From: Hippea maritima DSM 10411
Lineage (GTDB): Bacteria > Campylobacterota_A > Desulfurellia > Desulfurellales > Hippeaceae
Reading direction: 5' to 3'
Length of the DNA: 64,000 bases
NCBI RefSeq assembly: GCF_000194135.1
Contig: NC_015318.1
Location: 1,499,001 to 1,563,000, forward strand
Positions 1 to 64,000 of the stretch are shown piece by piece. A program made the position numbers and the translations under genes. Under the pieces are notes generated by a model. It was not told the DNA's origin. It saw only the letters and a list, made by a program, of their open reading frames with translations, and searched no databases. Within the stretch, counting starts at the first letter, position 1. Every line of letters starts with the position of its first letter.

Positions 1-873
1 ATCCACACCAAAGAATAATGCAACGCCTAAAGCAGCCATTATGTTATACAGATTGTAATCACCTATAAGTGGTGAGGTTATGCTAATAGTCCGTCTTGCC
101 ACATTGAGCTTTGCCTTTATGCCATCAAGCGAATACTCATAAACAATAGGCTTTATAAAAGCAAAATCGGAAAAACCATAACTAATTGTTGCAGCATCGA
201 TAAGCATCCTGCCATAACTATCATCGGCGTTTACAACCTTAGGCTTTAGCCTCTCGAAGAAGGAAAGCTTCGTTTTTGCATAGTTTTCAAGATTATCGTA
301 AAAGTCCAGATGGTCTTGAGATATATTGGTAAATACCTTTAATGCAAAATCAACACCCTCAATTCTATTAAAGCTTAAGGCATGAGAAGAAACCTCAGTA
401 AAGCAATACTCGCTATTAGCCATAGCCATCCTGTTGAGTATTCTGTGCAAATCCAACGATTCAGGCGTTGTGTTGTTTAGCTTAAACCTCTCATCCTTTA
501 AAGTCCAGCCGGTTGTGCCAATAATCTCGCTGTTATCAAATATGCTTCTAAGCAGGTATGTCGTGGTGGTTTTACCGTTTGTCCCTGTTATACCCACAAC
601 CTTAAGTTTTTTTGAAGGGTGGTTGAAAAAGTGATCAGCAGCAAGCCCCATGCACTTTCTAACATCATCAACCTTTATACATCTCTCATCATCAAACCCA
701 TTCTCACTTACAACCAAAACCCTCTTAAATTTAGCCAAAATATTCGGTACAAACCTATTTGCATCAACCTTTGTACCCTTTATCGCAAAAAATACAAAAC
801 CCTCACTGACCTCGCGGGAGTCATAGACCATATCAACTGGCCTAAACTCTTCTATTCTTTTCAAGCACTCCAT
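1..873 (-). CDS. murE: UDP-N-acetylmuramoyl-tripeptide synthetase MurE, N-terminal part (runs off the left edge)
   Basis: MurE is the cytoplasmic ATP-dependent ligase that adds the third amino acid (usually meso-diaminopimelate) to UDP-MurNAc-Ala-Glu in peptidoglycan synthesis. The 291 codons present read without a stop from the ATG at 873 to base 1. The Mur-ligase P-loop GITGTNGKTTT lies at residues 94-104. The MurE-type NTTPES (135-140), EVSSHAL (160-166) and TNISQDHLDFY (182-192) motifs follow. The C-terminal domain that selects the added amino acid lies outside the window, so DAP versus lysine cannot be decided. A TTGACA at 945-940 lies upstream, but its -10 partner is poor and the Shine-Dalgarno sequence is weak. 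The neighbouring minus-strand gene ends in a terminator just before this gene. Confidence 0.93.
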   Translation of the reverse strand, partial: MECLKRIEEFRPVDMVYDSREVSEGFVFFAIKGTKVDANRFVPNILAKFKRVLVVSENGFDDERCIKVDDVRKCMGLAADHFFNHPSKKLKVVGITGTNGKTTTTYLLRSIFDNSEIIGTTGWTLKDERFKLNNTTPESLDLHRILNRMAMANSEYCFTEVSSHALSFNRIEGVDFALKVFTNISQDHLDFYDNLENYAKTKLSFFERLKPKVVNADDSYGRMLIDAATISYGFSDFAFIKPIVYEYSLDGIKAKLNVARRTISITSPLIGDYNLYNIMAALGVALFFGVD

Positions 874-950
874 AGCTAAAAACCCTAAAATCTTATTGAC
901 CACAAAGGTCGCTTTTAAAATCCTACATTTTTAATCTTTTGTCAAGACAA

Positions 951-976
951 TAAAAAAAGCCGGCCTAAAGCCGGCT
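951..976 (-). terminator. Rho-independent terminator of the acyl-CoA synthetase operon
   Basis: A perfect 7-bp stem, AGCCGGC (958-964) with GCCGGCT (970-976) and a 5-nt loop, is followed on the minus strand by seven Us (complement of 952-958). It lies 29 bp past the stop of the acyl-CoA synthetase gene and insulates murE. Confidence 0.85.
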
Positions 977-1005
977 AAAAAGTATTTACTTAATCTCTGT
1001 TCAAT

Positions 1006-2700
1006 CTAAGCTGTCTTTATCTTTGCTACTTCCTCAAGTCCAAGCTCTTTGATAGAAATTTCTCTCATCTCAACTTTTCTAATCTTGCCTGTAACGGTCA
1101 TCGGGAATGAATCGGTAAATTTGATATACCTTGGAATCTTGTAATGAGCTATCTTACCCTGGCAGTACTCTTTAATTTCCTCTTCAGTTGCAGTCTCACC
1201 CTCTTTGAGTCTAACCCAGGCACAGACCTCCTCGCCATATTTCTTATCTGGCACTCCAATAACCTGAACATCAGCAACCTTTGGATGGGTATAGAGAAAC
1301 TCCTCAATCTCGCGTGGATAGATATTCTGCCCGCCCCTGATTATCATATCTTTAATTCTACCTGTAATCTTAAAATAGCCATCCTCATCCATGGTTGCTA
1401 AATCACCGGTGTGCAACCATCCATCCTCATCAATAGCCTCTTTGGTTGCCTGAGGGTTATTATAGTAATACTTCATAACATTATACCCCCTTGCACACAG
1501 CTCTCCCTGTTCACCTACCGGCAAAATTTCACCCGTTTCTGGATTTACTATTTTAACCTCAATATACGGTAGAGGTCTTCCTACGGTTTCCGTTCTATGC
1601 TCAAGCGTATCATCGGCCAATGTTTGGGTTATAACAGGGCTTGCCTCTGTCTGGCCGTATGCTATCTCAACCTGTTCCATATGCATCTCTTTGTTTACCC
1701 TCTTCATAACCTCAACAGGGCAGGGAGATCCGGCCATTATACCGGTTCTTAGACTTGTCAGGTCAAACTCTTTGAAGCGCGGATGCTCAAGCTCAGCTAT
1801 AAACATTGTAGGAACTCCATGTAGTGCTGTGCATTTTTCCTTTTCAACAGCCTCAAGCGTGGCCTCAGCATTGAAGTATTCACTTGGCAAAACTATCGTA
1901 GCACCGTGAGTAGTGCAGGTTAGATTACTCATAACCATACCAAAACAGTGATAAAATGGCACAGGCACACACAATCTATCCTTGTCGGTAAACTTCATAG
2001 CTTGGCCAACAAAAAAGCCATTGTTTATAATATTAAAATGGCTCAATGTTGCAGCCTTTGGAAAACCGGTAGTACCTGATGTATATTGAATATTTATAGC
2101 ATCGTCAAAATCAAGGCTCTTCTGCCTATCTCTAAGCTCACTATCATCAACCCTTGATGCCATAGATAAAACGTCTTTCCATTTAAACATGCCGGTATGT
2201 TTAGTATCGCTTATGCATACAACATTTCTTAGATGTGGCAGTTTATTTGAGTGAATCTGACCCGGTATTGCACCCCTTGCAAACGGGGCAACCTCATAAA
2301 ACATATGGATATAATCAGATGTTTTAAAGCTCTCTATCAAAATTAACGTATTGACCTCTGACTGTTTTAAGGCATACTCAAGCTCGTTTGTTCTGTATGC
2401 TGGGTTTATCGTAACCAAAACTGCCCCTATCTTTGCTGTGGCAAATTGCGTTAAAACCCACTCCACGTTATTTGTTGACCAGATAGCCACCTTATCGCCT
2501 TTTTTTATACCCAAAGCCAGAAGGCCCTTTGCAAGCCTATCAACCTCTTGTTTAAACTCCTTATAAGTCATTCTAATATTTTGATGTAAACTAACAATAC
2601 AGTCATTGTTTGCATATTTTTCGGCATTCTCATCCAACATATCGCCTATCGTTTTGGCGATAAATTTGGTTGTTGAGCCTTCAAATGCATAACTTAACAT
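1006..2700 (-). CDS. Acyl-CoA synthetase, AMP-forming (fatty acyl-CoA ligase type)
   Basis: A 564-residue ANL-superfamily ligase that activates a carboxylic acid via acyl-AMP to acyl-CoA. The P-loop-like motif YTSGTTGFPK is at 206-215, the YGQTE adenine-site motif near 350, TGDLATMDEDGY near 440, the hinge region RIKDMIIRGGQNIYPREIEE after it, and the catalytic C-terminal Lys in VTGKIRK near 540. Length and motifs fit FadD/medium-to-long-chain enzymes, but the substrate cannot be read from sequence. The start at 2700 has GGAGG five to six bases upstream. It lies 9 bp after a second acyl-CoA synthetase gene, so the two are almost certainly co-transcribed and may handle different chain lengths. 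Confidence 0.9.
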   Translation of the reverse strand: MLSYAFEGSTTKFIAKTIGDMLDENAEKYANNDCIVSLHQNIRMTYKEFKQEVDRLAKGLLALGIKKGDKVAIWSTNNVEWVLTQFATAKIGAVLVTINPAYRTNELEYALKQSEVNTLILIESFKTSDYIHMFYEVAPFARGAIPGQIHSNKLPHLRNVVCISDTKHTGMFKWKDVLSMASRVDDSELRDRQKSLDFDDAINIQYTSGTTGFPKAATLSHFNIINNGFFVGQAMKFTDKDRLCVPVPFYHCFGMVMSNLTCTTHGATIVLPSEYFNAEATLEAVEKEKCTALHGVPTMFIAELEHPRFKEFDLTSLRTGIMAGSPCPVEVMKRVNKEMHMEQVEIAYGQTEASPVITQTLADDTLEHRTETVGRPLPYIEVKIVNPETGEILPVGEQGELCARGYNVMKYYYNNPQATKEAIDEDGWLHTGDLATMDEDGYFKITGRIKDMIIRGGQNIYPREIEEFLYTHPKVADVQVIGVPDKKYGEEVCAWVRLKEGETATEEEIKEYCQGKIAHYKIPRYIKFTDSFPMTVTGKIRKVEMREISIKELGLEEVAKIKTA

Positions 2701-2709
2701 GGCACCCTC

Positions 2710-4386
2710 CTAAACAAACGAGCCGTTTGTGCCTTTTTTACCTAATTTCTTCTCAATCTCCATCCTTCTTAAAACCGCCCTTTTAATCTTGCCGCTTATG
2801 GTTTTGGGTAGTTCTTTGACAAACTCTATCTCTCTCGGATACTTATAAGGTGCAGTTTTATTCTTAACAAAATCCTGAATATCCTTAATCAGCTCATCTG
2901 AGGGTTCATAACCCTTAGCAAGTATGATAAACGCCTTCACAATTGTTCCCCTGATAGGGTCTGGGCTCCCAACAACAGCACTTTCTGCCACAGCCGGATG
3001 CTCCTGAAGCGCACTTTCAACCTCAAACGGGCCAATCCTGTATCCCGATGATTTGATTACATCATCGGCTCTACCATAAAACCAGAAATAACCATCTGCA
3101 TCCATGTAAGCCCTATCGCCGGTGTAGTAAAAATCGTCCCTAAAAGCTTCAGCCGTAGCAGCTTCATCTTTGTAATACTCCTTTGCAACACCTATTGGAT
3201 GATTGGGCTTTATCTTAACAGCTATATGACCGGGCTCACCCACCGGCATATCATTACCGTCATCATCAACAATCCTTACATCGTAACCCGGAACAGGCTT
3301 GCCCATAGAGCCATACTTTATCGGCATACAAGGATAATTTGCAACAATTAAAACAGTCTCAGTCTGGCCGTAGCCGTCATAAATCAACGTGCCCGTTGCG
3401 TTTTTCCATGCCTTTATAACCTCAGGGTTTATAGGCTCACCTGCCGAGGTGCAATGCCTCAGAGATGAAAAGTCATATTGACTCAAATCCTCCTGAATCA
3501 ACATCCTATAAACCGTGGGCGGTGCGCAGAATGAGGTTATACCTTGGGTAGTTAAAAGCTTAAGTGTAATCTTGGCATCAAAATGTGAGCCGGCATTATG
3601 CATAAACACGGCAGAGCCTATCTGCCATTGACCGTAAAGTTTACCCCAAACTGCCTTACCCCAACCTGTATCAGAAATCGTCCAATGCAAATCTGTAGGT
3701 TTCAAATCGTGCCAATATTTGGCAGTAACGATATGAGCCAAAGCATATGCCTGATCATGCATTACCATCTTTGGGTATTTCGTTGTGCCGCTTGTGAAGT
3801 ATATTAGAAGTGGGTCTGTAGACTTTGTAGGCTCAACATCATCCCTTGATAGTTTATCAGAGGCCATATCCATCTGATTCTCAAAAGACAACCACCCCTC
3901 AAGGTCGCCGTCTATAATCATTTTGACATCAAGCGTAGGGCAATCTCCATTGTTACAGGCAGCCTCAACCTTTGATGCATTGGATGCGCTGGCTATTGCC
4001 ATCTTAACATCACCTTTCCTTATCCTGTAGCGTATATCTTCAGGCATCAGGATATTGGGGGCAGGTAGTGCAACAGCACCCACCTTATTCAAACCAAGCA
4101 TCACCGCATACCACTCAACAATACGGGGAACCATAACAAATACATTATCGCCCTTTTTGATGCCCAGCTTAAGCAAAACATTGGCAAATTTATTTGACAT
4201 AACAGATATATCCCAAAAGGAATATTTCTTTATATTTTTACCCGGCGTATCTGCCCAAACCAATGCAAGTTTTGTTCTATCTTCAGCCCACTTGTCAACA
4301 ACATCAAAAGCAAAATTATAATACTCCGGCACATCAATTTTAAAATTCTTAACCTCTTCCTCATAATTTAACATGTTATGCTTCAT
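2710..4386 (-). CDS. Acyl-CoA synthetase, AMP-forming (medium-chain ACSM-like family)
   Basis: A 558-residue ANL-superfamily acyl-CoA ligase. The nucleotide motif reads YFTSGTTKYPK (196-206), with Lys where most relatives have Gly, a variation seen in ACSM/MACS-type enzymes. SDTGWGKAVWGKLYGQW, YDGYGQTET, YYTGDRAYMDADGY and the C-terminal ISGKIKR lysine motif are all present, so it should be active. Its sequence differs clearly from the downstream synthetase, which argues against simple duplication. Two candidate starts lie four codons apart (MKHNML). The one at 4386 has a GGAGAGGGGGG ribosome site about 10 bases upstream. MACS enzymes use medium-chain, branched or aromatic acids; the actual substrate is unknown. 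Confidence 0.88.
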   Translation of the reverse strand: MKHNMLNYEEEVKNFKIDVPEYYNFAFDVVDKWAEDRTKLALVWADTPGKNIKKYSFWDISVMSNKFANVLLKLGIKKGDNVFVMVPRIVEWYAVMLGLNKVGAVALPAPNILMPEDIRYRIRKGDVKMAIASASNASKVEAACNNGDCPTLDVKMIIDGDLEGWLSFENQMDMASDKLSRDDVEPTKSTDPLLIYFTSGTTKYPKMVMHDQAYALAHIVTAKYWHDLKPTDLHWTISDTGWGKAVWGKLYGQWQIGSAVFMHNAGSHFDAKITLKLLTTQGITSFCAPPTVYRMLIQEDLSQYDFSSLRHCTSAGEPINPEVIKAWKNATGTLIYDGYGQTETVLIVANYPCMPIKYGSMGKPVPGYDVRIVDDDGNDMPVGEPGHIAVKIKPNHPIGVAKEYYKDEAATAEAFRDDFYYTGDRAYMDADGYFWFYGRADDVIKSSGYRIGPFEVESALQEHPAVAESAVVGSPDPIRGTIVKAFIILAKGYEPSDELIKDIQDFVKNKTAPYKYPREIEFVKELPKTISGKIKRAVLRRMEIEKKLGKKGTNGSFV

Positions 4387-4420
4387 CTTAAAAAACCCCC
4401 CTCTCCTCTTTTAAAGCCAT

Positions 4421-4449
4421 TTATTACCAAAAACATATCAAAAAGTCAA
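4421..4449 (-). promoter_or_regulatory. Possible promoter of the acyl-CoA synthetase pair
   Basis: TTGACT (4449-4444) lies 17 bp before TAATAA (4426-4421), which is preceded by TGG as in an extended -10. The -10 match is only fair. Confidence 0.4.
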
Positions 4450-4507
4450 TATGATTTACAAACTAATTTATCTGTCTTTTTTAATTTTTAAGGTATATAT
4501 TACAAAA

Positions 4508-5863
4508 TTATCTTTTGTCTCTCTTGGATAAATACTCCTCAAACAACCTCGAGAAAAGCTCAGGCACGATTCTCATTTTATCCTCAGGCTCAACACATGC
4601 TATTCTAACCTGCGTATGGCCCGGATTCCTACCCTCTATAACATTGTAAAAGCCCCACATCGGGCTAACAAGCAAGGTGTATCGCTTACCATCTATCTCA
4701 ACCTCACCCTCCCTTGCACAATACATAACAAAATCCTCTGCCTCAAAACTATCATCCACCATCTCTCTCAAGTCTAAAACCATATAAATAGAAGCCTCAG
4801 GTTTTGAGACAATGGCTTTGGGCATTCTCTTTTTAAACTCATCATACATATGCTCAAGCAAATCTTTATAATAATCCCTCAGGGAAGCCACCCAGCCCCT
4901 TATATCCTCATAACTTTCATCATAAAGACCTTCAACTATGTGTTGGTCGATTATTGAAGGACAAAGATAGGTTGTGTTAGCCGCAGAAGCCCTATCCCTA
5001 AAGGCTTCATTATCCGTCACCAAAGCACCCATCCTCAAACCGCATGAGTTAAATGTCTTGGATAAGCTCTCTATGCTTATCCTTATGCCCGCCTCTTCAA
5101 CCCCAGGCACATCCTTATTTGTCACTCTCCACACACTCGGAGGCTCATCATCTGTGTAGTAAAGCCCCCTATAGGCCTCATCGCTTATGATAAACATATC
5201 ATTTTCAAGACAGATCCTGACATATTCGTTTATCGTCTTCTGCCTCATCAATTGGCCCGATGGGTTGTCATACGGTATAATCAACAAAGCACCTGGTTTA
5301 TACTTTTTAACAGCTTCTTCTATCTTCTCAACAGCCACATGGTTAAAGTTTCCGCTCCTATCTAAAGCCCTCTCAACCGCTACAATCCTCCTGCCAAGCT
5401 CATCGGCAACGGCCTTGTAATTGGTGTATGTAGGGTTCATAACAAGCAGCGGCCTATCGTCTTTGCCTGCATCGCCGCATAAACCCAAAATGGCTGTCCT
5501 CATGGCCCCTGAGCCACCATCCTGGATAATTGAGTATAATTTTGGATTTACACCATCAGGCAAAAATGCCCTTATTATTTTGATAAACACCTCATTGGCT
5601 TTTTGAGTTCCAGGTGTTTCACCGTATCTCCATATGCCGTTAATTAACTCTTCATTAGTTGGATTTAAAAATCTTTCAAGCAGCTTGGGGTGGGTTTTTA
5701 AAGAAACACTGCCTATGGCAACATTAACGGCCTCTATAGGCCTTTTACCTTCCTTCAACTCCTTTTGTGCCCTCTTTTCAAACACAGTTTGGGCAAGCCT
5801 TAACCCGGATGGTTTTACACCGTTAAAAAAATTTGAAAACTTTTTATCAGGGTTTCCTAACAT
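4508..5863 (-). CDS. PLP-dependent aminotransferase, class I/II
   Basis: A 451-residue fold-type I aminotransferase. PLP-site features are visible in order: NPTYTNY (143-149), PYDNPSGQ (197-204), DEAYRG (228-233) with the pyridine-N Asp, the Schiff-base lysine K269 in SLSKTFNSCGLRMG, and an Arg-containing C-terminal segment (GHTQVRIA) for the substrate carboxylate. The amino donor and acceptor cannot be assigned; aspartate- or valine-pyruvate-type activity are both possible. The start at 5863 is set by GGGGGAGGT eight bases upstream. It stands alone between its own promoter and a 120-bp gap, so it is probably monocistronic. Confidence 0.85.
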   Translation of the reverse strand: MLGNPDKKFSNFFNGVKPSGLRLAQTVFEKRAQKELKEGKRPIEAVNVAIGSVSLKTHPKLLERFLNPTNEELINGIWRYGETPGTQKANEVFIKIIRAFLPDGVNPKLYSIIQDGGSGAMRTAILGLCGDAGKDDRPLLVMNPTYTNYKAVADELGRRIVAVERALDRSGNFNHVAVEKIEEAVKKYKPGALLIIPYDNPSGQLMRQKTINEYVRICLENDMFIISDEAYRGLYYTDDEPPSVWRVTNKDVPGVEEAGIRISIESLSKTFNSCGLRMGALVTDNEAFRDRASAANTTYLCPSIIDQHIVEGLYDESYEDIRGWVASLRDYYKDLLEHMYDEFKKRMPKAIVSKPEASIYMVLDLREMVDDSFEAEDFVMYCAREGEVEIDGKRYTLLVSPMWGFYNVIEGRNPGHTQVRIACVEPEDKMRIVPELFSRLFEEYLSKRDKR

Positions 5864-5899
5864 TATATATTACCTCCCCCTCTTTGTATAAGTGGATGA

Positions 5900-5927
5900 A
5901 TTTTATACATAACAAAAAAGCTGTCAA
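5900..5927 (-). promoter_or_regulatory. Sigma70-type promoter of the aminotransferase gene
   Basis: TTGACA (5927-5922), 16-bp spacer, TAAAAT (5905-5900) on the minus strand, 37 bp before the start codon. Confidence 0.6.
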
Positions 5928-6007
5928 GAGTAAATTCTTCTTAACTCAGAAACCAATTTTAAAGAATTTTTTAGGGTTAAAAAATTAAATAATGTTAAAA
6001 TTTATTG

Positions 6008-6035
6008 TTGACTTACCGAAAAAAATATATAGAAT
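6008..6035 (+). promoter_or_regulatory. Upstream porin promoter candidate
   Basis: TTGACT (6008-6013), 16-bp spacer, TAGAAT (6030-6035). It lies about 86 bp upstream of a better promoter for the same gene, so the porin may be driven by two promoters in tandem. The 300-bp spacer between the divergent genes holds no credible reading frame. Confidence 0.45.
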
Positions 6036-6093
6036 GTGAATTGTGAATTTCTTTTTAAGGGGGTGGGAGCTAAAGAAAAAGTCGGAAAAAGAC

Positions 6094-6122
6094 TTGACAA
6101 ACCAGTAGGTTGGGCTTATTAT
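6094..6122 (+). promoter_or_regulatory. Main porin promoter
   Basis: A consensus TTGACA (6094-6099), an ideal 17-bp spacer and TATTAT (6117-6122). Transcription from about 6129 would give a 44-nt leader with an AGGAGG ribosome site. Confidence 0.75.
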
Positions 6123-6172
6123 GTGAAAGTGATGCAGAAAAATTTTAAAAACTTTGTTAGGAGGTTTTAAAC

Positions 6173-7405
6173 ATGAAGAAAAGGTTGATTTCATTGGTAG
6201 CAGCAGCGGCATTGGTAGGTGGTATAGCTACTGTTTCTGCTCCTGTATCCGCACAGGCTGGCACAGTTGCTGTAAAGGGTGATACTCAGGTTCAGATGTA
6301 TGGATTCATCAGGTATATAGCTGGTTGGACAAACAAGATGGAAACAAACACGAGTGAGTTCTTGAATATGCCCTACAAGGATTACAGCGGTCAAGATGAT
6401 CCATCCAGTAATGATACAAAATTTATGTCCAGCACATACCAAACAAGATTAGGGTTAAATTTCAAAAATGAAGATGCAAATTTAACAGGTAAAATTGAAG
6501 CTCATTTCTACGATGGTTCTTTTGGTATAAGGAAAGCTTATATTCAGCATAATTTTGATAACTTCTATCTACGTATTGGAAGGGATTATGGTCTTGAGCT
6601 AGACGGAGGATCTTTTTCAACTGCTTTCGAGGCTCCTGTAGGAATGAACGGAGCTTCAAGGAATCCACAGATAAAGGCTGGAACAAGTTTTGACCTAGGT
6701 GGAGCTAAACTTGATGCAGGTTTAGCCCTTGAAGATGTTTCTTACACAAATGTAAGTGGTGTAAATAATGCTAGCATCAGTAGAAAAGTAATGCCTGGTG
6801 TAGCTGCAAAACTAGCTTTATCTTTCGAAACCGGTTTTGGTGCCCCAGCAAGGATTTATGCTTACGGTATGATAACTCCTCTTAAGATAAAATATCTTGA
6901 TACCACCGGTAAATATACAGAAAAAAGTAAAACACCTGTTATTTTTGGAACAGGTTTAAAACTTCCTGTATCCATGGTCACACTTAATGTTAATTATGTT
7001 TATGGAAAAGGTGCTACAAAATTTGCTGGCTTAAATGAAGATACAAACAATAATATAATAACACCTTATTCTTATTACTATGATGGTAGCAGCTTGAATA
7101 CTAACAGATTTGATGCTTTTAATATTGAAGCTAAAATAAAGCCTATGCCTTGTGTAGCCGTTGCAGGTGGTTACGATTATGCAAAATTTAAACATTCTTA
7201 TGGGTTAACTACAGCAGGCAATAAAGATCAAAAACCTTATGTATCTACATACTTTGCCAATGTTGCCATACAAACAACAAAATACACACAATTAACTCTT
7301 GAGTGGAGACACGTAGAAGACAAATATTTCCAGACTGACACAAATGGAGATGATGTAAAAGTTAAGGGAAACCAATATTTCATGCGCTATACGTACAGCT
7401 TCTAA
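6173..7405 (+). CDS. Outer-membrane beta-barrel porin
   Basis: A 410-residue exported protein. The N terminus has a lysine-rich start and a hydrophobic core (LISLVAAAALVGGIATV), followed by a signal-peptidase I site near VSAQA-G at about 30. The mature part alternates polar and hydrophobic residues with many aromatic-ended short strands, and ends in YTYSF, a C-terminal Phe as recognised by the BAM complex. This suits a 16-strand-type porin; the fold and solute cannot be proved from sequence. It stands alone with a very strong promoter, an AGGAGG site and a GC-rich terminator, as expected for an abundant surface protein. The family name is uncertain. Confidence 0.8.
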   Translation: MKKRLISLVAAAALVGGIATVSAPVSAQAGTVAVKGDTQVQMYGFIRYIAGWTNKMETNTSEFLNMPYKDYSGQDDPSSNDTKFMSSTYQTRLGLNFKNEDANLTGKIEAHFYDGSFGIRKAYIQHNFDNFYLRIGRDYGLELDGGSFSTAFEAPVGMNGASRNPQIKAGTSFDLGGAKLDAGLALEDVSYTNVSGVNNASISRKVMPGVAAKLALSFETGFGAPARIYAYGMITPLKIKYLDTTGKYTEKSKTPVIFGTGLKLPVSMVTLNVNYVYGKGATKFAGLNEDTNNNIITPYSYYYDGSSLNTNRFDAFNIEAKIKPMPCVAVAGGYDYAKFKHSYGLTTAGNKDQKPYVSTYFANVAIQTTKYTQLTLEWRHVEDKYFQTDTNGDDVKVKGNQYFMRYTYSF

Positions 7406-7427
7406 TCAAAGCAAAAACAAATCCTAA

Positions 7428-7452
7428 GCGGGGCTAAAGCCCCGCCTTTTTT
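7428..7452 (+). terminator. Terminator of the porin gene
   Basis: Stem GCGGGGC (7428-7434) with GCCCCGC (7439-7445), loop TAAA, then CTTTTTTATT. It sits directly at the 3' end of the convergent speE gene and may serve that gene weakly too. Confidence 0.9.
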
Positions 7453-7453
7453 A

Positions 7454-8314
7454 TTACCCTTTTAAAATCTCCTCAACATAACTCGGCAAAGCGAATGCTG
7501 CTTTGTGAATTTCAGGGTTGTAATACTTTAGCTTTAGATTGAGTTTGTTAAACCTCTCCTCATCAAACCTATCCCTTGGATGCTCACCCGATTTCCAACC
7601 GATAGCAAAGACCCATGTGCCTGATGGATATGTGGGTATGGCTGCCTGATATATAGCCACATTATTCTTGCCAAACGCTTTTTTCATATTATTGACTGAC
7701 CTCATCATCCATCGTTTATCGTAGTAGGTATTCTCAGCCTGAGCAACAACTATACCACCATCCCTCAAAGCATCCCTGACATTGCCATAGAACTCAGAAT
7801 TAAACAACCCCTCGGCTGGACCAAACGGGTCGGTTGAATCTATTATGACAACATTGTAAAGCCCCTTTTTATCCTTGACAAACTCAATACCATCGCCAAT
7901 TATTAGATTAACCTTTTCATTATCAAAACCACACCCAACAAACGGTGTGTATTTCTTGCTATTTTTAACCACAACCTCATCTATCTCAACATTGGTTATG
8001 CTGTTTAGGTATATATGCTTTGAAACCTCCCTTGCCGTTCCACCATCGCCTCCTCCGATTATCAAAACATCTTTAGGGTCAGAAGCGGCAAACAAAGGCA
8101 AATGCGCTATCATCTCATGATAAACAAACTCATCCCTCTCTGTAAACATCACCAGCCCATCAAGCAGCATAACCCTGCCAAAATCGTAAGTTTCCAAGAT
8201 ATCAAGCCTCTGAAGAGGGCTTTGCTCTGTGCTTAAAACCCTTTTTATTTTAAATGTGAAACCACATGTGCCTGTATATTTTTCTGTGAACCAGAACTCT
8301 GGAAAATAAGCCAT
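7454..8314 (-). CDS. speE: Spermidine synthase (polyamine aminopropyltransferase)
   Basis: SpeE transfers the aminopropyl group of decarboxylated S-adenosylmethionine to putrescine or a related amine in the cytosol. The 286 residues are the usual length. The Rossmann motif IIGGGDGGT (85-93), the acidic VEIDEVVV after strand 2, and the active-site DSTDPFGPAEGLF near 155-167 are all intact, as is the early YHEMIAH segment. No speD or putrescine-producing gene lies beside it. The GGAGG ribosome site is about 7 bases before the start. No clear promoter is seen between it and the terminator upstream, so it may depend on leakage from the kor operon or on a promoter not recognised by eye. Confidence 0.93.
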   Translation of the reverse strand: MAYFPEFWFTEKYTGTCGFTFKIKRVLSTEQSPLQRLDILETYDFGRVMLLDGLVMFTERDEFVYHEMIAHLPLFAASDPKDVLIIGGGDGGTAREVSKHIYLNSITNVEIDEVVVKNSKKYTPFVGCGFDNEKVNLIIGDGIEFVKDKKGLYNVVIIDSTDPFGPAEGLFNSEFYGNVRDALRDGGIVVAQAENTYYDKRWMMRSVNNMKKAFGKNNVAIYQAAIPTYPSGTWVFAIGWKSGEHPRDRFDEERFNKLNLKLKYYNPEIHKAAFALPSYVEEILKG

Positions 8315-8334
8315 GTCATGCTCCTCCTTTGTGC

Positions 8335-8371
8335 AAAAAAATAGGGGTTGTAGCCCACAGACTACAACCCC
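8335..8371 (-). terminator. Terminator of the icd-kor operon
   Basis: A perfect 10-bp stem, GGGGTTGTAG (8344-8353) with CTACAACCCC (8362-8371), followed on the minus strand by TATTTTTTTG. It lies just after the kor gamma-subunit gene. Confidence 0.9.
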
Positions 8372-8394
8372 TGAAAGATTAATTTAAAGCCAAA

Positions 8395-8967
8395 TTACTT
8401 CTTTGTTGGGCCCTCTGCCTTAAACTTCCTGCCCACTTCTAAGCCCATATCAAAAGCCTTCATGTTCATATCTATAAATGCTGGCGGAACCTCTTCTTTA
8501 ACTGTATCCCTAACTGCATCTATAGGCAAAACCTCGGTAAGACCTAAACAAATTCCTACAGCCAAAATGTTCATAGTAACAACATTGCCTATTTCATATT
8601 TAGCTGTTCTAACTAAAGGATACTCATAAACTTTATACTTTTTAGCATCATCATCTGGAACTACAACTAAACCTGAATCCACTAAAACATAGGCATCTTC
8701 CTTTAAGTCGCCCTTGTAGGCATCATAAGCCTTTTGATGAGTTGACAGGAAGAAATCAACATTGGTTGATTCAGGGAATGTTATGGGCTCATCAGAAATA
8801 ATGATATCAGCCTTTGCTGCACCACCCCTAACCTGGGATGTATATGTAGGCACCTGAGTAGCGTAATATTTGGTTCTAAAAACGGCTGCATGGGCAAGAA
8901 TTGTTCCTGCTGTTAAGGAACCCTGTCCACCTACTCCTCCAAATCTTAATTCATAATGAAATGCCAT
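8395..8967 (-). CDS. korC: 2-oxoacid:ferredoxin oxidoreductase, gamma subunit
   Basis: The gamma domain (190 residues) of the four-part oxidoreductase that interconverts a 2-oxoacid plus CoA with acyl-CoA, CO2 and reduced ferredoxin. The N-terminal GGVGGQGSLTAGTILAHA motif and the central VDFFLSTHQKAYD segment are typical. It is last in the korD-A-B-C order, 15 bp after the beta gene. The nearby icd makes 2-oxoglutarate the likeliest substrate (KorABCD), but pyruvate or branched-chain oxoacids cannot be excluded from this subunit alone. Confidence 0.88.
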   Translation of the reverse strand: MAFHYELRFGGVGGQGSLTAGTILAHAAVFRTKYYATQVPTYTSQVRGGAAKADIIISDEPITFPESTNVDFFLSTHQKAYDAYKGDLKEDAYVLVDSGLVVVPDDDAKKYKVYEYPLVRTAKYEIGNVVTMNILAVGICLGLTEVLPIDAVRDTVKEEVPPAFIDMNMKAFDMGLEVGRKFKAEGPTKK

Positions 8968-8982
8968 TTTCTTACCTCTTCC

Positions 8983-9930
8983 TTAAAGTTTTTTCCATTC
9001 TTTTAATGGTGTTTCAACATCGTATGGATACAATCCTTTCAACTCTTCCCTTGTTATCTTATATTTATCGGCATCTGTTACACTGCCTTTTACATATTTT
9101 GCCCAGTATTCATCGCTTGCCTGAGCCTTCTCAACCAACGCCTTGTAAGATTCTGTAAGCTCTGGCTTGCTCTCATCCTTGTGCAATACACCCATCACAA
9201 ACTTACCCTTAAGCTCTTCTTCACTCATCTTCTTAGCTTTGGCTGAGCTTACAAGGAAACCTTTCATATAATCCATCAATTTAGCAGGATCGCCCAATTT
9301 GTTTCTTCTTCCAAAGTTAATTGGACATGGGCTGAAAACCTCAATCAAGCTGAAACCCTTATAGGCAAGACCTTCTTTAATAAGCTTTGTAAGTCTTGTT
9401 GGGTCTCCTGCAAAACCCCTTGCAACATAGCCTGCACCGGCACCAATTGCCATCTTACAAACATCGATTGTTGGCTCAAATGTTCCCCTTGGAGCTGTAG
9501 ATGCTTTTGCACCTGGAGGTGTTGTACAGGAATGCTGACCACCAGTCATTCCGTAGATCCAGTTGTTAATCAAAACAACTGTAATATCTATATTCCTTCT
9601 GCATGCATGAACTAAATGGTTTCCGCCTATATGAACCAGATCGCCATCACCACCGAAAACGAATACATGCTTATCCGGATGAGACATCTTTATACCTGAT
9701 GCAACAGCTATAGCCCTTCCATGAATTGTGTGCAATGTGTGGAAGTCAACATAACCTGTAACCCTTGCTGCACATCCAATACCGGATACCATAGCACAGT
9801 CATCTTTTTTCCAACCTAACTCATCAATGGCTTCAAGGTAGCATTTTAAAACGATACCATCGCCGCAACCTGGACACCAGTAAAGCGGCATCTTTTCCAT
9901 TCTTAGGTATTTTGTGTAATCAACAGCCAT
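8983..9930 (-). CDS. korB: 2-oxoacid:ferredoxin oxidoreductase, beta subunit (TPP-binding)
   Basis: The thiamine-diphosphate-binding subunit of 315 residues. The N-terminal CPGCGDG (19-25) supplies cluster-type cysteines. The TPP motif begins at GGDGD near 93 and ends at the NNWIYGMTGGQ segment near 122. The C-terminal part is longer than in minimal beta subunits. It overlaps the alpha gene by one base, so translation is coupled. With the alpha, gamma and delta partners in one operon behind icd, this is most likely the 2-oxoglutarate:ferredoxin step of the TCA cycle, usable for CO2 fixation in reverse. Confidence 0.9.
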   Translation of the reverse strand: MAVDYTKYLRMEKMPLYWCPGCGDGIVLKCYLEAIDELGWKKDDCAMVSGIGCAARVTGYVDFHTLHTIHGRAIAVASGIKMSHPDKHVFVFGGDGDLVHIGGNHLVHACRRNIDITVVLINNWIYGMTGGQHSCTTPPGAKASTAPRGTFEPTIDVCKMAIGAGAGYVARGFAGDPTRLTKLIKEGLAYKGFSLIEVFSPCPINFGRRNKLGDPAKLMDYMKGFLVSSAKAKKMSEEELKGKFVMGVLHKDESKPELTESYKALVEKAQASDEYWAKYVKGSVTDADKYKITREELKGLYPYDVETPLKEWKKL

Positions 9931-11126
9931 TATTCGCCTCCTCCAAACCTTCTAATCTCCTCATCAGTCATAACAATCTCGACCTTCTTCTCTGGATTCT
10001 TGATTTTTTCAAGAATCTGAGAAGGCCTAATAAGGGTTCCTGTTGCCTGGCTAATTCCATAAACATTAGCAGCATCACCAACGATCCTTTGAACCTCAAG
10101 TATATACTGGCCCAAATTCATCTCTGGAACTATTATATTCTTAACTTTTCCTGCAATATCTTTTATCTGTTGTTCTGGTGATGGCCAAACGGTTAGAGGT
10201 CTGAACATTCCAACCTTTATACCTTCTTTTCTTGCCTCATCGATTGCAACTCTTGCAGCCTCAGCAGTGGAACCAAACGCTATAATGCAGGTTTCTGCAT
10301 CGTCCATCTTGTAATACTCATATTTCAATATTTCATCAAGATGGTTTGTAATCTTGCTATGCATCCTGTTCAACAGCCACTGAACATACTTTGGAACAAC
10401 TGTTGGGAATCCAGTCTTATCATGAATTAAGCTGGACATATGATATCTGTAGCTTTTTCCGTCCTTTGTCCACCATGGAGCAAGAGGTGGAATCTCGTAG
10501 TTATAATCATAAGGATAATACTCATCAGGTTCAACATCTGGAGCCTGTCTATCAACAATTTCAACCTCTTCTGGGTCTGGAATGTAAACCTTTGTGTGCA
10601 AGTGAGACAATGAACCATCTGTTAAAATATAAACAGGCTGTCTAAATTTTTCAGCCAAATTAAAAGCCCTAATAGTCTCAAAAACAGCTTCCTGTGCGTT
10701 GGCAGGAGCAATAGCTATTACAGGATGGTCTCCGTGTGTTCCCCATCTTGCCTGCATTATATCGCCCTGAGAAGGCCTTGTTGGCAATCCAGTTGAAGGG
10801 CCTCCCCTCATAACATCGACAACAACAAGTGGAACCTCAAACATGCAAGCCATGCCGAATGCTTCTTGCTTTAAGGATAAACCAGGTCCACTTGTACATG
10901 TCATAGCTTTAACACCACTTGCAGCTGCGCCAACACAAGCATTGATAGAAGCAATCTCATCTTCCATCATCATAAAAGGCACGCCCCTTTCGGGCATTAT
11001 CTTTGATAGTCTTTCTGGAACTTCGCTGGAGGGTGTTATCGGATAACCCGCATAAAAGCCCAATCCAGCAACAACAGCCGCCTCAGCTATGGCAGCGTTA
11101 GCATCCATAAATCCAATTCTTCCCAT
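9930..11126 (-). CDS. korA: 2-oxoacid:ferredoxin oxidoreductase, alpha subunit
   Basis: A 398-residue alpha subunit carrying the pyrimidine-binding and domain II regions. GYPITPSSEVPERL near 29-42 is the classical Y-P-I-T-P signature. TSGPGLSLKQEAFGMA and the RPSQGDIMQARWGTHGDH block that contacts substrate and cofactor are also present. The RPSQGD form is common in 2-oxoglutarate-type enzymes, supporting Kor over Por. It sits 9 bp after the ferredoxin gene, with a GGAGG site before the start at 11126. Confidence 0.9.
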   Translation of the reverse strand: MGRIGFMDANAAIAEAAVVAGLGFYAGYPITPSSEVPERLSKIMPERGVPFMMMEDEIASINACVGAAASGVKAMTCTSGPGLSLKQEAFGMACMFEVPLVVVDVMRGGPSTGLPTRPSQGDIMQARWGTHGDHPVIAIAPANAQEAVFETIRAFNLAEKFRQPVYILTDGSLSHLHTKVYIPDPEEVEIVDRQAPDVEPDEYYPYDYNYEIPPLAPWWTKDGKSYRYHMSSLIHDKTGFPTVVPKYVQWLLNRMHSKITNHLDEILKYEYYKMDDAETCIIAFGSTAEAARVAIDEARKEGIKVGMFRPLTVWPSPEQQIKDIAGKVKNIIVPEMNLGQYILEVQRIVGDAANVYGISQATGTLIRPSQILEKIKNPEKKVEIVMTDEEIRRFGGGE

Positions 11127-11135
11127 TGATTCCTC

Positions 11136-11408
11136 CTACTTACTTTTTGTAACCGTATTTCCCTTACTATCTGCAAACTCAAGTTCAACACCGATATCAG
11201 CAACAGTAATTGCAAAATCTGGACAAATATTCTCGCACATTTTACATCTAATGCAATCCTCAGGCCTTGCTACCTTTGCTATAGTACCCATCCAGACATG
11301 CAAATCCTCAACCATCTCTAAAACATTTTTTGGACAAACGTTAACACACAAACCGCAACCCTTACACAACTTTTCATTAATCTCAACCGGCATGCGTTTT
11401 TCAGCCAT
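11136..11408 (-). CDS. korD: 2-oxoacid:ferredoxin oxidoreductase, delta subunit (2x[4Fe-4S] ferredoxin)
   Basis: A 90-residue bacterial-type ferredoxin with two complete clusters: CKGCGLCVNVCPKNV beginning near residue 15, and CIRCKMCENICPDFA near 52. As first gene of the korDABC set it should carry electrons from the TPP site to soluble ferredoxin. It follows icd with only a short hairpin between, so it is probably read from the icd promoter at reduced or adjusted level. Confidence 0.88.
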   Translation of the reverse strand: MAEKRMPVEINEKLCKGCGLCVNVCPKNVLEMVEDLHVWMGTIAKVARPEDCIRCKMCENICPDFAITVADIGVELEFADSKGNTVTKSK

Positions 11409-11434
11409 ACAACCTCTCCTTCTTTAAAGAATTA

Positions 11435-11453
11435 AGGGGGCACAAAGCCCCCT
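11435..11453 (-). terminator. Intergenic hairpin between icd and korD, possible partial terminator
   Basis: Stem AGGGGGC (11435-11441) with GCCCCCT (11447-11453). On the minus strand it is followed only by TTAATTCTTT, a weak U-tract. It may attenuate kor expression or protect the icd mRNA end. Confidence 0.55.
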
Positions 11454-11464
11454 CACCCATTTTC

Positions 11465-13726
<2,262 letters not shown>

Positions 13727-13779
13727 TTATTTTTCACTTTATAAATGCCTCCTTGCAGACACCCCTAAACTCTGCGCAA

Positions 13780-13808
13780 GATATACACCAATTATCAAGT
13801 TGTGTCAA
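13780..13808 (-). promoter_or_regulatory. Promoter of the icd-kor operon
   Basis: TTGACA (13808-13803), 17-bp spacer, TATATC (13785-13780) on the minus strand. It leaves a leader of about 70 nt before icd. Confidence 0.7.
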
Positions 13809-13837
13809 GAAATTATTGATTTTTCAAGGCTTTAAGC

Positions 13838-13866
13838 TTGACTTTTTTGCTCTCTTATTGCATTCT
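13838..13866 (+). promoter_or_regulatory. Weak promoter candidate for the site-2 protease cluster
   Basis: TTGACT (13838-13843), 17-bp spacer, CATTCT (13861-13866). The -35 is good and the -10 is poor. No better candidate is seen in the divergent spacer. Confidence 0.35.
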
Positions 13867-13893
13867 TTTTGTGAGTGAAAGGAGGGGGAGAAG

Positions 13894-14520
13894 TTGATAA
13901 ATCCCAACATTTTTTTAATGGTCATACCTTTTTTAGTGGCTGTTGTTTTTCATGAGGTAAGCCACGGATATGTGGCATATAAATTGGGTGATAACACAGC
14001 CAAGTTTGCAGGCAGGCTCACATTGAATCCAGTGGCACACATAGACATATTCGGCACTATTGTTCTGCCTGCTATTTTGATAATCGCTCACTCGCCTATT
14101 CTTTTTGGTTGGGCAAAGCCGGTACCCGTAAATTTTTTTAACCTAAAAAAACCCAAAAGAGATTCGGCCATAGTTGCAGCAGCAGGACCTACAACAAATA
14201 TACTACTTGCCGTATTATTTGCTATAATCTATAGGATTAGCCTGTTTCTCCCAGCAAGTTTTATACAACAACCACTCATGATAACATGCCTATACGGTGT
14301 GCAGTTGAATTTAATATTTGCCTTTTTTAACCTTATACCTATACTGCCACTCGATGGCGGCAGGATATTGGCTGCATTCTTACCACCAAAATGGGCTTAT
14401 AACTTTTCAAAACTCGAGCCATACGGTATATATATAGTAATAGCCTTGCTGTTTTTGGGTATTTTTGATTTTATCTTTACATTCTTCGTTTTACCGCTAT
14501 CAAGCATACTACTGTCTTAG
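13894..14520 (+). CDS. Site-2 protease family membrane metalloprotease (peptidase M50)
   Basis: A 208-residue integral membrane protein. The zinc motif HEVSH is at 20-24 inside the first membrane segment, and the second metal-site motif PLDGGRILAAF lies near 148. Hydrophobic segments also occur around 60, 95, 130 and 180. The small M50 (SpoIVFB/rhomboid-size) form lacks a PDZ domain. Substrates are unknown; this minimal family is widespread. The start is a TTG at 13894, chosen because GGAGGGGG lies 5 bases upstream and no ATG precedes the zinc motif. It opens a run of closely spaced plus-strand genes. Confidence 0.82.
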   Translation: MINPNIFLMVIPFLVAVVFHEVSHGYVAYKLGDNTAKFAGRLTLNPVAHIDIFGTIVLPAILIIAHSPILFGWAKPVPVNFFNLKKPKRDSAIVAAAGPTTNILLAVLFAIIYRISLFLPASFIQQPLMITCLYGVQLNLIFAFFNLIPILPLDGGRILAAFLPPKWAYNFSKLEPYGIYIVIALLFLGIFDFIFTFFVLPLSSILLS

Positions 14521-14529
14521 GAGAAAAAA

Positions 14530-15546
14530 ATGAAAGAAGCTTATCTTTATTCGAGACTTGAGGATAATAAGGTTCAATGTAATTTATGTTCATTTAGGTG
14601 TAAGTTAGCAGATGGCAAAACGGGCATATGTGGTGTAAGAAAAAATGAAGGAGGCACACTTTATTCTACAGTTTATGCGAGGGCTGTAGCAAAGGCGATA
14701 GATCCGATAGAAAAAAAACCATTATTCCACTTTTTACCATCTACTAAATCGTTTTCAATAGCAACCGTGGGGTGCAATTTTAACTGCCTGAACTGCCAGA
14801 ATGCAGACATAAGCCAATATCCCAAAGAAAACGCAGGTGCTGTTGTGGGTGATGTTTATCCACCTGAAAAGGTTGTAGAAGATGCCATATCTGCAGGTTG
14901 TAAGTCTATAGCATACACATACACTGAACCCACCATTTTCTTCGAATACGCCATAGATACGGCAAAATTGGCAAAAGAGAAGGGACTGAAGAACATATTT
15001 ATAACAAACGGCTATATGACAAAAGAAACGATAGATATGATGGACGGCTTAATAGATGCTGCCAATGTTGACCTTAAAGCCTTCAATGATGCATTCTATA
15101 TGCAGATATGCGGTGGAGCCAGATTAAAGCCTGTTCTTGAAAGCATAGAATATATGAAATCCAAGGGAATTTGGGTAGAGGTTACTACACTTGTTATACC
15201 AACAGCAAATGATGATCCGGCCGAGGCGATGCAGATAGCCGAGCATATCTACAACATAGATCCATCAATTCCCTGGCATATAAGCAGGTTTTATCCGGCT
15301 TACAAATTCAGCGATGTTATGCCGACCCCTCCAGAAGTTATAAAGAACTTCAGGCAAATTGGCCTATCAATAGGCCTAAAGTATGTATATACGGGCAACA
15401 TGCTGGGTGATGAGGGCGAGCACACATACTGTCCAAATTGCGGCGAACTTCTGATAGCAAGATATGGCTATGAAATTCTATCCTATGCCATAAAAGATGG
15501 TAAATGCCCCAAATGCGGGACAAAAATAGATGTGGTGGAGAGTTAA
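14530..15546 (+). CDS. amrS: AmmeMemoRadiSam-system radical SAM enzyme
   Basis: A 338-residue radical SAM protein. An N-terminal cysteine set, CNLCSFRCKLADGKTGICG (17-35), precedes the radical SAM CxxxCxxC at C82, C86 and C89. A C-terminal zinc ribbon follows (YCPNCGE near 300 and CPKCGTK near 328). This layout matches AmrS, formerly called a pyruvate-formate-lyase-activating homologue. Its reaction is not settled. In many genomes it travels with AmmA and Memo partners, which are not seen in this window. It begins 9 bp after the site-2 protease gene with a GGAG site and is translationally linked to hpt downstream. Confidence 0.85.
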   Translation: MKEAYLYSRLEDNKVQCNLCSFRCKLADGKTGICGVRKNEGGTLYSTVYARAVAKAIDPIEKKPLFHFLPSTKSFSIATVGCNFNCLNCQNADISQYPKENAGAVVGDVYPPEKVVEDAISAGCKSIAYTYTEPTIFFEYAIDTAKLAKEKGLKNIFITNGYMTKETIDMMDGLIDAANVDLKAFNDAFYMQICGGARLKPVLESIEYMKSKGIWVEVTTLVIPTANDDPAEAMQIAEHIYNIDPSIPWHISRFYPAYKFSDVMPTPPEVIKNFRQIGLSIGLKYVYTGNMLGDEGEHTYCPNCGELLIARYGYEILSYAIKDGKCPKCGTKIDVVES

Positions 15547-15547
15547 G

Positions 15548-16063
15548 GTGAGGTTGTTGTTTGCAGAGGAAGAGATAGAAAAAAGAATAGAGAAACTCGC
15601 AAAGCTATTAGATGAAAAGCTAAGGAGTAAACAAGAAAAAACGGTTATGCTTTACATAGAAAAAGGCGGCAAGCCGTTTTTTGAGAAGCTCACACAGAAG
15701 ATGAAAACAAATCCAATCAAGGACAGCATCAGAGTAAAAAGCTACGCAGGCGATAGATCAACTGGAAAAATAGAGTGGATCAAGAAACCCTCTGTTGATT
15801 TAAAGGGTAAACACTGCATAATCGTGGATGATATACTTGACACGGGCAAAACGATAAAAGAGGTTAAAAATTATATGCTATCCCAGGGTGCAACGGGTTG
15901 TGAGATATGCGTAGCAGTCAATAAACACGAAAGACGAGAGGAGGATATAGAGCCTGATTACTATCTGTTTGATTTAGACAAAGGCTTCATCATCGGCTTT
16001 GGAATGGATTACAACGAAAAATACAGGGAGTTACCCGCAATATACCTAATGGGTGAATCATAA
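15548..16063 (+). CDS. hpt: Phosphoribosyltransferase, hypoxanthine-type
   Basis: A type I phosphoribosyltransferase for purine salvage, joining hypoxanthine or guanine to PRPP. The PRPP loop reads CIIVDDILDTGKTIKEV near residue 90-106. An earlier KSYAGDRSTG segment and a late DYLF-type base-site region (DYYLFDLDKGFIIGFG) fit Hpt. The reading frame opens at 15530 inside amrS. The GTG at 15548 is preferred because GGTGGAG lies 9 bases upstream and the protein then begins RLLFAEEEI, aligned with the family start. It is about 171 residues, standard length. Confidence 0.82.
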   Translation: MRLLFAEEEIEKRIEKLAKLLDEKLRSKQEKTVMLYIEKGGKPFFEKLTQKMKTNPIKDSIRVKSYAGDRSTGKIEWIKKPSVDLKGKHCIIVDDILDTGKTIKEVKNYMLSQGATGCEICVAVNKHERREEDIEPDYYLFDLDKGFIIGFGMDYNEKYRELPAIYLMGES

Positions 16064-16083
16064 CAGAACTATCCTACAGTTAT

Positions 16084-17076
16084 ATGAAAAATTTAAACAA
16101 AAAATGTGTCGCACTATACTCAGGGGGGCTTGACAGCCTACTTGCTATATTGATAGTAAAATCCTTAGGGGTTGAAGTTTATCCATTATTCGTTCAGACA
16201 CCCTTTTACAATAAAGAAATAGATAAACTAAAAGAACAACTAAATAAGTCTGGACTGGCATTGGAAACTGCAAGGGATGATAAGGCATATATAGAGATGC
16301 TTCTAAACCCACGCTTTGGTTATGGTAAAAATCTAAATCCATGCATAGACTGCAAAGCCTTCTTTTACAAAAAGGCCAAAGAGTACGCGGATAAAATCGG
16401 GGCAAGCTTTATCATAACAGGTGAGGTTTTAGGTCAAAGGCCTATGAGTCAACGATCGTATACCGTTCTTCGAACAATAGAAAAGCATGCAGGACTAATA
16501 GATTTAGTTTTAAGACCGCTCTCTGCAAAATGCCTCAAAGAAACAATCATGGAGAAGGAAGGCATAGTGGATAGGGATAAGCTATACTGCATACAGGGCA
16601 GGACAAGAAAGGCGCAATTTGAGCTTGCTAAAACCTTCGGTATTGAGGAGTTTGAAAGTCCAGCCGGTGGGTGTTTGCTAACTGATACTCAATTTAGTGC
16701 AAGACTAAAAGAGATGCTCGATAAAAAGGATGAACTGAACAGTCCAGTGGCTATTGAACTATTAAAAATAGGCAGGCACTTCAGGGTTGATGGATTTAAG
16801 TTTATCGTATCGAGGAATGCGGAAGAAACAAAGTTTTTGACTGATAATTTTTCTGACCTGCCACAGATAAGATGTCTGAACAGCCCAGGTGGCGTTGGCG
16901 TATTTTTAAAAGAACCCCACATAGAGACAATCATAACCGCAGCTGCAATACTAAAGAGATATTCAAAGAAAGCCCAAAACCTGATATTTAAAGGCTCAAG
17001 GGAGTTTATAATAGATGTTAAGCCGATGAGCGATGAGAGACTGAACAGCTATAGAGTTGGAGGAGATAATGCTTAA
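16084..17076 (+). CDS. PP-loop ATPase, predicted tRNA sulfur-transfer enzyme (MnmA/ThiI-like)
   Basis: A 330-residue PP-loop nucleotide hydrolase. The SGGLDS ATP motif is at 13-18. A CIDCK cysteine pair near 90 and a second Cys in the GGCLLTD motif near 199 are placed as in MnmA-type thiolases, which activate a tRNA base and accept sulfur through paired cysteines. The C-terminal part ([21 protein letters not shown], near 237) resembles the NFACT-R/DUF814 RNA-binding fold. It is not canonical MnmA, being shorter and lacking its C-terminal beta domain, so the modified base is not assignable. It overlaps the prfA start by 8 bp, linking it to translation genes. Confidence 0.7.
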
Positions 17077-18133
17077 AGAAAAACTTGAAGAATTAGAGGA
17101 AAAATATAAATACATAGAAACTCAACTCTCAGATCCAAATGTTGTAGGCGATCTGGATAGGTACAAATCGCTTAGCTCAGAGATAAAAAAACTTACACCC
17201 ATTGTAGAAAAAGCCAAAGAATACAGAAATATCCTAAGGCAGATTGAGGAAAATGAAGAGCTTCTTGAGGATGAAGAGTTAAAAGAATTGGCAAAAGAAG
17301 AATTAAAACACCTAAAGGAACGTCTACCTGAGCTCGAACAAGAAATAAAACTCCTATTGCTCCCCAAAGATGAGGCCGACGATAGGGATGTAATATTGGA
17401 GATAAGGGCAGGAACAGGTGGCGAGGAGGCTGCTTTATTTGCAGCAGACCTGTTTAGGATGTATTCAAGATATGCAGAGAACAAGGGCTTCAAGGTTGAG
17501 GTGTTAAGCAAAAGCCTATCCGATACAGGTGGCATAAAGGAGATAATAGCCGAGATAAAAGGCAAAGGAGCCTATCATCTATTCAAACACGAAAGCGGCA
17601 CACATAGGGTTCAAAGGATACCTATAACAGAATCACAGGGCAGAATCCATACATCGGCTGCAACCGTCGCCGTATTGCCCGAGGCAGAGAATGTTGATGT
17701 TGAGATAAAGCCAGAGGATTTGAGAATAGATGTGTTTAGAGCCAGTGGACACGGTGGACAACATGTAAACACAACCGATTCAGCCGTAAGAATAACCCAC
17801 CTTCCAACCGGTATGGTGGTTAGCTGCCAGGATGAGAAATCTCAACTTAAAAACAAGGAAAAAGCGCTAAAGATACTCAAGTCAAGGCTTTATGATTTTT
17901 ACAGGCGTAAAAAGGATGAAGAGAGGGCCAAAGAGAGAAAAAGTCAGATAGGCTCAGGCGATAGATCTGAACGCATAAGAACATACAATTTCCCTCAAGG
18001 TAGGGTAACAGACCATAGGATAAACCTAACATTATACAAGCTGGATAGTATAATGGAGGGAGATCTGGATGAGCTAATAGAGGCATTAATCGTAGATGAA
18101 CAGGCAAGAAAACTAAAAGAAAGCGGAATGTGA
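17069..18133 (+). CDS. prfA: Peptide chain release factor 1
   Basis: RF1 reads UAA and UAG in the ribosomal A site and triggers peptide release. The catalytic GGQ is near residue 229 within [15 protein letters not shown]. The RF1-type stop-recognition region carries GTHRVQRIP with the downstream [11 protein letters not shown]. Length is 354 residues from the ATG at 17069, which has GGAGGAG immediately upstream; the longer frame from TTG 17057 would place that site inside the protein. No prmC methyltransferase gene follows, unlike in many genomes; ychF comes next after 7 bp. Confidence 0.96.
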
Positions 18134-18140
18134 GGGAAAA

Positions 18141-19232
18141 ATGGGATTTAAATGCGGAATAGTGGGTCTTCCCAATGTGGGTAAATCCACAACATTCAAT
18201 GCCTTAAGCAGGGGCAATGCCGAAAGCTCCAATTTTCCATTCTGCACAATTGAACCAAATGTGGGCATAGCCGAGGTTAAAGATGAAAGACTGTATAAAC
18301 TTGCAGAGTTAGTAAACCCCAAGAAAATCACACCTGCTGTTGTGGAGTTTGTTGATATTGCAGGGCTTGTGAAGGGTGCAAGCGAAGGTGCAGGATTGGG
18401 CAATAGGTTTTTAAGCCACATCAGGGATGTTCAGGTTATCGTGCATGTGGTTAGGTGTTTTGAGGATGAAGACATCGTGCATTCGGTTGGCGAGGTTGAC
18501 CCCAAAAGGGATATAGAAATTATCGACACAGAGCTTATGCTTGCCGATCTGCAAACCATAGAAAACAGGGAAAACAAAACACTTAAAATAGCAAAAAGCG
18601 GCGACAAAAAGGCCAAAGCCGAGCTTGAGATACTGGAGAGGTTTAAAAACCTGCTTGAGAGCGGAAAACCTATAAGGAGTGAAAGCCTAAAGGCAGAAGA
18701 GGTGGATTTAGTAAACGAGTTAAGGCTTCTGAGCGCAAAACCTGTGATATATGTGGCCAATGTATCGGAGGATAGCTTAGATGGTAATGAATACTCAGAA
18801 ACCGTTAAACAGATAGCAAACAAGGAAAATGCACCGGTCATAGTGCTTTCAAGCAAGGTTGAGGAGGAGTTATCCAGACTGTCTGAGCAGGAAAGAAAAG
18901 AGTTTATGGAGATGTTAGGCTTAAAAGAATCAGGCCTTGATAGGCTTGCAAAGGTAGGCTATCAGATGCTCGGTCTAATAACATTCTTCACAGCCGGACC
19001 AAAAGAGGTTCGTGGCTGGACGATAAAGAAAGGAACAACGGCAAAAGAAGCTGCAGGTGTAATACATTCCGATATAGAAAGAGGATTCATAAGAGCTGAG
19101 ATCATAAAATACGAAGATTACATAGCCGCAGGGGGCGAAAAGCAGGCCAAAGAAAAAGGCTTAATGCACCTTGAGGGCAAGGATTATATCATGGAAGATG
19201 GCGATGTAGTTTATTTCAGGTTTAATGTATGA
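18141..19232 (+). CDS. ychF: Ribosome-associated ATPase YchF (Obg family)
   Basis: A 363-residue member of the Obg/YchF P-loop family that prefers ATP and binds ribosomes; it is implicated in stress responses. Switch and nucleotide motifs: GLPNVGKSTTFNAL (8-21), DIAGLVKGASEGAGLGN near 72-88, and a NVSED motif near 210 in place of NKxD, as is usual for YchF. The C-terminal TGS domain ends in YIMEDGDVVYFRFNV. The stop overlaps the ribF start (ATGA), so the two are translationally coupled. Confidence 0.96.
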   Translation: MGFKCGIVGLPNVGKSTTFNALSRGNAESSNFPFCTIEPNVGIAEVKDERLYKLAELVNPKKITPAVVEFVDIAGLVKGASEGAGLGNRFLSHIRDVQVIVHVVRCFEDEDIVHSVGEVDPKRDIEIIDTELMLADLQTIENRENKTLKIAKSGDKKAKAELEILERFKNLLESGKPIRSESLKAEEVDLVNELRLLSAKPVIYVANVSEDSLDGNEYSETVKQIANKENAPVIVLSSKVEEELSRLSEQERKEFMEMLGLKESGLDRLAKVGYQMLGLITFFTAGPKEVRGWTIKKGTTAKEAAGVIHSDIERGFIRAEIIKYEDYIAAGGEKQAKEKGLMHLEGKDYIMEDGDVVYFRFNV

Positions 19233-20143
19233 GGGTTATAAGGGACATATACGCAGAGTGCGATATAGAAGCAACGGCTATAGCGTTAGGAAACTTCGAT
19301 GGCATCCACAGGGGGCATCAAGCACTTATTAATGAAACGGTCAAGCTAAGCAAAAAACTAAATCTAACACCTGCAGTATTCACTTTTCATCCCCACCCAA
19401 AAAAGGTCATAGAGCACATAGATGAACCGTTCTTAATTCAGAGATTTAAGGAGAAAACAAAAATCATAGAGAGCTTCGGTATAGATATAGTTGTTTGTGC
19501 CCACTTTACGCAAGCATTTGCCGAGATGGAGCCGTATAATTTTGTAAAAGACATACTCATAGACAGAATGCATGCAAGGGCAATATGTGTGGGACACGAT
19601 TACACATTCGGCAAAAAGGCTCTTGGAACAACAAAAACATTAAGGGAGTTATCCAACAGTCTTGGTTTTGAACTTATCGTAATACCTCCGTTTAAAATCA
19701 ACGGCACAATAGTAAGCTCAACAAGGATAAGGGAATTTTTAAGGACAGGTCAAATCGGATTGGCCAATGAGTTTTTGGGCAGGAATTACACCATATCCGG
19801 TATCGTAAAAGAGGGCGAAGGGCGAGGCTCATCGCTTGGTTTTCCCACGGCAAACATCTATCCAACAAACGAGATACTCCTAACAAACGGTGTTTATGCA
19901 GCCTATGTTTACATAGACTCAAAGAAGTATGCGGCTGCTGTTAATGTGGGCGTCAATCCAACATTCAAAGGCACACAAAAGCACATAGAGGCCTTTATCT
20001 TTGATTTTAACGGTGACTTGTATCGAAAAAGGATAACAATCGAGTTTATAGATTTTATAAGGCCAGAGAGAAAATTCAAAAGAATAGATGATCTGATAAG
20101 CCAAATAAAACAGGATATAAAACAGATAAAAACAATCCTTTAG
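19229..20143 (+). CDS. ribF: Bifunctional riboflavin kinase / FAD synthetase
   Basis: RibF converts riboflavin to FMN and then FAD. The N-terminal adenylyltransferase domain shows GNFDGIHRGHQALI (22-35) and VGHDYTFGKKALG near 122-134 (nucleotidyltransferase signature). STRIREFLRTGQI lies near 168. The kinase domain begins near 185 with GEGRGSSLGFPTANI, carrying the PTAN motif. Length 304 is normal. It starts inside the ychF stop codon. No FMN riboswitch is visible, consistent with expression from an operon promoter. Confidence 0.95.
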   Translation: MRVIRDIYAECDIEATAIALGNFDGIHRGHQALINETVKLSKKLNLTPAVFTFHPHPKKVIEHIDEPFLIQRFKEKTKIIESFGIDIVVCAHFTQAFAEMEPYNFVKDILIDRMHARAICVGHDYTFGKKALGTTKTLRELSNSLGFELIVIPPFKINGTIVSSTRIREFLRTGQIGLANEFLGRNYTISGIVKEGEGRGSSLGFPTANIYPTNEILLTNGVYAAYVYIDSKKYAAAVNVGVNPTFKGTQKHIEAFIFDFNGDLYRKRITIEFIDFIRPERKFKRIDDLISQIKQDIKQIKTIL

Positions 20144-20152
20144 GAGAAGGCG

Positions 20153-21607
20153 ATGGTTTTTGAAAGCTTGGGCGAATACATAGAGGCTCTTAAGAAAAAA
20201 AAGGAGCTGTTGATTATAAAAGATCAGGTTGACCCTGTTTATGAGATGGGATACATAGCAGATAGACTCATAAAAAGCGGCGGTCCTGCGGTTCTGTTTG
20301 AAAACCCCAAAGGCAGCGGCATACCTGTTGTAATGAACCTGTTTGGCACAAGAAAAAGAACCGAGTTTGCCTTAAATGTTGAAAGCCTTGACGAGTTGGG
20401 CAGCAGGGTTGAGGAGCTTGTAAATGCCGAGGTGCCCTATAATTTCTGGGATAAGCTAAGAAACATAGTAAAACTTAAGGAGTTTAGCAAATTTATACCC
20501 AAAATCGTCTCCTATGCCCCATCGCAGGAGATAATCATAGACAACCCAGACCTAACCAAACTGCCCATCCTAAAGACATGGCCGATGGATGGTGGGCGTT
20601 TTATAACCCTGCCGCTTGTATTTACAAAAAATCCCAAAACAGGCAAGCAGAACTGCGGCATGTATAGAATGCAGGTGTTTGATAAAAACACAACCGGTAT
20701 GCACTGGCATATCCACAAAGATGGAGCGCACCATTATAGGTGGTATAAAGAGAAAAACCAGAAGATGCCGGTTTGTGTTGCAATAGGCGCAGACCCCATA
20801 ACCATATACACAGCAACGGCACCACTGCCTGAGGATATAGACGAGATGCTGTTTGCCGGTTTCCTGCGCAGAAAGCCCGTAAAACTAACCAAAGCCACGC
20901 TTTCAGATATACTTGTTCCTGCCGAGGCAGAGATCATACTTGAGGGATATGTTGATCCCAATGAGCCTTTGCACATAGAAGGTCCATTTGGCGACCACAC
21001 GGGGTATTACTCCTTAGCTGATTATTACCCTGTATTCCACATAGAGCGGATAACAATGAGAAAAAACCCCATATACCCTGCAACCATAGTGGGCAAACCG
21101 CCGATGGAGGACTGCTTTTTGGGTAAGGCCACAGAAAGGCTGTTTTTGCCGATAATTAAGAAAATATTGCCAGAAATCGTCGATATAAACCTGCCCGTTG
21201 AGGGGATCTTTCACAACTTTGCGTTTGTCTCCATCGATAAACAGTTCCCAGGCCATGCATTCAAGGTCATAAACGCCTTATGGGGATTGGGCATGATGAG
21301 TCTAACCAAGATAATCGTGATATTCGACAAACATGTGAATGTCCAGGACATATCGGAGGTTATCTGGAGATTGGGCAATAACATAGACCCCAAAAGGGAT
21401 ATCATATTCACAAAAGGCCCGTTAGATGTGTTGGAGCATGCATCAGACATGCCGTTCTTTGGCTCGAAGATGGGTATAGATGCAACGAAGAAATGGAAGA
21501 GTGAGGGTTTTGCAAGGGAGTGGCCACCCGATATAGATATGAGTGAGGATGTTAAAATTAAGATGGATAAGCTTTTAAATAAATACCTAAAACGGGAGGT
21601 GAGGTAA
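20153..21607 (+). CDS. UbiD-family decarboxylase
   Basis: A 484-residue UbiD-type enzyme; this family decarboxylates aromatic or unsaturated acids using prenylated FMN. The N-terminal domain, the IYTATAPLPEDIDEMLFAG stretch near 220, and the conserved acidic segment EAEIILEGYVDP..EGPFGDHTGYY near 260-285 (with the catalytic Glu/Arg/Asp network) are typical. Given mqnA elsewhere in the window, a role in the late decarboxylation of futalosine-pathway menaquinone synthesis is plausible. A detoxifying or other acid decarboxylase role is also possible. No UbiX flavin prenyltransferase lies nearby. It abuts the nitroreductase gene with a one-base overlap. Confidence 0.85.
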   Translation: MVFESLGEYIEALKKKKELLIIKDQVDPVYEMGYIADRLIKSGGPAVLFENPKGSGIPVVMNLFGTRKRTEFALNVESLDELGSRVEELVNAEVPYNFWDKLRNIVKLKEFSKFIPKIVSYAPSQEIIIDNPDLTKLPILKTWPMDGGRFITLPLVFTKNPKTGKQNCGMYRMQVFDKNTTGMHWHIHKDGAHHYRWYKEKNQKMPVCVAIGADPITIYTATAPLPEDIDEMLFAGFLRRKPVKLTKATLSDILVPAEAEIILEGYVDPNEPLHIEGPFGDHTGYYSLADYYPVFHIERITMRKNPIYPATIVGKPPMEDCFLGKATERLFLPIIKKILPEIVDINLPVEGIFHNFAFVSIDKQFPGHAFKVINALWGLGMMSLTKIIVIFDKHVNVQDISEVIWRLGNNIDPKRDIIFTKGPLDVLEHASDMPFFGSKMGIDATKKWKSEGFAREWPPDIDMSEDVKIKMDKLLNKYLKREVR

Positions 21608-22275
21608 TGAATGTAGCAGAGGCTATAAAGGGCAGGTTTTCTGTAAGGTCGTATTTGGACAAACCGGTTGATAAAGAAACGGTATATAAAATCCTCGATA
21701 TAGCGCGATTTTCACCTTCAGGACACAACATACAGCCCTGGGAGGTTGCCGTTGTAATGGGCAAGAAAAAACAGCAGCTTGCAGAAAGGCTTATGGAGGC
21801 TGTAAAAAACAGAGAGCCGCGCAAATACGATTACGAACATTACACCAAACAACTGCCAGAAAAACTCAAAGAAAGATTCAACACCTGCAACACAATTGTC
21901 TTTGATGCAAAAAAGATAGACCCAAAGAAGGATAAAGACAAGCTCCTTGAGCATATCCTGCAAAACTTTAAGTTCTTTGACGCACCCGTTGAGCTTATAG
22001 TTATGGTCGAGAGGGGGATTGGCGAGGCTGTGTTTTTGGATTTAGGTATATTTGCCCAAAGCATAATGCTTACAGCCTTAGAGTTTGGTCTTGCAAGCTG
22101 CCCCAAAACATCGATCGCTATGTATCCCGACATAATAAGAGAGACTTTGGGCATACCCGAAAGCAAGATGATAGTGTATGGTATATCGTTGGGCTATCCA
22201 AACTTAGACGCCCCTATCAATAAGGTAAGAATGCCCCGGGATAAGGTTGAGGAGTTTACCACCTTTTATGAATAA
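21607..22275 (+). CDS. Nitroreductase-family flavoprotein
   Basis: A 222-residue FMN-dependent oxidoreductase. The N-terminal RFSVRSYLDKPV and FSPSGHNIQPWEV (37-49 region) are the classical phosphate-binding segments. A late GISLGYPN motif near 197 completes the FMN site. Substrate is unknown; members reduce quinones, nitroaromatics or flavins with NAD(P)H. It shares single bases with both the UbiD-like gene upstream and recG downstream, so it is part of the same transcript; pairing with a UbiD enzyme may or may not be functional. Confidence 0.85.
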   Translation: MNVAEAIKGRFSVRSYLDKPVDKETVYKILDIARFSPSGHNIQPWEVAVVMGKKKQQLAERLMEAVKNREPRKYDYEHYTKQLPEKLKERFNTCNTIVFDAKKIDPKKDKDKLLEHILQNFKFFDAPVELIVMVERGIGEAVFLDLGIFAQSIMLTALEFGLASCPKTSIAMYPDIIRETLGIPESKMIVYGISLGYPNLDAPINKVRMPRDKVEEFTTFYE

Positions 22276-24425
22276 TGGGTGCGCAATTATACTTAAAAAC
22301 ACTCGATAAACTGGAAAGCAGGCTATTCAAGGCGCTTTTTGAGAGGGATATAGAGTCTGCAAAACTCATAATTAGAAAAGAAAACAGTATCTTAAAGTTC
22401 AAAAAGACCGCAGATACTCTTACAAAGGATATCTTAGAGCTAAAGCTACCAAAAGCCACACAGGAAAAACTAACCCGCAGGGGTATAACAACTATCAAGG
22501 ATTTATTGAGTTTTGAACCCCTGCGGATTGAGAACTATTCACTAAAAGACCCAAAATCCATAAAAAACGGCGAGTATTGCGCAATAAAAGGTATCGTTCT
22601 ATCAAAAAACAGGGGATTGAGGGTTTTAAGTGTCTTACTGAATTCAAAAGGAGTCCATATACGGTGCAACTGGTTTAGGCTAACACCGTATATAAAAAGG
22701 ATGCTATCCTCGATAAAGCCTGGCGATGAGATAGTCTGTCTGGGTAAGGCATCGAGGGATGGATTTTTATTACAGCTCAATCATCCGAAGCTAATAAAAG
22801 CAAAAGAATTTGAACCATCAAAGAGAATAGTCTACCCAAACATAGGACTAAGAAATACAACCATAGCAAAAGCCAAAGAAAAAGCTATGCTAATGCTGCC
22901 CAAAAGGCCTTTTGATTATCTGCCCTATTCTGTCATATCCAAAAACAACCTGCCCTTATTAGATGAATTCTTTGAACACCTAAAGTCAGACGGAGCAGAT
23001 AGTTCAATTCAAAAAAGACAGAAATACGAGGAGATGTTCTTTCTGCTTTTGGGTTTGAGACTGCAAGAAAAACGCTTAACACAAAAGACGGCACCATCAA
23101 TAGAAACACAGGCAGATTTTTTAGATGAGGTCAAAAAACATCTGCCTTTTGAGTTAACAAACGGCCAAATTCAGGCTATAGGCGAGATACTAAAAGACAT
23201 GACTCGCTCAAAACCCATGCTGAGGCTTCTGCAGGGCGATGTGGGTTGCGGCAAAACCGTTGTCGCCCTGATATGCGCACTTGCCGCATTAAAGGCCAAC
23301 TATCAGGTGGCTATAATGGCACCCACCCAGCCGCTGGCGGTTCAATTCTTCCTTCAAGCAGATAAGCTCCTGGCAAAATTCAAGTTTAAAACCTCTTTAC
23401 TTGTAAGCTCAACCAAGAAGAAAGAGAGCGTTTACCAAAAGATAAAAAGCGGCGAGATAGATTGCGTTGTTGGGACACATGCTTTGATAGAAGAGCAGGT
23501 GGAATTTAAGAATTTGGGCTTTATCATCATAGACGAACAGCACAGGTTTGGCGTTGAACAGAGAAAAAACCTATCCTCAAAGGGTAAATTCCCCCACCTG
23601 CTTCTAATGAGCGCAACACCTATACCAAGAAGCCTCTCTATGGTCTTATACTCAAAAACAAGCCTTTCAACAATCAAAGAAAAACCCGCAAACAGAGGTA
23701 AAATAAAAACGCTTCACTTTTACAAAAACAAAAGGCAAGAGGCATACAAAATAGCCATTGATGAGTTGAACAAAAAACATCAGGTATATGTGATCGCACC
23801 TTTGATTGAGGAATCTGAACACTTTGAAGATTACAGGGCTGCAATAAAGCTTCATGAGGAGCTAAAGGATGGGTTTTTTAAAGGCTTTAGGGTTGAGTTA
23901 TTGCATGGAAAGCTCAAACCCGAAGAGAAAGATGCCATTTTAAAGGATTTTAAAGAGGGGGCAATAGATTGTTTGATCAGCACAACCGTTATAGAGGTGG
24001 GTATAGATTCACCCCTTGCAACGGTCATAATCATAGAAAACGCAGACAGGTTTGGTCTTTCCCAACTTCATCAGCTAAGGGGTAGGGTTGGCAGAAGCTC
24101 TTTTGATTCATACGCTATATTAATAACAAACAACAACCTATCAGATACAGCAAAAAAACGCATAGAAGCGCTTTTAAAAACCGATGATGGATTTGAAATC
24201 GCCCAGATCGATTTTCAACTTAGAGGCTCAGGCGAGATATTGGGAACAAGGCAACACGGCAGAGACCTAAAATACACAAACATCCTTAAAGACATAAAAC
24301 TTATTAATACCGTAAAAAAAGATATAGACATGTTACTTAAAAAAGACTATCCTTTAAACGATGGGCTTTTGACTATATTAAAACGAGAATGGAAAGAAAG
24401 ATTAAGTTATATAAATGTGGGGTGA
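22275..24425 (+). CDS. recG: ATP-dependent DNA helicase RecG
   Basis: A 716-residue SF2 helicase that reverses stalled replication forks and branch-migrates recombination intermediates. Motif I is GDVGCGKT near 321, motif II is DEQHRFG (DExH) near 420, motif III is LMSATPIPRSL near 450 and motif VI is QLRGRVGRS near 606. The N-terminal wedge/OB region is present (AIKGIVLSKNR near 96) but diverged. The ATG at 22275 overlaps the nitroreductase stop (TAATG). Confidence 0.95.
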   Translation: MGAQLYLKTLDKLESRLFKALFERDIESAKLIIRKENSILKFKKTADTLTKDILELKLPKATQEKLTRRGITTIKDLLSFEPLRIENYSLKDPKSIKNGEYCAIKGIVLSKNRGLRVLSVLLNSKGVHIRCNWFRLTPYIKRMLSSIKPGDEIVCLGKASRDGFLLQLNHPKLIKAKEFEPSKRIVYPNIGLRNTTIAKAKEKAMLMLPKRPFDYLPYSVISKNNLPLLDEFFEHLKSDGADSSIQKRQKYEEMFFLLLGLRLQEKRLTQKTAPSIETQADFLDEVKKHLPFELTNGQIQAIGEILKDMTRSKPMLRLLQGDVGCGKTVVALICALAALKANYQVAIMAPTQPLAVQFFLQADKLLAKFKFKTSLLVSSTKKKESVYQKIKSGEIDCVVGTHALIEEQVEFKNLGFIIIDEQHRFGVEQRKNLSSKGKFPHLLLMSATPIPRSLSMVLYSKTSLSTIKEKPANRGKIKTLHFYKNKRQEAYKIAIDELNKKHQVYVIAPLIEESEHFEDYRAAIKLHEELKDGFFKGFRVELLHGKLKPEEKDAILKDFKEGAIDCLISTTVIEVGIDSPLATVIIIENADRFGLSQLHQLRGRVGRSSFDSYAILITNNNLSDTAKKRIEALLKTDDGFEIAQIDFQLRGSGEILGTRQHGRDLKYTNILKDIKLINTVKKDIDMLLKKDYPLNDGLLTILKREWKERLSYINVG

Positions 24426-24428
24426 GAG

Positions 24429-25214
24429 ATGAAGGCTTGCATAACTCAATTCAAAATAGAGGCAGGCAATGTTGATGCTAACTTTAAAAAGGGAATATCA
24501 TTGATAGAGCAGGCAAAGAAGGAGGGTTGTGATCTAATACTTTTGCCTGAGGTGTGGACAACCGGTTTTTTGTTCAAAAAGCTAAAAGACCTATCCAAAA
24601 CAACGCCGGAGATTATTAAAGAGCTAAAAAGACTCTCCCAAAATATCTGTATTTGCGGAACCTACGTTGTAGACAATCCTGAAACCGACAAGGTTTTTAA
24701 TATATTTTATGCCATAAAAGATGGAAAAGTTCTGCTTGAGTATAAAAAGACAATGTTATTTGGTTTAACAGGTGAGGATAAATATTTCAATAGAGGTGAT
24801 TTTTCTCAAATAAATACATTCACATTAAATGATATCAAAATAGGCGTAAGCGTATGTTACGAACTAAGGTTTCCTGAGTTTTTTAGAAAATCGGCCTTCA
24901 ACGGTGCATATATCCACCTACATCCTGCCATCTGGCCTAAAAGCAGATTAAACCACTGGCAAACATTAACACAGGCAAGGGCTATAGAAAATCAATTTTT
25001 CCTTCTAACATCAAACGGTGTCGGCATGAGTGGAAAATGGGAACTTGCTGGCCACTCAAATATAATAAATGGATGGGGAGAATTCCTGAAGGCTCTCAAT
25101 TATGACGAGGGCTTTGTATGTGAAAAGTTAGACATAAACGAAGTAGAACAAATAAGAGATCAGCTAACCTCTCTTAAGGATTCAATAAATTACCTAAGAA
25201 CGCTTTATGTCTAA
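24429..25214 (+). CDS. Carbon-nitrogen hydrolase (nitrilase superfamily, omega-amidase-like)
   Basis: A 261-residue nitrilase-fold amidohydrolase. The catalytic triad is visible: Glu in LLPEVWTTGF near 41, Lys in EYKKTMLFG near 107, and the nucleophile Cys in VSVCYELRFPEFFR near 142. Overall it resembles Nit2/YafV omega-amidases, which hydrolyse alpha-ketoglutaramate or related metabolite-repair substrates; the exact amide is not assignable. It is last in the plus-strand cluster, and its stop overlaps the convergent zinc-ribbon gene by 4 bp, leaving no separate terminator. Confidence 0.83.
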   Translation: MKACITQFKIEAGNVDANFKKGISLIEQAKKEGCDLILLPEVWTTGFLFKKLKDLSKTTPEIIKELKRLSQNICICGTYVVDNPETDKVFNIFYAIKDGKVLLEYKKTMLFGLTGEDKYFNRGDFSQINTFTLNDIKIGVSVCYELRFPEFFRKSAFNGAYIHLHPAIWPKSRLNHWQTLTQARAIENQFFLLTSNGVGMSGKWELAGHSNIINGWGEFLKALNYDEGFVCEKLDINEVEQIRDQLTSLKDSINYLRTLYV

Positions 25215-25540
25215 GTAAATACTTTTGGAGGTGCATCTCCTCTCTTTTTTATCTCACCCTTTTTTATAGCATCCTCAATATCTTTAACGGCTTTCTCTTG
25301 CATTTTTCTTAGGTGTTCTTTTTCATCTCTTATTCTACCTCTTTCTTTGGCTACCTTAAGCAACTTCTCACCTGTTTTTCTACCTATATGTTTAACTGTA
25401 TCCTTAGGAACAAACACAGCTCCACATTCGGGGCATCTGTAAACCTCTATATCCTTCACAGTTATCATCTCACCCTTTACAGGCCTTCTAAATGGTGTAA
25501 CCACCCTTCTCATCTCTCTTCCGCAAAATTTACACCTCAT
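25211..25540 (-). CDS. YgiT-type zinc-finger protein
   Basis: A protein of about 109 residues. The zinc ribbon is formed by CKFC (3-6) and CPEC about 32 residues later, as in the MqsA/YgiT N-terminal domain. A lysine/arginine- and glutamate-rich helical tail follows. There is no HTH as in true MqsA, and no MqsR toxin beside it. The start at 25540 is chosen because GGAGGT lies 7 bases upstream; the longer frame from TTG 25555 would swallow that site. It is the last gene of the minus-strand CoA-transferase operon, after a terminator-like hairpin, so it may be expressed at low level. Function unknown. Confidence 0.65.
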   Translation of the reverse strand: MRCKFCGREMRRVVTPFRRPVKGEMITVKDIEVYRCPECGAVFVPKDTVKHIGRKTGEKLLKVAKERGRIRDEKEHLRKMQEKAVKDIEDAIKKGEIKKRGDAPPKVFT

Positions 25541-25559
25541 TCCTACTACCTCCAAAATT

Positions 25560-25587
25560 TATATAAAGGAGGGGATTATCCCCTCCT
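25560..25587 (-). terminator. Terminator-like hairpin after the CoA-transferase genes
   Basis: A perfect stem pairing AGGAGGGGA (25567-25575) with TCCCCTCCT (25579-25587) around a 3-nt centre, followed on the minus strand by TTATATAAATTTT. It separates the CoA-transferase beta gene from the zinc-ribbon gene. The 3' arm lies about 10 bases after the stop. Confidence 0.65.
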
Positions 25588-25598
25588 CATTGATACCA

Positions 25599-26675
25599 TC
25601 AGCTCTTAATCTTAACCCTCCAGGGCTTACCGTGCTCTTTTTCATACTCAACTTCTCTGAGCGTCTTTCTGCTTAGATAAATCCTTGTTGGGTCAACGAT
25701 CATTCTTAGAACTTTCAACTGCTCAATAGAAGGCGTAGGAGTCTCCGGTATATCGTCGGTCGGCGTTAGAACCTTACCATCTCTACCTTTAAGCTCCCAA
25801 CCTGTGTTCTCTATAACATCCTTCAAGCTAACACCTGGGTGTACACTTCTTAGTCTCATATCGTAAGAACCATCCTCAGGGTAGTTCTCCATGACGCACA
25901 CATCGGAGGCCATGATTCCTTTTCCGCCTCTTGGTGCACCATAATCCCATCTAGTCTCACCTTCTGGTCCTCTTGCAGCTGCCATCGTTGTTAGATAGCA
26001 TACATGAGGTGGAAATCTCCTTTTTTCCTGAACCATAATAGCCAATGTAAAGTCTGACTGCTGACCTATTGGGTTAGCACCACCAGAACCTGTGAATCTT
26101 ACGGGAGGTCCTAATTTAACATCATCAGCTCTTTCAGCCTGACTTCTTTCACCCTTCTTTATAATAGAAGGCCAATAACCGTCTCTTCCGCTCTTCTCTT
26201 TATCCCATATAGCTGTGGAGTTGATGTTTCCGTACTCATCGTATTCTGCGCCGCCCAAAACACCACCTGTAACATAACCCCTCTGTTCGTACGTTCCAAA
26301 AGCATCCGCCATTGAGAGGGCTGTTGAGGACATGTATGTTCCCCTGATGTCTGCAACTGAAATTGGAACATGCTCAAATTTAGGATCGAGCATTCCAGCT
26401 TCCATAACCGTTATTGCAACGGGGTTTATTGTATGCTGAGCCTCAGCCATCGTAAGAACAGGCAAACCTGTCCCGACAAACATAGAGGCACCGTATGGGA
26501 TCATCGTAGAGCCAGCTATTGCCAACAACTCTATCGTGGTAAACTCATCAGGTGGAAGGTCATATTCTTTACAATATGCTTCATATTCTGTATCGCTAAT
26601 ACCTGACGAAAATCCCTTCACTAATTCTATAACTTCATCAACCGTAGGTATTTTAACAGGAATTTTTATAGCCAT
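25599..26675 (-). CDS. CoA-transferase-like protein, beta subunit (glutaconate CoA-transferase/IpdB fold)
   Basis: A 358-residue member of the class I CoA-transferase superfamily. The core GctB/IpdB features are LAIAGSTMIPYGASMFVGTGLP near 50-72 and ITVMEAGMLDP near 88-98, whose Glu sits where GctB-type enzymes carry the catalytic residue. FTGSGGANPIG near 165 and the HVCYLTT strand follow. It is about 90 residues longer than standard GctB (about 266), mainly in the middle and C terminus. Whether it is a transferase or a ring-opening hydrolase of the IpdAB kind cannot be decided. It follows the alpha gene by 11 bp. Confidence 0.75.
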   Translation of the reverse strand: MAIKIPVKIPTVDEVIELVKGFSSGISDTEYEAYCKEYDLPPDEFTTIELLAIAGSTMIPYGASMFVGTGLPVLTMAEAQHTINPVAITVMEAGMLDPKFEHVPISVADIRGTYMSSTALSMADAFGTYEQRGYVTGGVLGGAEYDEYGNINSTAIWDKEKSGRDGYWPSIIKKGERSQAERADDVKLGPPVRFTGSGGANPIGQQSDFTLAIMVQEKRRFPPHVCYLTTMAAARGPEGETRWDYGAPRGGKGIMASDVCVMENYPEDGSYDMRLRSVHPGVSLKDVIENTGWELKGRDGKVLTPTDDIPETPTPSIEQLKVLRMIVDPTRIYLSRKTLREVEYEKEHGKPWRVKIKS

Positions 26676-26686
26676 TTTTACCTCCC

Positions 26687-27919
26687 TTACTTTCCAATAG
26701 GTCTATAAAGATCTGGTTTATAACCGTATTTAGCATCGGCCCTTAACTCATATAGCCTTGCGAATCCCTTTGTACCATTGGGGCTTTCGTATTTTGCCTC
26801 AATCTTTCCAAACTTAAAGTAGTCGGTTCCAACCTTGTTCTCCAGGAAGTCCCATTCATCCTTACCGACTATGTTGTGCCAATACTCAGCCAATGCCTTT
26901 TTACCGTCATTTGTACCTGCAGCCCTATTGGCTTTAATATAAAACATCCACCACATCCAGTCATAATCATAGTAGTATGTAGAGCCAGTTGGATAACATC
27001 CAAAAGGAGCCTCAAGGATAGCATCAACATGTGTAAACGGTATTTGGTTCTCAGAAGGTCTTAGTCTCAATTCCTCCTCAGGAACAATCTTCTCAGCTGA
27101 AATCACCAGATATTTTGCAGAAATAGATTGCTCAACATCAGGAACAAGCAATCCTTCAATCCTTGCTGTTCCTTTATCTCCAACCCTTTGAACATGTGTT
27201 GTAGTTACATATGGAATAGCTGGTGGATAAAGTATTGCAATTGGACCTTTTTCTTGTGTATACTTGTTAACCCTCTTGCGTAGTGCCTCATAGTAGATTC
27301 CATCTTCCTCGGCGGCGGTTTGGTTCATTGTGGGTTCTGGCTCGTCGCCGAGGGAGTATTTATTATTCGGATCGTATTGATGAGGCCTCAAACCCCAAGC
27401 ATCGAATGGGTCTTTGATTATTGCATGTCTCTTCGGAGGAATATCTGGATGAATCCACAAACCATTATCATCCTTTCCTCTTAAACCAGCCTCTCCAAAT
27501 GTATCATACTCAAGAAGATCAGAACCAAGCTCTGTCATTCCAGAGACAAACTGCATTCCATACTTTCCTGCTATTGTTCTTAGAGCCCAGGAGTAGTTGG
27601 TATGGTCCATAACAGCCTCAATCTGACCATCCTCAAGCCCTTTTCTAACCTCATAAGAAACAGGTTGAATCGTCTCAAGCCCCAAGTAGGTCATCTCAAC
27701 CCATGCAAGCTGACCTGCACCACCCATCATCATAATAGGTGTAGCGCCTGCATTTGTCTGAACATAAAGGTCAGGTATGTTCTGCCTGATAACCTCCCTT
27801 GGAATGGAAACATTTGTTCTTGTGTATCCAAATCCACCAACACACCAAGCCCTTTTGGGTTTGATGAATCTCTTAACGATTTCCTGAACTGACATTATTT
27901 TGCTTTTTTCCTCTGCCAT
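26687..27919 (-). CDS. CoA-transferase-like protein, alpha subunit (glutaconate CoA-transferase/IpdA fold)
   Basis: A 410-residue partner of the beta subunit. The N-terminal WCVGGFGYTRTNVSIPREVIR is a GctA/IpdA-type nucleotide-like motif, followed by NAGATPIMMMGGAGQLAWVE near 60-80. It is roughly 90 residues longer than ordinary GctA, and the extra part contains the HPDIPPKRHAIIKDPFDAWG segment. The start at 27919 is fixed by GGAGGGGG just upstream. Its first bases overlap the 3' end of the unknown 143-residue gene by 47 bp, indicating translational coupling. The substrate is unknown; candidates include dicarboxyl-CoA or branched-chain acyl-CoA compounds. Confidence 0.75.
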   Translation of the reverse strand: MAEEKSKIMSVQEIVKRFIKPKRAWCVGGFGYTRTNVSIPREVIRQNIPDLYVQTNAGATPIMMMGGAGQLAWVEMTYLGLETIQPVSYEVRKGLEDGQIEAVMDHTNYSWALRTIAGKYGMQFVSGMTELGSDLLEYDTFGEAGLRGKDDNGLWIHPDIPPKRHAIIKDPFDAWGLRPHQYDPNNKYSLGDEPEPTMNQTAAEEDGIYYEALRKRVNKYTQEKGPIAILYPPAIPYVTTTHVQRVGDKGTARIEGLLVPDVEQSISAKYLVISAEKIVPEEELRLRPSENQIPFTHVDAILEAPFGCYPTGSTYYYDYDWMWWMFYIKANRAAGTNDGKKALAEYWHNIVGKDEWDFLENKVGTDYFKFGKIEAKYESPNGTKGFARLYELRADAKYGYKPDLYRPIGK

Positions 27920-28304
27920 AGCCCCCTCCAAATTCTTCTAAAAATTTTTCTAACTTTTTGAGTTCCTCTTTCTGATTAGGTTTTTCATTGCCCAGTTCTG
28001 CATATTCAATTGGAACACCCAAAATATCGGAGAGTTTTTCGATGAACTCTATAACTTTTTCATACTTTAAACCGGTGATGTAAAAATCAACCGAATAGTC
28101 TCCATTAAAGTAAACTGTAGGATACATATCATCGAAATCCAGAACATCCTCGCCACTTTCATTAAATGGTATAAGCCTAAAGCTTGAGCCAGCTGTTTTT
28201 GTAATTCTACCCAGTTGCTGCACTTTTTCCCTTATTTCATCAAGCGTTATAAACTCACCGCCACCTATAATGCGACCCGGTAATACACTGAAATCGCCCG
28301 ACAT
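27873..28304 (-). CDS. Conserved-looking unknown protein in the CoA-transferase operon
   Basis: A 143-residue protein that I do not recognise. It has a mixed alpha/beta look, starting MSGDFSVLPGRIIGGGEF, with a strand-rich centre (YPTVYFNGDYSVDFYITGL) and a charged C-terminal helix ending in Gly-rich GGGYGRGKK. There is no signal peptide or membrane segment. Its start overlaps the stop of the upstream gene and its end overlaps the alpha-subunit gene, which is strong evidence that it is translated. It may be an accessory or third subunit of the enlarged CoA-transferase-like enzyme; this is inference from context only. Confidence 0.6.
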   Translation of the reverse strand: MSGDFSVLPGRIIGGGEFITLDEIREKVQQLGRITKTAGSSFRLIPFNESGEDVLDFDDMYPTVYFNGDYSVDFYITGLKYEKVIEFIEKLSDILGVPIEYAELGNEKPNQKEELKKLEKFLEEFGGGYGRGKKQNNVSSGNR

Positions 28305-28676
28305 TTACTCAAGCTCCCTCTTCTTTGCCCAGAGTGTTCTTAATGTGTCTTCAATCTTATTTTCTGCAAATTCCAACATCTCTTTGGCATTTTTGATGTA
28401 GTCAAGCTTAATCCTTAACTCGTTTTCCATAATCTCAGCGGTTTTTTTCTCATGGAGTTGGTTAACTAACTTATTTAACCGTGTAATGGCAGCAGGCACC
28501 TTCTTAAACTGCCACATCCATGTCTCGAAATAATAGTTGGACATGGCCAGTTCCCAAACTTCACTGGTCAAAGCCTTCCAAACCTCCAAGCTCTCTTTCG
28601 AGGTTGGCTTTTCCTGAGGTTCGGCTTTGGAGGGCTTCTCCCATCGCTCTCTAAAGGACTTTGGATAAGCTATCAC
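28305..28676 (-). CDS. Unknown helical protein, first gene of the CoA-transferase operon
   Basis: A protein of about 123 residues, largely alpha-helical: a Pro/Lys/Glu-rich N terminus, then long amphipathic helices containing WELAMSNYYFETWMWQFKKV and a coiled-coil-like tail (ENELRIKLDYIKNAKEM). The Trp/Tyr-rich patch could be a binding surface. I do not recognise the family. The GTG at 28676 is preferred over GTG 28685 because GGAGGT (28689-28684) lies 7 bases before it and overlaps the earlier codon. It directly follows a good promoter and directly abuts the next unknown gene. Confidence 0.6.
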   Translation of the reverse strand: MIAYPKSFRERWEKPSKAEPQEKPTSKESLEVWKALTSEVWELAMSNYYFETWMWQFKKVPAAITRLNKLVNQLHEKKTAEIMENELRIKLDYIKNAKEMLEFAENKIEDTLRTLWAKKRELE

Positions 28677-28718
28677 CCCTCTCACCTCCTTCTACTATGA
28701 TTTTTTATTGTCAGTTGC

Positions 28719-28747
28719 ATTTTAATATAGCAAATCTTAAATGTCAA
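28719..28747 (-). promoter_or_regulatory. Promoter of the unknown-protein/CoA-transferase operon
   Basis: TTGACA (28747-28742), 17-bp spacer, TAAAAT (28724-28719), about 43 bp before the GTG start. Confidence 0.7.
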
Positions 28748-29095
28748 GAAGTTTTTTAATTAATTAACTAAATTTTTGATGGACTTTTTGAAGGTTTATT
28801 GCTTTTTGTTCAATATATTTTATATAAAATTGCCCTTATTTAGTGTATTTAATTTTATAATAAAAGTTAATAATAGGAACTATTTGCATTTCTCTAAAGG
28901 GATATTTTCATTTAAATAAATAAAAATAGACTTTATTTAGAGTTAAAAACAAAATTTTATTGTTCAAAAAATCCAAAGTTCCAAACTTTAGAAAAATGGC
29001 TTGAAAAAAAGCATCTTGACTTATAGTTTTCATAAATAAAATTTTACTTATTAAAATAGTTAATAAACTTTTTTTAAATAAACCTAATTTAGAGA

Positions 29096-29124
29096 TTGAC
29101 TTTTTAGAAATAATTTTATATATT
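29096..29124 (+). promoter_or_regulatory. Promoter of the one-chain CoA-transferase gene
   Basis: TTGACT (29096-29101), 17-bp spacer, TATATT (29119-29124), 37 bp before the ATG. Confidence 0.7.
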
Positions 29125-29160
29125 TTCGCCATGTAAGAATATCTTTTTAGGAGGTTGTGT

Positions 29161-30825
29161 ATGAGGAATAAGGTAGTGGACGTAAGGGAGGCGTTGAGTG
29201 TAGTTAAAGACGGAGATGTAGTTGCCATCTCAGGATTTAACCTAACAACGTCCCCAGAGTACCTAATATTAGAGCTTTTTGAAATGTACAAAGAAACAGG
29301 CCATCCAAATAATTTGTTTATCATCTCTGATACATTGCCAGCAGTTCCGGATAGGGGCTTAGACAAGGTTTTTGCAGAGCTTTATGAGGATAAAAACCAG
29401 AACTTTATCAGAGGCGTTTTAATGCCGTTTATTGGTTGGTCCCCAGCCTTGATGAAAATGACTCTTGAGAACAGAATAGAGGTTTACTCCTACGCTATTG
29501 GAACAACATCCTACTGGTTCAGGGAGATTGCAAGCGGAAGACCTGGCCTAATTACAAAAGTTGGTCTTGGCACGTTCTTAGATCCAAGAATTGATGGCGG
29601 TGCTTCTAATGAGATAGCAAAAGAGAAAAAGACATGTAAAGTCGAATTGATGGAGATAAATGGTGAAGAATGGCTACTCTACACAGCTCCAACACCAGAT
29701 GTAACATTCATAAGGGGAACAACCGCTGATACAGACGGAAATGTATCAATGGAAGAGGAAGGCTTCTACGGCACAGTTCTTAACATGGCACAGGCTGCAA
29801 AAGCACAGCCCAATCCAGGAAAAACAATTGTTCAGGTTAAATATGTTGCAAGAAAAGATACAATACCAACAAGAAATGTTATTGTTCCTGCTCCACTAAT
29901 AGATTATGTTGTTGTTGCACCTGATGCAGACAAATATCACAGGGTTTCTGGAAGCTATGTAACCGACCCAAGATTGGCAGGAACAGTCAAAACCCAGAAA
30001 ACAAAAGAGCTTGAAAGCCTCTTGCCAACGCCAGACAAAATAAGGGACAGAATCGCAGCTGGTAGAGTTCTTATTGAAACAATGAAACTCGTTGCCCAGC
30101 TTAAAAAACCTCTCTTTGGAAACCTGGGTATCGGAATCCCGGTTTTCGTATCCTGGCTTGCAGGCGAGTTTGGATACAGTGATTTCTTGGCCTTAACTGT
30201 TGAGCCTGGTCCCGTTGGCGGTATTGCCTTAGTTGGACAGGATTTCGGTGTTGCTATTTCACCAAACGCAATCATTCCAATGCCTGATATGTTTACAAAC
30301 TATGAGGGTGGTATTATAGATTTTGCATCCTTAGGATTCATGGAGATCGACCCCAAAGGTAATGTTAACCCATCCTACAGCCCGGTAAGGGTATCCGGTC
30401 CTGGTGGATTCCCCGTAATTAGTGCTGGCTCTCCAAGAACATTCTTCGCTGGTGGATTTACAGCAGGAAAAGGCATCGACATAGATGCAGATAACGGTAA
30501 GCTTATCATAAATAGCGATGGAAATATACTGAAGTTCAATGAGGAAATCGTAAAAATAGTTTTCAGCGGCCCTCAGGCAGTAAAGAGTGGAAAACAGATT
30601 TTATATGTAACAGAAAGGGCTGTCTTTGAGTTGACCGAGAACGGCTTAAGACTCAAAGAGGTTGCACCTGGTGTTGATATCGAGAAAGATATCGTTGGCA
30701 AGATGAATTTCAAACCTGAGATACCAGAGAAGGTAGAGACAATGCCCGAAGTTCTATTCTACAAAGACCTAGCTCCTTTGAAAGAGTACTTAGACGGCAT
30801 CCTCAAAGAAGGTGGAATCCTCTAA
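29161..30825 (+). CDS. Acyl-CoA:acetate CoA-transferase, one-chain (Pct/YdiF type)
   Basis: A protein of about 554 residues fusing the alpha and beta halves of a class I CoA-transferase. The N-terminal half carries the VVAISGFNLTTSPEYLILEL CoA-site region. The second half contains GNLGIGIPV, and LTVEPGPVGG near 345, whose Glu is the expected thioester-forming catalytic residue. In Desulfurellales, a succinyl-CoA:acetate CoA-transferase activates acetate for the TCA cycle; this gene is a candidate, though propionate or butyrate CoA-transferase roles are equally compatible. The ATG at 29161 follows AGGAGG by 6 bases. It is monocistronic with its own promoter and terminator. Confidence 0.85.
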   Translation: MRNKVVDVREALSVVKDGDVVAISGFNLTTSPEYLILELFEMYKETGHPNNLFIISDTLPAVPDRGLDKVFAELYEDKNQNFIRGVLMPFIGWSPALMKMTLENRIEVYSYAIGTTSYWFREIASGRPGLITKVGLGTFLDPRIDGGASNEIAKEKKTCKVELMEINGEEWLLYTAPTPDVTFIRGTTADTDGNVSMEEEGFYGTVLNMAQAAKAQPNPGKTIVQVKYVARKDTIPTRNVIVPAPLIDYVVVAPDADKYHRVSGSYVTDPRLAGTVKTQKTKELESLLPTPDKIRDRIAAGRVLIETMKLVAQLKKPLFGNLGIGIPVFVSWLAGEFGYSDFLALTVEPGPVGGIALVGQDFGVAISPNAIIPMPDMFTNYEGGIIDFASLGFMEIDPKGNVNPSYSPVRVSGPGGFPVISAGSPRTFFAGGFTAGKGIDIDADNGKLIINSDGNILKFNEEIVKIVFSGPQAVKSGKQILYVTERAVFELTENGLRLKEVAPGVDIEKDIVGKMNFKPEIPEKVETMPEVLFYKDLAPLKEYLDGILKEGGIL

Positions 30826-30837
30826 AAAACAAATTCA

Positions 30838-30861
30838 GGGAGGCTTGGGCCTCCCTTTTTT
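30838..30861. terminator. Bidirectional terminator
   Basis: Stem GGGAGGC (30838-30844) with GCCTCCC (30849-30855), then TTTTTT on the plus strand. On the minus strand it is followed by TGAATTTGTTTTTT. It serves the CoA-transferase gene and the convergent small gene, whose stop lies inside the U-tract. Confidence 0.88.
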
Positions 30862-31195
30862 AATATCCTGAAATCTTAGTGTCCAGTTTGGCCTCATAAA
30901 CCTCTGCCCCTTTGTCTGTTGCATACATCAAAAATACATCTATCTCGGGGGATGAACTACCCAACCTTTTTGATTCTGATACAACTAACACATCGCCCTC
31001 TTCTAATTTTGGCAATAACTCTTTTCCAAGCTGCCTATTCTTCCAGCTAATGTAGGGTTTAACATTTTCTTCTAAATATTCGATACCATCAGAAGCAATC
31101 CCGTACTTTGACTTTACAAATTTATCTATTGCAGCTTTCTGGACAATTCTATCTGCCTCAGAGTCATACTGGATATACCCATAAATCTTTCCCAT
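30860..31195 (-). CDS. Stand-alone serine-recombinase-like domain protein, probably non-catalytic
   Basis: A 111-residue protein resembling the N-terminal domain of resolvase/invertase-family serine recombinases. It shows a YGYIQYDSEADRIVQ start and LEEGDVLVVSESKRLGSS near 68-85, matching the family's GDxLVVxxxxRLGRS strand-turn-helix. The expected nucleophile Ser in the Y-x-R-V-S motif is displaced (YIQYDS), the second Arg of RLGRS is Ser, and there is no DNA-binding C terminus. It is thus a degenerate or repurposed domain rather than an active recombinase. It lies 8 bp after a 64-residue gene, probably in one operon. The similarity is judged by eye. Confidence 0.55.
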   Translation of the reverse strand: MGKIYGYIQYDSEADRIVQKAAIDKFVKSKYGIASDGIEYLEENVKPYISWKNRQLGKELLPKLEEGDVLVVSESKRLGSSSPEIDVFLMYATDKGAEVYEAKLDTKISGY

Positions 31196-31203
31196 AAGCC
31201 CTC

Positions 31204-31398
31204 CTAAACCAATTGTATTATGTCTAACTCTTCATTAATTATAACCTCACTTGCCTCCGGTAGCTTCATATATTTTCTCTCTATTTGCTTTTTAGCGTCC
31301 TTTTTATCTTTAGCCCTTACGATATTCGTGGTAACAAGCTTTTTTTCGTCCCTATATATCACCAATGCTAACACTTTATAAGTGTGTATTTGACTCAT
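31204..31398 (-). CDS. Small unknown protein
   Basis: A 64-residue protein, not recognised. It has an N-terminal beta-strand pattern (THTYKVLALVIYRD type), a Lys-rich helix (KDKKDAKKQIERKY) and an acidic C-terminal strand ending DIIQLV. A good AGAGGTG site lies 6-7 bases before the ATG and a promoter lies about 40 bp upstream, so it is likely translated. It is co-transcribed with the recombinase-like gene that follows by 8 bp. Confidence 0.55.
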   Translation of the reverse strand: MSQIHTYKVLALVIYRDEKKLVTTNIVRAKDKKDAKKQIERKYMKLPEASEVIINEELDIIQLV

Positions 31399-31438
31399 CC
31401 TAACACCTCTTTTGTCAATTTTTAAATTGTTCTTAAAT

Positions 31439-31467
31439 TATATATAAAAAAATTTAATTTTGTTCAA
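31439..31467 (-). promoter_or_regulatory. Promoter of the two-gene minus-strand unit
   Basis: TTGAAC (31467-31462), 17-bp spacer, TATATA (31444-31439), about 41 bp before the start of the 64-residue gene. Confidence 0.55.
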
Positions 31468-31527
31468 CTCAAAACCCATCACTTATAGGTCTTGCACCGT
31501 CTAAATCTGACAAAAACCTATTTTTTC

Positions 31528-31556
31528 TTGATTTTGAGCGGTTCTTTTAATATTCT
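31528..31556 (+). promoter_or_regulatory. Promoter of the NAD synthesis operon
   Basis: TTGATT (31528-31533), 17-bp spacer, TATTCT (31551-31556), 29 bp before the nadA ATG. Confidence 0.6.
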
Positions 31557-31584
31557 TTTTTAGCTATTGTTTAGGGGGCTTTTT

Positions 31585-32502
31585 ATGGATAAAAGTGAAC
31601 TGAAAAAGGAGATATTAAAACTAAAAAAAGAAAAGAATGCTACCATAGTGGCACACTACTATCAAAATGATGAAATACAAGAAATAGCAGACATCAGAGG
31701 AGATTCCTTGGCTTTAGCCATCGAGGCATCAAAACTTGACTCAGACATAATTGTATTCTGTGGTGTTAAATTTATGGCAGAAACAGCAAAGGTTATCTCA
31801 CCTAAAAAAAAGGTTTTACTGCCTGTTTTGAGCGCAGGATGCCCTTTGGCTGACACAGCAAAAAAAGAGGCAGTCTTAAAAAGGAAAAAAGAACTAAATA
31901 ACCCAGCTATTGTTTCCTATGTAAACACGAATGTCGACGTTAAAACCATATCAGACATTTGCTGCACCTCCGCAAATGCCGTTAATGTGGTAAAAAGCAT
32001 AAAAGAAAAAAGAATTCTCTTCGTTCCAGACAAAAACCTCGGAGAGTATGTAAAAGAACAGCTAAAAGATAAAGAGATATTTTTATGGGATGGTGCATGC
32101 CCTACACATGATGAATTCAAGGTAGATGACCTTAAAAAATTAAAAAAAGAACACCCTCAAGCAAAAATAGCTGTACACCCCGAATCTTCCAAAGCTTTAA
32201 GAGATGCAGCCGACTTTGTGGGTTCAACCAGCGGCATAATCAACTATGCAACCAGAACAGATGCAGATGAATTTATAATAGGCACAGAAGAGGGTATTTT
32301 GTATGAGTTAAAATTAAGAAATCCCTCAAAAAAATTCTACATAATCGGCGGTAAGGCTATATGCTACAACATGAAAAAAATAACACTTAAAGAACTTTAC
32401 GAAGCGCTAAAAGAAGAAAAACACGAGATTCTGCTTGATGATGAAACCATAGAGCTTGCAAAAAAACCCATAGAAAAGATGATAGCAATTAAAAGGAACT
32501 GA
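31585..32502 (+). CDS. nadA: Quinolinate synthase A
   Basis: NadA condenses iminoaspartate with dihydroxyacetone phosphate to quinolinate using an oxygen-sensitive [4Fe-4S] cluster. The family motifs are AHYYQNDEIQEIADIRGDS near 22-40, the cluster cysteines in VFCGVKFMAE near 62, ICCTSANA near 130 and GCx-type late motifs, and HPE (CAPHPESS-like IAVHPESS). The start is the ATG at 31585 with AGGGGG 6 bases upstream, giving 305 residues; the frame from TTG 31567 would cover that site. No nadB is present in the operon; the source of iminoaspartate is outside the window. Confidence 0.95.
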   Translation: MDKSELKKEILKLKKEKNATIVAHYYQNDEIQEIADIRGDSLALAIEASKLDSDIIVFCGVKFMAETAKVISPKKKVLLPVLSAGCPLADTAKKEAVLKRKKELNNPAIVSYVNTNVDVKTISDICCTSANAVNVVKSIKEKRILFVPDKNLGEYVKEQLKDKEIFLWDGACPTHDEFKVDDLKKLKKEHPQAKIAVHPESSKALRDAADFVGSTSGIINYATRTDADEFIIGTEEGILYELKLRNPSKKFYIIGGKAICYNMKKITLKELYEALKEEKHEILLDDETIELAKKPIEKMIAIKRN

Positions 32503-32506
32503 ACAA

Positions 32507-33334
32507 ATGAACCCTGTATTTATAGAAAAATCCCTTAAAGCTTTTCTACTTGAAGATGCATATTTTTCAGACATAACAACAGAAAGCCTATCACAAAACA
32601 AAAAAGCTAAGGCTATTATAAAAGCAAAAGAGGATTTTATTCTGGCTGGTGCAGTATTTCTTAATTCACTTTTTAAATTAATGGAAAATGACTTTAAAAT
32701 AAGTCTATTTAAACAGGATGGTGAGTTGGTTAAAAAAGGAGAATGCATAGCAGAGGTGGAATCAACAGATAGAGCTATACTCTATATTGAAAGAACATGC
32801 CTCAATCTTCTTCAGAGACTTTCTGGTATCGCAACAAAGGCAAGAAAATTTGCTCAGTTATTAGAACCCTACAAAGCAAAAATAACAGATACCAGAAAAA
32901 CCACCCCTGGTTTAAGATTCTTTGAAAAATACGCTGTAAAAATTGGTGGTGGTGTAAACCATAGAATGGGGCTTTTTGATGCCGTCTTAATAAAGGACAA
33001 TCACATAAAAGCCGTAGGAAGCATAAAAAGAGCCATAGAACTTGCAAGAAGAAACGTATCATTTACTACAAAAATAGAGATTGAATGCTCCGATTTAGAG
33101 CAAGTAAGACAGGCAATAGAGGCCAAAGCCGATATAGTTATGCTCGACAATATGAGTATAGGGCAAATGAAAGAAGCACTAAACTTATTTAAAGGAGAGG
33201 CTATATTTGAAGCAAGTGGAAATATAACAGAAGAAAATGTACAAGATGTGGCAAAAACTGGCATTGATTTTATATCATCAGGCTCTATTATACACCACGC
33301 ATGTTGGGTTGATATAAATATGAAACTGGAGTGA
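32507..33334 (+). CDS. nadC: Nicotinate-nucleotide pyrophosphorylase (quinolinate phosphoribosyltransferase)
   Basis: NadC converts quinolinate and PRPP to nicotinate mononucleotide plus CO2. Motifs in order: ERTCLNLLQRLSGIAT near 88-103, DTRKTTPGLRFFEKYAV near 126-142 (Arg/Lys substrate site), GGGVNHRMGLFDAVLIKDNH near 146-165, and EIECSDLEQV and ASGNITEEN later in the barrel. Length 275 is standard. It begins 4 bp after nadA and is followed directly by the amidase gene. Confidence 0.95.
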   Translation: MNPVFIEKSLKAFLLEDAYFSDITTESLSQNKKAKAIIKAKEDFILAGAVFLNSLFKLMENDFKISLFKQDGELVKKGECIAEVESTDRAILYIERTCLNLLQRLSGIATKARKFAQLLEPYKAKITDTRKTTPGLRFFEKYAVKIGGGVNHRMGLFDAVLIKDNHIKAVGSIKRAIELARRNVSFTTKIEIECSDLEQVRQAIEAKADIVMLDNMSIGQMKEALNLFKGEAIFEASGNITEENVQDVAKTGIDFISSGSIIHHACWVDINMKLE

Positions 33335-33337
33335 TAG

Positions 33338-34138
33338 ATGAAAATAGCCATAGGTCAGATAGACACTGTTTTAGGTGATGTAGCAAAAAACACAACAAAA
33401 ATAGAGCATTACATAGATATGGCAATAGACAAGGATTGCGATTTGATAGTATTTCCAGAGCTTGCAACAAGCGGATATGGTTTACGCGATCTAGTTTATC
33501 AAGCATCTATATCAGTAAATGATAAGCTTATTAAATCCATAGCAACAAAAAGCTTAGACATAGACATAGTCATAGGCTTCGCCCAGGAAGAAAACGGATA
33601 TTATTTTAACAGTGCAGCATACTTCAGTAATGGCAATCTTATACACATACACAAAAAAAACTTTTTGCCAGATTACGGAATGTTTGAAGAGGAGCGATAC
33701 TTTACAAAAGGTACATCTATCGAAACGTTTAAAACAAAATTCGGCAATACAACCATGTTGATTTGTGAGGATGCCTTTCATGTATCCTCTCATTGCAAAG
33801 CATTTTTTAACCGTACAGAGGTATTAATAATACTATCTGCAAGCCCATTTTGGTCAGACTATAAAAGCATGAAATGGGAGATGTGGGAAAACATATCAAA
33901 AACATACACCCAGCTTAACTCAAGTTTTGTTGTTTTTGCAAACAGGACAGGTTTTGAGGATGGTGTTGGCTTTTTTGGAAAATCCTTTATTGCAAGCCCG
34001 CATGGTTCTATTATAAAACAGGCTTCATTCCTGAAGGAGGAGCTTCTAATAACCCAAATAGATCCAAAAGATATTAAAAGGGCAAAGATAAAAATGCCTA
34101 TCCTGAAAAATGAGGACGAAACATGGATAAAAAACTGA
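33338..34138 (+). CDS. Nitrilase-fold amidase, probable glutaminase subunit of NAD synthase
   Basis: A 266-residue carbon-nitrogen hydrolase. The triad residues are Glu in VFPELATSGYGLRDL near 42, Lys in IHKKNFLPDYGMFEE near 110, and Cys in MLICEDAFH near 145. GYGLRDL and the NFLPxYGxFxExRYF stretch are typical of the N-terminal glutaminase domain of long NadE proteins. Here it is a separate gene whose end overlaps the nadE start by 16 bp. The pair therefore looks like a split glutamine-dependent NAD synthase, the amidase passing ammonia to the synthetase. Physical partnership is inferred. Confidence 0.8.
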   Translation: MKIAIGQIDTVLGDVAKNTTKIEHYIDMAIDKDCDLIVFPELATSGYGLRDLVYQASISVNDKLIKSIATKSLDIDIVIGFAQEENGYYFNSAAYFSNGNLIHIHKKNFLPDYGMFEEERYFTKGTSIETFKTKFGNTTMLICEDAFHVSSHCKAFFNRTEVLIILSASPFWSDYKSMKWEMWENISKTYTQLNSSFVVFANRTGFEDGVGFFGKSFIASPHGSIIKQASFLKEELLITQIDPKDIKRAKIKMPILKNEDETWIKN

Positions 34139-34959
34139 TAGAAAAACTTAAAATAAATTGTGAGATTGTATCCTCCTATCTCATAGAATTTCTCAGACAA
34201 GAGATTACCAAAACAGGTATAATTAAAGCTGTCTTAGGTTTGTCTGGTGGTATAGATTCAGCCGTTGTTGCCTATTTAGCCAAGGAGGCACTGGGCAAAG
34301 AAAACGTATATGCAATACTAATGCCCTATAAACTATCAAGCAAAGAAAGCGTTGAAGATGCACTTAAAGTCGTAAAGGACACCGGAATAAACTACAAGAT
34401 CTTCGAAATCACTAAGCCAGCCGATGCTTACATTGACCAGTTTGACGATATAGATAAACTCAGAAAAGGTAATATCTTTGCAAGGATGCGCATGATTACC
34501 TTGTTCGACCACTCCTCCTTATACAAAGCTTTGGTTGTGGGAACTAGCAACAAAACAGAACTACTCTTGGGCTATGGAACATGGTATGGAGATATGGCAT
34601 CAAGCTTAAACCCCATAGGTGATTTGTACAAAAACCAGATATATCAACTTGCACGCTATTTTAAAGTCCCAGAGAGTATAATTGAGAAAAAGCCATCAGC
34701 CGATTTGTGGGTAGGGCAATCTGATGAGGATGAACTTGGTTTTTCTTACGATGAAGCCGATGTAATTCTTTATCACCTATACGATCTGCACTACACAATT
34801 GACGATATTGCAAGCTTAGGGTTTTCAAGAGAACTCGTAAAAGGCATAGCAAACAGAGTTAAAAGGAATCAATTCAAGCGCTTACCGCCAATCATAGCTA
34901 AAGTAAGCAAAAGAACGATAAATATAGACTTCAGATACTTAAGGGATTGGGGACTTTAA
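34123..34959 (+). CDS. nadE: NAD synthetase (ammonia-using synthetase domain)
   Basis: NadE amidates nicotinate adenine dinucleotide to NAD through an adenylylated intermediate. The PP-loop SGGIDSAV is at 41-48, and GTSNKTELLLGYGTWYGDMA near 145-165 plus KKPSADLWVGQSDEDELGFSY near 188-208 are signature NadE segments. At 278 residues it is the short form that normally uses ammonia, but the adjoining amidase gene suggests glutamine supply. It ends the nadA-nadC-amidase-nadE operon. Confidence 0.93.
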   Translation: MDKKLIEKLKINCEIVSSYLIEFLRQEITKTGIIKAVLGLSGGIDSAVVAYLAKEALGKENVYAILMPYKLSSKESVEDALKVVKDTGINYKIFEITKPADAYIDQFDDIDKLRKGNIFARMRMITLFDHSSLYKALVVGTSNKTELLLGYGTWYGDMASSLNPIGDLYKNQIYQLARYFKVPESIIEKKPSADLWVGQSDEDELGFSYDEADVILYHLYDLHYTIDDIASLGFSRELVKGIANRVKRNQFKRLPPIIAKVSKRTINIDFRYLRDWGL

Positions 34960-35007
34960 ATCTATCTTAGGAAAATTTTTTTCAACTAACAACTTATAAA
35001 TTTTCTC

Positions 35008-35035
35008 TTGACTTTATAATTAAGCAAATTAAAAT
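35008..35035 (+). promoter_or_regulatory. Promoter of cydAB
   Basis: TTGACT (35008-35013), 16-bp spacer, TAAAAT (35030-35035), about 43 bp before the cydA ATG. No FNR-like TTGAT-N4-ATCAA palindrome is seen. Confidence 0.6.
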
Positions 35036-35078
35036 ACTTCTAAGATAATAGTTAAATAACTTTTAAGGAGGAGTGTCC

Positions 35079-36392
35079 ATGGATGCGGTAATTTTGGCGC
35101 GTTGGCAATTTGCTTTAACTGCACTGTTTCATTTCATTTTTGTTCCCTTAACCCTTGGTTTATCATTTTTGGTAGCTATTATGGAAACCATCTATGTAAA
35201 AACAAACAACCCGACCTATCTCAGAATGACAAAATTCTTCGGGAAACTCTTTCTGATCAACTTTGCTTTGGGTTTAGTTACAGGTATTACATTAGAGTTT
35301 GAATTTGGAATGAACTGGGCAAGGTATTCAAAATTTGTAGGAGACATATTCGGTGCCCCTCTGGCTATTGAGGCAACATTGGCATTCTTTTTAGAATCCA
35401 CATTTTTGGGTGTTTGGATATTTGGCTGGAAAAAGGTATCAAAAAAGATGCATGCCCTTAGCATATGGCTTGTGGCTTTTGGCACAAACATATCAGCCCT
35501 CTGGATACTTATAGCAAATGCCTGGATGCAGCACCCCGTTGGATATGTTGTAAGAAACGGCAGAGCCGAATTTGTTGACTTCTGGGCAGTGGTGACTCAA
35601 CCATACGCGATACTCAAATTCCTCCATACTATTACAGCAGGATATGTAGTGGGTGCGTTTTTTGTTATGGGCATATCTGCTTATCATTTGCTAAAAAACC
35701 AAGAAGTTGACCTGTTTAAAAGGGCTTTCAAAATTGGAGCAGCATTTGGTTTATTCGCTACAATAGCCGTATTTATTATAGGCGATTTACATGCAGGTGA
35801 GGTGGCAAAAACTCAACCTACAAAGCTTGCGGCAATGGAGTCTGTCTGGACTAGCCAAAAAGGTGCACCGATGTATCTACTAATAATCCCTGATGAAAAA
35901 CACCAAAAAAATGCTGTAGAGCTATTTGGCATACCAAAGATGTTAAGCATAATTGCATATCATAACGCTAATGCAACGATAAAAGGCTTAAAAGATTTCC
36001 CCAAAAACGACAGACCTCCTGTAACCATCACTTTTGTTTCTTTTAGAACTATGGTAGGCCTGGGAACTCTATTTGTGCTTTTGGCCATAATAGCCTATTA
36101 TTACATAAGAAAAGATATACTCCTCAACAAGAAATGGTTCTTAAAACTAATGCTATTTGCCATACCCCTACCCTACATAGCCATAGAGCTTGGTTGGATT
36201 GTGGCTGAGGTTGGAAGGCAGCCATGGATAGTCTACGGGCTTATGAGAACAGCCGATGCAACCTCAACTGCCGTGACAGTTTCCCAGATTATTATGAGCT
36301 TGATAGGTTTCGTCCTATTCTATTCCATTTTAGGCGCTATAGACATCTACCTACTTGTGAAATATGCAAAACAACTACCTGAGAAGGTTTAA
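35079..36392 (+). CDS. cydA: Cytochrome bd quinol oxidase, subunit I
   Basis: CydA carries the b558, b595 and d haems and oxidises quinol while reducing O2 in the inner membrane. The N-terminal RWQFALTALFHFIFVPLTLG contains the haem His; GMNWARYSKFVGDIFG and the conserved KLAAMES segment with GDLHAGEVAKTQPT (Q-loop start) follow. At 437 residues from the ATG at 35079 (AAGGAGGAG upstream), it is of the short-Q-loop type, well under the 520 residues of E. coli CydA. In a strict anaerobe this enzyme usually scavenges oxygen rather than supporting aerobic growth. It probably accepts electrons from menaquinol. Confidence 0.93.
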   Translation: MDAVILARWQFALTALFHFIFVPLTLGLSFLVAIMETIYVKTNNPTYLRMTKFFGKLFLINFALGLVTGITLEFEFGMNWARYSKFVGDIFGAPLAIEATLAFFLESTFLGVWIFGWKKVSKKMHALSIWLVAFGTNISALWILIANAWMQHPVGYVVRNGRAEFVDFWAVVTQPYAILKFLHTITAGYVVGAFFVMGISAYHLLKNQEVDLFKRAFKIGAAFGLFATIAVFIIGDLHAGEVAKTQPTKLAAMESVWTSQKGAPMYLLIIPDEKHQKNAVELFGIPKMLSIIAYHNANATIKGLKDFPKNDRPPVTITFVSFRTMVGLGTLFVLLAIIAYYYIRKDILLNKKWFLKLMLFAIPLPYIAIELGWIVAEVGRQPWIVYGLMRTADATSTAVTVSQIIMSLIGFVLFYSILGAIDIYLLVKYAKQLPEKV

Positions 36393-36405
36393 GGAGGTCG
36401 TTGAA

Positions 36406-37431
36406 ATGTTGAATACAATCTGGTTTGCTTTATGGGGCCTTCTTTGGGCTGTATATTTTATGCTCGACGGTTTTGATTTTGGTGCAGGTATTCTACATCC
36501 ATTTGTTGCAAAAAACGATACAGAAAGAAGGATGGTTATTAATACGGTAGGTCCTGTATGGGATGGCAATGAAGTATGGTTGATAACTGCAGGCGGTGCA
36601 ACCTTTGCTGCATTCCCAACAACCTACGCCTACATGTTCAGCTATCTATATACACCCCTATTTCTTATTTTAATGTCCTTGATCTTAAGAGGTGTTTCCT
36701 TTGAGTTCAGGGGTAAAATTCACTCAGAGAGCTGGAAAAAACTATGGGATTTTGTAATATTTCTATTTTCATTCTTACCTGCCTTACTCTTTGGTGTGGC
36801 CTTTGGCAACATTTTTGAAGGCCTACCAATGGATGCAAGTGGTTATCATGGAACGCTAATAAGTCTACTTAATCCCTATGGGCTCCTAACAGGTATCTTG
36901 TTTGTATTGCTCTTTTTAGAGCATGGAGCTTTATGGCTTTCTATAAAAGCAAGTGATGATGTAGCAGAAAGGGCTAAATCCGCAGCATCAAAAACCTGGC
37001 CAATATTATTGATTGTTGCTGTAGTATTTTTAATCTACACAAAATTTGCAACACACCTATACGATAACTATCTCAAAAATCCTGTATGGCTCGTAGTACC
37101 TGCTGTTGCTGTTTTGGGTTTACTTATGATAAAGGCATGGATGAAAAATTCCTATGTTAAAGCGTTTTTTGCCTCATGCATTACAATTCTTGGTGTAGTA
37201 TTTACCGGCATTATTGGCCTTTACCCCAGCCTTATACCATCAAACATAGACCCAAAATATAACTTAACCATCTTTAACTCATCATCAAGTCCATACACAT
37301 TAAAAATAATGTTGATAGTCGCAGCCGTATTTGTACCAATCGTTATAGCATACCAGATATGGGCACACCTACTATTTAAAAAGCCTATAGAGGAAAAAGA
37401 CCTCAACGACCCAGAAGTAGAGACATACTAA
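36406..37431 (+). CDS. cydB: Cytochrome bd quinol oxidase, subunit II
   Basis: CydB is the structural partner of CydA. The 341-residue chain starts LNTIWFALWGLLWAVYFMLDGFDFG, a canonical first helix with the DGFDFG motif, followed by the GPVWDGNEVWLI segment near 45 and about eight further membrane helices. The start at 36406 has AAGGAGGT 7 bases upstream; the longer frame from 36364 overlaps cydA and includes this site. No cydX-like small gene or cydDC exporter follows; a strong terminator ends the operon. Confidence 0.93.
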   Translation: MLNTIWFALWGLLWAVYFMLDGFDFGAGILHPFVAKNDTERRMVINTVGPVWDGNEVWLITAGGATFAAFPTTYAYMFSYLYTPLFLILMSLILRGVSFEFRGKIHSESWKKLWDFVIFLFSFLPALLFGVAFGNIFEGLPMDASGYHGTLISLLNPYGLLTGILFVLLFLEHGALWLSIKASDDVAERAKSAASKTWPILLIVAVVFLIYTKFATHLYDNYLKNPVWLVVPAVAVLGLLMIKAWMKNSYVKAFFASCITILGVVFTGIIGLYPSLIPSNIDPKYNLTIFNSSSSPYTLKIMLIVAAVFVPIVIAYQIWAHLLFKKPIEEKDLNDPEVETY

Positions 37432-37438
37432 TCCACTC

Positions 37439-37473
37439 CCCCTGCACACTTCCTGGAGTGCAGGGGCTTTTTT
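37439..37473 (+). terminator. Terminator of cydAB
   Basis: A perfect 9-bp stem, CCCCTGCAC (37439-37447) with GTGCAGGGG (37458-37466), 10-nt loop, then CTTTTTTG. Confidence 0.9.
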
Positions 37474-37515
37474 GTTGACTTAACCAACCTTTTTATATAT
37501 TAAATAAACTCACAT

Positions 37516-37592
37516 GCGCCTGTAGCTTAATTGGATAGAGCAGCAGACTTCGGATCTGCGGGTTGGGGGTTCGAGTCCCTCCAGGCGCACCA
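37516..37592 (+). tRNA. tRNA-Arg (anticodon TCG, reads CGA)
   Basis: A 77-nt cloverleaf with the CCA end encoded. The acceptor GCGCCTG (37516-37522) pairs with CAGGCGC (37582-37588). The anticodon stem GCAGA/TCTGC encloses the loop CTTCGGA with anticodon TCG. The T arm carries TTCGAGT within a five-pair stem including one G-U pair. It stands alone between the cydAB terminator and the trp leader. Confidence 0.95.
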
Positions 37593-37627
37593 AAGTTTTA
37601 AGGTAATCTGCAGAATGAAACTACTAT

Positions 37628-37656
37628 TTGACAACCACTAAATATTGTGATAGAAG
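37628..37656 (+). promoter_or_regulatory. Promoter of the trp operon
   Basis: TTGACA (37628-37633), 17-bp spacer, TAGAAG (37651-37656). The predicted start near 37662 lies only a few bases before the leader ATG at 37666, so the leader peptide may be read from a very short or leaderless 5' end. No TrpR-like operator palindrome is obvious. Confidence 0.6.
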
Positions 37657-37665
37657 TAAATCGTT

Positions 37666-37743
37666 ATGGATTGTAAAGTTTGTTTTTTATTGAACATAAC
37701 TAACAAGCAGCTAAATAACTGGTGGTGGGGTAGCGATATGTAG
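37666..37743 (+). CDS. trpL: trp operon leader peptide with three tandem Trp codons
   Basis: A 25-codon frame runs from ATG 37666 to TAG 37743, starting MDCKVCF and ending NNWWWGSDM. Three consecutive TGG codons lie at 37720-37728. Upstream of ATG there is only a weak GAAG-like ribosome site. Its location between the trp promoter and trpE, the Trp run, and the RNA segments pairing around it match a ribosome-stalling leader peptide. It is too short for normal gene finders. The product itself needs no function; translation speed over the Trp codons is the signal. Confidence 0.85.
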   Translation: MDCKVCFLLNITNKQLNNWWWGSDM

Positions 37744-37804
37744 CTGCCCTGCTAATCGTTAACGGTTAGCCGCTTATTCTTGGCGGGCTTGCTGGCAGGG
37801 TAGC
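37707..37804 (+). promoter_or_regulatory. trp attenuator: pause (1:2) and antiterminator (2:3) helices
   Basis: Segment 1, GCAGCTA (37707-37713, inside the leader gene), is a perfect complement of TAGCTGC (37741-37747). Segment 2 (37743-37754, GCTGCCCTGCTA) also pairs over 12 bp, two of them G-U, with 37793-37804 (TGGCAGGGTAGC). The second helix crosses the first terminator helix, so the two exclude each other. A ribosome stalled on the Trp codons would cover to about 37740, freeing segment 2. A ribosome at the stop codon would cover segment 2 and favour termination. Confidence 0.75.
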
Positions 37805-37839
37805 CAGGAGGCTTGCTAAGGGTAAGCGGCTTTTTTATT
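37768..37839 (+). terminator. trp attenuator terminator 1
   Basis: AGCCGCTTA (37768-37776) pairs perfectly with TAAGCGGCT (37823-37831), immediately followed by a T-run (37831-37836) and ATTT. The 46-nt interior can fold further: CTTGGC (37779-37784) with GCCAGG (37803-37808). A smaller local hairpin, GCTTGC (37811-37816) with GTAAGC (37822-37827), is an alternative. It is mutually exclusive with the antiterminator helix. Confidence 0.75.
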
Positions 37840-37840
37840 T

Positions 37841-37890
37841 GGCCGCAAGCCTTAGCAAGAAAAGTTAAGGTTTGCGGCCTTTTTTATTTT
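37841..37890 (+). terminator. trp attenuator terminator 2, directly before trpE
   Basis: A 14-bp stem with one G-U pair: GGCCGCAAGCCTTA (37841-37854) with TAAGGTTTGCGGCC (37866-37879), 11-nt loop, then TTTTTTATTTT. It ends only 12 bases before the trpE start and sits right after terminator 1. Its 5' arm is also partly complementary to the 3' part of terminator 1. Confidence 0.9.
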
Positions 37891-37902
37891 ACGGAGGTTG
37901 TT

Positions 37903-39282
37903 ATGGAGGATTTTGTAAGGGCGTTTGATGAGGGTTTTGATGTTTTTGTGCTATATGAAGAGATAGAAGGGGATATGGACACACCGGTATCTATCCTAAG
38001 CAAACTGCTTGATGAGGAACATGTTTTCCTGCTTGAATCGGCAAAAGAGGACAAAACCTACAGCAGATTTTCCTTTATCGGCATAGCAAGGGATGTATTT
38101 AAAATAACAAAAGCCCAGGATCTAAACTTTGAACAGAAAAGGGTGTTTTCATCAGGCGGTTTTGGCAGCTTTAAGGGCGGTTATGTGGGCTATCTGGCCT
38201 TTGAGGCTGTGGGTCTTTTTGACATCTTAAGAAAACCCCTAACAAAAATCCCTGATGAGTTTGGCAGGTTCTTTCTTGTTGATGAGTTTTTGGTTTATGA
38301 CAACTACACAAACAGGCTATATGTAGCACTATCATATAATTTTAACAGAAACCTAACAGCCAAAAGCAACCTTGCAATAGCAAAGGATAGGCTTGCAAAC
38401 CTAAAGGATTTTATACTATCAAAAAAACCCAATAATCCAACAAAGCCGCAAAGGGCAAACCTGCTCTCAAGCATGTTTTCCAAGGATGAGTTTATAAGCA
38501 TCGTCAAAGAAACAAAGAAGCTCATAGAGGATGGTGAGGCTATTCAGGTTGTTTTGAGCAACTTCTTTCTTGTTGAAGGCATTGAACCATTTGAGTTTTA
38601 TAGAAACCTGCGCAGGATAAACCCATCCCCTTATATGTTCTTCTTCAAATCGGGAAGTTTCTATCTAAGTGGCTCATCGCCAGAAATCCATGTGCGCCTA
38701 AGGAATAGGAAAGCAACCATAAGGCCTATAGCTGGAACAAAACCCAAAACAAAAGACCTAAAAAGGATAAAAGAAGAGCTTCTGGGTGATGAGAAGGAGA
38801 TGGCAGAACACCTAATGCTTGTGGATCTGGCAAGAAACGATTTAGCCAGAATCTCAAAGCCGCCTGCTGTGACGGTGACATCATTTGCCAAACCGGAGGT
38901 TTACTCCCATGTCGTGCATCTAACCTCAAATGTCGAAGCGGATTTAGATGAGTCCATTACACCATACGATGTCATAGCAAACACATTCCCCGCAGGCACA
39001 CTGAGTGGCGCACCAAAGGTAAGGGCTATTGAGATAATTGACGAGTTTGAAAGATACCCCCGAGGTGCATATGGAGGATGCGTCGGCTATGTCGGATTTG
39101 ATGGCAATCTGGATATGGCAATAACCATAAGGACAGCCGTTTTTAACGGTAATACCTGTAAACTACAGGCGGGTGCAGGTATCGTTTATGACAGCAAACC
39201 AAAAAGCGAATACCTTGAAACGATAAATAAGCTTAAAGCACTTCTAAAAGCAGGAGGTTTAGATGATAGCTTTAATAGATAA
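37903..39282 (+). CDS. trpE: Anthranilate synthase component I
   Basis: TrpE makes anthranilate from chorismate with ammonia passed from TrpG. The N-terminal domain has VFLLESA near 40, matching the LLES tryptophan-feedback site. The chorismate-binding domain shows IRPIAGTKPKTKD near 275, DEKEMAEHLMLVDLARND near 292-309, and the late AGAGIVYDSKPKSEY motif. The start is the ATG at 37903 with GGAGG 5 bases upstream, giving 459 residues; the frame open from 37813 runs through the terminators. Control is expected at two levels, attenuation and feedback inhibition. It overlaps trpG by 20 bp. Confidence 0.96.
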   Translation: MEDFVRAFDEGFDVFVLYEEIEGDMDTPVSILSKLLDEEHVFLLESAKEDKTYSRFSFIGIARDVFKITKAQDLNFEQKRVFSSGGFGSFKGGYVGYLAFEAVGLFDILRKPLTKIPDEFGRFFLVDEFLVYDNYTNRLYVALSYNFNRNLTAKSNLAIAKDRLANLKDFILSKKPNNPTKPQRANLLSSMFSKDEFISIVKETKKLIEDGEAIQVVLSNFFLVEGIEPFEFYRNLRRINPSPYMFFFKSGSFYLSGSSPEIHVRLRNRKATIRPIAGTKPKTKDLKRIKEELLGDEKEMAEHLMLVDLARNDLARISKPPAVTVTSFAKPEVYSHVVHLTSNVEADLDESITPYDVIANTFPAGTLSGAPKVRAIEIIDEFERYPRGAYGGCVGYVGFDGNLDMAITIRTAVFNGNTCKLQAGAGIVYDSKPKSEYLETINKLKALLKAGGLDDSFNR

Positions 39283-39835
39283 TTACGATTCATTCACCTA
39301 TAACCTATCCCACTATATAGGTCTGTTTGACGATGTTGTGGTTATAAGAAACACGGAAAAAACAGATAAACTCAAATCAATAAAAAATCTAAAAGGCATA
39401 GCCATATCACCAGGCCCATCCCATCCCAAAAACTCACTTCTGAGCCTTGAGGTTATAGATGTATTCAAAGGCAAAACACCCATATTTGGGGTGTGTTTAG
39501 GCATGCAAGCGATCGGTTTATACTTCGGTTTTTCTATAGAGAAAGCAAACAGGATCATGCATGGAAAAACAGACAAAATAAAACACTTTAACTCTGAGAT
39601 ATTTAGCAAAATCAGGGATGAATTTATAGGCGTCAGATACCACTCACTGGTCGTAAAAGGAGAGGCCGATGGATTTAACATTACAGCCGTATCGGTTAGC
39701 GATAACCAGATAATGGCCATAGAGAATAAAGCTCTAAGAATCTATGGGGTGCAGTTCCATCCGGAATCATACCTAAGCCAGTTTGGTCTGCAGATAGTAA
39801 AGAACTTTGTTAAGGGGGTTTGCAATGTTAACTGA
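39263..39835 (+). CDS. trpG: Anthranilate synthase component II (glutamine amidotransferase)
   Basis: A 190-residue class I amidotransferase supplying ammonia to TrpE. The start IALIDNYDSFTYNL is canonical. The nucleophile Cys is in GVCLGMQAIG near 79, and His/Glu in QFHPESYLS near 168-176. SPGPSHPKN near 54 forms the oxyanion region. It is a separate gene, not fused to trpD as in enterics. It overlaps trpE upstream and trpD downstream. Confidence 0.95.
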   Translation: MIALIDNYDSFTYNLSHYIGLFDDVVVIRNTEKTDKLKSIKNLKGIAISPGPSHPKNSLLSLEVIDVFKGKTPIFGVCLGMQAIGLYFGFSIEKANRIMHGKTDKIKHFNSEIFSKIRDEFIGVRYHSLVVKGEADGFNITAVSVSDNQIMAIENKALRIYGVQFHPESYLSQFGLQIVKNFVKGVCNVN

Positions 39836-40817
39836 GGCAATGGAGAGACTAAAAAAGAAAGAAAGCCTGAGTCTGAAGTTATCAAAAACCGTATTTGATA
39901 GCATGCTTGAGGGCAACATAGATGAGGAGAAGATCGCCGAGTTTTTAGTATTGCTATCAGACAAAAAGGAATCGGCAGAGGAGATCGCAGGGGCTGTTTT
40001 ATCCTTAAAGCAACATGCCGTAAGGTTAGAAAACTCAAAGAAAACCTTAGATACCTGTGGAACCGGCGGTGATGGCAAAAATACATTCAACATATCAACA
40101 GCAGCGGCAATCATCTGCAGCCTGTTTACGCCTGTAGCCAAGCACGGCAACAGGGCTATAAGCTCAAAATCCGGCTCATTTGACATACTCAAAGAGCTAA
40201 AAATACCAGCAGACCTAAACAAAGAAGCAGCAGAAAAGTTTTTAGACAAACACAATTTCGTATTTCTATTTGCCCCCAACTTCCACCCGGCTATGAAATA
40301 TGTGGCTGGTGTAAGAAAGAAGCTTGCAAGACGCACGATCTTCAACCTGATAGGTCCGCTATCCAACCCATCCGACACATATGCGCAATTGATCGGAGTG
40401 TTCTCAAGGGCGTTTTTAGGCGTTATGTTCGATGCCTCAAGGATCCTAAACATGAACAATGTGGCATTTGTCTCATCGTTTGATGGGCTTGATGAGGTAA
40501 GCGGTTCATCCAAGACCGAATGCTTTCTAAGGAGGGATGGGATAGAGGAGATGTTTGTGTTTGACCCCAGGGAGTTGAATATAGATGTAGGCCTAAATGA
40601 CATAAAGGGATTTGATGCAAAGACAAACGCCGATCTGCTATTGAAGGCATTTGAAGGCAAATTAGACAAGCTTGCAGATGCCATAGCCTTAAATGCAGGC
40701 TTTTCCTTATATGTTGCAGGTGTTGTAGACTCCATTGAGGATGGCTTTAAGCTCTCAAAAGAGAGTATAAAAAACGGTAAAGCAAAAGAAAAATTGGACT
40801 CTCTGAGGGGTAAATAA
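39825..40817 (+). CDS. trpD: Anthranilate phosphoribosyltransferase
   Basis: TrpD joins anthranilate to PRPP. Signature segments: DTCGTGGDGKNTFNISTAAA near 73-92 (PRPP loop), KHGNRAISSKSGSFDIL near 104-120, and NFHPAMKYVAGVRKKL near 151-166. The start is the ATG at 39825 with AGGGGG 6 bases upstream, overlapping trpG by 11 bp, giving 330 residues. It hands over to trpC with a one-base overlap. A 320-codon antisense frame lies opposite but is a coding-strand shadow. Confidence 0.95.
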   Translation: MLTEAMERLKKKESLSLKLSKTVFDSMLEGNIDEEKIAEFLVLLSDKKESAEEIAGAVLSLKQHAVRLENSKKTLDTCGTGGDGKNTFNISTAAAIICSLFTPVAKHGNRAISSKSGSFDILKELKIPADLNKEAAEKFLDKHNFVFLFAPNFHPAMKYVAGVRKKLARRTIFNLIGPLSNPSDTYAQLIGVFSRAFLGVMFDASRILNMNNVAFVSSFDGLDEVSGSSKTECFLRRDGIEEMFVFDPRELNIDVGLNDIKGFDAKTNADLLLKAFEGKLDKLADAIALNAGFSLYVAGVVDSIEDGFKLSKESIKNGKAKEKLDSLRGK

Positions 40818-41551
40818 TGGGTGTTCTTCAGGACATACTAAAGACAAAGAAGGCAGAGATAGAAAAGCTTACACCAAAAGGCAAAAGGAACAAGCCCATT
40901 TTTAGACTGAATGATTTTTTCAAAGAAAACCAGATCAACATCATAGCAGAGATAAAAGCATCATCACCATCAGCGGGCAAGATAAGAAAAATAGACTTAG
41001 ACCAGATACTAAAAACCTATTCAAAATACGCAAAAGCGATAAGCGTTTTAACGGATAAAACATTCTTTGGGGGGAGCTTTGAGCTTTTAAGGGATGTGGC
41101 AGATGCCACGAAGTTGCCTGTTCTTTGTAAGGATTTCATAATAGACAAAAAACAGATAGATGCAGCCTATATAAACGGGGCAGACCTTGTTCTGTTGATC
41201 GTGAGGGTCTTGGATGATGAAAAATTGGAAGAGCTATACAGTTATGCTCACAAGTTAGGTTTGGATTGTCTCATTGAGGTTCACAAAGAGGAAGAGTTAG
41301 ACAGAATAAAGGATCTAAAGCCCAAGATCGTAGGCGTAAACTCACGGGATTTAGACAACTTAAAGATAGACCTATCAAGAACAAAAAAGATCCTGTCCCA
41401 GATAGAGTTCGATGCGATCAGGATCGCAGAAAGCGGTATAAAAAACAAAAAAGACATAGATTTTCTTAAACAATATTGCGATGGCTTTCTAATCGGCGAA
41501 ACCTTACTAAAAACTCAGGACATAAACAAAGCCTTTGAGGAGCTGTTATGA
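40817..41551 (+). CDS. trpC: Indole-3-glycerol phosphate synthase
   Basis: A 244-residue TIM-barrel enzyme that closes the indole ring. IIAEIKASSPSAGKIR near 41-56 has the catalytic Lys; VLTDKTFFGGSFELL near 78-92, LCKDFIIDKKQI near 100, and GVNSRDLDNLKIDL near 171-184 are all conserved. It starts in the trpD stop (TAATG) and overlaps trpF by ATGA. It is monofunctional, unlike the fused trpCF of E. coli. Confidence 0.95.
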   Translation: MGVLQDILKTKKAEIEKLTPKGKRNKPIFRLNDFFKENQINIIAEIKASSPSAGKIRKIDLDQILKTYSKYAKAISVLTDKTFFGGSFELLRDVADATKLPVLCKDFIIDKKQIDAAYINGADLVLLIVRVLDDEKLEELYSYAHKLGLDCLIEVHKEEELDRIKDLKPKIVGVNSRDLDNLKIDLSRTKKILSQIEFDAIRIAESGIKNKKDIDFLKQYCDGFLIGETLLKTQDINKAFEELL

Positions 41552-42120
41552 AGGTTAAGTTTTGCGGTATGACCAATTACGATGATGTAAAAGCCGCTAT
41601 TGAGCTTGGCGTTGACTTTATCGGATTTGTATTCTATCCAAAAAGCAAGCGTTTTATAAGCTTTGAAGAGGCAAAACGGATAACAGAAAGGATTAAAGGA
41701 GAGGTGAAAACGGTTGGCATATTTGTTAACCAAAACGAAGATCAGATCAAAAAAGCCGTTGATTTTTTAGGGCTCGATTATGCTCAGGTGTATGTGGATG
41801 TAGGAGTAAAAAACACAATCAGGGTTTACAGGATAAAGGATAAGCTGCCAGAGGTTAGAAAAGAGGGGCTCTTATTGTTTGATGCATACACAGAAAAGAT
41901 CGGGGGTGCAGCCAAAAGCTTCAACTGGGATATGCTTAAAGGTTTCAAAGATAAAGACAGGCTGTTTGTTGCAGGGGGCATAAACGCAGAAAATGTTCAA
42001 AAGATAAAAAGCCTCGATCTGTTCGGCGTTGATTTGGTAAGCGGTATAGAGGCATATCCGGGTAAGAAGGATATCTCAAAGATGAAGGAATTTTTAGAGG
42101 TTGCAAGGAGCAAAAGATGA
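41548..42120 (+). CDS. trpF: Phosphoribosylanthranilate isomerase
   Basis: TrpF isomerises phosphoribosylanthranilate to CdRP. The 190-residue barrel begins [20 protein letters not shown] with the catalytic Cys, has [12 protein letters not shown] near 25-36, and ends with AGGINAENV and [14 protein letters not shown] near 152-174, the usual phosphate site. It overlaps trpC and trpB by 4 bp on each side (ATGA). In trpCF-type pathways it would be fused; here it is separate. Confidence 0.95.
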
Positions 42121-43277
42121 AGGGATATTTTGGCCTATACGGAGGGCAATTTGTAGCTGAAACACTCATACCGGCCTTGGATGAGCTTGAGGAGGCTTTT
42201 AATTCTTTTAAAAAAAACAAAGAGGCGAAAGAGGAGTTAAACCGATATCTAAAGGATTATGCAGGAAGGTCAACGCCACTGTATTTTGCAAAAAACCTAA
42301 CCAATCAGCTTGGGGTTAGGGTTTATCTAAAAAGGGAAGACCTGCTTCATTCTGGTGCACACAAGATAAACAACACCTTAGGACAGATAATGCTGGCAAA
42401 GTTTATGGGTAAAAGACGGATCATAGCAGAAACAGGAGCTGGTCAGCACGGCGTTGCAACGGCCACAGCTGCAGCCATCTTGGGTATGGAGTGTGTGGTT
42501 TACATGGGGGAGAAGGATGCTCAACGCCAAAGGCCAAACCTGTTGAGAATGAAACTTTTAGGGGCTGAGGTAAGAATAGTAAAAAAAGGCAGCAGGACCC
42601 TAAAAAGCGCCATCAATGAAGCTTTAAAGGATTGGGTTAGGAATATAAAGACCACACACTATTTAATAGGCAGCGTTGTTGGGCCTCACCCGTTTCCTAA
42701 AATCGTAGCCTATTTTCAATCAATCATAGGCAAAGAGGCAAGAAGACAGATACTCCTAAAGCAAAAAAGCCTCCCTGATGCTGTTTTAGCCTGCGTTGGC
42801 GGTGGGAGCAACGCAATAGGCATATTCAAGGGATTCTTAAAGGATAAAGGCGTTGAGTTATACGGCATTGAGGCAGGCGGGGAGGGTTTGGAGTTAGGCA
42901 AACACTCAGCAGCCCTAACCGCAGGAAGACCGGGTATTATGCATGGTGCATTGAGCTATCTTTTACAAAACGAGGACGGTCAGGTTGCCGAAGTCCATTC
43001 CATCTCAGCAGGCCTTGACTATCCAGGCGTTGGACCTGAGCACAGCTTTTTAAAGGATTCAGGCAGGGTGAGATACGGAGTGTGCTTTGACAATGAGGCT
43101 TTGGAGGCATTTAACATGCTGAGCCGCCTTGAAGGTATTATACCGGCACTTGAGAGCTCGCATGCTTTAGGATACCTAATAAAAAACAGAGAAAGCTTTG
43201 TCAACAAAACCGTAATAGTAAATCTTTCCGGCAGAGGCGATAAGGACTTACCCATACTGGAGGGCATTTATGTGTAG
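42117..43277 (+). CDS. trpB: Tryptophan synthase, beta subunit
   Basis: TrpB (386 residues, TrpB1 type) condenses indole with serine using PLP. It begins [14 protein letters not shown]; the PLP lysine is in [15 protein letters not shown] near 75-90, [14 protein letters not shown] near 107-120 is conserved, and the PLP phosphate is held by GGGSNAIG near 222-229. [17 protein letters not shown] near 292-308 supports interaction with the alpha subunit. It overlaps trpF upstream and trpA by 8 bp. Confidence 0.96.
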
Positions 43278-43971
43278 AATAGGCATATACCTTGTGTGCA
43301 ACTATCCAAACAGGGATAGATTTTTGGATGCTGTAGAGATGTGTAATAGATACGGGATCGATTTTTTGGAGATCGGCCTGCCTTTTTCAGACCCAACGGC
43401 AGACGGTGATGTGATCGAAAAAGTCTCAACGGAAACGTTAAAAAGATACAGTATGTCGGATTTTTTAGACTCAACAAGACTAACAAGGCAGCTCTTCAAG
43501 GGCAAACTCTACATAATGACCTATGCAAACATCGTATTTTCATACGGCATAGATAAATTTGCCTGTGATTTAGGCTTCATCGATGGGTTAATACTGGCCG
43601 ATGTGCCATACAGGGAAGCAAATAGGTTTAAAAAACCCCTATCAAAAAAAGGTATAGGTTTTGTGCATTTTGCAACACCAGAAAGCAGACAAAAAGAATT
43701 AGAAAGATTAAAAAAAGATGCAAACGACTTTATATACTTTGTTTCAATCAGGGGGACAACGGGCGGTAGGTTTCACCTTGATGATGAAACAAAAGAAAAA
43801 TTAGCATATCTCAAAGGGGCAAAACATGGGGTTATTCTGGGTTTTGGAATAAGAAACAGAAGCGATATAGAAAAGGCCTGCAGGTATGCAGACGGTGTTG
43901 TTATAGGAACAGCCGCTGTTGAGGCGGTTAATGGAAATTTTGAAGCCTTTCTTTTATCCCTTAAGGGCTAA
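43270..43971 (+). CDS. trpA: Tryptophan synthase, alpha subunit
   Basis: TrpA splits indole-3-glycerol phosphate and channels indole to Trp[20 protein letters not shown] near 35-53 has the catalytic Glu and Asp. [13 protein letters not shown] and [11 protein letters not shown] near 115 (with the second catalytic Asp), a shortened SIRGTTG loop near 160, and [11 protein letters not shown] near 197 complete the fold. At 233 residues it is shorter than the usual 260-270; the gaps fall in outer loops. It ends the trp operon by running 11 bp into the convergent glycosyltransferase gene, with no terminator between. Confidence 0.93.
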
Positions 43972-44986
43972 AGAAATTTGCAGGCAGATTTAAAGCATAC
44001 CTTTCAGCCTCTTTCAAGGATGCCGATGACAACCTTACAAGGTCGGCATCCCTTGCCTTTTGTATGGCTCTTTTTATGCTGTATGTTGTGGGCTCAGCCA
44101 GAATAGAAGAGCTATCCTTTGCAACCTCACCAAGACAACCAACATCGGTCGTTATGATAGGCAAACCCACGCTTAAAAACTCAAAGAAAACCCGCGGTAT
44201 TACCTCACTGCCCACACTCGATACAACACCCACATCAAAGCTGCTCATAATGTCCACTATGTCGCTGCGTTTCTGATTGATCAATATCAACCTATCCCTT
44301 ACATTCAACTTCTCTGCAAGGCCAAGCAGCTCCTTTTCTTTTATGCCCTTTTCTTGCCCCACTATAACCAAAACAGAATCATCGATGCCTGCAAGTGCAA
44401 AACCCTCTATGAGCAGATCAAAGCCTTTCACCCTATCAAGCCTGCCCACAGCACCAAAAACAAACCTATCGTCTATACCTAACTCCCCTCTGATCCTTTT
44501 GCGTCCATCCGAAGAAAAACTAAAACGCTCTCTATCGACAAAACTTTTGTGGATTACGACCCTATCAGCCCTGTTGGGCGGCACATTCTTCTTCAAAAAC
44601 TCACAAGGTAAAATAAGTGTATCTATGCAGTTTGGCGGTGTTCTTAGTTGCTTATCCTCACCAAACACCCTAAAAAGCCTGAAGTTTAGCGATTTCTTCA
44701 ACAGGCAGGCAAAGAAAGAGGCATCACCCCTTATGGTCAAAACAACATCCGGGTTAATCTGCTTTAAAACCCTGCCTAAATAAACAAAACCACTAAAGCT
44801 TTTCAGCGGATTTTTATTCCTCAAGGGTTTTATCGGCACAACGCCGTGCAAGTTTTTATAAACATAGCTATCCTTTAAAGAAAGAACAACCGTATCGTGA
44901 AACTCCCTAGCGAGTCTTTCGATATTTAAGGCGTAATTCGTTAAGGCGCTATCCCACGCTTCATCCAGAATAAACGCTATTTTCAT
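43961..44986 (-). CDS. Glycosyltransferase, GT4-like (GT-B fold)
   Basis: A 341-residue GT-B glycosyltransferase. The N-terminal acceptor domain begins KIAFILDEAWDSALTNY. The C-terminal domain has VFGAVGRLDRVKGFDLLIEGF near 185-205 (nucleotide-sugar loop) and a late E-x7-E-like site, VIPRVFFEFLSVGLPIITTD near 265-284, with Ser-Glu in VGSE just before. Sugar donor and acceptor are unknown; a lipopolysaccharide or other surface glycan role is common. It follows hisIE by 2 bp and probably shares its promoter. Confidence 0.8.
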   Translation of the reverse strand: MKIAFILDEAWDSALTNYALNIERLAREFHDTVVLSLKDSYVYKNLHGVVPIKPLRNKNPLKSFSGFVYLGRVLKQINPDVVLTIRGDASFFACLLKKSLNFRLFRVFGEDKQLRTPPNCIDTLILPCEFLKKNVPPNRADRVVIHKSFVDRERFSFSSDGRKRIRGELGIDDRFVFGAVGRLDRVKGFDLLIEGFALAGIDDSVLVIVGQEKGIKEKELLGLAEKLNVRDRLILINQKRSDIVDIMSSFDVGVVSSVGSEVIPRVFFEFLSVGLPIITTDVGCLGEVAKDSSSILAEPTTYSIKRAIQKARDADLVRLSSASLKEAERYALNLPANFFSP

Positions 44987-44988
44987 GA

Positions 44989-45696
44989 TTAAAAACCACC
45001 TCTTGAGGCTTTCTCCTTATCACCTGAGATACCAAACCGCCTTTTTAGCTCATCAAGCACAGACTCAGGTGGCACATCTTTTTCAGCCAATCCCACAAGC
45101 AGGTGAAAGATAAGGTCTGCAGACTCATAGACAAGCTCGCTTTGGGAGTTATTTTTAAGGGCAATGATCACCTCGCTCGCCTCTTCCCCTATCTTTTTGG
45201 CTATCTTGTCCGTTCCGCTAATAAAGAGTTTAGCCGTATATGAGCCCTCGGGGAGCTCTTCCTTTCTCTTTTGAAGGAGGTCATAAAGCTTCCTCAGTAT
45301 ATCGTCATTCTCCTCTGTTTTGTAAATTATACCGTCAAAATCCTCAATCACAGGCTCTATCTCGCGAACCTCACCCCTGTAAAACTCCCTATAGAAACAA
45401 CTGCGATGGCTTGTGTGGCAGGCAGCACCTTTTTGTTCGACCTTGTAAAGCAGGGTATCCTCATCACAATCAAACAGAATCTGCTTTATCTTCTGCGTAT
45501 GGCCGCTTGTTTCACCTTTCATCCATAGCTTGTTTCTTGAGCGGGAAAAATAATGGGCATAGCCTGTCTTTAGGCTCATCTCAATAGCTTCCCTATTCGC
45601 ATAGGCAAGCATAAGCACCTGATTGTTATAAAAATCCACCGTTATAACAGGGATCAAACCCCTATCGTCAAGCTTCAATATATCAGTGAGATTCAT
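44989..45696 (-). CDS. hisI: Phosphoribosyl-AMP cyclohydrolase / phosphoribosyl-ATP pyrophosphatase (HisIE)
   Basis: A bifunctional histidine-synthesis enzyme of 235 residues. The N-terminal HisI domain (to about 110) includes [36 protein letters not shown] near 51-68, CDCDE-like [12 protein letters not shown] near 75, and [11 protein letters not shown] near 92 (zinc/Mg cysteines). The HisE domain follows with [12 protein letters not shown] near 175 and the [11 protein letters not shown] helix. No other his genes lie here; it sits in an unrelated operon between a transporter and a glycosyltransferase. GGGGGGG precedes the start. Confidence 0.94.
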
Positions 45697-45706
45697 TGCC
45701 CCCCCC

Positions 45707-46588
45707 TTATCCTATTTTTATCAAAATAACACCAAAAACTACAAGCAATGTGGCAAAAAACCTCAAAGAGCCATAGGGTTCTTTGAGGATAAATATACCC
45801 ATTAAAACCCCAAATAACGAACTTATCTGCCTTGCACCAGCTGTAGCTGAAACGCAGGTAAGCTGCATTGCGTACCTATAACTCAAAAACGACAGTGTAA
45901 GAAACAGTCCACCTACAAAAACCATATTGGTTGAATTGATAATACAGTAGAAAAAATTTTTACGCAATATAGGATTTTTCAGGATGTTTAAACTCATATA
46001 AACAAACATAAACACAACAACCCAGTAAGTATAAACAAAAAAACTATGCTTTCCTACGCCGACCTTGTCCACAATGGCACCAAAAGAATAGATAAAACCA
46101 GCAAATGCCGCATATCTTATGTGTTGTTTTTTTAAATCTATCTTTTTAAATTTTAGCTGGCTCAACGGAACGTTGAGCTGTAATAGATAGGTACCCAAAA
46201 GGGCAAACAATATCCCTATAAATGTTGTCGTACTTATCCTCTCACCAATTAGAAAGTATGCAAGAAACGGTATATATAGAGGTGCTGTGATACTTAGCGG
46301 ATATACAACAGAGAGATCCCCTTCCGCCATTGCATAGGCCTTTCCAGTGTATATTTGATAAAGAGTAAAAAATATACCAGCCAAAGCTGCAAGAAAAAGT
46401 GTTTTAATGTTCAGATCTACAAAAACCACATTGCTGTGAAAAAATGAGTAAATGGTCATAATTATTATGGAGAAAGCAAACATGCTCCAGAGGTATATAA
46501 TTTTAAGTTTGCTGCGTTTATAGAAAAAATTATAAGAAGCATGCATAAGGGCTGAGAATATAACAAAACCTAAAGCAACAAAACTCAT
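45707..46588 (-). CDS. EamA/DMT-family membrane transporter
   Basis: A 293-residue protein with about ten hydrophobic segments arranged as two five-helix EamA repeats; the second half opens near [19 protein letters not shown] and contains [28 protein letters not shown] near 248-275, a typical EamA helix pair. The family exports amino acids, drugs or metabolites; the solute is unknown. A palindrome overlaps its promoter, so it is likely repressed and induced. It is 10 bp upstream of hisIE, so that gene could fall under the same control. Confidence 0.82.
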
Positions 46589-46618
46589 CCTTAGTCCTTT
46601 AACTATTGCTTAGATTGA

Positions 46619-46649
46619 ATTATACAAAGAATTAGTTGCAATTGCAACT
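46619..46649 (-). promoter_or_regulatory. Transporter promoter with an overlapping perfect palindrome (operator)
   Basis: The minus-strand promoter is TTGCAA (46647-46642), 17-bp spacer, TATAAT (46624-46619). The -35 box lies inside AGTTGCAATTGCAACT (46634-46649), a perfect 16-bp palindrome. A dimeric repressor bound there would block RNA polymerase. The regulator is not identified. Confidence 0.65.
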
Positions 46650-46651
46650 TG

Positions 46652-47260
46652 TTAGCAGATATGACCGTTTTTTATCTTCTCAAATATACTCAAAACTTGC
46701 TCTTTTGTTCTTTCTGTACTGCCTGAATTATCTATAATAATATCCGCAAGTCTTTTTTTTTCATCTATAGGCATTTGGAGTCTTATTCTTTTTAAGGCTT
46801 CTTCTTTAGATAAACCATTGCGCATCATTAAACGCTTAAGCTGGGTTTTCTCATCTGACCATACAACAATTACGCAATCAAACAAAGAAGCCATATTTTT
46901 TTCAAACAACAAAGGTACATCATATATCACTATGGCGTCTTTTTCTTTTTTTTTGATTTCTTCAAGCAATTTCTGTCTCTTCTTTTCAATTTCCGGATGA
47001 ACAATATCTTCAAGAAGTCTGAGTTTTTCTCTATCTTTAAGCACAATAGAGCCAAGCTTTTTCCTGTCTATATTTTCATTTTTATCCAATACACCCCTTC
47101 CAAATGTTTTAATTATAGCAAAGTAAGCCTTTTCACCTTTTGCATAAACACTATGGGCAAGTTCATCCGCATCAATCACATAGCAGCCAAGTTCCTTAAA
47201 CATCTCACCCACAAAACTCTTACCTGTAGCAATAGAACCCGTAAGACCTATAAACTTCAC
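46652..47260 (-). CDS. coaE: Dephospho-CoA kinase
   Basis: CoaE phosphorylates dephospho-CoA, the last step of CoA synthesis. FIGLTGSIATGKSFVGEMF near 2-20 holds the P-loop; DADELAHSVYA near 30-40 and HPEIEKKR near 80 are typical, as is YDVPLLFE near 103. The GTG at 47260 is preferred (GGAGGAT 6 bases upstream); it overlaps the stop of the upstream endonuclease gene by 4 bp and gives 202 residues, standard for the family. The longer frame to 47308 would run into that gene's coding region. Confidence 0.93.
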   Translation of the reverse strand: MKFIGLTGSIATGKSFVGEMFKELGCYVIDADELAHSVYAKGEKAYFAIIKTFGRGVLDKNENIDRKKLGSIVLKDREKLRLLEDIVHPEIEKKRQKLLEEIKKKEKDAIVIYDVPLLFEKNMASLFDCVIVVWSDEKTQLKRLMMRNGLSKEEALKRIRLQMPIDEKKRLADIIIDNSGSTERTKEQVLSIFEKIKNGHIC

Positions 47261-47886
47261 AACAAATCCTCCAATGGACAGCCTCTGCAAATAGGTTTTG
47301 TTCTGCAATATTCCTTTGCATTTTTAACAATTAGAGCATGGTATTCGTTAAACAAGCCTACATCTTTAGGTAGATTTTCCATAAAAAATCTTTGTACTAA
47401 TTCATAATCATCGCTCGTTAAAATCTCATGCCTTTTAAGAAACTTCTTTGTATAGGCATCTACAACAAACATAGGTTTTTCAAAAGCATAAAGTAGTATA
47501 GAATCTGCCGTCTCTCTACCCACACCTTTGATAGACAAAAGCAACTCTCTAAGCTTGGATGCGTTAAACTTGCTTAGTTGATCGAATCCACCGTGTTTAT
47601 GAAAAAAAGTGGCGACGTTCTTCAGATACAGGCCCTTCTGATTAAAAAAACCAGCAGGCTTTATAGCCTCTTTTATCAGGTCAAGTTCAGCCTTGTTTAT
47701 ATCGTTTAGGGAACACAATCTGGCCTTTTTTAGGTTATCGATGGCCTTTTCTACATTCTTCCAGGCCGTATTCTGGGTTAAAATCGCCCCTATTACAACT
47801 TCATCTTTTGTTTGGGCAGGCCACCAATGTTGCTTGCCGTATCTATCTAAAAGTTTGTTAAATACTTCAAGTAAAAGCTCTCTCAT
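47257..47886 (-). CDS. Endonuclease III-like DNA glycosylase (HhH-GPD; possibly MagIII-like)
   Basis: A base-excision-repair glycosylase of about 209 residues. WWPAQTKDEVVIGAILTQNTAWKNV near 20-45, the HhH motif LLSIKGVGRETADSILLY near 120-137, and the catalytic Asp in FVVDAYTKKF near 147-156 are clear. The early Trp-Trp-Pro and the VVDAYT site resemble Helicobacter-type 3-methyladenine glycosylase MagIII. The C-terminal cysteines read CRTKPICRGC and then end, three not four, and with C-x5-C spacing, so a normal [4Fe-4S] cluster is doubtful. The start is the ATG at 47886; a TTG at 47946 has no ribosome site. coaE overlaps its end. Confidence 0.8.
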   Translation of the reverse strand: MRELLLEVFNKLLDRYGKQHWWPAQTKDEVVIGAILTQNTAWKNVEKAIDNLKKARLCSLNDINKAELDLIKEAIKPAGFFNQKGLYLKNVATFFHKHGGFDQLSKFNASKLRELLLSIKGVGRETADSILLYAFEKPMFVVDAYTKKFLKRHEILTSDDYELVQRFFMENLPKDVGLFNEYHALIVKNAKEYCRTKPICRGCPLEDLL

Positions 47887-47891
47887 GGCTT

Positions 47892-47943
47892 GAAGTATAC
47901 AAAAAAATCGACTATACCTTAAAGACTTTTTTTTGTATACTTC
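47892..47943. repeat. 16-bp perfect inverted repeat between divergent genes
   Basis: GAAGTATACAAAAAAA (47892-47907) and its exact complement (47928-47943) flank a 20-bp centre. Each arm contains GTATAC, and the outer TATACTTC faces each gene in a -10-like position. It fills most of the 74-bp space between the endonuclease and alr starts. It may be paired operator/promoter elements, or a stem if transcribed. Confidence 0.7.
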
Positions 47944-47960
47944 CAATCCAAGGGGGAAAA

Positions 47961-49082
47961 ATGAACTTTCACAGTAGATCGATTGTTCACCTCGATAACT
48001 TACACTATAATTTTGGCCAGATAAGCCAATTTGTTGGCAAAAGCGTCAATATTATACCCGTAATAAAAGCCGACGCTTATGGACACGGCATTGTGAGAAT
48101 AGCTAAGGAGTTATCTATATACCCCAATGTGGCTTATTTGGGTATAGCCCATATAAAAGAAGGGGCAATGCTGAGAAAAAGGGGTGTAAAAAAGCCTATC
48201 CTTGCCATGAGTTGTTTAGACTCATTTGATATAAATACTATGCATGAATTTAGCATAACACCCGTTGCCCACAACATAACCCTCCTTGAAAGATTAATAG
48301 ATTATGCCAAATTAAACAATACAAGGATAAAACTTCATTTAAAATTCGACACAGGCATGGCCAGACTGGGAATAAGAGAAGAAGAAACTCAAAAAACAAT
48401 AGAATTATGCAAGCAAAACGATAAATACATAGAAATAGACGGCTTGATGTCTCATTTCAGTGATTCTGAATCTGACGCGCAATGGACAAAAAAACAGTTA
48501 AACAGATTCAAGAATATTATAAAGATGTTTTATGATTCCGGTATCTACCCACGACTTACACACATAGCAAATTCAGGTGCAATTTTATCATTCAAGGATA
48601 CGCACCTAAACTGCGTAAGACCCGGTCTTGCTATGTATGGATATGCACCAGCAGTGAACCTTAAAAAAATTATTGACCTGAAGCCTGTTTTAGAGATACA
48701 ATCTCAATTGATAAATATACACGTTTTGAAAAAAGGAGAAGGTATAAGCTACTCGAGAACTTTCGTAGCAGATAAAGATATGAAGGTGGGGGTTGTTGCA
48801 TTTGGATATGCCGATGGGCTACCACGGAGTATTTCGAATAAATTTTATTGCATAGTAAACGGCCAACGCTCAAAATCTATTGGCACAGTATGTATGGATA
48901 TGTTTATGTGCGATTTAACAGACATAGAGGCCAAGGTCTCAGATGACGTCATAATAATGGGGCAAAAGAATGGTATAAGTATAACGGCTGATGAGTTAGC
49001 GCAAAAAGCAGGTACAATATCATATGAAATACTTACAAATATAGGAAAAAGCATACGAGTAAAAAGGGTCTATAAACGATAA
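47961..49082 (+). CDS. alr: Alanine racemase
   Basis: Alr supplies D-alanine for peptidoglycan using PLP. The Schiff-base lysine is K36 in PVIKADAYGHG. KFDTGMARLGI near 132-142, NSGAIL near 204 and the catalytic tyrosine region GISYSRTFVA near 268 are conserved. Length 373 is standard. AAGGGGG lies about 5 bases before the ATG. It overlaps the mlaE start by one base (TAATG), so it is the first gene of the alr-mlaEFD unit. Confidence 0.95.
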   Translation: MNFHSRSIVHLDNLHYNFGQISQFVGKSVNIIPVIKADAYGHGIVRIAKELSIYPNVAYLGIAHIKEGAMLRKRGVKKPILAMSCLDSFDINTMHEFSITPVAHNITLLERLIDYAKLNNTRIKLHLKFDTGMARLGIREEETQKTIELCKQNDKYIEIDGLMSHFSDSESDAQWTKKQLNRFKNIIKMFYDSGIYPRLTHIANSGAILSFKDTHLNCVRPGLAMYGYAPAVNLKKIIDLKPVLEIQSQLINIHVLKKGEGISYSRTFVADKDMKVGVVAFGYADGLPRSISNKFYCIVNGQRSKSIGTVCMDMFMCDLTDIEAKVSDDVIIMGQKNGISITADELAQKAGTISYEILTNIGKSIRVKRVYKR

Positions 49083-49846
49083 TGGGAATAATAGCTGCAA
49101 TTGGTAGATTTACCATAAACTTTACAAGAGATATGGGTGGTGTTTTCCTGCTGTTTATATCTACGATTAAAGCTCTATTTGAAAAACCCAGATTTCATTT
49201 AACCGCTGAGCAGATGTATTTTATCGGCGTTAAATCTACATTAATAGTCGCTCTAACCTCTATGTTCGTCGGAATGGTTGAAGTCCTCCAGATTTATCAC
49301 GGCTTTCATAAATTCGGGGCAGAAAGTATGATAGGCTATACAGTTGCTGTATCATTAGGTAGAGAATTGTCCCCCGTGCTAACGGCACTTATGATAGTGG
49401 CAAGAAACGTATCTGCCATGGCCGCAGAACTTGGTACAATGAGAGTAACCCAGCAGATAGATGCATTAGAGGTTATGGCAGTAAATCCAATAAACTTCCT
49501 TGTAGCACCAAGGGTTATTGCAACAACCGTTATGCTACCTGCATTGGTTAGTTTATCTAATGCTATAGGAAACATAGGAGGGTATCTTGTAGGCATAGGT
49601 GTTTTGGGCCTGAACCCAACTTCATATACGAAAAATATTCAGGTTTACATAGATATGACCGATTTAACATATGGGTTAATAAAAGCAGCTGTATTTGGAC
49701 TTATTATTTCCCTTATAGGGTGCTACATGGGTCTAACTACTAAAGGTGGTTCAAGGGGTGTGGGTATATCAACAACAAAAGCCGTAGTCGCAGCAAGTAT
49801 TTCTGTACTTGTAGCAGATTACTTTTTAACGGCATTTCTGTTTTAA
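49082..49846 (+). CDS. mlaE: Mla/MCE-type ABC transporter permease
   Basis: MlaE is the membrane subunit of the lipid transporter that moves phospholipid between membranes. The 254 residues include GMVEVLQIYHGFHKFGAE near 60-77, the conserved ELSPVLTALMIVARNVSAMAAELGTMRVTQQIDAL stretch near 98-132 containing the EQID-like coupling helix, and the terminal helix with VAASISVLVADYFLT. It begins in the alr stop codon and is followed directly by the ATPase gene. Confidence 0.93.
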   Translation: MGIIAAIGRFTINFTRDMGGVFLLFISTIKALFEKPRFHLTAEQMYFIGVKSTLIVALTSMFVGMVEVLQIYHGFHKFGAESMIGYTVAVSLGRELSPVLTALMIVARNVSAMAAELGTMRVTQQIDALEVMAVNPINFLVAPRVIATTVMLPALVSLSNAIGNIGGYLVGIGVLGLNPTSYTKNIQVYIDMTDLTYGLIKAAVFGLIISLIGCYMGLTTKGGSRGVGISTTKAVVAASISVLVADYFLTAFLF

Positions 49847-49847
49847 G

Positions 49848-50606
49848 ATGATAGTAACAGAAAACATCTCTAAGAGCTTTGGAAAACAAAAGGTCTTAGA
49901 CGACCTTAACTTAACCATAGAAGAGGGTAAAATAACGGTAATAATAGGTAAAAGTGGCGCAGGAAAAAGTGTGCTTTTAAAACACCTAATAGGTCTTCTA
50001 AAGCCCGATAGTGGAAAAATTATTTTCCAAGATAAAGACATAACCAGAGTTTCAGACAAAGAACTAAAAAATATCCGCTTAAATTTCGGGGTTTTATTTC
50101 AGGATGCTGCACTTTTTGATTCATTGACGGTGTTTGAAAACGTTGCCTTTCCGGTAATTGAGCATAAACTCTTAAAAGATAGAAAAAAATTAAAAGAGCT
50201 GGTAAAAGAAACCTTGAGTTTAGTGGAACTTGAAAACATAGAAGATAAAATGCCATCGGAATTATCAGGCGGCATGAGAAAAAGGGTCGGCCTTGCAAGG
50301 GCAATAATAACAAAACCCAAAATCATATTTTTTGATGAGCCAACAACTGGACTTGACCCAATAACATCTATGTCGATAGCAAAACTAATCAAACAGATGC
50401 AGGAAAAACTCAAAACAACGTGTTTTATAATAAGTCATGATCTGTCTTTGACATTTAAGATAGCAGATAGAATAGGTTTTTTACATAATGGAAGGATAAT
50501 GGAATTTGGAGATAGACACTCTATAAAAAACTCTAAAAACCCGATAGTTATAGAGTTTTTAGAAAGCTATTATACAGGAGAGGAAAATGAGCAACAGAAA
50601 AGCTGA
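49848..50606 (+). CDS. mlaF: Mla/MCE-type ABC transporter ATPase
   Basis: A 252-residue ABC ATPase powering MlaE. Walker A GKSGAGKSVLLKHL near 35-48, Q-loop LFQDAALFDSLT near 83, signature LSGGMRKRVGLARAI near 137-151, Walker B IIFFDEPTTGLDP near 157-169, and switch His in IISHDLSL near 195. The GMRKR variant of the signature is typical of MlaF. Its 3' end overlaps the mlaD start by 20 bp. Confidence 0.94.
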   Translation: MIVTENISKSFGKQKVLDDLNLTIEEGKITVIIGKSGAGKSVLLKHLIGLLKPDSGKIIFQDKDITRVSDKELKNIRLNFGVLFQDAALFDSLTVFENVAFPVIEHKLLKDRKKLKELVKETLSLVELENIEDKMPSELSGGMRKRVGLARAIITKPKIIFFDEPTTGLDPITSMSIAKLIKQMQEKLKTTCFIISHDLSLTFKIADRIGFLHNGRIMEFGDRHSIKNSKNPIVIEFLESYYTGEENEQQKS

Positions 50607-52004
50607 AGTTATAGTTGGTTTATTCATTGTCATAGTATTGGTTGTTTTGGGATGGCTTACAACACAGATGGGGAAATTGAATTTAAAGAAAAACCCAACA
50701 TATACCGTATATGCGTCTTTTTCGGATGTATCTGGACTCGACGTAAACACAAAAGTCAAAGTGGCGGGCGTTGATGTAGGATACATAAAAAACATAGGAT
50801 TAAAAATGGCAAAGCTTTAGTTGAATTAAGCATATATAAACGCTACAAGATACCGAAGGATTCTGTTGCAATAGTAAAAAGCAAAAGTTTGCTTGGTGAG
50901 AAATACCTAGAGATCAAATTTGGAAACTCAAACCAATATCTATCAAATGGGGATTATATAGCAAGTACATTAACGCCTACAGATTTGGGTACGCTTATTA
51001 CAAATATAAACAAAGTTTTTAACAAACAAAACAGGGAAAATGTCGGGGAAGCCTTAAAAGAGATAAGAATACTCTCTCAACATTTAAACGAACTTGTAGA
51101 TGAAAATAGGCAGGCCATAAAATCAGCTATAGAAAACTTCAACACATCAATGGAAACATTGGCTCAGATTCTAAAAGAAAACAGACAAGATGTAAGATTA
51201 GCTATAGAAAATGCAAAGCAAGCTATGGACAAACTCAACGACACGCTTGAGAATGTCTATCTTATAAGCTCTAACTTGAAAAGAGGCAAAGGTACGCTGG
51301 GTAAACTTTTGGTTGATGAGTCGCTTTACAACAATGTGGATAACGCATCTGCTTATATAAAGAACATAACCAAAAAGATAGATACAGGCAAAGGTACTTT
51401 AGGTAAATTAGTAAACGATGAGAAGGTATACAACAACCTAAATGACACACTAAAAAGCATAAAAACCTACCTAACAAAAGGGGATCAAATAGCCCTTAAC
51501 ATCTACGCAGCAAGTGAAGCGAATTTTAGGGACTCATACAGCAAAGGCTACGTTTATGCTGATATATACACGATGCCAGATAAGTTCTACAGGGTAGGTG
51601 TGGTCTCTGAGAAAAACTACAAAGATACCGACCATCCATCCCACGATGACACAAAAGCAAGGCTCATAGCAATGATAGGCAAACGCTACTACGACTTTAT
51701 TCTAAGGGGTGGAATAATGGAATCTACCTTTGGATTTGGGGCAGATTACTACATGTTTAACGATAAATTAAAGGCAAGTGTTGATGCCTTTGACTTTAAT
51801 CACAATAACGACAAAAGAGATAGAAGGGCACATTTAAAATTTCAGCTAACATACAGGCTTTTAAGACACTTCGACCTGTTTGGTGGTGTGGATGAGATCA
51901 TAAATTCCAAAACCCGCTCAGCATTTGCCGGCGTTGGTTTGGAATTCTCAAGCGACGATGCCAAATATCTTCTCTCGAAGGCACCATCTATTTCGCCTAA
52001 ATAA
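50587..52004 (+). pseudogene. mlaD: MlaD-like MCE-domain protein interrupted by a -1 frameshift
   Basis: MlaD is the periplasmic-facing, membrane-anchored MCE subunit that carries lipid. The first frame (50587-50820) encodes the anchor VIVGLFIVIVLVVLGWLTT and the start of the MCE domain, then hits TAG. A second frame continues seamlessly (KALVELSIYKRYKIPKDS, then SLLGEKYLEIKFG) to 52004. The join is at AAAAA (50802-50806); one extra A there would restore one protein of about 472 residues. The downstream part has helical repeats with a KGTLGKLL/V motif twice, then a strand-rich C terminus ending in F-rich SAFAGVGLEF. It may be a sequencing indel, a real lesion, or slippage. Confidence 0.8.
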
Positions 52005-52752
52005 ACCTAAGAGGTCGATTGTTTGATATAGCTCCACAGCGATAAGCATAATCAAAAAACACTTCTATGGCCTCTTTCTTATCCTCGGTTAAATCGTATG
52101 AAAGGTTTTTAGTGAGATAGTCGCGGCAACTTTTTTTGTCAATCAAGTGGCTAAACTCGGAGCATATATCGTTAATCATGCGTTTGCCCATATCTTTTGA
52201 TAGATAGAATTTCTCCTTAACTTCATCATCAATCATTCTATTGGTAATCCAAACGGCAAACACAAAAGGGAGATTAGTAAAATTATACCATTCAACAGCC
52301 AAATCCAACACCTCACCTTCTTGAGCACTTTTTAGCCTTTCTAATGCCCTATCTCCAATCACAAGTTCACAATCCGCATCACCATCGTACACATAATCTA
52401 CACTAATGTTGTATTTAAATCTAAAAAGCACCTTTATAAGAGCCACAGATGTTTTGGAATTTTTATCTAATTTTACCCGCTTTATCTTATTTATGGGTTT
52501 ATTTAAAAACATAACAACACTTTTCACTCGTTTATTGGTTGCAATACAGCCATCAGAAAGAATAGCATAATCGGAAGAATTTACATATTCTACAACAGAA
52601 ACATTGCTTATATCCACACTCTTTTCAAAAAGTAGCCGAGCACATTGGCTCGGCACAGCTGATACAAATTCAAAATCATTCTTTATGATTCTCATCTTAA
52701 GGGCATAGTATAATGGTACGGCATTCAAAAACTCTACAAGCGCTACTTTCAT
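51997..52752 (-). CDS. mqnA: Chorismate dehydratase (futalosine menaquinone pathway)
   Basis: MqnA converts chorismate to 3-enolpyruvylbenzoate, the entry to the futalosine route. The 251-residue chain has a periplasmic-binding-protein-like fold: VALVEFLNAVPLYYAL near 3-18, VPSQCARLLFEKSVDISNVSVVEY near 33-57, and LVIGDRAL near 138 with LAVEWYNFTNLPFVFAVWIT near 157-176, all typical. The start at 52752 overlaps the ilvE stop (ATGA). Its 3' end overlaps the convergent mlaD frame by 8 bp. It indicates menaquinone as respiratory quinone. A longer frame begins at 52779 inside ilvE. Confidence 0.88.
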   Translation of the reverse strand: MKVALVEFLNAVPLYYALKMRIIKNDFEFVSAVPSQCARLLFEKSVDISNVSVVEYVNSSDYAILSDGCIATNKRVKSVVMFLNKPINKIKRVKLDKNSKTSVALIKVLFRFKYNISVDYVYDGDADCELVIGDRALERLKSAQEGEVLDLAVEWYNFTNLPFVFAVWITNRMIDDEVKEKFYLSKDMGKRMINDICSEFSHLIDKKSCRDYLTKNLSYDLTEDKKEAIEVFFDYAYRCGAISNNRPLRFI

Positions 52753-53837
52753 ACCCTTTTTTCGACTTTTTTCAACCACCCTTGCGGAGCCTCAACCTTA
52801 CCTGTCTGAATTCCAGTATAATACTCATATATTCTTTTTGTATACTCGCCCACCTCATTATTTCCTACAACTAAAGAGGAGCCATCTTCAAATACATATT
52901 CTCCAACTGGTGAAATAACCGCGGCTGTCCCAAAACCACCAGCTTCAATTATATTACCGTTTTTTACACCTTCAACAAACTCATCTATCCTAACCCTTTC
53001 CTGCTTCACATTTATACCTATTCTGCCAGACAGATCCATAACACTCTCTGATGTTATAGAGCGCAAGATTGTATCGGTAAACTCAGGAATAACAACTGTA
53101 CCGTCTGAGGTTACATGAAAGTGATTCATAGCCCCTGCTTCTTCTATGTATTGATTGTTTACATCTAAATACAAAACCTGACTTGCTCCAAATTTCTTTG
53201 CAAATTCCCCAGCCCGAAGGCTTGCAGCATAGTTGCCAGCAGCCTTAGCAGAGCCGGTACCTCCAGGGGCTGCTCTGTGAAATCTTTTTGTTATCAAAAG
53301 TTTTATAGGTTTTGTAAATCCCTGAGGATAATACGGTCCGCTGGGTGATAATATAATCATAAACCTATAAGTCGCAGAAGGATGAACACCCAATGAATCT
53401 TGTGTGGCAAATATAAAAGGCCTTATATAAAGAGATGCTCCCTCCTGCTTTGGGAACCAAAGCCTGTCGACATCTATCAAGGCATGTACAGCCTCTATCT
53501 GAACTTCCTCATCTATTTTAGGTATGCAAAGAATCTCAGCTGAACGGTTCATGCGTTTGGCATTTTTGTCTATCCTGAATGTGTATATCTCGCCATCTTC
53601 ATGTTGAAACGCCTTGGCACCTTCAAAGATAGCTTGTCCGTAATGCAAAACGATAGCCCCAGGCGCAACTTCCACGCTGCTGTATGGAACAATCCTTGGG
53701 TTTTTCCACTCTCCATCTTTGTAGTCCATAATAAACATATGGTCTGTTCTTAATACGCCAAAGGGCAAAGGCTTATCCGGAACAAACTCCTCTGTTCTCC
53801 TTTGGCTTTTAGGTTTTAATTGATAATCTATTTCCAT
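52749..53837 (-). CDS. ilvE: Branched-chain amino acid aminotransferase
   Basis: A fold-type IV PLP transaminase for Leu/Ile/Val of the longer (BCAT-like) subfamily, 362 residues. LHYGQAIFEGAKAF near 64-77, RPFIFATQDSLGVHPS near 143, the lysine in GGTGSAKAAGNYAASL near 195-210, and QYIEEAGAMNHF near 232-243 are conserved. GTAAVISPVG near 305 binds the PLP phosphate. Own promoter; it is translationally coupled to mqnA. GGAGGTGGAG precedes the ATG. Confidence 0.95.
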   Translation of the reverse strand: MEIDYQLKPKSQRRTEEFVPDKPLPFGVLRTDHMFIMDYKDGEWKNPRIVPYSSVEVAPGAIVLHYGQAIFEGAKAFQHEDGEIYTFRIDKNAKRMNRSAEILCIPKIDEEVQIEAVHALIDVDRLWFPKQEGASLYIRPFIFATQDSLGVHPSATYRFMIILSPSGPYYPQGFTKPIKLLITKRFHRAAPGGTGSAKAAGNYAASLRAGEFAKKFGASQVLYLDVNNQYIEEAGAMNHFHVTSDGTVVIPEFTDTILRSITSESVMDLSGRIGINVKQERVRIDEFVEGVKNGNIIEAGGFGTAAVISPVGEYVFEDGSSLVVGNNEVGEYTKRIYEYYTGIQTGKVEAPQGWLKKVEKRV

Positions 53838-53864
53838 TCTCCACCTCCATTACAAATTTTCACT

Positions 53865-53892
53865 ATAATAGGATTTATTACGAAAAAGTCAA
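53865..53892 (-). promoter_or_regulatory. Promoter of ilvE-mqnA
   Basis: TTGACT (53892-53887), 16-bp spacer, TATTAT (53870-53865), 27 bp before the start codon. It begins right where the upstream hairpin's U-tract ends. Confidence 0.65.
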
Positions 53893-53894
53893 AA

Positions 53895-53978
53895 CAAAGA
53901 AAGTACCCCTTAGGATATGGGAAGGCAAAACCCCAAGGGGTACCCGAAGGTGGGCAAATGTGAGCCAATTTGAAATGC
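53895..53978 (-). ncRNA. Candidate small RNA between fur and ilvE
   Basis: A strong minus-strand promoter (TTGACT 54012-54007, 16 bp, TATAAT 53990-53985) fires toward ilvE but is followed within about 40 bases by a hairpin, GTACCCCTT (53943-53935) with AAGGGGTAC (53911-53903), and then TTTCTTTGTTTTG. The implied RNA is roughly 80-90 nt with no convincing reading frame. A second, smaller GGG/CCC pairing lies inside the hairpin. It does not match a small-RNA or riboswitch class that I recognise. It could instead be a long leader with a terminator ahead of ilvE. Confidence 0.45.
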
Positions 53979-53984
53979 ATGTTC

Positions 53985-54012
53985 ATTATATCAAAAAGGC
54001 TTCATTAGTCAA
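53985..54012 (-). promoter_or_regulatory. Minus-strand promoter of the candidate small RNA
   Basis: TTGACT (54012-54007), 16-bp spacer, perfect TATAAT (53990-53985). It is divergent from the fur promoter, with the two -35 boxes about 17 bp apart, so a regulator could control both. Confidence 0.65.
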
Positions 54013-54028
54013 GAATAAAAAATATTAC

Positions 54029-54056
54029 TTGACAATCGCCAATAAAGTGATATTAT
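54029..54056 (+). promoter_or_regulatory. Promoter of the Fur-family regulator gene
   Basis: TTGACA (54029-54034), 16-bp spacer, TATTAT (54051-54056), 33 bp before the ATG. No clear Fur box inverted repeat is seen. Confidence 0.65.
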
Positions 54057-54089
54057 CCCATCTAAGGTGAAATAAAGGAGGTTATACAT

Positions 54090-54509
54090 ATGAATAACAT
54101 TAAAGATTTGTTAAACAATACGGACTTAAAGGCAACACCTCAAAGGCTGGCAATTCTTGAGGAAATTCACAAAGCAGGTCATATTGATTTGGAAACAATT
54201 TATAAAAATATCAGCCAGCGTTTTCCATCTGTATCATTGGCTACAGTTTATAAAAATATCCACACCTTAAGGGATAGAGGTGTTATAAAAGAACTTTCTA
54301 TAAAGGGAGCAAAACCCAAATATGAGATAGCAGCTCAAAAACCACACCATCACCTTATATGCAAGGTATGTGGAGACGTTATAGATATCGAGATAGATAC
54401 AACCTTTTTAAAAGAACAGTTAAAAAAGGTTGAGGATTTCGAGGTTTCAAACTGCGATATATACTGCTACGGCATATGTAGTAAATGTAAGGGTAAATCA
54501 AATTCCTAA
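54090..54509 (+). CDS. Fur/PerR-family transcriptional regulator
   Basis: A 139-residue metalloregulator. The N-terminal winged helix has LKATPQRLAILEEI near 13-26 and the recognition helix region SVSLATVYKNIHTL near 47-60. The metal/dimer domain has the PHHHLICKVCGD motif near 88-99 (His cluster and first CxxC) and a second CxxC in YGICSKC near 128-134 for structural zinc. Fur (iron) versus PerR (peroxide) cannot be told by eye. AAGGAGG lies upstream. Its 3' end overlaps convergent uvrA by 12 bp. Confidence 0.88.
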   Translation: MNNIKDLLNNTDLKATPQRLAILEEIHKAGHIDLETIYKNISQRFPSVSLATVYKNIHTLRDRGVIKELSIKGAKPKYEIAAQKPHHHLICKVCGDVIDIEIDTTFLKEQLKKVEDFEVSNCDIYCYGICSKCKGKSNS

Positions 54510-57299
54510 GGCTTTGCGTAAGTAGTAAGAAGTGTAAGTATCAAACTTAGTTGCAACTCCAATGGGGGTACCAAAGGCAACCACTCTCCCCCCTTTATCA
54601 GCACTATCTGGTCCAATGTCTAAGATATAGTCTGCACTTTTCAATATATCGATATTGTGCTCTATAACAACAACGCTATTACCCTCATCCACTAGTCTTT
54701 TTAGAACTTCTATAAGCTTTTTTACATCATCCATATGCAATCCAATAGATGGTTCATCTAATAGATAAAGCGTATGCCCCATAGGCGGAATGATTAAGTT
54801 CTTTGCTATTTTTATACGCTGAGCCTCACCGCCAGATAGTGTTGTTGCCGGCTGGCCAAGTTGCAAATACCCAAGACCAACATCCCTTAAAATTGAAAGC
54901 TTTCTTCTTATCTTAGGAATATTCTCAAAAAATTCGTAAGCCTGGTTTATTGTCATTTCAAGTACATCGTATATGCTTTTACCTTTATATTTAACGTTTA
55001 GTGTAGCCTCATTATAGCGTTTTCCGCCACAGACATCGCATTTAACGTAAACATCAGCTAAAAACTGCATTTCTATCCTTATGTAACCCTCACCTTTACA
55101 TTTCTCGCACCTTCCTCCCTTAACATTAAAACTAAATCTTGAAGCTGTAAAACCCTGGAGTTTGGCGTCTTCTGTTTGAGCAAACAGCTCCCTTATGTCG
55201 GTAAAAACCGAAGTGTAGGTTGCAGGGTTGCTTCTTGGAGTTCTACCTATTGGCGATTGGTCTATCTTTATTATTTTATCTATACGCTCAAGCCCCTCTA
55301 TTTTCTCACAAACATCACTTTTTAGCCCCATCTTTGCTTTTGTAGCATACTCATGGAAACAATCAAAAACAAGAGAGCTTTTACCTGAGCCTGAGACCCC
55401 ACTAATGCAAACAAACACACCAAGCGGCAAGTCAACATCAATACCTTTAAGGTTATGCACATTCGCCCCTTTTATCTTTAAAAAATGGATAGGTTTCTTG
55501 TAGTTTTTGGGCGGTTCTATCTTTAATTTCCCGCTTAAATATTTGCCTGTCAATGACTTTTCGTTTTGTTCTATCTCATTTAGACTACCACAAGCAACAA
55601 CCTCACCGCCGAGTCTTCCACTTGCAGGCCCCATGTCCACAATGTAATCGGCAGCCTCAATTATATATGAATCGTGCTCAACCACTACAACTGTGTTGTC
55701 ATTATCTCTCAAATGTTTAAGTGTTTCTACAAGCCTCGACGTATCCCTTGGATGTAATCCTATCGAAGGCTCATCCATTACATAGGTTATTCCGCTTAAA
55801 CTGCTTCCGGCCTGAGTGGCAAGTCGAATACGTTGTGCTTCACCGCCAGAAAGAGTGGATGCACTCCTATTTAAAGAAAGGTAATCCAGGCCAACATCAA
55901 TTAAGAATTTCAACCTTGCCTTTATCTCGGTCAAAACCCGTTTCGATATTTCAAGTTGCATAGGGTTTAGCTGTCTTTCAAGCTCAAGGAAAAATTCATA
56001 AGCATCTGAAACCTTCAATTTACTTACATCCATTATGTTTTTGCCCATAATCTTAACCGACAAACTCTCCTTGTTGAGCCTATCGCCACCGCATGCAGGA
56101 CATGTAACCTCTTGCATTAAGGAAGTTATCTCGCTTTTTACCTTTGGGCTATCTGTCTGATTGAACTGCTCAAGCAAAAGATTTATAACTCCTCTAAATT
56201 CTCTTCTAATCTTTTTGCCAGCAGTAACCTCAAATTCTACAACTTCGCCAGGGTTACCAAATAGTATGATGTCCTGATGTTGCCTTGGTAGTTCCTCAAA
56301 TGGCAAATAAATATCTATACCAAACTTCCTACAAGCCTCAATCAGGAATCTCTGATAAAAGTAATACTTTGGCCTCCTCCATAGTTTAATCACACCCTCT
56401 CTAACCGAGAGAGACTTATCTGGCATTACCTTATCCAAATCAAGCTGATGCTTTATGCCAAGACCGTAGCACTCAGGGCATGCGCCTAAAGGAGAGTTAA
56501 ATGAGAAACTCTGTGGAGTTATTGGTTTGTAGTTTATCCCACAATATGGACAAGAGAAATGCTCAGAAAAAAGCTCTGTATTATTAGTTTCCATATCCTT
56601 AACGGTTACAACTCCCTTGCCCACTTTTAAAGCAAGCTCAATGGCTTCTGCTATTCTGCCTTTTGAATTCTCCTTAATCTTTACTCTATCAACAACAAGG
56701 TAGATATCATGTTTTTTATTTTTATCAAGCTCTATATCCTCCTCAAGCAGCCTCTCCTCCCCATCCACCAAAACCCTTACGAAGCCATCCTTCCTAAATT
56801 GTTCAAATTCATGCTTGAAAGCTCCCTTTTTGTTGATTGCAATGGGTGCAAGAATCAAAAGCTTTCTTTCTAATTTTGAGGCTATCTTATCCACTATTGC
56901 CTGAGGATCCTGCTTGGTAATTTTTCTGCCGCAAGAGTAACAATAAGCCTCACCAATATGGGCAAATAGCAATCTTATGTAATCATAGATTTCCGTTATT
57001 GTACCAACCGTTGAGCGAGGGTTAACTGAGATGCTTTTCTGGTCTATACTTATAGCTGGAGATAAACCCTCTATACTCTCAACATCGGGTCTTTCTATCT
57101 TCTCCAAAAACTGTCTTGCATAAGCACTCAACGATTCAAGGTATCTTCTCTGGCTCTCTGCATATAAAACATCAAATGCCAATGTAGATTTACCGCTCCC
57201 AGATGGCCCTGTAATAACGGTTATTTTGGATTTTGGTATGTCAACGTTTATGCTTTTAAGGTTATGAGTTTTGGCTTTGCGGATCTTGATAAATTTCAT
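54498..57299 (-). CDS. uvrA: Excinuclease ABC subunit A
   Basis: UvrA is the damage-sensing ABC ATPase dimer of nucleotide excision repair. 933 residues is full length. First Walker A is VITGPSGSGKSTLAFD near 28-43; the first zinc site is CPYCG...CPECYG near 250-277; the signature LSGGEAQRIRLATQAGS is near 485. The second Walker A is ISGVSGSGKSSLVFD near 633, the second zinc finger CEKCKGEGY...CDVCGG near 733-760, the second signature LSGGEAQRIKIAKNL near 825, and LLDEPSIGLH near 850. It is last in the rpsF operon, 1 bp after dnaB. Confidence 0.97.
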   Translation of the reverse strand: MKFIKIRKAKTHNLKSINVDIPKSKITVITGPSGSGKSTLAFDVLYAESQRRYLESLSAYARQFLEKIERPDVESIEGLSPAISIDQKSISVNPRSTVGTITEIYDYIRLLFAHIGEAYCYSCGRKITKQDPQAIVDKIASKLERKLLILAPIAINKKGAFKHEFEQFRKDGFVRVLVDGEERLLEEDIELDKNKKHDIYLVVDRVKIKENSKGRIAEAIELALKVGKGVVTVKDMETNNTELFSEHFSCPYCGINYKPITPQSFSFNSPLGACPECYGLGIKHQLDLDKVMPDKSLSVREGVIKLWRRPKYYFYQRFLIEACRKFGIDIYLPFEELPRQHQDIILFGNPGEVVEFEVTAGKKIRREFRGVINLLLEQFNQTDSPKVKSEITSLMQEVTCPACGGDRLNKESLSVKIMGKNIMDVSKLKVSDAYEFFLELERQLNPMQLEISKRVLTEIKARLKFLIDVGLDYLSLNRSASTLSGGEAQRIRLATQAGSSLSGITYVMDEPSIGLHPRDTSRLVETLKHLRDNDNTVVVVEHDSYIIEAADYIVDMGPASGRLGGEVVACGSLNEIEQNEKSLTGKYLSGKLKIEPPKNYKKPIHFLKIKGANVHNLKGIDVDLPLGVFVCISGVSGSGKSSLVFDCFHEYATKAKMGLKSDVCEKIEGLERIDKIIKIDQSPIGRTPRSNPATYTSVFTDIRELFAQTEDAKLQGFTASRFSFNVKGGRCEKCKGEGYIRIEMQFLADVYVKCDVCGGKRYNEATLNVKYKGKSIYDVLEMTINQAYEFFENIPKIRRKLSILRDVGLGYLQLGQPATTLSGGEAQRIKIAKNLIIPPMGHTLYLLDEPSIGLHMDDVKKLIEVLKRLVDEGNSVVVIEHNIDILKSADYILDIGPDSADKGGRVVAFGTPIGVATKFDTYTSYYLRKALGI

Positions 57300-57300
57300 T

Positions 57301-58701
57301 TTAGAATTCTGGATGTTCTTCGAAGTCTAAATCTTCCTCTGTCTCTTCATTGTATGAAGAGGATCCATAATAATCCTCATTATCATTAAGATTTCTAAAG
57401 GCAGCAAGTCTCCCTTCAAATTGAAGCTTGACCGTGCCTTGAGGCCCATTTCTATGCTTTGCTATGATAATCTCAGCCTTACCTTTATCTTGTGAATTTT
57501 TATTGTAAACCTCATCTCTATAAATGAATATAACTATATCAGCATCCTGCTCAATCGAACCAGATTCCCTTAAATCTGCTGGCGTTGGCCTTTTATCTTC
57601 CCTATTCTCAACAGCCCTATTAAGCTGGGAGAGCGCTATAACGGGTATCTCAAGTTCTTTAGCTAAAATCTTCAACGACCTTGAAATCTCAGAAATCTGC
57701 TGTGTCCTGTTTGCAGTAGGACTTTGACCCTCTATAAGTTGGAGATAGTCTACAATGAGCAAATCTATATTTTTTTCCATCTTCATTTTTCTAGCTTTCG
57801 TGCGAATATCTATCGAGCTTAAAAGGGAGGAGTCATCCATATAAATCTTAGTATATCTTAGTTTATCCAATGTTTTGACCACTCTATCCCATTCATTTCC
57901 TTCAAAAAATCCTGTCCTAAGTTTTCCCATATCAACACCAGATAGAGAAGAGATCATTCTCAAAAGAAGTTGTCTAACAGACATCTCGAGTGAAAAAACG
58001 CCCACGCTCTTTTTGTAATCTAAAGCAGCATTAAGTGCAATGCTTAAAGCAAAAGATGTCTTGCCCATTCCTGGACGCCCTGCTACTATTATTAAATCAC
58101 CCTCTTGAAAGCCATTTGTCATCTTATCTAAATCTATAAAACCGCTTGGGATACCCGTTATAATACTCTTTCTTTCCTTAAGCCTGGAGAGATATTCAAG
58201 CATATCCTCTGATGCTTCTTCGCTGGACTTGTACTTGGTTGAGCGATTGCTTACAACTTCAAACAACCTTTTTTCTGCTATATTCAATACATCCTCAACA
58301 TCCTCAGGCTCCTCATAGCACATTGTTGCAATCTCTGTGGACATTGATATAAGCTGTCTTAAAACGGATTTCTTTTTTATTATATTGGCGTAATATTCGG
58401 TATTCGCAGGAGCTGGCAGAAACTCTGTTATGCTTGTTATATAGGCTGGCCCTATCTTATCAAGCAAATCCTTTTCCTTTAATACATTTGAAACCGTAAT
58501 AAAATCAAAGGGAATTCCATTTGCATAGAGTTCTTTCAAAACCTTAAAAATAGAAGCATTCTTTTCATCAAAGAAGTCATTTTCGTTTATTATTTCTATA
58601 ACATCGGCAAATTTTGAATTATCCAGAAAGAGAGAGCACAACAGTGCCCTCTCAGCCTCTATAGATTGAGGGTAGGCTCTTACGGCATTATTACTCTTCA
58701 T
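57301..58701 (-). CDS. dnaB: Replicative DNA helicase DnaB
   Basis: The hexameric helicase that unwinds DNA at the replication fork. 466 residues. The N-terminal domain begins AYPQSIEAERALLCSLFLDN near 9-28 and has a helical hairpin. The RecA-like domain shows VAGRPGMGKTSFALSIALN near 205-224 (Walker A), DLLIVDYLQLIEG near 315 (Walker B), and LSQLNRAVENREDKRP with DLRESGSIEQDAD near 360-395. No intein. It overlaps rplI by 11 bp. Confidence 0.96.
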   Translation of the reverse strand: MKSNNAVRAYPQSIEAERALLCSLFLDNSKFADVIEIINENDFFDEKNASIFKVLKELYANGIPFDFITVSNVLKEKDLLDKIGPAYITSITEFLPAPANTEYYANIIKKKSVLRQLISMSTEIATMCYEEPEDVEDVLNIAEKRLFEVVSNRSTKYKSSEEASEDMLEYLSRLKERKSIITGIPSGFIDLDKMTNGFQEGDLIIVAGRPGMGKTSFALSIALNAALDYKKSVGVFSLEMSVRQLLLRMISSLSGVDMGKLRTGFFEGNEWDRVVKTLDKLRYTKIYMDDSSLLSSIDIRTKARKMKMEKNIDLLIVDYLQLIEGQSPTANRTQQISEISRSLKILAKELEIPVIALSQLNRAVENREDKRPTPADLRESGSIEQDADIVIFIYRDEVYNKNSQDKGKAEIIIAKHRNGPQGTVKLQFEGRLAAFRNLNDNEDYYGSSSYNEETEEDLDFEEHPEF

Positions 58702-59143
58702 TTAGCGGAACAACATTAACCTTAACAGTAGCCTTTACATCTCTGTAAATGGCCACCTCAACCTCATGCTTACCTATTTCCTTTATGCCATCTTTGGGTA
58801 GTCTTATGCTCTTTTTATCAAACTCTGCTTTATCTTTAAGTTGCTCATATATTTCATTTGCCGTAACAGATCCAAAGAGTTTTCCTTTCTCTCCAGCTCT
58901 TGCTTTGATCTCTATCTCAAGACCGTCTAAGGCCTCTTTAACCTTATTTGCTTGCTCAATCCTTTTCTCTATCCTTCTAAGAATAGCCTTTCTTTTTTCT
59001 TCGACAAGCTTTAAGTTGCTTTTAGTTGCTGCCAAAGCAAAACCCTTTGGAATAAGATAGTTTTTCGCATAGCCGTCTTTTACGGTTTTTATATCGCCTG
59101 CATAACCTAATTTATCTACATCTTCAAGGAGTACCACCTTCAT
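58691..59143 (-). CDS. rplI: 50S ribosomal protein L9
   Basis: A 150-residue large-subunit protein. The start MKVVLLEDVDKLGYAGDIKT and GYAKNYLIPKGFAL near 24-37 are diagnostic. A long linking helix is followed by the C-terminal domain with LFGSVTANEIYEQLK near 88. It lies between rpsR and dnaB in the common rpsF-ssb-rpsR-rplI order. Confidence 0.97.
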   Translation of the reverse strand: MKVVLLEDVDKLGYAGDIKTVKDGYAKNYLIPKGFALAATKSNLKLVEEKRKAILRRIEKRIEQANKVKEALDGLEIEIKARAGEKGKLFGSVTANEIYEQLKDKAEFDKKSIRLPKDGIKEIGKHEVEVAIYRDVKATVKVNVVPLNEE

Positions 59144-59158
59144 TATTGAATCCCCCTT

Positions 59159-59425
59159 TTAGCCTTTGAGTTTTCTGCTGATAGTAAACGGCATCAGAGC
59201 CATAACCCTTGCCCTTTTAATAGCCTTAGTTAACATCCTTTGATGTCTTGCGCATGTTGCTGTAGTTTTTCTACCAACGATTTTATAACGCTCTGTAACA
59301 TACCTTGAGAGCAAGTCGATATCTTTATAATCGATTTCCTCTATTTTATTTGTACAGAAATGACAAACCTTCTTCTTTGGGTATCTAAAAAATCTCTTCT
59401 TTCTTTTATTATCCACCATCTTCAA
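59159..59425 (-). CDS. rpsR: 30S ribosomal protein S18
   Basis: An 88-residue small-subunit protein. It has the S18 core with CHFCTNK near 20 (a Cys-containing, zinc-ribbon-like start), [20 protein letters not shown] near 30-49, and [30 protein letters not shown] in the C-terminal half. GGAGG precedes the ATG. Two to three extra cysteines suggest it may still bind zinc (C+ form). Confidence 0.96.
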
Positions 59426-59441
59426 AAACCTCCACTACACA

Positions 59442-59840
59442 TTAAAATGGTATATCTTCATCCTCAGCAGGTACATCAACCACATCTTGAGCGGCTTCTG
59501 TTTTATCTTTAAAGGACAAAAATTGAAAATTATTAAGAACTATCTCGTGTTTTGACCTTCTATTTCCATTTGCATCTTCCCAGCTTCTGTAGCGCAATCT
59601 TCCTTCGATATAAACCAGCGATCCTTTTTTAAGGTATTCGGCTATTGTTTCTGCCTGCCTACCAAAAGCCACGACATCAACAAAGAGTGTTTCTGTCTTC
59701 CTATTGCCTTGCTCATCTTTGCCTACAGGCGTATTGACCGCTATACCAAAACTTGCAACACCTAAACCAGCCGGTGTGTATCTGAGCTCTGGGTCTCTGG
59801 TGAGATTACCTATAAGCATCACTTTATTCAGATTTGCCAT
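59442..59840 (-). CDS. ssb: Single-stranded DNA-binding protein
   Basis: A 132-residue SSB. The OB fold begins NKVMLIGNLTRDPELRYTP near 5-23, with FGRQAETIAEYLKKGSLVYIEGRL near 55-78. A short acidic tail ends DEDIPF, the protein-interaction tip. The linker between is unusually short. It overlaps the rpsF 3' end by 17 bp and precedes rpsR. Confidence 0.96.
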   Translation of the reverse strand: MANLNKVMLIGNLTRDPELRYTPAGLGVASFGIAVNTPVGKDEQGNRKTETLFVDVVAFGRQAETIAEYLKKGSLVYIEGRLRYRSWEDANGNRRSKHEIVLNNFQFLSFKDKTEAAQDVVDVPAEDEDIPF

Positions 59841-60162
59841 CTTCTTCCTTCTTATTCTCGTAAACCTTTATATCTTTTTTTAGCATATAGGTAGTGATAA
59901 ACCTTAAAACATCCTCTTTGAGCCTCAAAAATTCTTCAATCCTCTTCGGTGTATCGGCCTCTGATTTGTAGTGCACCAAGATGTAATATCCCTGTTTGAA
60001 TTTCTTAATTGGATAGGCCAAGCTTCTCTTCTGCCAAACCTCGTTTTTTAGAATCTCTCCACCTTCGGCCTTAATTCTCTCAGCAACGCCTTCAATAAAG
60101 GCCTTTAGTTCGTCCTCCCCCATCGTGGGTCGAACGATGTAAAGCAACTCATAATACCTCAT
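59824..60162 (-). CDS. rpsF: 30S ribosomal protein S6
   Basis: A 112-residue S6. The start MRYYELLYIVRPTMGEDEL is canonical, and LAYPIKKFKQGYYILVHYKSE near 48-68 and RFITTYMLKK near 90 follow. The ATG at 60162 has GGAGG 6 bases upstream; the longer frame begins at 60237 in the untranslated leader. First gene of the operon that runs to uvrA. The leader contains TTGATT and TATATC-like boxes near 60260-60237, but the promoter is not clear. Confidence 0.95.
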   Translation of the reverse strand: MRYYELLYIVRPTMGEDELKAFIEGVAERIKAEGGEILKNEVWQKRSLAYPIKKFKQGYYILVHYKSEADTPKRIEEFLRLKEDVLRFITTYMLKKDIKVYENKKEEDGKSE

Positions 60163-60267
60163 CCACAACCTCCTTTTGGACTTTTGGCCTCCTGCATCAA
60201 GCAGAAAGCAAGGATATAGCCTTGTTATGATATACAAAAACGTGTAAAAATCAATATCTTTTTATGG

Positions 60268-60981
60268 TTAATACAGATGAGGCGTTGAAGATACACAAAA
60301 GAAATTACTCTTTATTCTATGGGAAAGAAATAATTTTGCTATTTCATTTATTGTTGAACCGGTAGTAAAAACATCATCAACTACAACTACCTTGTGATAG
60401 GGCGATTTTTTTGTCAATCTGAATGCGCCTTTAAGATTGCTTTTTCTTTCTTTAGCTGAAAGTCCCACCTGGTGTTTTGTACGCTTTACCTTTTCAATTA
60501 ATGAGTAATCCACCTTTATTTGAGTTATGTTTGATAAAACTTTTGCTATAAAAACACTCTGATTAAAACCCCTTTCTGCAATGTCCTTTTTATGCATAGG
60601 AACAGCCACAAGGCAATCCACATTTTCAAATATGCCGCTTTGAATAATGTTGTCCTTAAAATAGTATAAAAAATCAACAAGTCGATAATGTCCCTTGAAT
60701 TTTATAAGCTCTATAATCTTGGCCACCTTTTCATCTTTATAGTTAAAAAGGGAAAAACCTTTAACAAAAAATCGCTTTTCGGACAAGCACACAGGACAAA
60801 CAGCTTCAGAGGAAGCCAAAGGACGCGAACAGATCTTACACCTATTGAAGCTACAGTTAAGGCTATCTATACACTTATTACAAATTAAATCGGGGGTCTT
60901 CGCCCCACACACAAGGCATCTTGGAGCAAATACAAGCTGTAGAAAATTACTTGCCAGCTTCGATAAGTTTCCTACATGCAA
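60268..60981 (-). CDS. ComF-family phosphoribosyltransferase-like protein
   Basis: A 237-residue ComF-like protein. Two zinc-ribbon cysteine sets, CLVCGAKTPDLICNKC near 22-37 and CKICSRPL...CPVCLS near 47-65, precede a PRTase domain with AVPMHKKDIAERGFNQS near 125-141 and VVVVDDVFTTGSTINEI near 198-214. ComF is needed for DNA uptake in competent bacteria; other members have unclear roles. The ATG at 60981 overlaps the upstream DksA-like gene by 35 bp, an unusually long overlap, so the real start may be slightly downstream or coupling may be strong. Confidence 0.8.
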   Translation of the reverse strand: MHVGNLSKLASNFLQLVFAPRCLVCGAKTPDLICNKCIDSLNCSFNRCKICSRPLASSEAVCPVCLSEKRFFVKGFSLFNYKDEKVAKIIELIKFKGHYRLVDFLYYFKDNIIQSGIFENVDCLVAVPMHKKDIAERGFNQSVFIAKVLSNITQIKVDYSLIEKVKRTKHQVGLSAKERKSNLKGAFRLTKKSPYHKVVVVDDVFTTGSTINEIAKLFLSHRIKSNFFCVSSTPHLY

Positions 60982-61291
60982 TGCAATACTTAGCTGTAGG
61001 TTTTGCTTTCATTCTTTCTATTTCTATTTCCTTACCACACCTTTTACATATGCCGTAGGTACCCTTTTCTATATCATACAAGGACTCTTCTATCTCTATA
61101 AGATGTTTCCTATCCTTTTCTATTAAATCATATATAACCTGACGTGAATATACAGCAGAGGAGAAATCTCCTTCATCTCCACTTAGCTGAATAGTATTTA
61201 CCCTTTCTAAATTTTCTTTAATTCTTGCACTTATTTCTTTCTTCAAGCTCAATAATCTGTCTTTCAATTCCTCTTTTGTTGCTACATCCAT
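60947..61291 (-). CDS. DksA/TraR-family C4 zinc-finger protein
   Basis: A 114-residue protein: an N-terminal coiled coil, an acidic loop region (LSGDEGDFSSAVYSRQ) near 36-51, then IEESLYDIEKGTYGICKRCGKEI near 66-88 and the second cysteine pair in AKYCIACRK near 100. This is the DksA/TraR layout that reaches into the RNA polymerase secondary channel. It is shorter than E. coli DksA (151). The tip acidic residues (D39-like) may be placed differently. TTGACA (61348-61343) upstream gives a plausible promoter with a poor -10. Confidence 0.85.
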   Translation of the reverse strand: MDVATKEELKDRLLSLKKEISARIKENLERVNTIQLSGDEGDFSSAVYSRQVIYDLIEKDRKHLIEIEESLYDIEKGTYGICKRCGKEIEIERMKAKPTAKYCIACRKLIEAGK

Positions 61292-61419
61292 ATTTTTCCT
61301 CCACTAAAAAACTAAGGAGAATGAACAATATTTTGATTAATTTGTCAAGTTCTTTTTGCCCAATGCTACCAGATAGGTCCAAACATACTTACCACCTAAA
61401 GCAAATAGAGGTAATATCT

Positions 61420-61656
61420 ATGTCTGAGAATGAGAATGATAGAAAAGAGAGTGGAGGCACCAACATGGAAGTGAAGAGAATAAGAAAGATAGTAGGGGCA
61501 GAAAACCTGAAAGTAGGTTTTCTGCCCGTTAAATCTTTCTCTTTCTCAAGGGCTGATGCAGCCCACATCCTCTTTTGCATATTCAAATCACTGGATTTGA
61601 ATATAATAGGAAGACCCATAAAACTCCTAAAGGGATGGAGGCTGCATCATGGATAG
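61420..61656 (+). CDS. Small unknown reading frame with internal hairpins
   Basis: A 78-codon frame from ATG 61420, with AGAGGT 6-7 bases upstream, ending 8 bp inside the next frame. I do not recognise the product (starts MSENENDRKESGGTNMEVKR). Two perfect inverted repeats lie within it (61496-61527 and 61581-61602), which is unusual for coding DNA, so the frame may be fortuitous or part of a decayed mobile element. Low confidence. Confidence 0.35.
   Translation: MSENENDRKESGGTNMEVKRIRKIVGAENLKVGFLPVKSFSFSRADAAHILFCIFKSLDLNIIGRPIKLLKGWRLHHG
61496..61527. repeat. 13-bp perfect inverted repeat
   Basis: GGGCAGAAAACCT (61496-61508), 6-nt centre, AGGTTTTCTGCCC (61515-61527). The following GTTAAATCTTTCTCTTTCTC is pyrimidine-rich, so it could act as a weak terminator. 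Confidence 0.75.
61581..61602. repeat. 9-bp perfect inverted repeat
   Basis: ATTCAAATC (61581-61589), 4-nt centre ACTG, GATTTGAAT (61594-61602). It lies 54 bp after the larger hairpin and its role is unknown. Confidence 0.65.
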
Positions 61657-61926
61657 TATATACCACACTTTGAGAAAATCAAACCCTGCAAGTGCAAGAA
61701 TTTTGGTCAGAAAGGTTTTAGAGAAAAACAACGGCAATGTCTCAAAAACAGCAAGAATACTTGGCATATCAAGGGCTACAGTGAGAAGGGCAAGGGATGG
61801 AGAACTAAATGACTTATCAAGAAGACCAAAGAACATAAGAAAAAAGATAGACTGTTCTCTTGAAAAACTCATTGTTGATGTTAAAGCTACAATAAACTCC
61901 CCACCAAAAGGGCTTATAAATTCCCC
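61649..61926 (+). pseudogene. IS481-like transposase remnant (HTH part), cut by the IS256-family element
   Basis: The frame opens at ATG 61649 with GGAGG about 8 bases upstream. The first 90 residues form an HTH: LVRKVLEKNNGNVSKTARIL then GISRATVRRARDGEL and SRRPKNIRKK, as in the N terminus of IS481-type transposases. It then enters the IS256-family insertion. Removing the insertion and one target copy, the frame would stop within about six codons, so the gene was already truncated before the insertion; no DDE catalytic domain is present. Confidence 0.6.
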
Positions 61927-63305
61927 GAGACATCCCCTAATTTTTGTGTCTCTCTCATCATACCAAATCCCTCCTCACTCTTCAACTCCCTTCCCAAACT
62001 TAGCAACAAACATCTGATTCAGTTCATATCTTTTAGCCTTAATCAGAGGATTAACATTCCAGGTTTTGTGTAATTTATCTGTTGCAATGAAAAGGGCAAC
62101 ATTTAGGATATCCATGGACTGGAAGAACCCTCCTTTCTTTAGCCTTTGTTTTTCAAAGGATGAATGTACAGATTCAACAGTGTTTGTTGAATTGATGTAC
62201 TTTCTTATTACCTCAGGGTACTTTAAGAAGGCAAGGAGTTCTTCTTTTCTTGAGTCTAAATATTTGGTGTAGGTCTTGTATTGGTCTTTGAATCTGTCAA
62301 TTATCTCTGTTTTGAAAATCTCTATCCCTTTTTCAAAGGTATCACAGGAGTATTTAATCTCCTTGAGCTTTTTGTTCACATATGAGGCATCCTCCTTTTT
62401 CATATGCTTGTATACGTTTCTTGATGCATGAACTGTGCATTTCTGAATATCCGAGTAAGGAAAGAAGGCTCTTATTGCCTCTGAGATTCCGTTGAAATCA
62501 TCACAGATGAACATTAAGACCCTTTTCATTCCCCTGTTGATTAAATCCTGGAATACTTCCATCCAGGTGGATCTGTTCTCACTACCAAAGAATGAGTAAT
62601 ATCCAAGGAGTGTTTTTTGAGCATTTGTGTCTATCCCTACAACAGTGTAAACGACAGCTCTCTTTACCCTTTTATCCTTTTCATCCTTTACCATACAGTG
62701 ATAGGCGTCTATGTATAGAAAATAGTAGTTTTCCTGAAGTTCTTTGGATTTAAATTCAAGCATCTGTGTCTTTATGTATTCAAATATCTCATCGTATGCT
62801 TTTTCACTAAAATCCAGTCCTCTCAATTTCATCTTGTGCACGATTTCCTGTTTTGAGTCTCCATTGATTAGGAAGGAGAAGATTAAATCCTCAAAGCTTT
62901 CATCATACCTTTGATATTTGGGAGGGAGAAGATGAGAGCGGAAGTTTCCGCTCCTTGTTCTTGGGACATCCAAATTCAGTTTACCAAGGCCTGTGTTTAG
63001 GCTCCTTTTGTAGGTTCCATTGCCTTTGTCTTCTGGGTTCTCAAGTAAGTACTCGTATCTTTCCTTACCCATTATCTCAATAAGTAGTCCTTCCATTAGG
63101 GTGGCCAGTTTATTCTTTCCGTATTCATCCAACTCCTTTACTACATCCATATCCATGTTTGAGATTATCTCCTTAAGCATCTTTCTGTTCATCTCTTAAA
63201 GCTCCTCCATACTTAGCCTAATTTCAGAGTTCATTAGAACAGTTCATTAAACCCCACTCCATTTTAGTAGGTTTGTGGGGGAGACACAAAAATATTTTAA
63301 GTCCC
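61927..63305. mobile_element. Complete IS256-family insertion sequence, 1379 bp
   Basis: Terminal inverted repeats: the left end 61927-61952 begins GAGACATCCCC and ends TTTTTGTGTCTC; the right end read inward from 63305 begins GGGACTTAAAA and ends TTTTTGTGTCTC. The inner 13 bases match exactly. An 8-bp direct repeat AATTCCCC flanks the element (61919-61926 and 63306-63313). It holds a single intact transposase gene on the minus strand. The insertion lies inside a 10-bp inverted repeat, ACCAAAAGGG (61903-61912) with CCCTTTTGGT (63315-63324). Size, TSD length and one-gene content fit IS256; intact ends and duplication suggest recent movement. Confidence 0.85.
61975..63192 (-). CDS. IS256-family (mutator-type) transposase
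   Basis: A 405-residue DDE transposase. FLYIDAYHCMVKD near 160-172 carries the first Asp, LMFICDDFNGISEAI near 228-242 the second (with the C-x2-H-like partner in CTVHASRNVYKH near 258), and NTVESVHSSFEKQRLKKGGF near 335-354 the Glu. PRTRSGNFRSHLLPPKYQR near 77-95 is the usual N-terminal family motif. The frame is undamaged and of normal length, so it is likely functional. A weak AGGAGC-type site precedes the ATG. Confidence 0.92.
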   Translation of the reverse strand: MNRKMLKEIISNMDMDVVKELDEYGKNKLATLMEGLLIEIMGKERYEYLLENPEDKGNGTYKRSLNTGLGKLNLDVPRTRSGNFRSHLLPPKYQRYDESFEDLIFSFLINGDSKQEIVHKMKLRGLDFSEKAYDEIFEYIKTQMLEFKSKELQENYYFLYIDAYHCMVKDEKDKRVKRAVVYTVVGIDTNAQKTLLGYYSFFGSENRSTWMEVFQDLINRGMKRVLMFICDDFNGISEAIRAFFPYSDIQKCTVHASRNVYKHMKKEDASYVNKKLKEIKYSCDTFEKGIEIFKTEIIDRFKDQYKTYTKYLDSRKEELLAFLKYPEVIRKYINSTNTVESVHSSFEKQRLKKGGFFQSMDILNVALFIATDKLHKTWNVNPLIKAKRYELNQMFVAKFGKGVEE

Positions 63306-63380
63306 AATTCCCCACCCTTTTGGTAGCATGCCCTAATCTTTTTAAAAGATGGAGGGTAAATAAAATTGTTGGGGGTTTGT

Positions 63381-64000
63381 ATGTATTACTCGGTAAAAGC
63401 ACTACTGAGTATTGGGAAAAATGTCTCACAGATTGCAAGAGAGCTAAAGATTGACAGGAAAACAGTCAGAAAGATTAAGAAAAAGGTAGAAAACGGAGAG
63501 ATTAAGACACCCACCATCAAAAGGAAAAGCATCCTTGATCCATACAAGGATGAAATCATTGAGTATTTAAAAAGTGGTCTCTCCGCTGTTTTAATCCACC
63601 AGAAGTTAAAAGAAAAGCATAGTCTAAATGTAAGCTATAGCTCTGTGAAACGCTACATCAGGAAGCTAAAGCCAGGTGAGCCCTTCATCCCCTTAATAAG
63701 CCCACCTGGCCAAGAAGCCCAAGTAGATTTCGGCTATGCCGGTTATTTCTAATAATAGCAGAAGAAAAAAGAAAGTAAAGTACTGGATATTCTCAATGGT
63801 TTTGTCCTATTCGAGGTACAGATACTATGAGCTTGTGGATAACCAAAGTATACCGACATTCATAAACTGCCATATCAATGCATTTGAATATTTCTCTGGT
63901 GCACCAAAGGCTATAAAGATAGACAACCTAAAAAGCGGTGTATTGCATGTTAACTTCTATGAGCCTGAAATTCAGCATGAATATGCAAGGATGCTTGAGT
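63381..64000 (+). pseudogene. IS21-family transposase IstA, frameshifted and running off the right edge
   Basis: The N-terminal HTH (YYSVKALLSIGKNVSQIARE then LKIDRKTVRKIKKK) and SPPGQEAQVDFGYAG (first catalytic Asp) are in one frame from ATG 63381 to a stop at 63752. The protein continues in the +1 frame from about 63745 (KKVKYWIFSMVLSYSRYRYY, then SGAPKAIKIDNLKSGVL with the second Asp) to the window end. A shift of one base near 63740-63756 separates them. Either a lesion, a sequencing error, or (less likely) programmed shift. The partner IstB would lie beyond the window. Left-end repeats were not resolved. Confidence 0.75.

Follow-up and report, generated by a model that had tools for sequence, protein, structure and literature searches.

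The window, that is, the whole stretch of 64,000 nucleotides analysed, belongs to the genome of Hippea maritima DSM 10411, which consists of one contig of 1,694,430 bases, and carries a trp operon whose gene order reads trpE-G-D-C-F-B-A, with TrpE first. Upstream of trpE are found a putative promoter, a short frame rich in Trp codons and two hairpins, both followed by T-runs (TTTTTTATTT after terminator 1 and TTTTTTATTT after terminator 2). A 25-codon leader with three tandem Trp codons had been noticed in an earlier sequence-only reading of this DNA, and it is present as described there (Table 1). At 37516-37589, immediately before the putative trp promoter, there is a tRNA gene that looks by eye like tRNA-Arg; its surroundings differ in the relatives shown.

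Table 1. Features of the trpE upstream region (positions in the window)
Feature	Position	Strand	Remarks
Putative sigma-70 promoter	37628-37656	+	TTGACA, 17-nt spacer, TAGAAG; TTGAC position kept in relatives
Leader peptide frame	37666-37743	+	MDCKVCFLLNITNKQLNNWWWGSDM; ATG 37666, stop TAG 37741-37743; 25 codons; WWW leader in 18/18 relatives
Trp codons	37720-37728	+	TGG TGG TGG, read from sequence
Segment 1	37723-37734	+	Within Trp-codon part 37720-37734; pairs with 37743-37754
Segment 2	37743-37754	+	Alternative partners: segment 1 or 37793-37804
Cap hairpin of antiterminator	37763-37792	+	Predicted fold; AGCCGCU with GGC-GGCU; occupies foot of terminator 1 5' arm
Segment 3	37793-37804	+	Partner of segment 2; sits in top of terminator 1
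Terminator 1 hairpin (3:4)	37768-37831	+	28 pairs; T-run 37832-37840 after
Segment 4	37812-37831	+	Terminator 1 3' arm; complementary to segment 5 too
Segment 5	37841-37859	+	Terminator 2 5' arm and loop start; partner segment 4 or segment 6
Terminator 2 hairpin (5:6)	37841-37879	+	T-run 37880-37889 after; in 18/18 relatives
trpE	37903-39282	+	First operon gene; GGAGG site 37894-37898 just upstream

Conservation of the region was explored in 25 genomes of the Desulfurellia phylum, 18 of which, from three families, have trpE together with readable upstream DNA. All 18 carry, between promoter and trpE, a frame with tandem Trp codons whose predicted translation contains WWW, followed at the same place by terminator 1 and terminator 2. 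In each of these 18 relatives, 34-39 nt separate TTGAC from the first in-frame ATG, suggesting that the leader ATG lies at, or a few bases from, the expected transcription start. The leader would therefore probably be translated without a Shine-Dalgarno site, and possibly from a leaderless mRNA. A start of this kind is described for the trpL attenuator of Sinorhizobium meliloti, whose RNA begins at its ATG; this attenuator comes from a distant lineage and is drawn with one terminator (PMC7298713).

Folding of positions 37660-37890 yields -113.7 kcal/mol, versus -67.8 +/- 4.3 kcal/mol for shuffled sequences (z -10.7). This value, the presence of the arrangement in the corresponding position of 18 genomes and the coupled change found for each helix leave almost no room for chance hairpins in intergenic DNA beside a fortuitous short frame, a reading that conservation already refutes. 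The 1:2 helix of the window (37723-37734 with 37743-37754) amounts to -20.1 kcal/mol, and the Trp-codon stretch pairs with segment 2 in 18 of 18 genomes. A different 1:2 helix proposed previously (37707-37713 with 37741-37747, GCAGCTA/TAGCTGC) does exist, and recurs in the nearest relative (L002) only. The 2:3 helix (37743-37754 with 37793-37804) had been correctly anticipated, with 12 uninterrupted pairs that include two G-U pairs, as had the start of segment 2 within the leader stop codon, its first base being the last base of the stop. On geometry only, with the stop codon at 37741-37743 and segment 2 from 37743, a ribosome that has reached the stop would mask segment 2, and one stalled at the Trp codons would leave it free.

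The nine pairs formerly quoted for 3:4 (37768-37776 with 37823-37831), ending in a T-run, were found as well, being only the foot of a hairpin of 28 pairs (37768-37796 with 37803-37831) of -49.8 kcal/mol. The second terminator is likewise present at 37841-37879 with its T-run, but it is not the stronger hairpin that it had been taken for (-28.1 versus -49.8 kcal/mol). The 2:3 and 3:4 helices, described as excluding each other, have no common base in the form then given, and thus are not exclusive as written. In the predicted folds exclusion results from the formation of 2:3 around an inner cap hairpin, which engages the foot of terminator 1, or from direct overlap. The RNA that a ribosome stalled on the Trp codons leaves uncovered is computed to fold into 2:3 in 18 of 18 genomes, the cap hairpin appearing in most of them (CCGCC-UCA-GGCGG in L008, AAGCCG with CGGCUU in L011); in L016-L018, the 5' arm of terminator 1 is itself the partner of segment 2.

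The partner of segment 2 in the window species lies mostly in the top of terminator 1, and most of the stem of this hairpin has no base in common with 2:3. This would suit a reading in which segment 2 contacts the loop of the formed terminator 1, as a pseudoknot or kissing interaction, its regulation being indirect and terminator 2 being the true control point. Considering that (i) the cap hairpin over the terminator 1 foot is predicted in most genomes, and (ii) segment 2 pairs terminator 1 arm or loop bases directly in L016-L018 as well as in 43 of 43 Desulfobacterales leaders, such a loop contact seems very improbable. The idea that 2:3 and 3:4 simply coexist as a pseudoknot was dropped once the cap hairpin was seen in the folds. 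The antiterminator of the window (2:3, about -30 kcal/mol) is far less stable than 3:4, and so antitermination in the window species would have to rest on the order of synthesis.

Ribosome-mediated trp attenuation, as put forward in the sequence-only reading, is strongly supported by the WWW leader and by the persistence of 1:2, 2:3 and 3:4 throughout the phylum despite sequence change. In addition, no TrpR was detected above the Pfam cut-off in the 25 genomes by a search that does detect TrpR in E. coli, and attenuation may therefore be the main control of the trp operon.

That reading had rightly pointed to the second terminator as an oddity, while missing its link to terminator 1, which consists in the pairing of segment 4 with segment 5. 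The arms of both terminators resemble each other in the window, where 4:5 pairs CTTGCTAAGG...GCGGC with GCCGC...CCTTAGCAAG and forms a hairpin of -26.8 kcal/mol, roughly equal to 5:6. Among the relatives the sequence of 4:5 changes and the pairing persists; in L016-L018 the feet of terminators 1 and 2 differ, yet 4:5 forms through the top of terminator 2.

Since the arms are too divergent for alignment, coupled change was evaluated by arm re-dealing instead of by a covariance model: one genome was taken from each of nine lineages and the arms were re-dealt among them in 362,880 orders. Orders equalling or beating the native pairing numbered 3,400 for 1:2, 67 for 2:3, 2 for 3:4, 2 for 4:5 (segment 5 re-dealt) and 1 for 5:6. 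As a control, the 3:6 pairing was used, which hairpins of common origin should likewise show. It turned out to be coupled too (174 of 362,880 orders), though more weakly, summing to -156 kcal/mol versus -193 kcal/mol for 4:5 over the Desulfurellia; in L008 and L010 it is the stronger of the two. Segment 4 with the terminator 2 loop alone showed no significant coupling across the nine lineages (33,070 of 362,880). Permutation tests keep no tree, and their counts are therefore not exact probabilities; the contrast between 4:5 and 3:6 is the safer argument from these sequences. On Desulfurellia data alone, a shared origin of the hairpins may account for the 4:5 coupling.

The similarity of the arms and the coupling of 3:6 in Desulfurellia are indeed what might be expected from a classical four-segment attenuator followed by an unconnected fail-safe terminator 2, with 4:5 as a by-product of similar, perhaps duplicated hairpins. 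Tandem terminators are, moreover, common as fail-safes in general. Nonetheless, an unconditional terminator 2 would shut the operon in starvation as well, and the persistence of 4:5 in L016-L018 despite differing hairpin feet also argues against this explanation. Further evidence on it is provided by a second group of organisms. A profile search of genome contigs with a TrpE alignment returned distant TrpE loci, Desulfobacula among them and none from Desulfurellia, and the Desulfobacula locus displays the same tandem-terminator arrangement. Searches around this genome gave a sample of 57 regions upstream of trpE that contain a short frame rich in Trp, one of them from a spirochaete, and a fold-based finder located tandem terminators in 45 of these. 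The arrangement is hence not particular to the Hippea lineage, since it also follows Trp leaders in most of the Desulfobacterales regions examined.

In 43 of those 45 regions 4:5 is strongly coupled (z -6.8, none of 20,000 re-dealings being as good), whereas 3:6 in the same 43 leaders stays at chance (z -0.7, 4,761 of 20,000); 4:5 is the stronger pairing in 42 of the 43. The core positions of 4:5 make standard pairs in all 22 leaders readable there, while the core of 3:6 shows three C-A mismatches in 17. In 43 of 43, the upstream segment 2 region is paired (2:3) with bases from the arm or the loop of terminator 1. Shared origin does not predict a coupled 4:5 beside a 3:6 at chance, and the fail-safe explanation is consequently regarded as rather unlikely. 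In a wider Desulfobacterota sample, roughly one in two of the Trp-rich frames detected is followed by tandem terminators.

The trpE upstream regions L116 and L125-L191, from the order of Desulfobacula, repeat a CCGTGG/CCACGG core in the arms of terminators 1 and 2. Such repetition would follow from a need of segments 2, 4 and 6 alike to match segments 3 and 5, though a shared motif for protein binding could also explain it. In loci from other phyla (L057, a Spirochaetes MAG, L041 and L093), short frames rich in Trp precede trpE with what looks like a single terminator.

On the sequence evidence as a whole, the trpE upstream region is probably a trp transcription attenuator of the ribosome-mediated kind, in which six segments and two intrinsic terminators form a relay. 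In its proposed operation we infer ribosome stalling, termination at both sites and a role of 4:5 as second antiterminator. With plentiful Trp-tRNA, the ribosome would reach the leader stop and segment 2 would be masked or held in 1:2; terminator 1 (3:4) would then form, and a polymerase reading through it would meet terminator 2 (5:6). When Trp is short, the ribosome would stall on WWW, and segment 2 would pair with segment 3, with the cap hairpin over the terminator 1 foot; segment 4, left free, would take segment 5 once made, so that terminator 2 would be blocked and trpE transcribed. A working terminator 2 would keep the operon shut in starvation unless it were opened, and one stalled ribosome probably opens both terminators. 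We also consider it fairly likely that this double-lock relay, with 2:3 followed by 4:5, represents a separate, widely distributed type of amino-acid attenuator maintained by selection in two phyla, Desulfurellia and Desulfobacterota.

The region resembles the enterobacterial trp attenuator (E. coli trpL, Rfam RF00513 Trp_leader) in its Trp leader peptide, its 1:2, 2:3 and 3:4 pairings and a terminator before trpE. It differs from it in having segment 3 mainly in the terminator top and in the second terminator, tied in by 4:5, where E. coli trpL has a single one. The window scored 14.8 bits for RF00513, below the gathering cut-off of 41, and none of 14 related leaders tested was called as this family; matches to mir-980, ncr1241 and others fell below threshold and were set aside as chance hairpin matches. 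An extra hairpin in the pairing chain is described for the his operon attenuator of Salmonella and E. coli (PMC1183508), which shares with the trp relay the alternating chain of 1:2, 3:4 and 5:6 versus 2:3 and 4:5. Its middle hairpin, however, is no terminator, while in the trp relay both 3:4 and 5:6 have T-runs and the codons are those for Trp.

Two adjacent Rho-independent terminators are reported for ermK of Bacillus licheniformis (PMC4335068, citing Kwak 1991), which are compared here as that later paper describes them. They stand under one leader peptide, as do those of 18 of 18 Desulfurellia and of 45 of the 57 regions in the Desulfobacterales set, but the signal of ermK, as described, is a macrolide antibiotic and its lineage unrelated, whereas the Trp codons here point to Trp supply. 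The rimP-leader of some Gammaproteobacteria has tandem terminators, the first of which may be countered by an antiterminator (PMC2965389), although without a leader peptide, which the trp relay has, and with NusA as the suspected regulator. Searches of the open literature yielded no description of the linked tandem-terminator design in these lineages or in front of an amino-acid operon, and its novelty is thus provisional.

These results extend leader-peptide trp attenuation to Desulfurellia and many Desulfobacterota, and leaders not called by Rfam could be annotated in many genomes of sulfur- and sulfate-reducing organisms. Two terminators in series would multiply their efficiencies and could allow low basal expression without TrpR, provided that a single signal opens both, and the 4:5 arm lends itself to testing how the relay folds as it is transcribed. 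In the fourth family of the phylum, L025 has a WW leader (GWWFSIMS) and a single terminator before trpE, providing a natural one-terminator comparison. Finally, one genome of the Hippea group carries a fluoride riboswitch (RF01734, 46.2 bits; L003:1105-1168, minus strand) just upstream of the trp leader, on the opposite strand.
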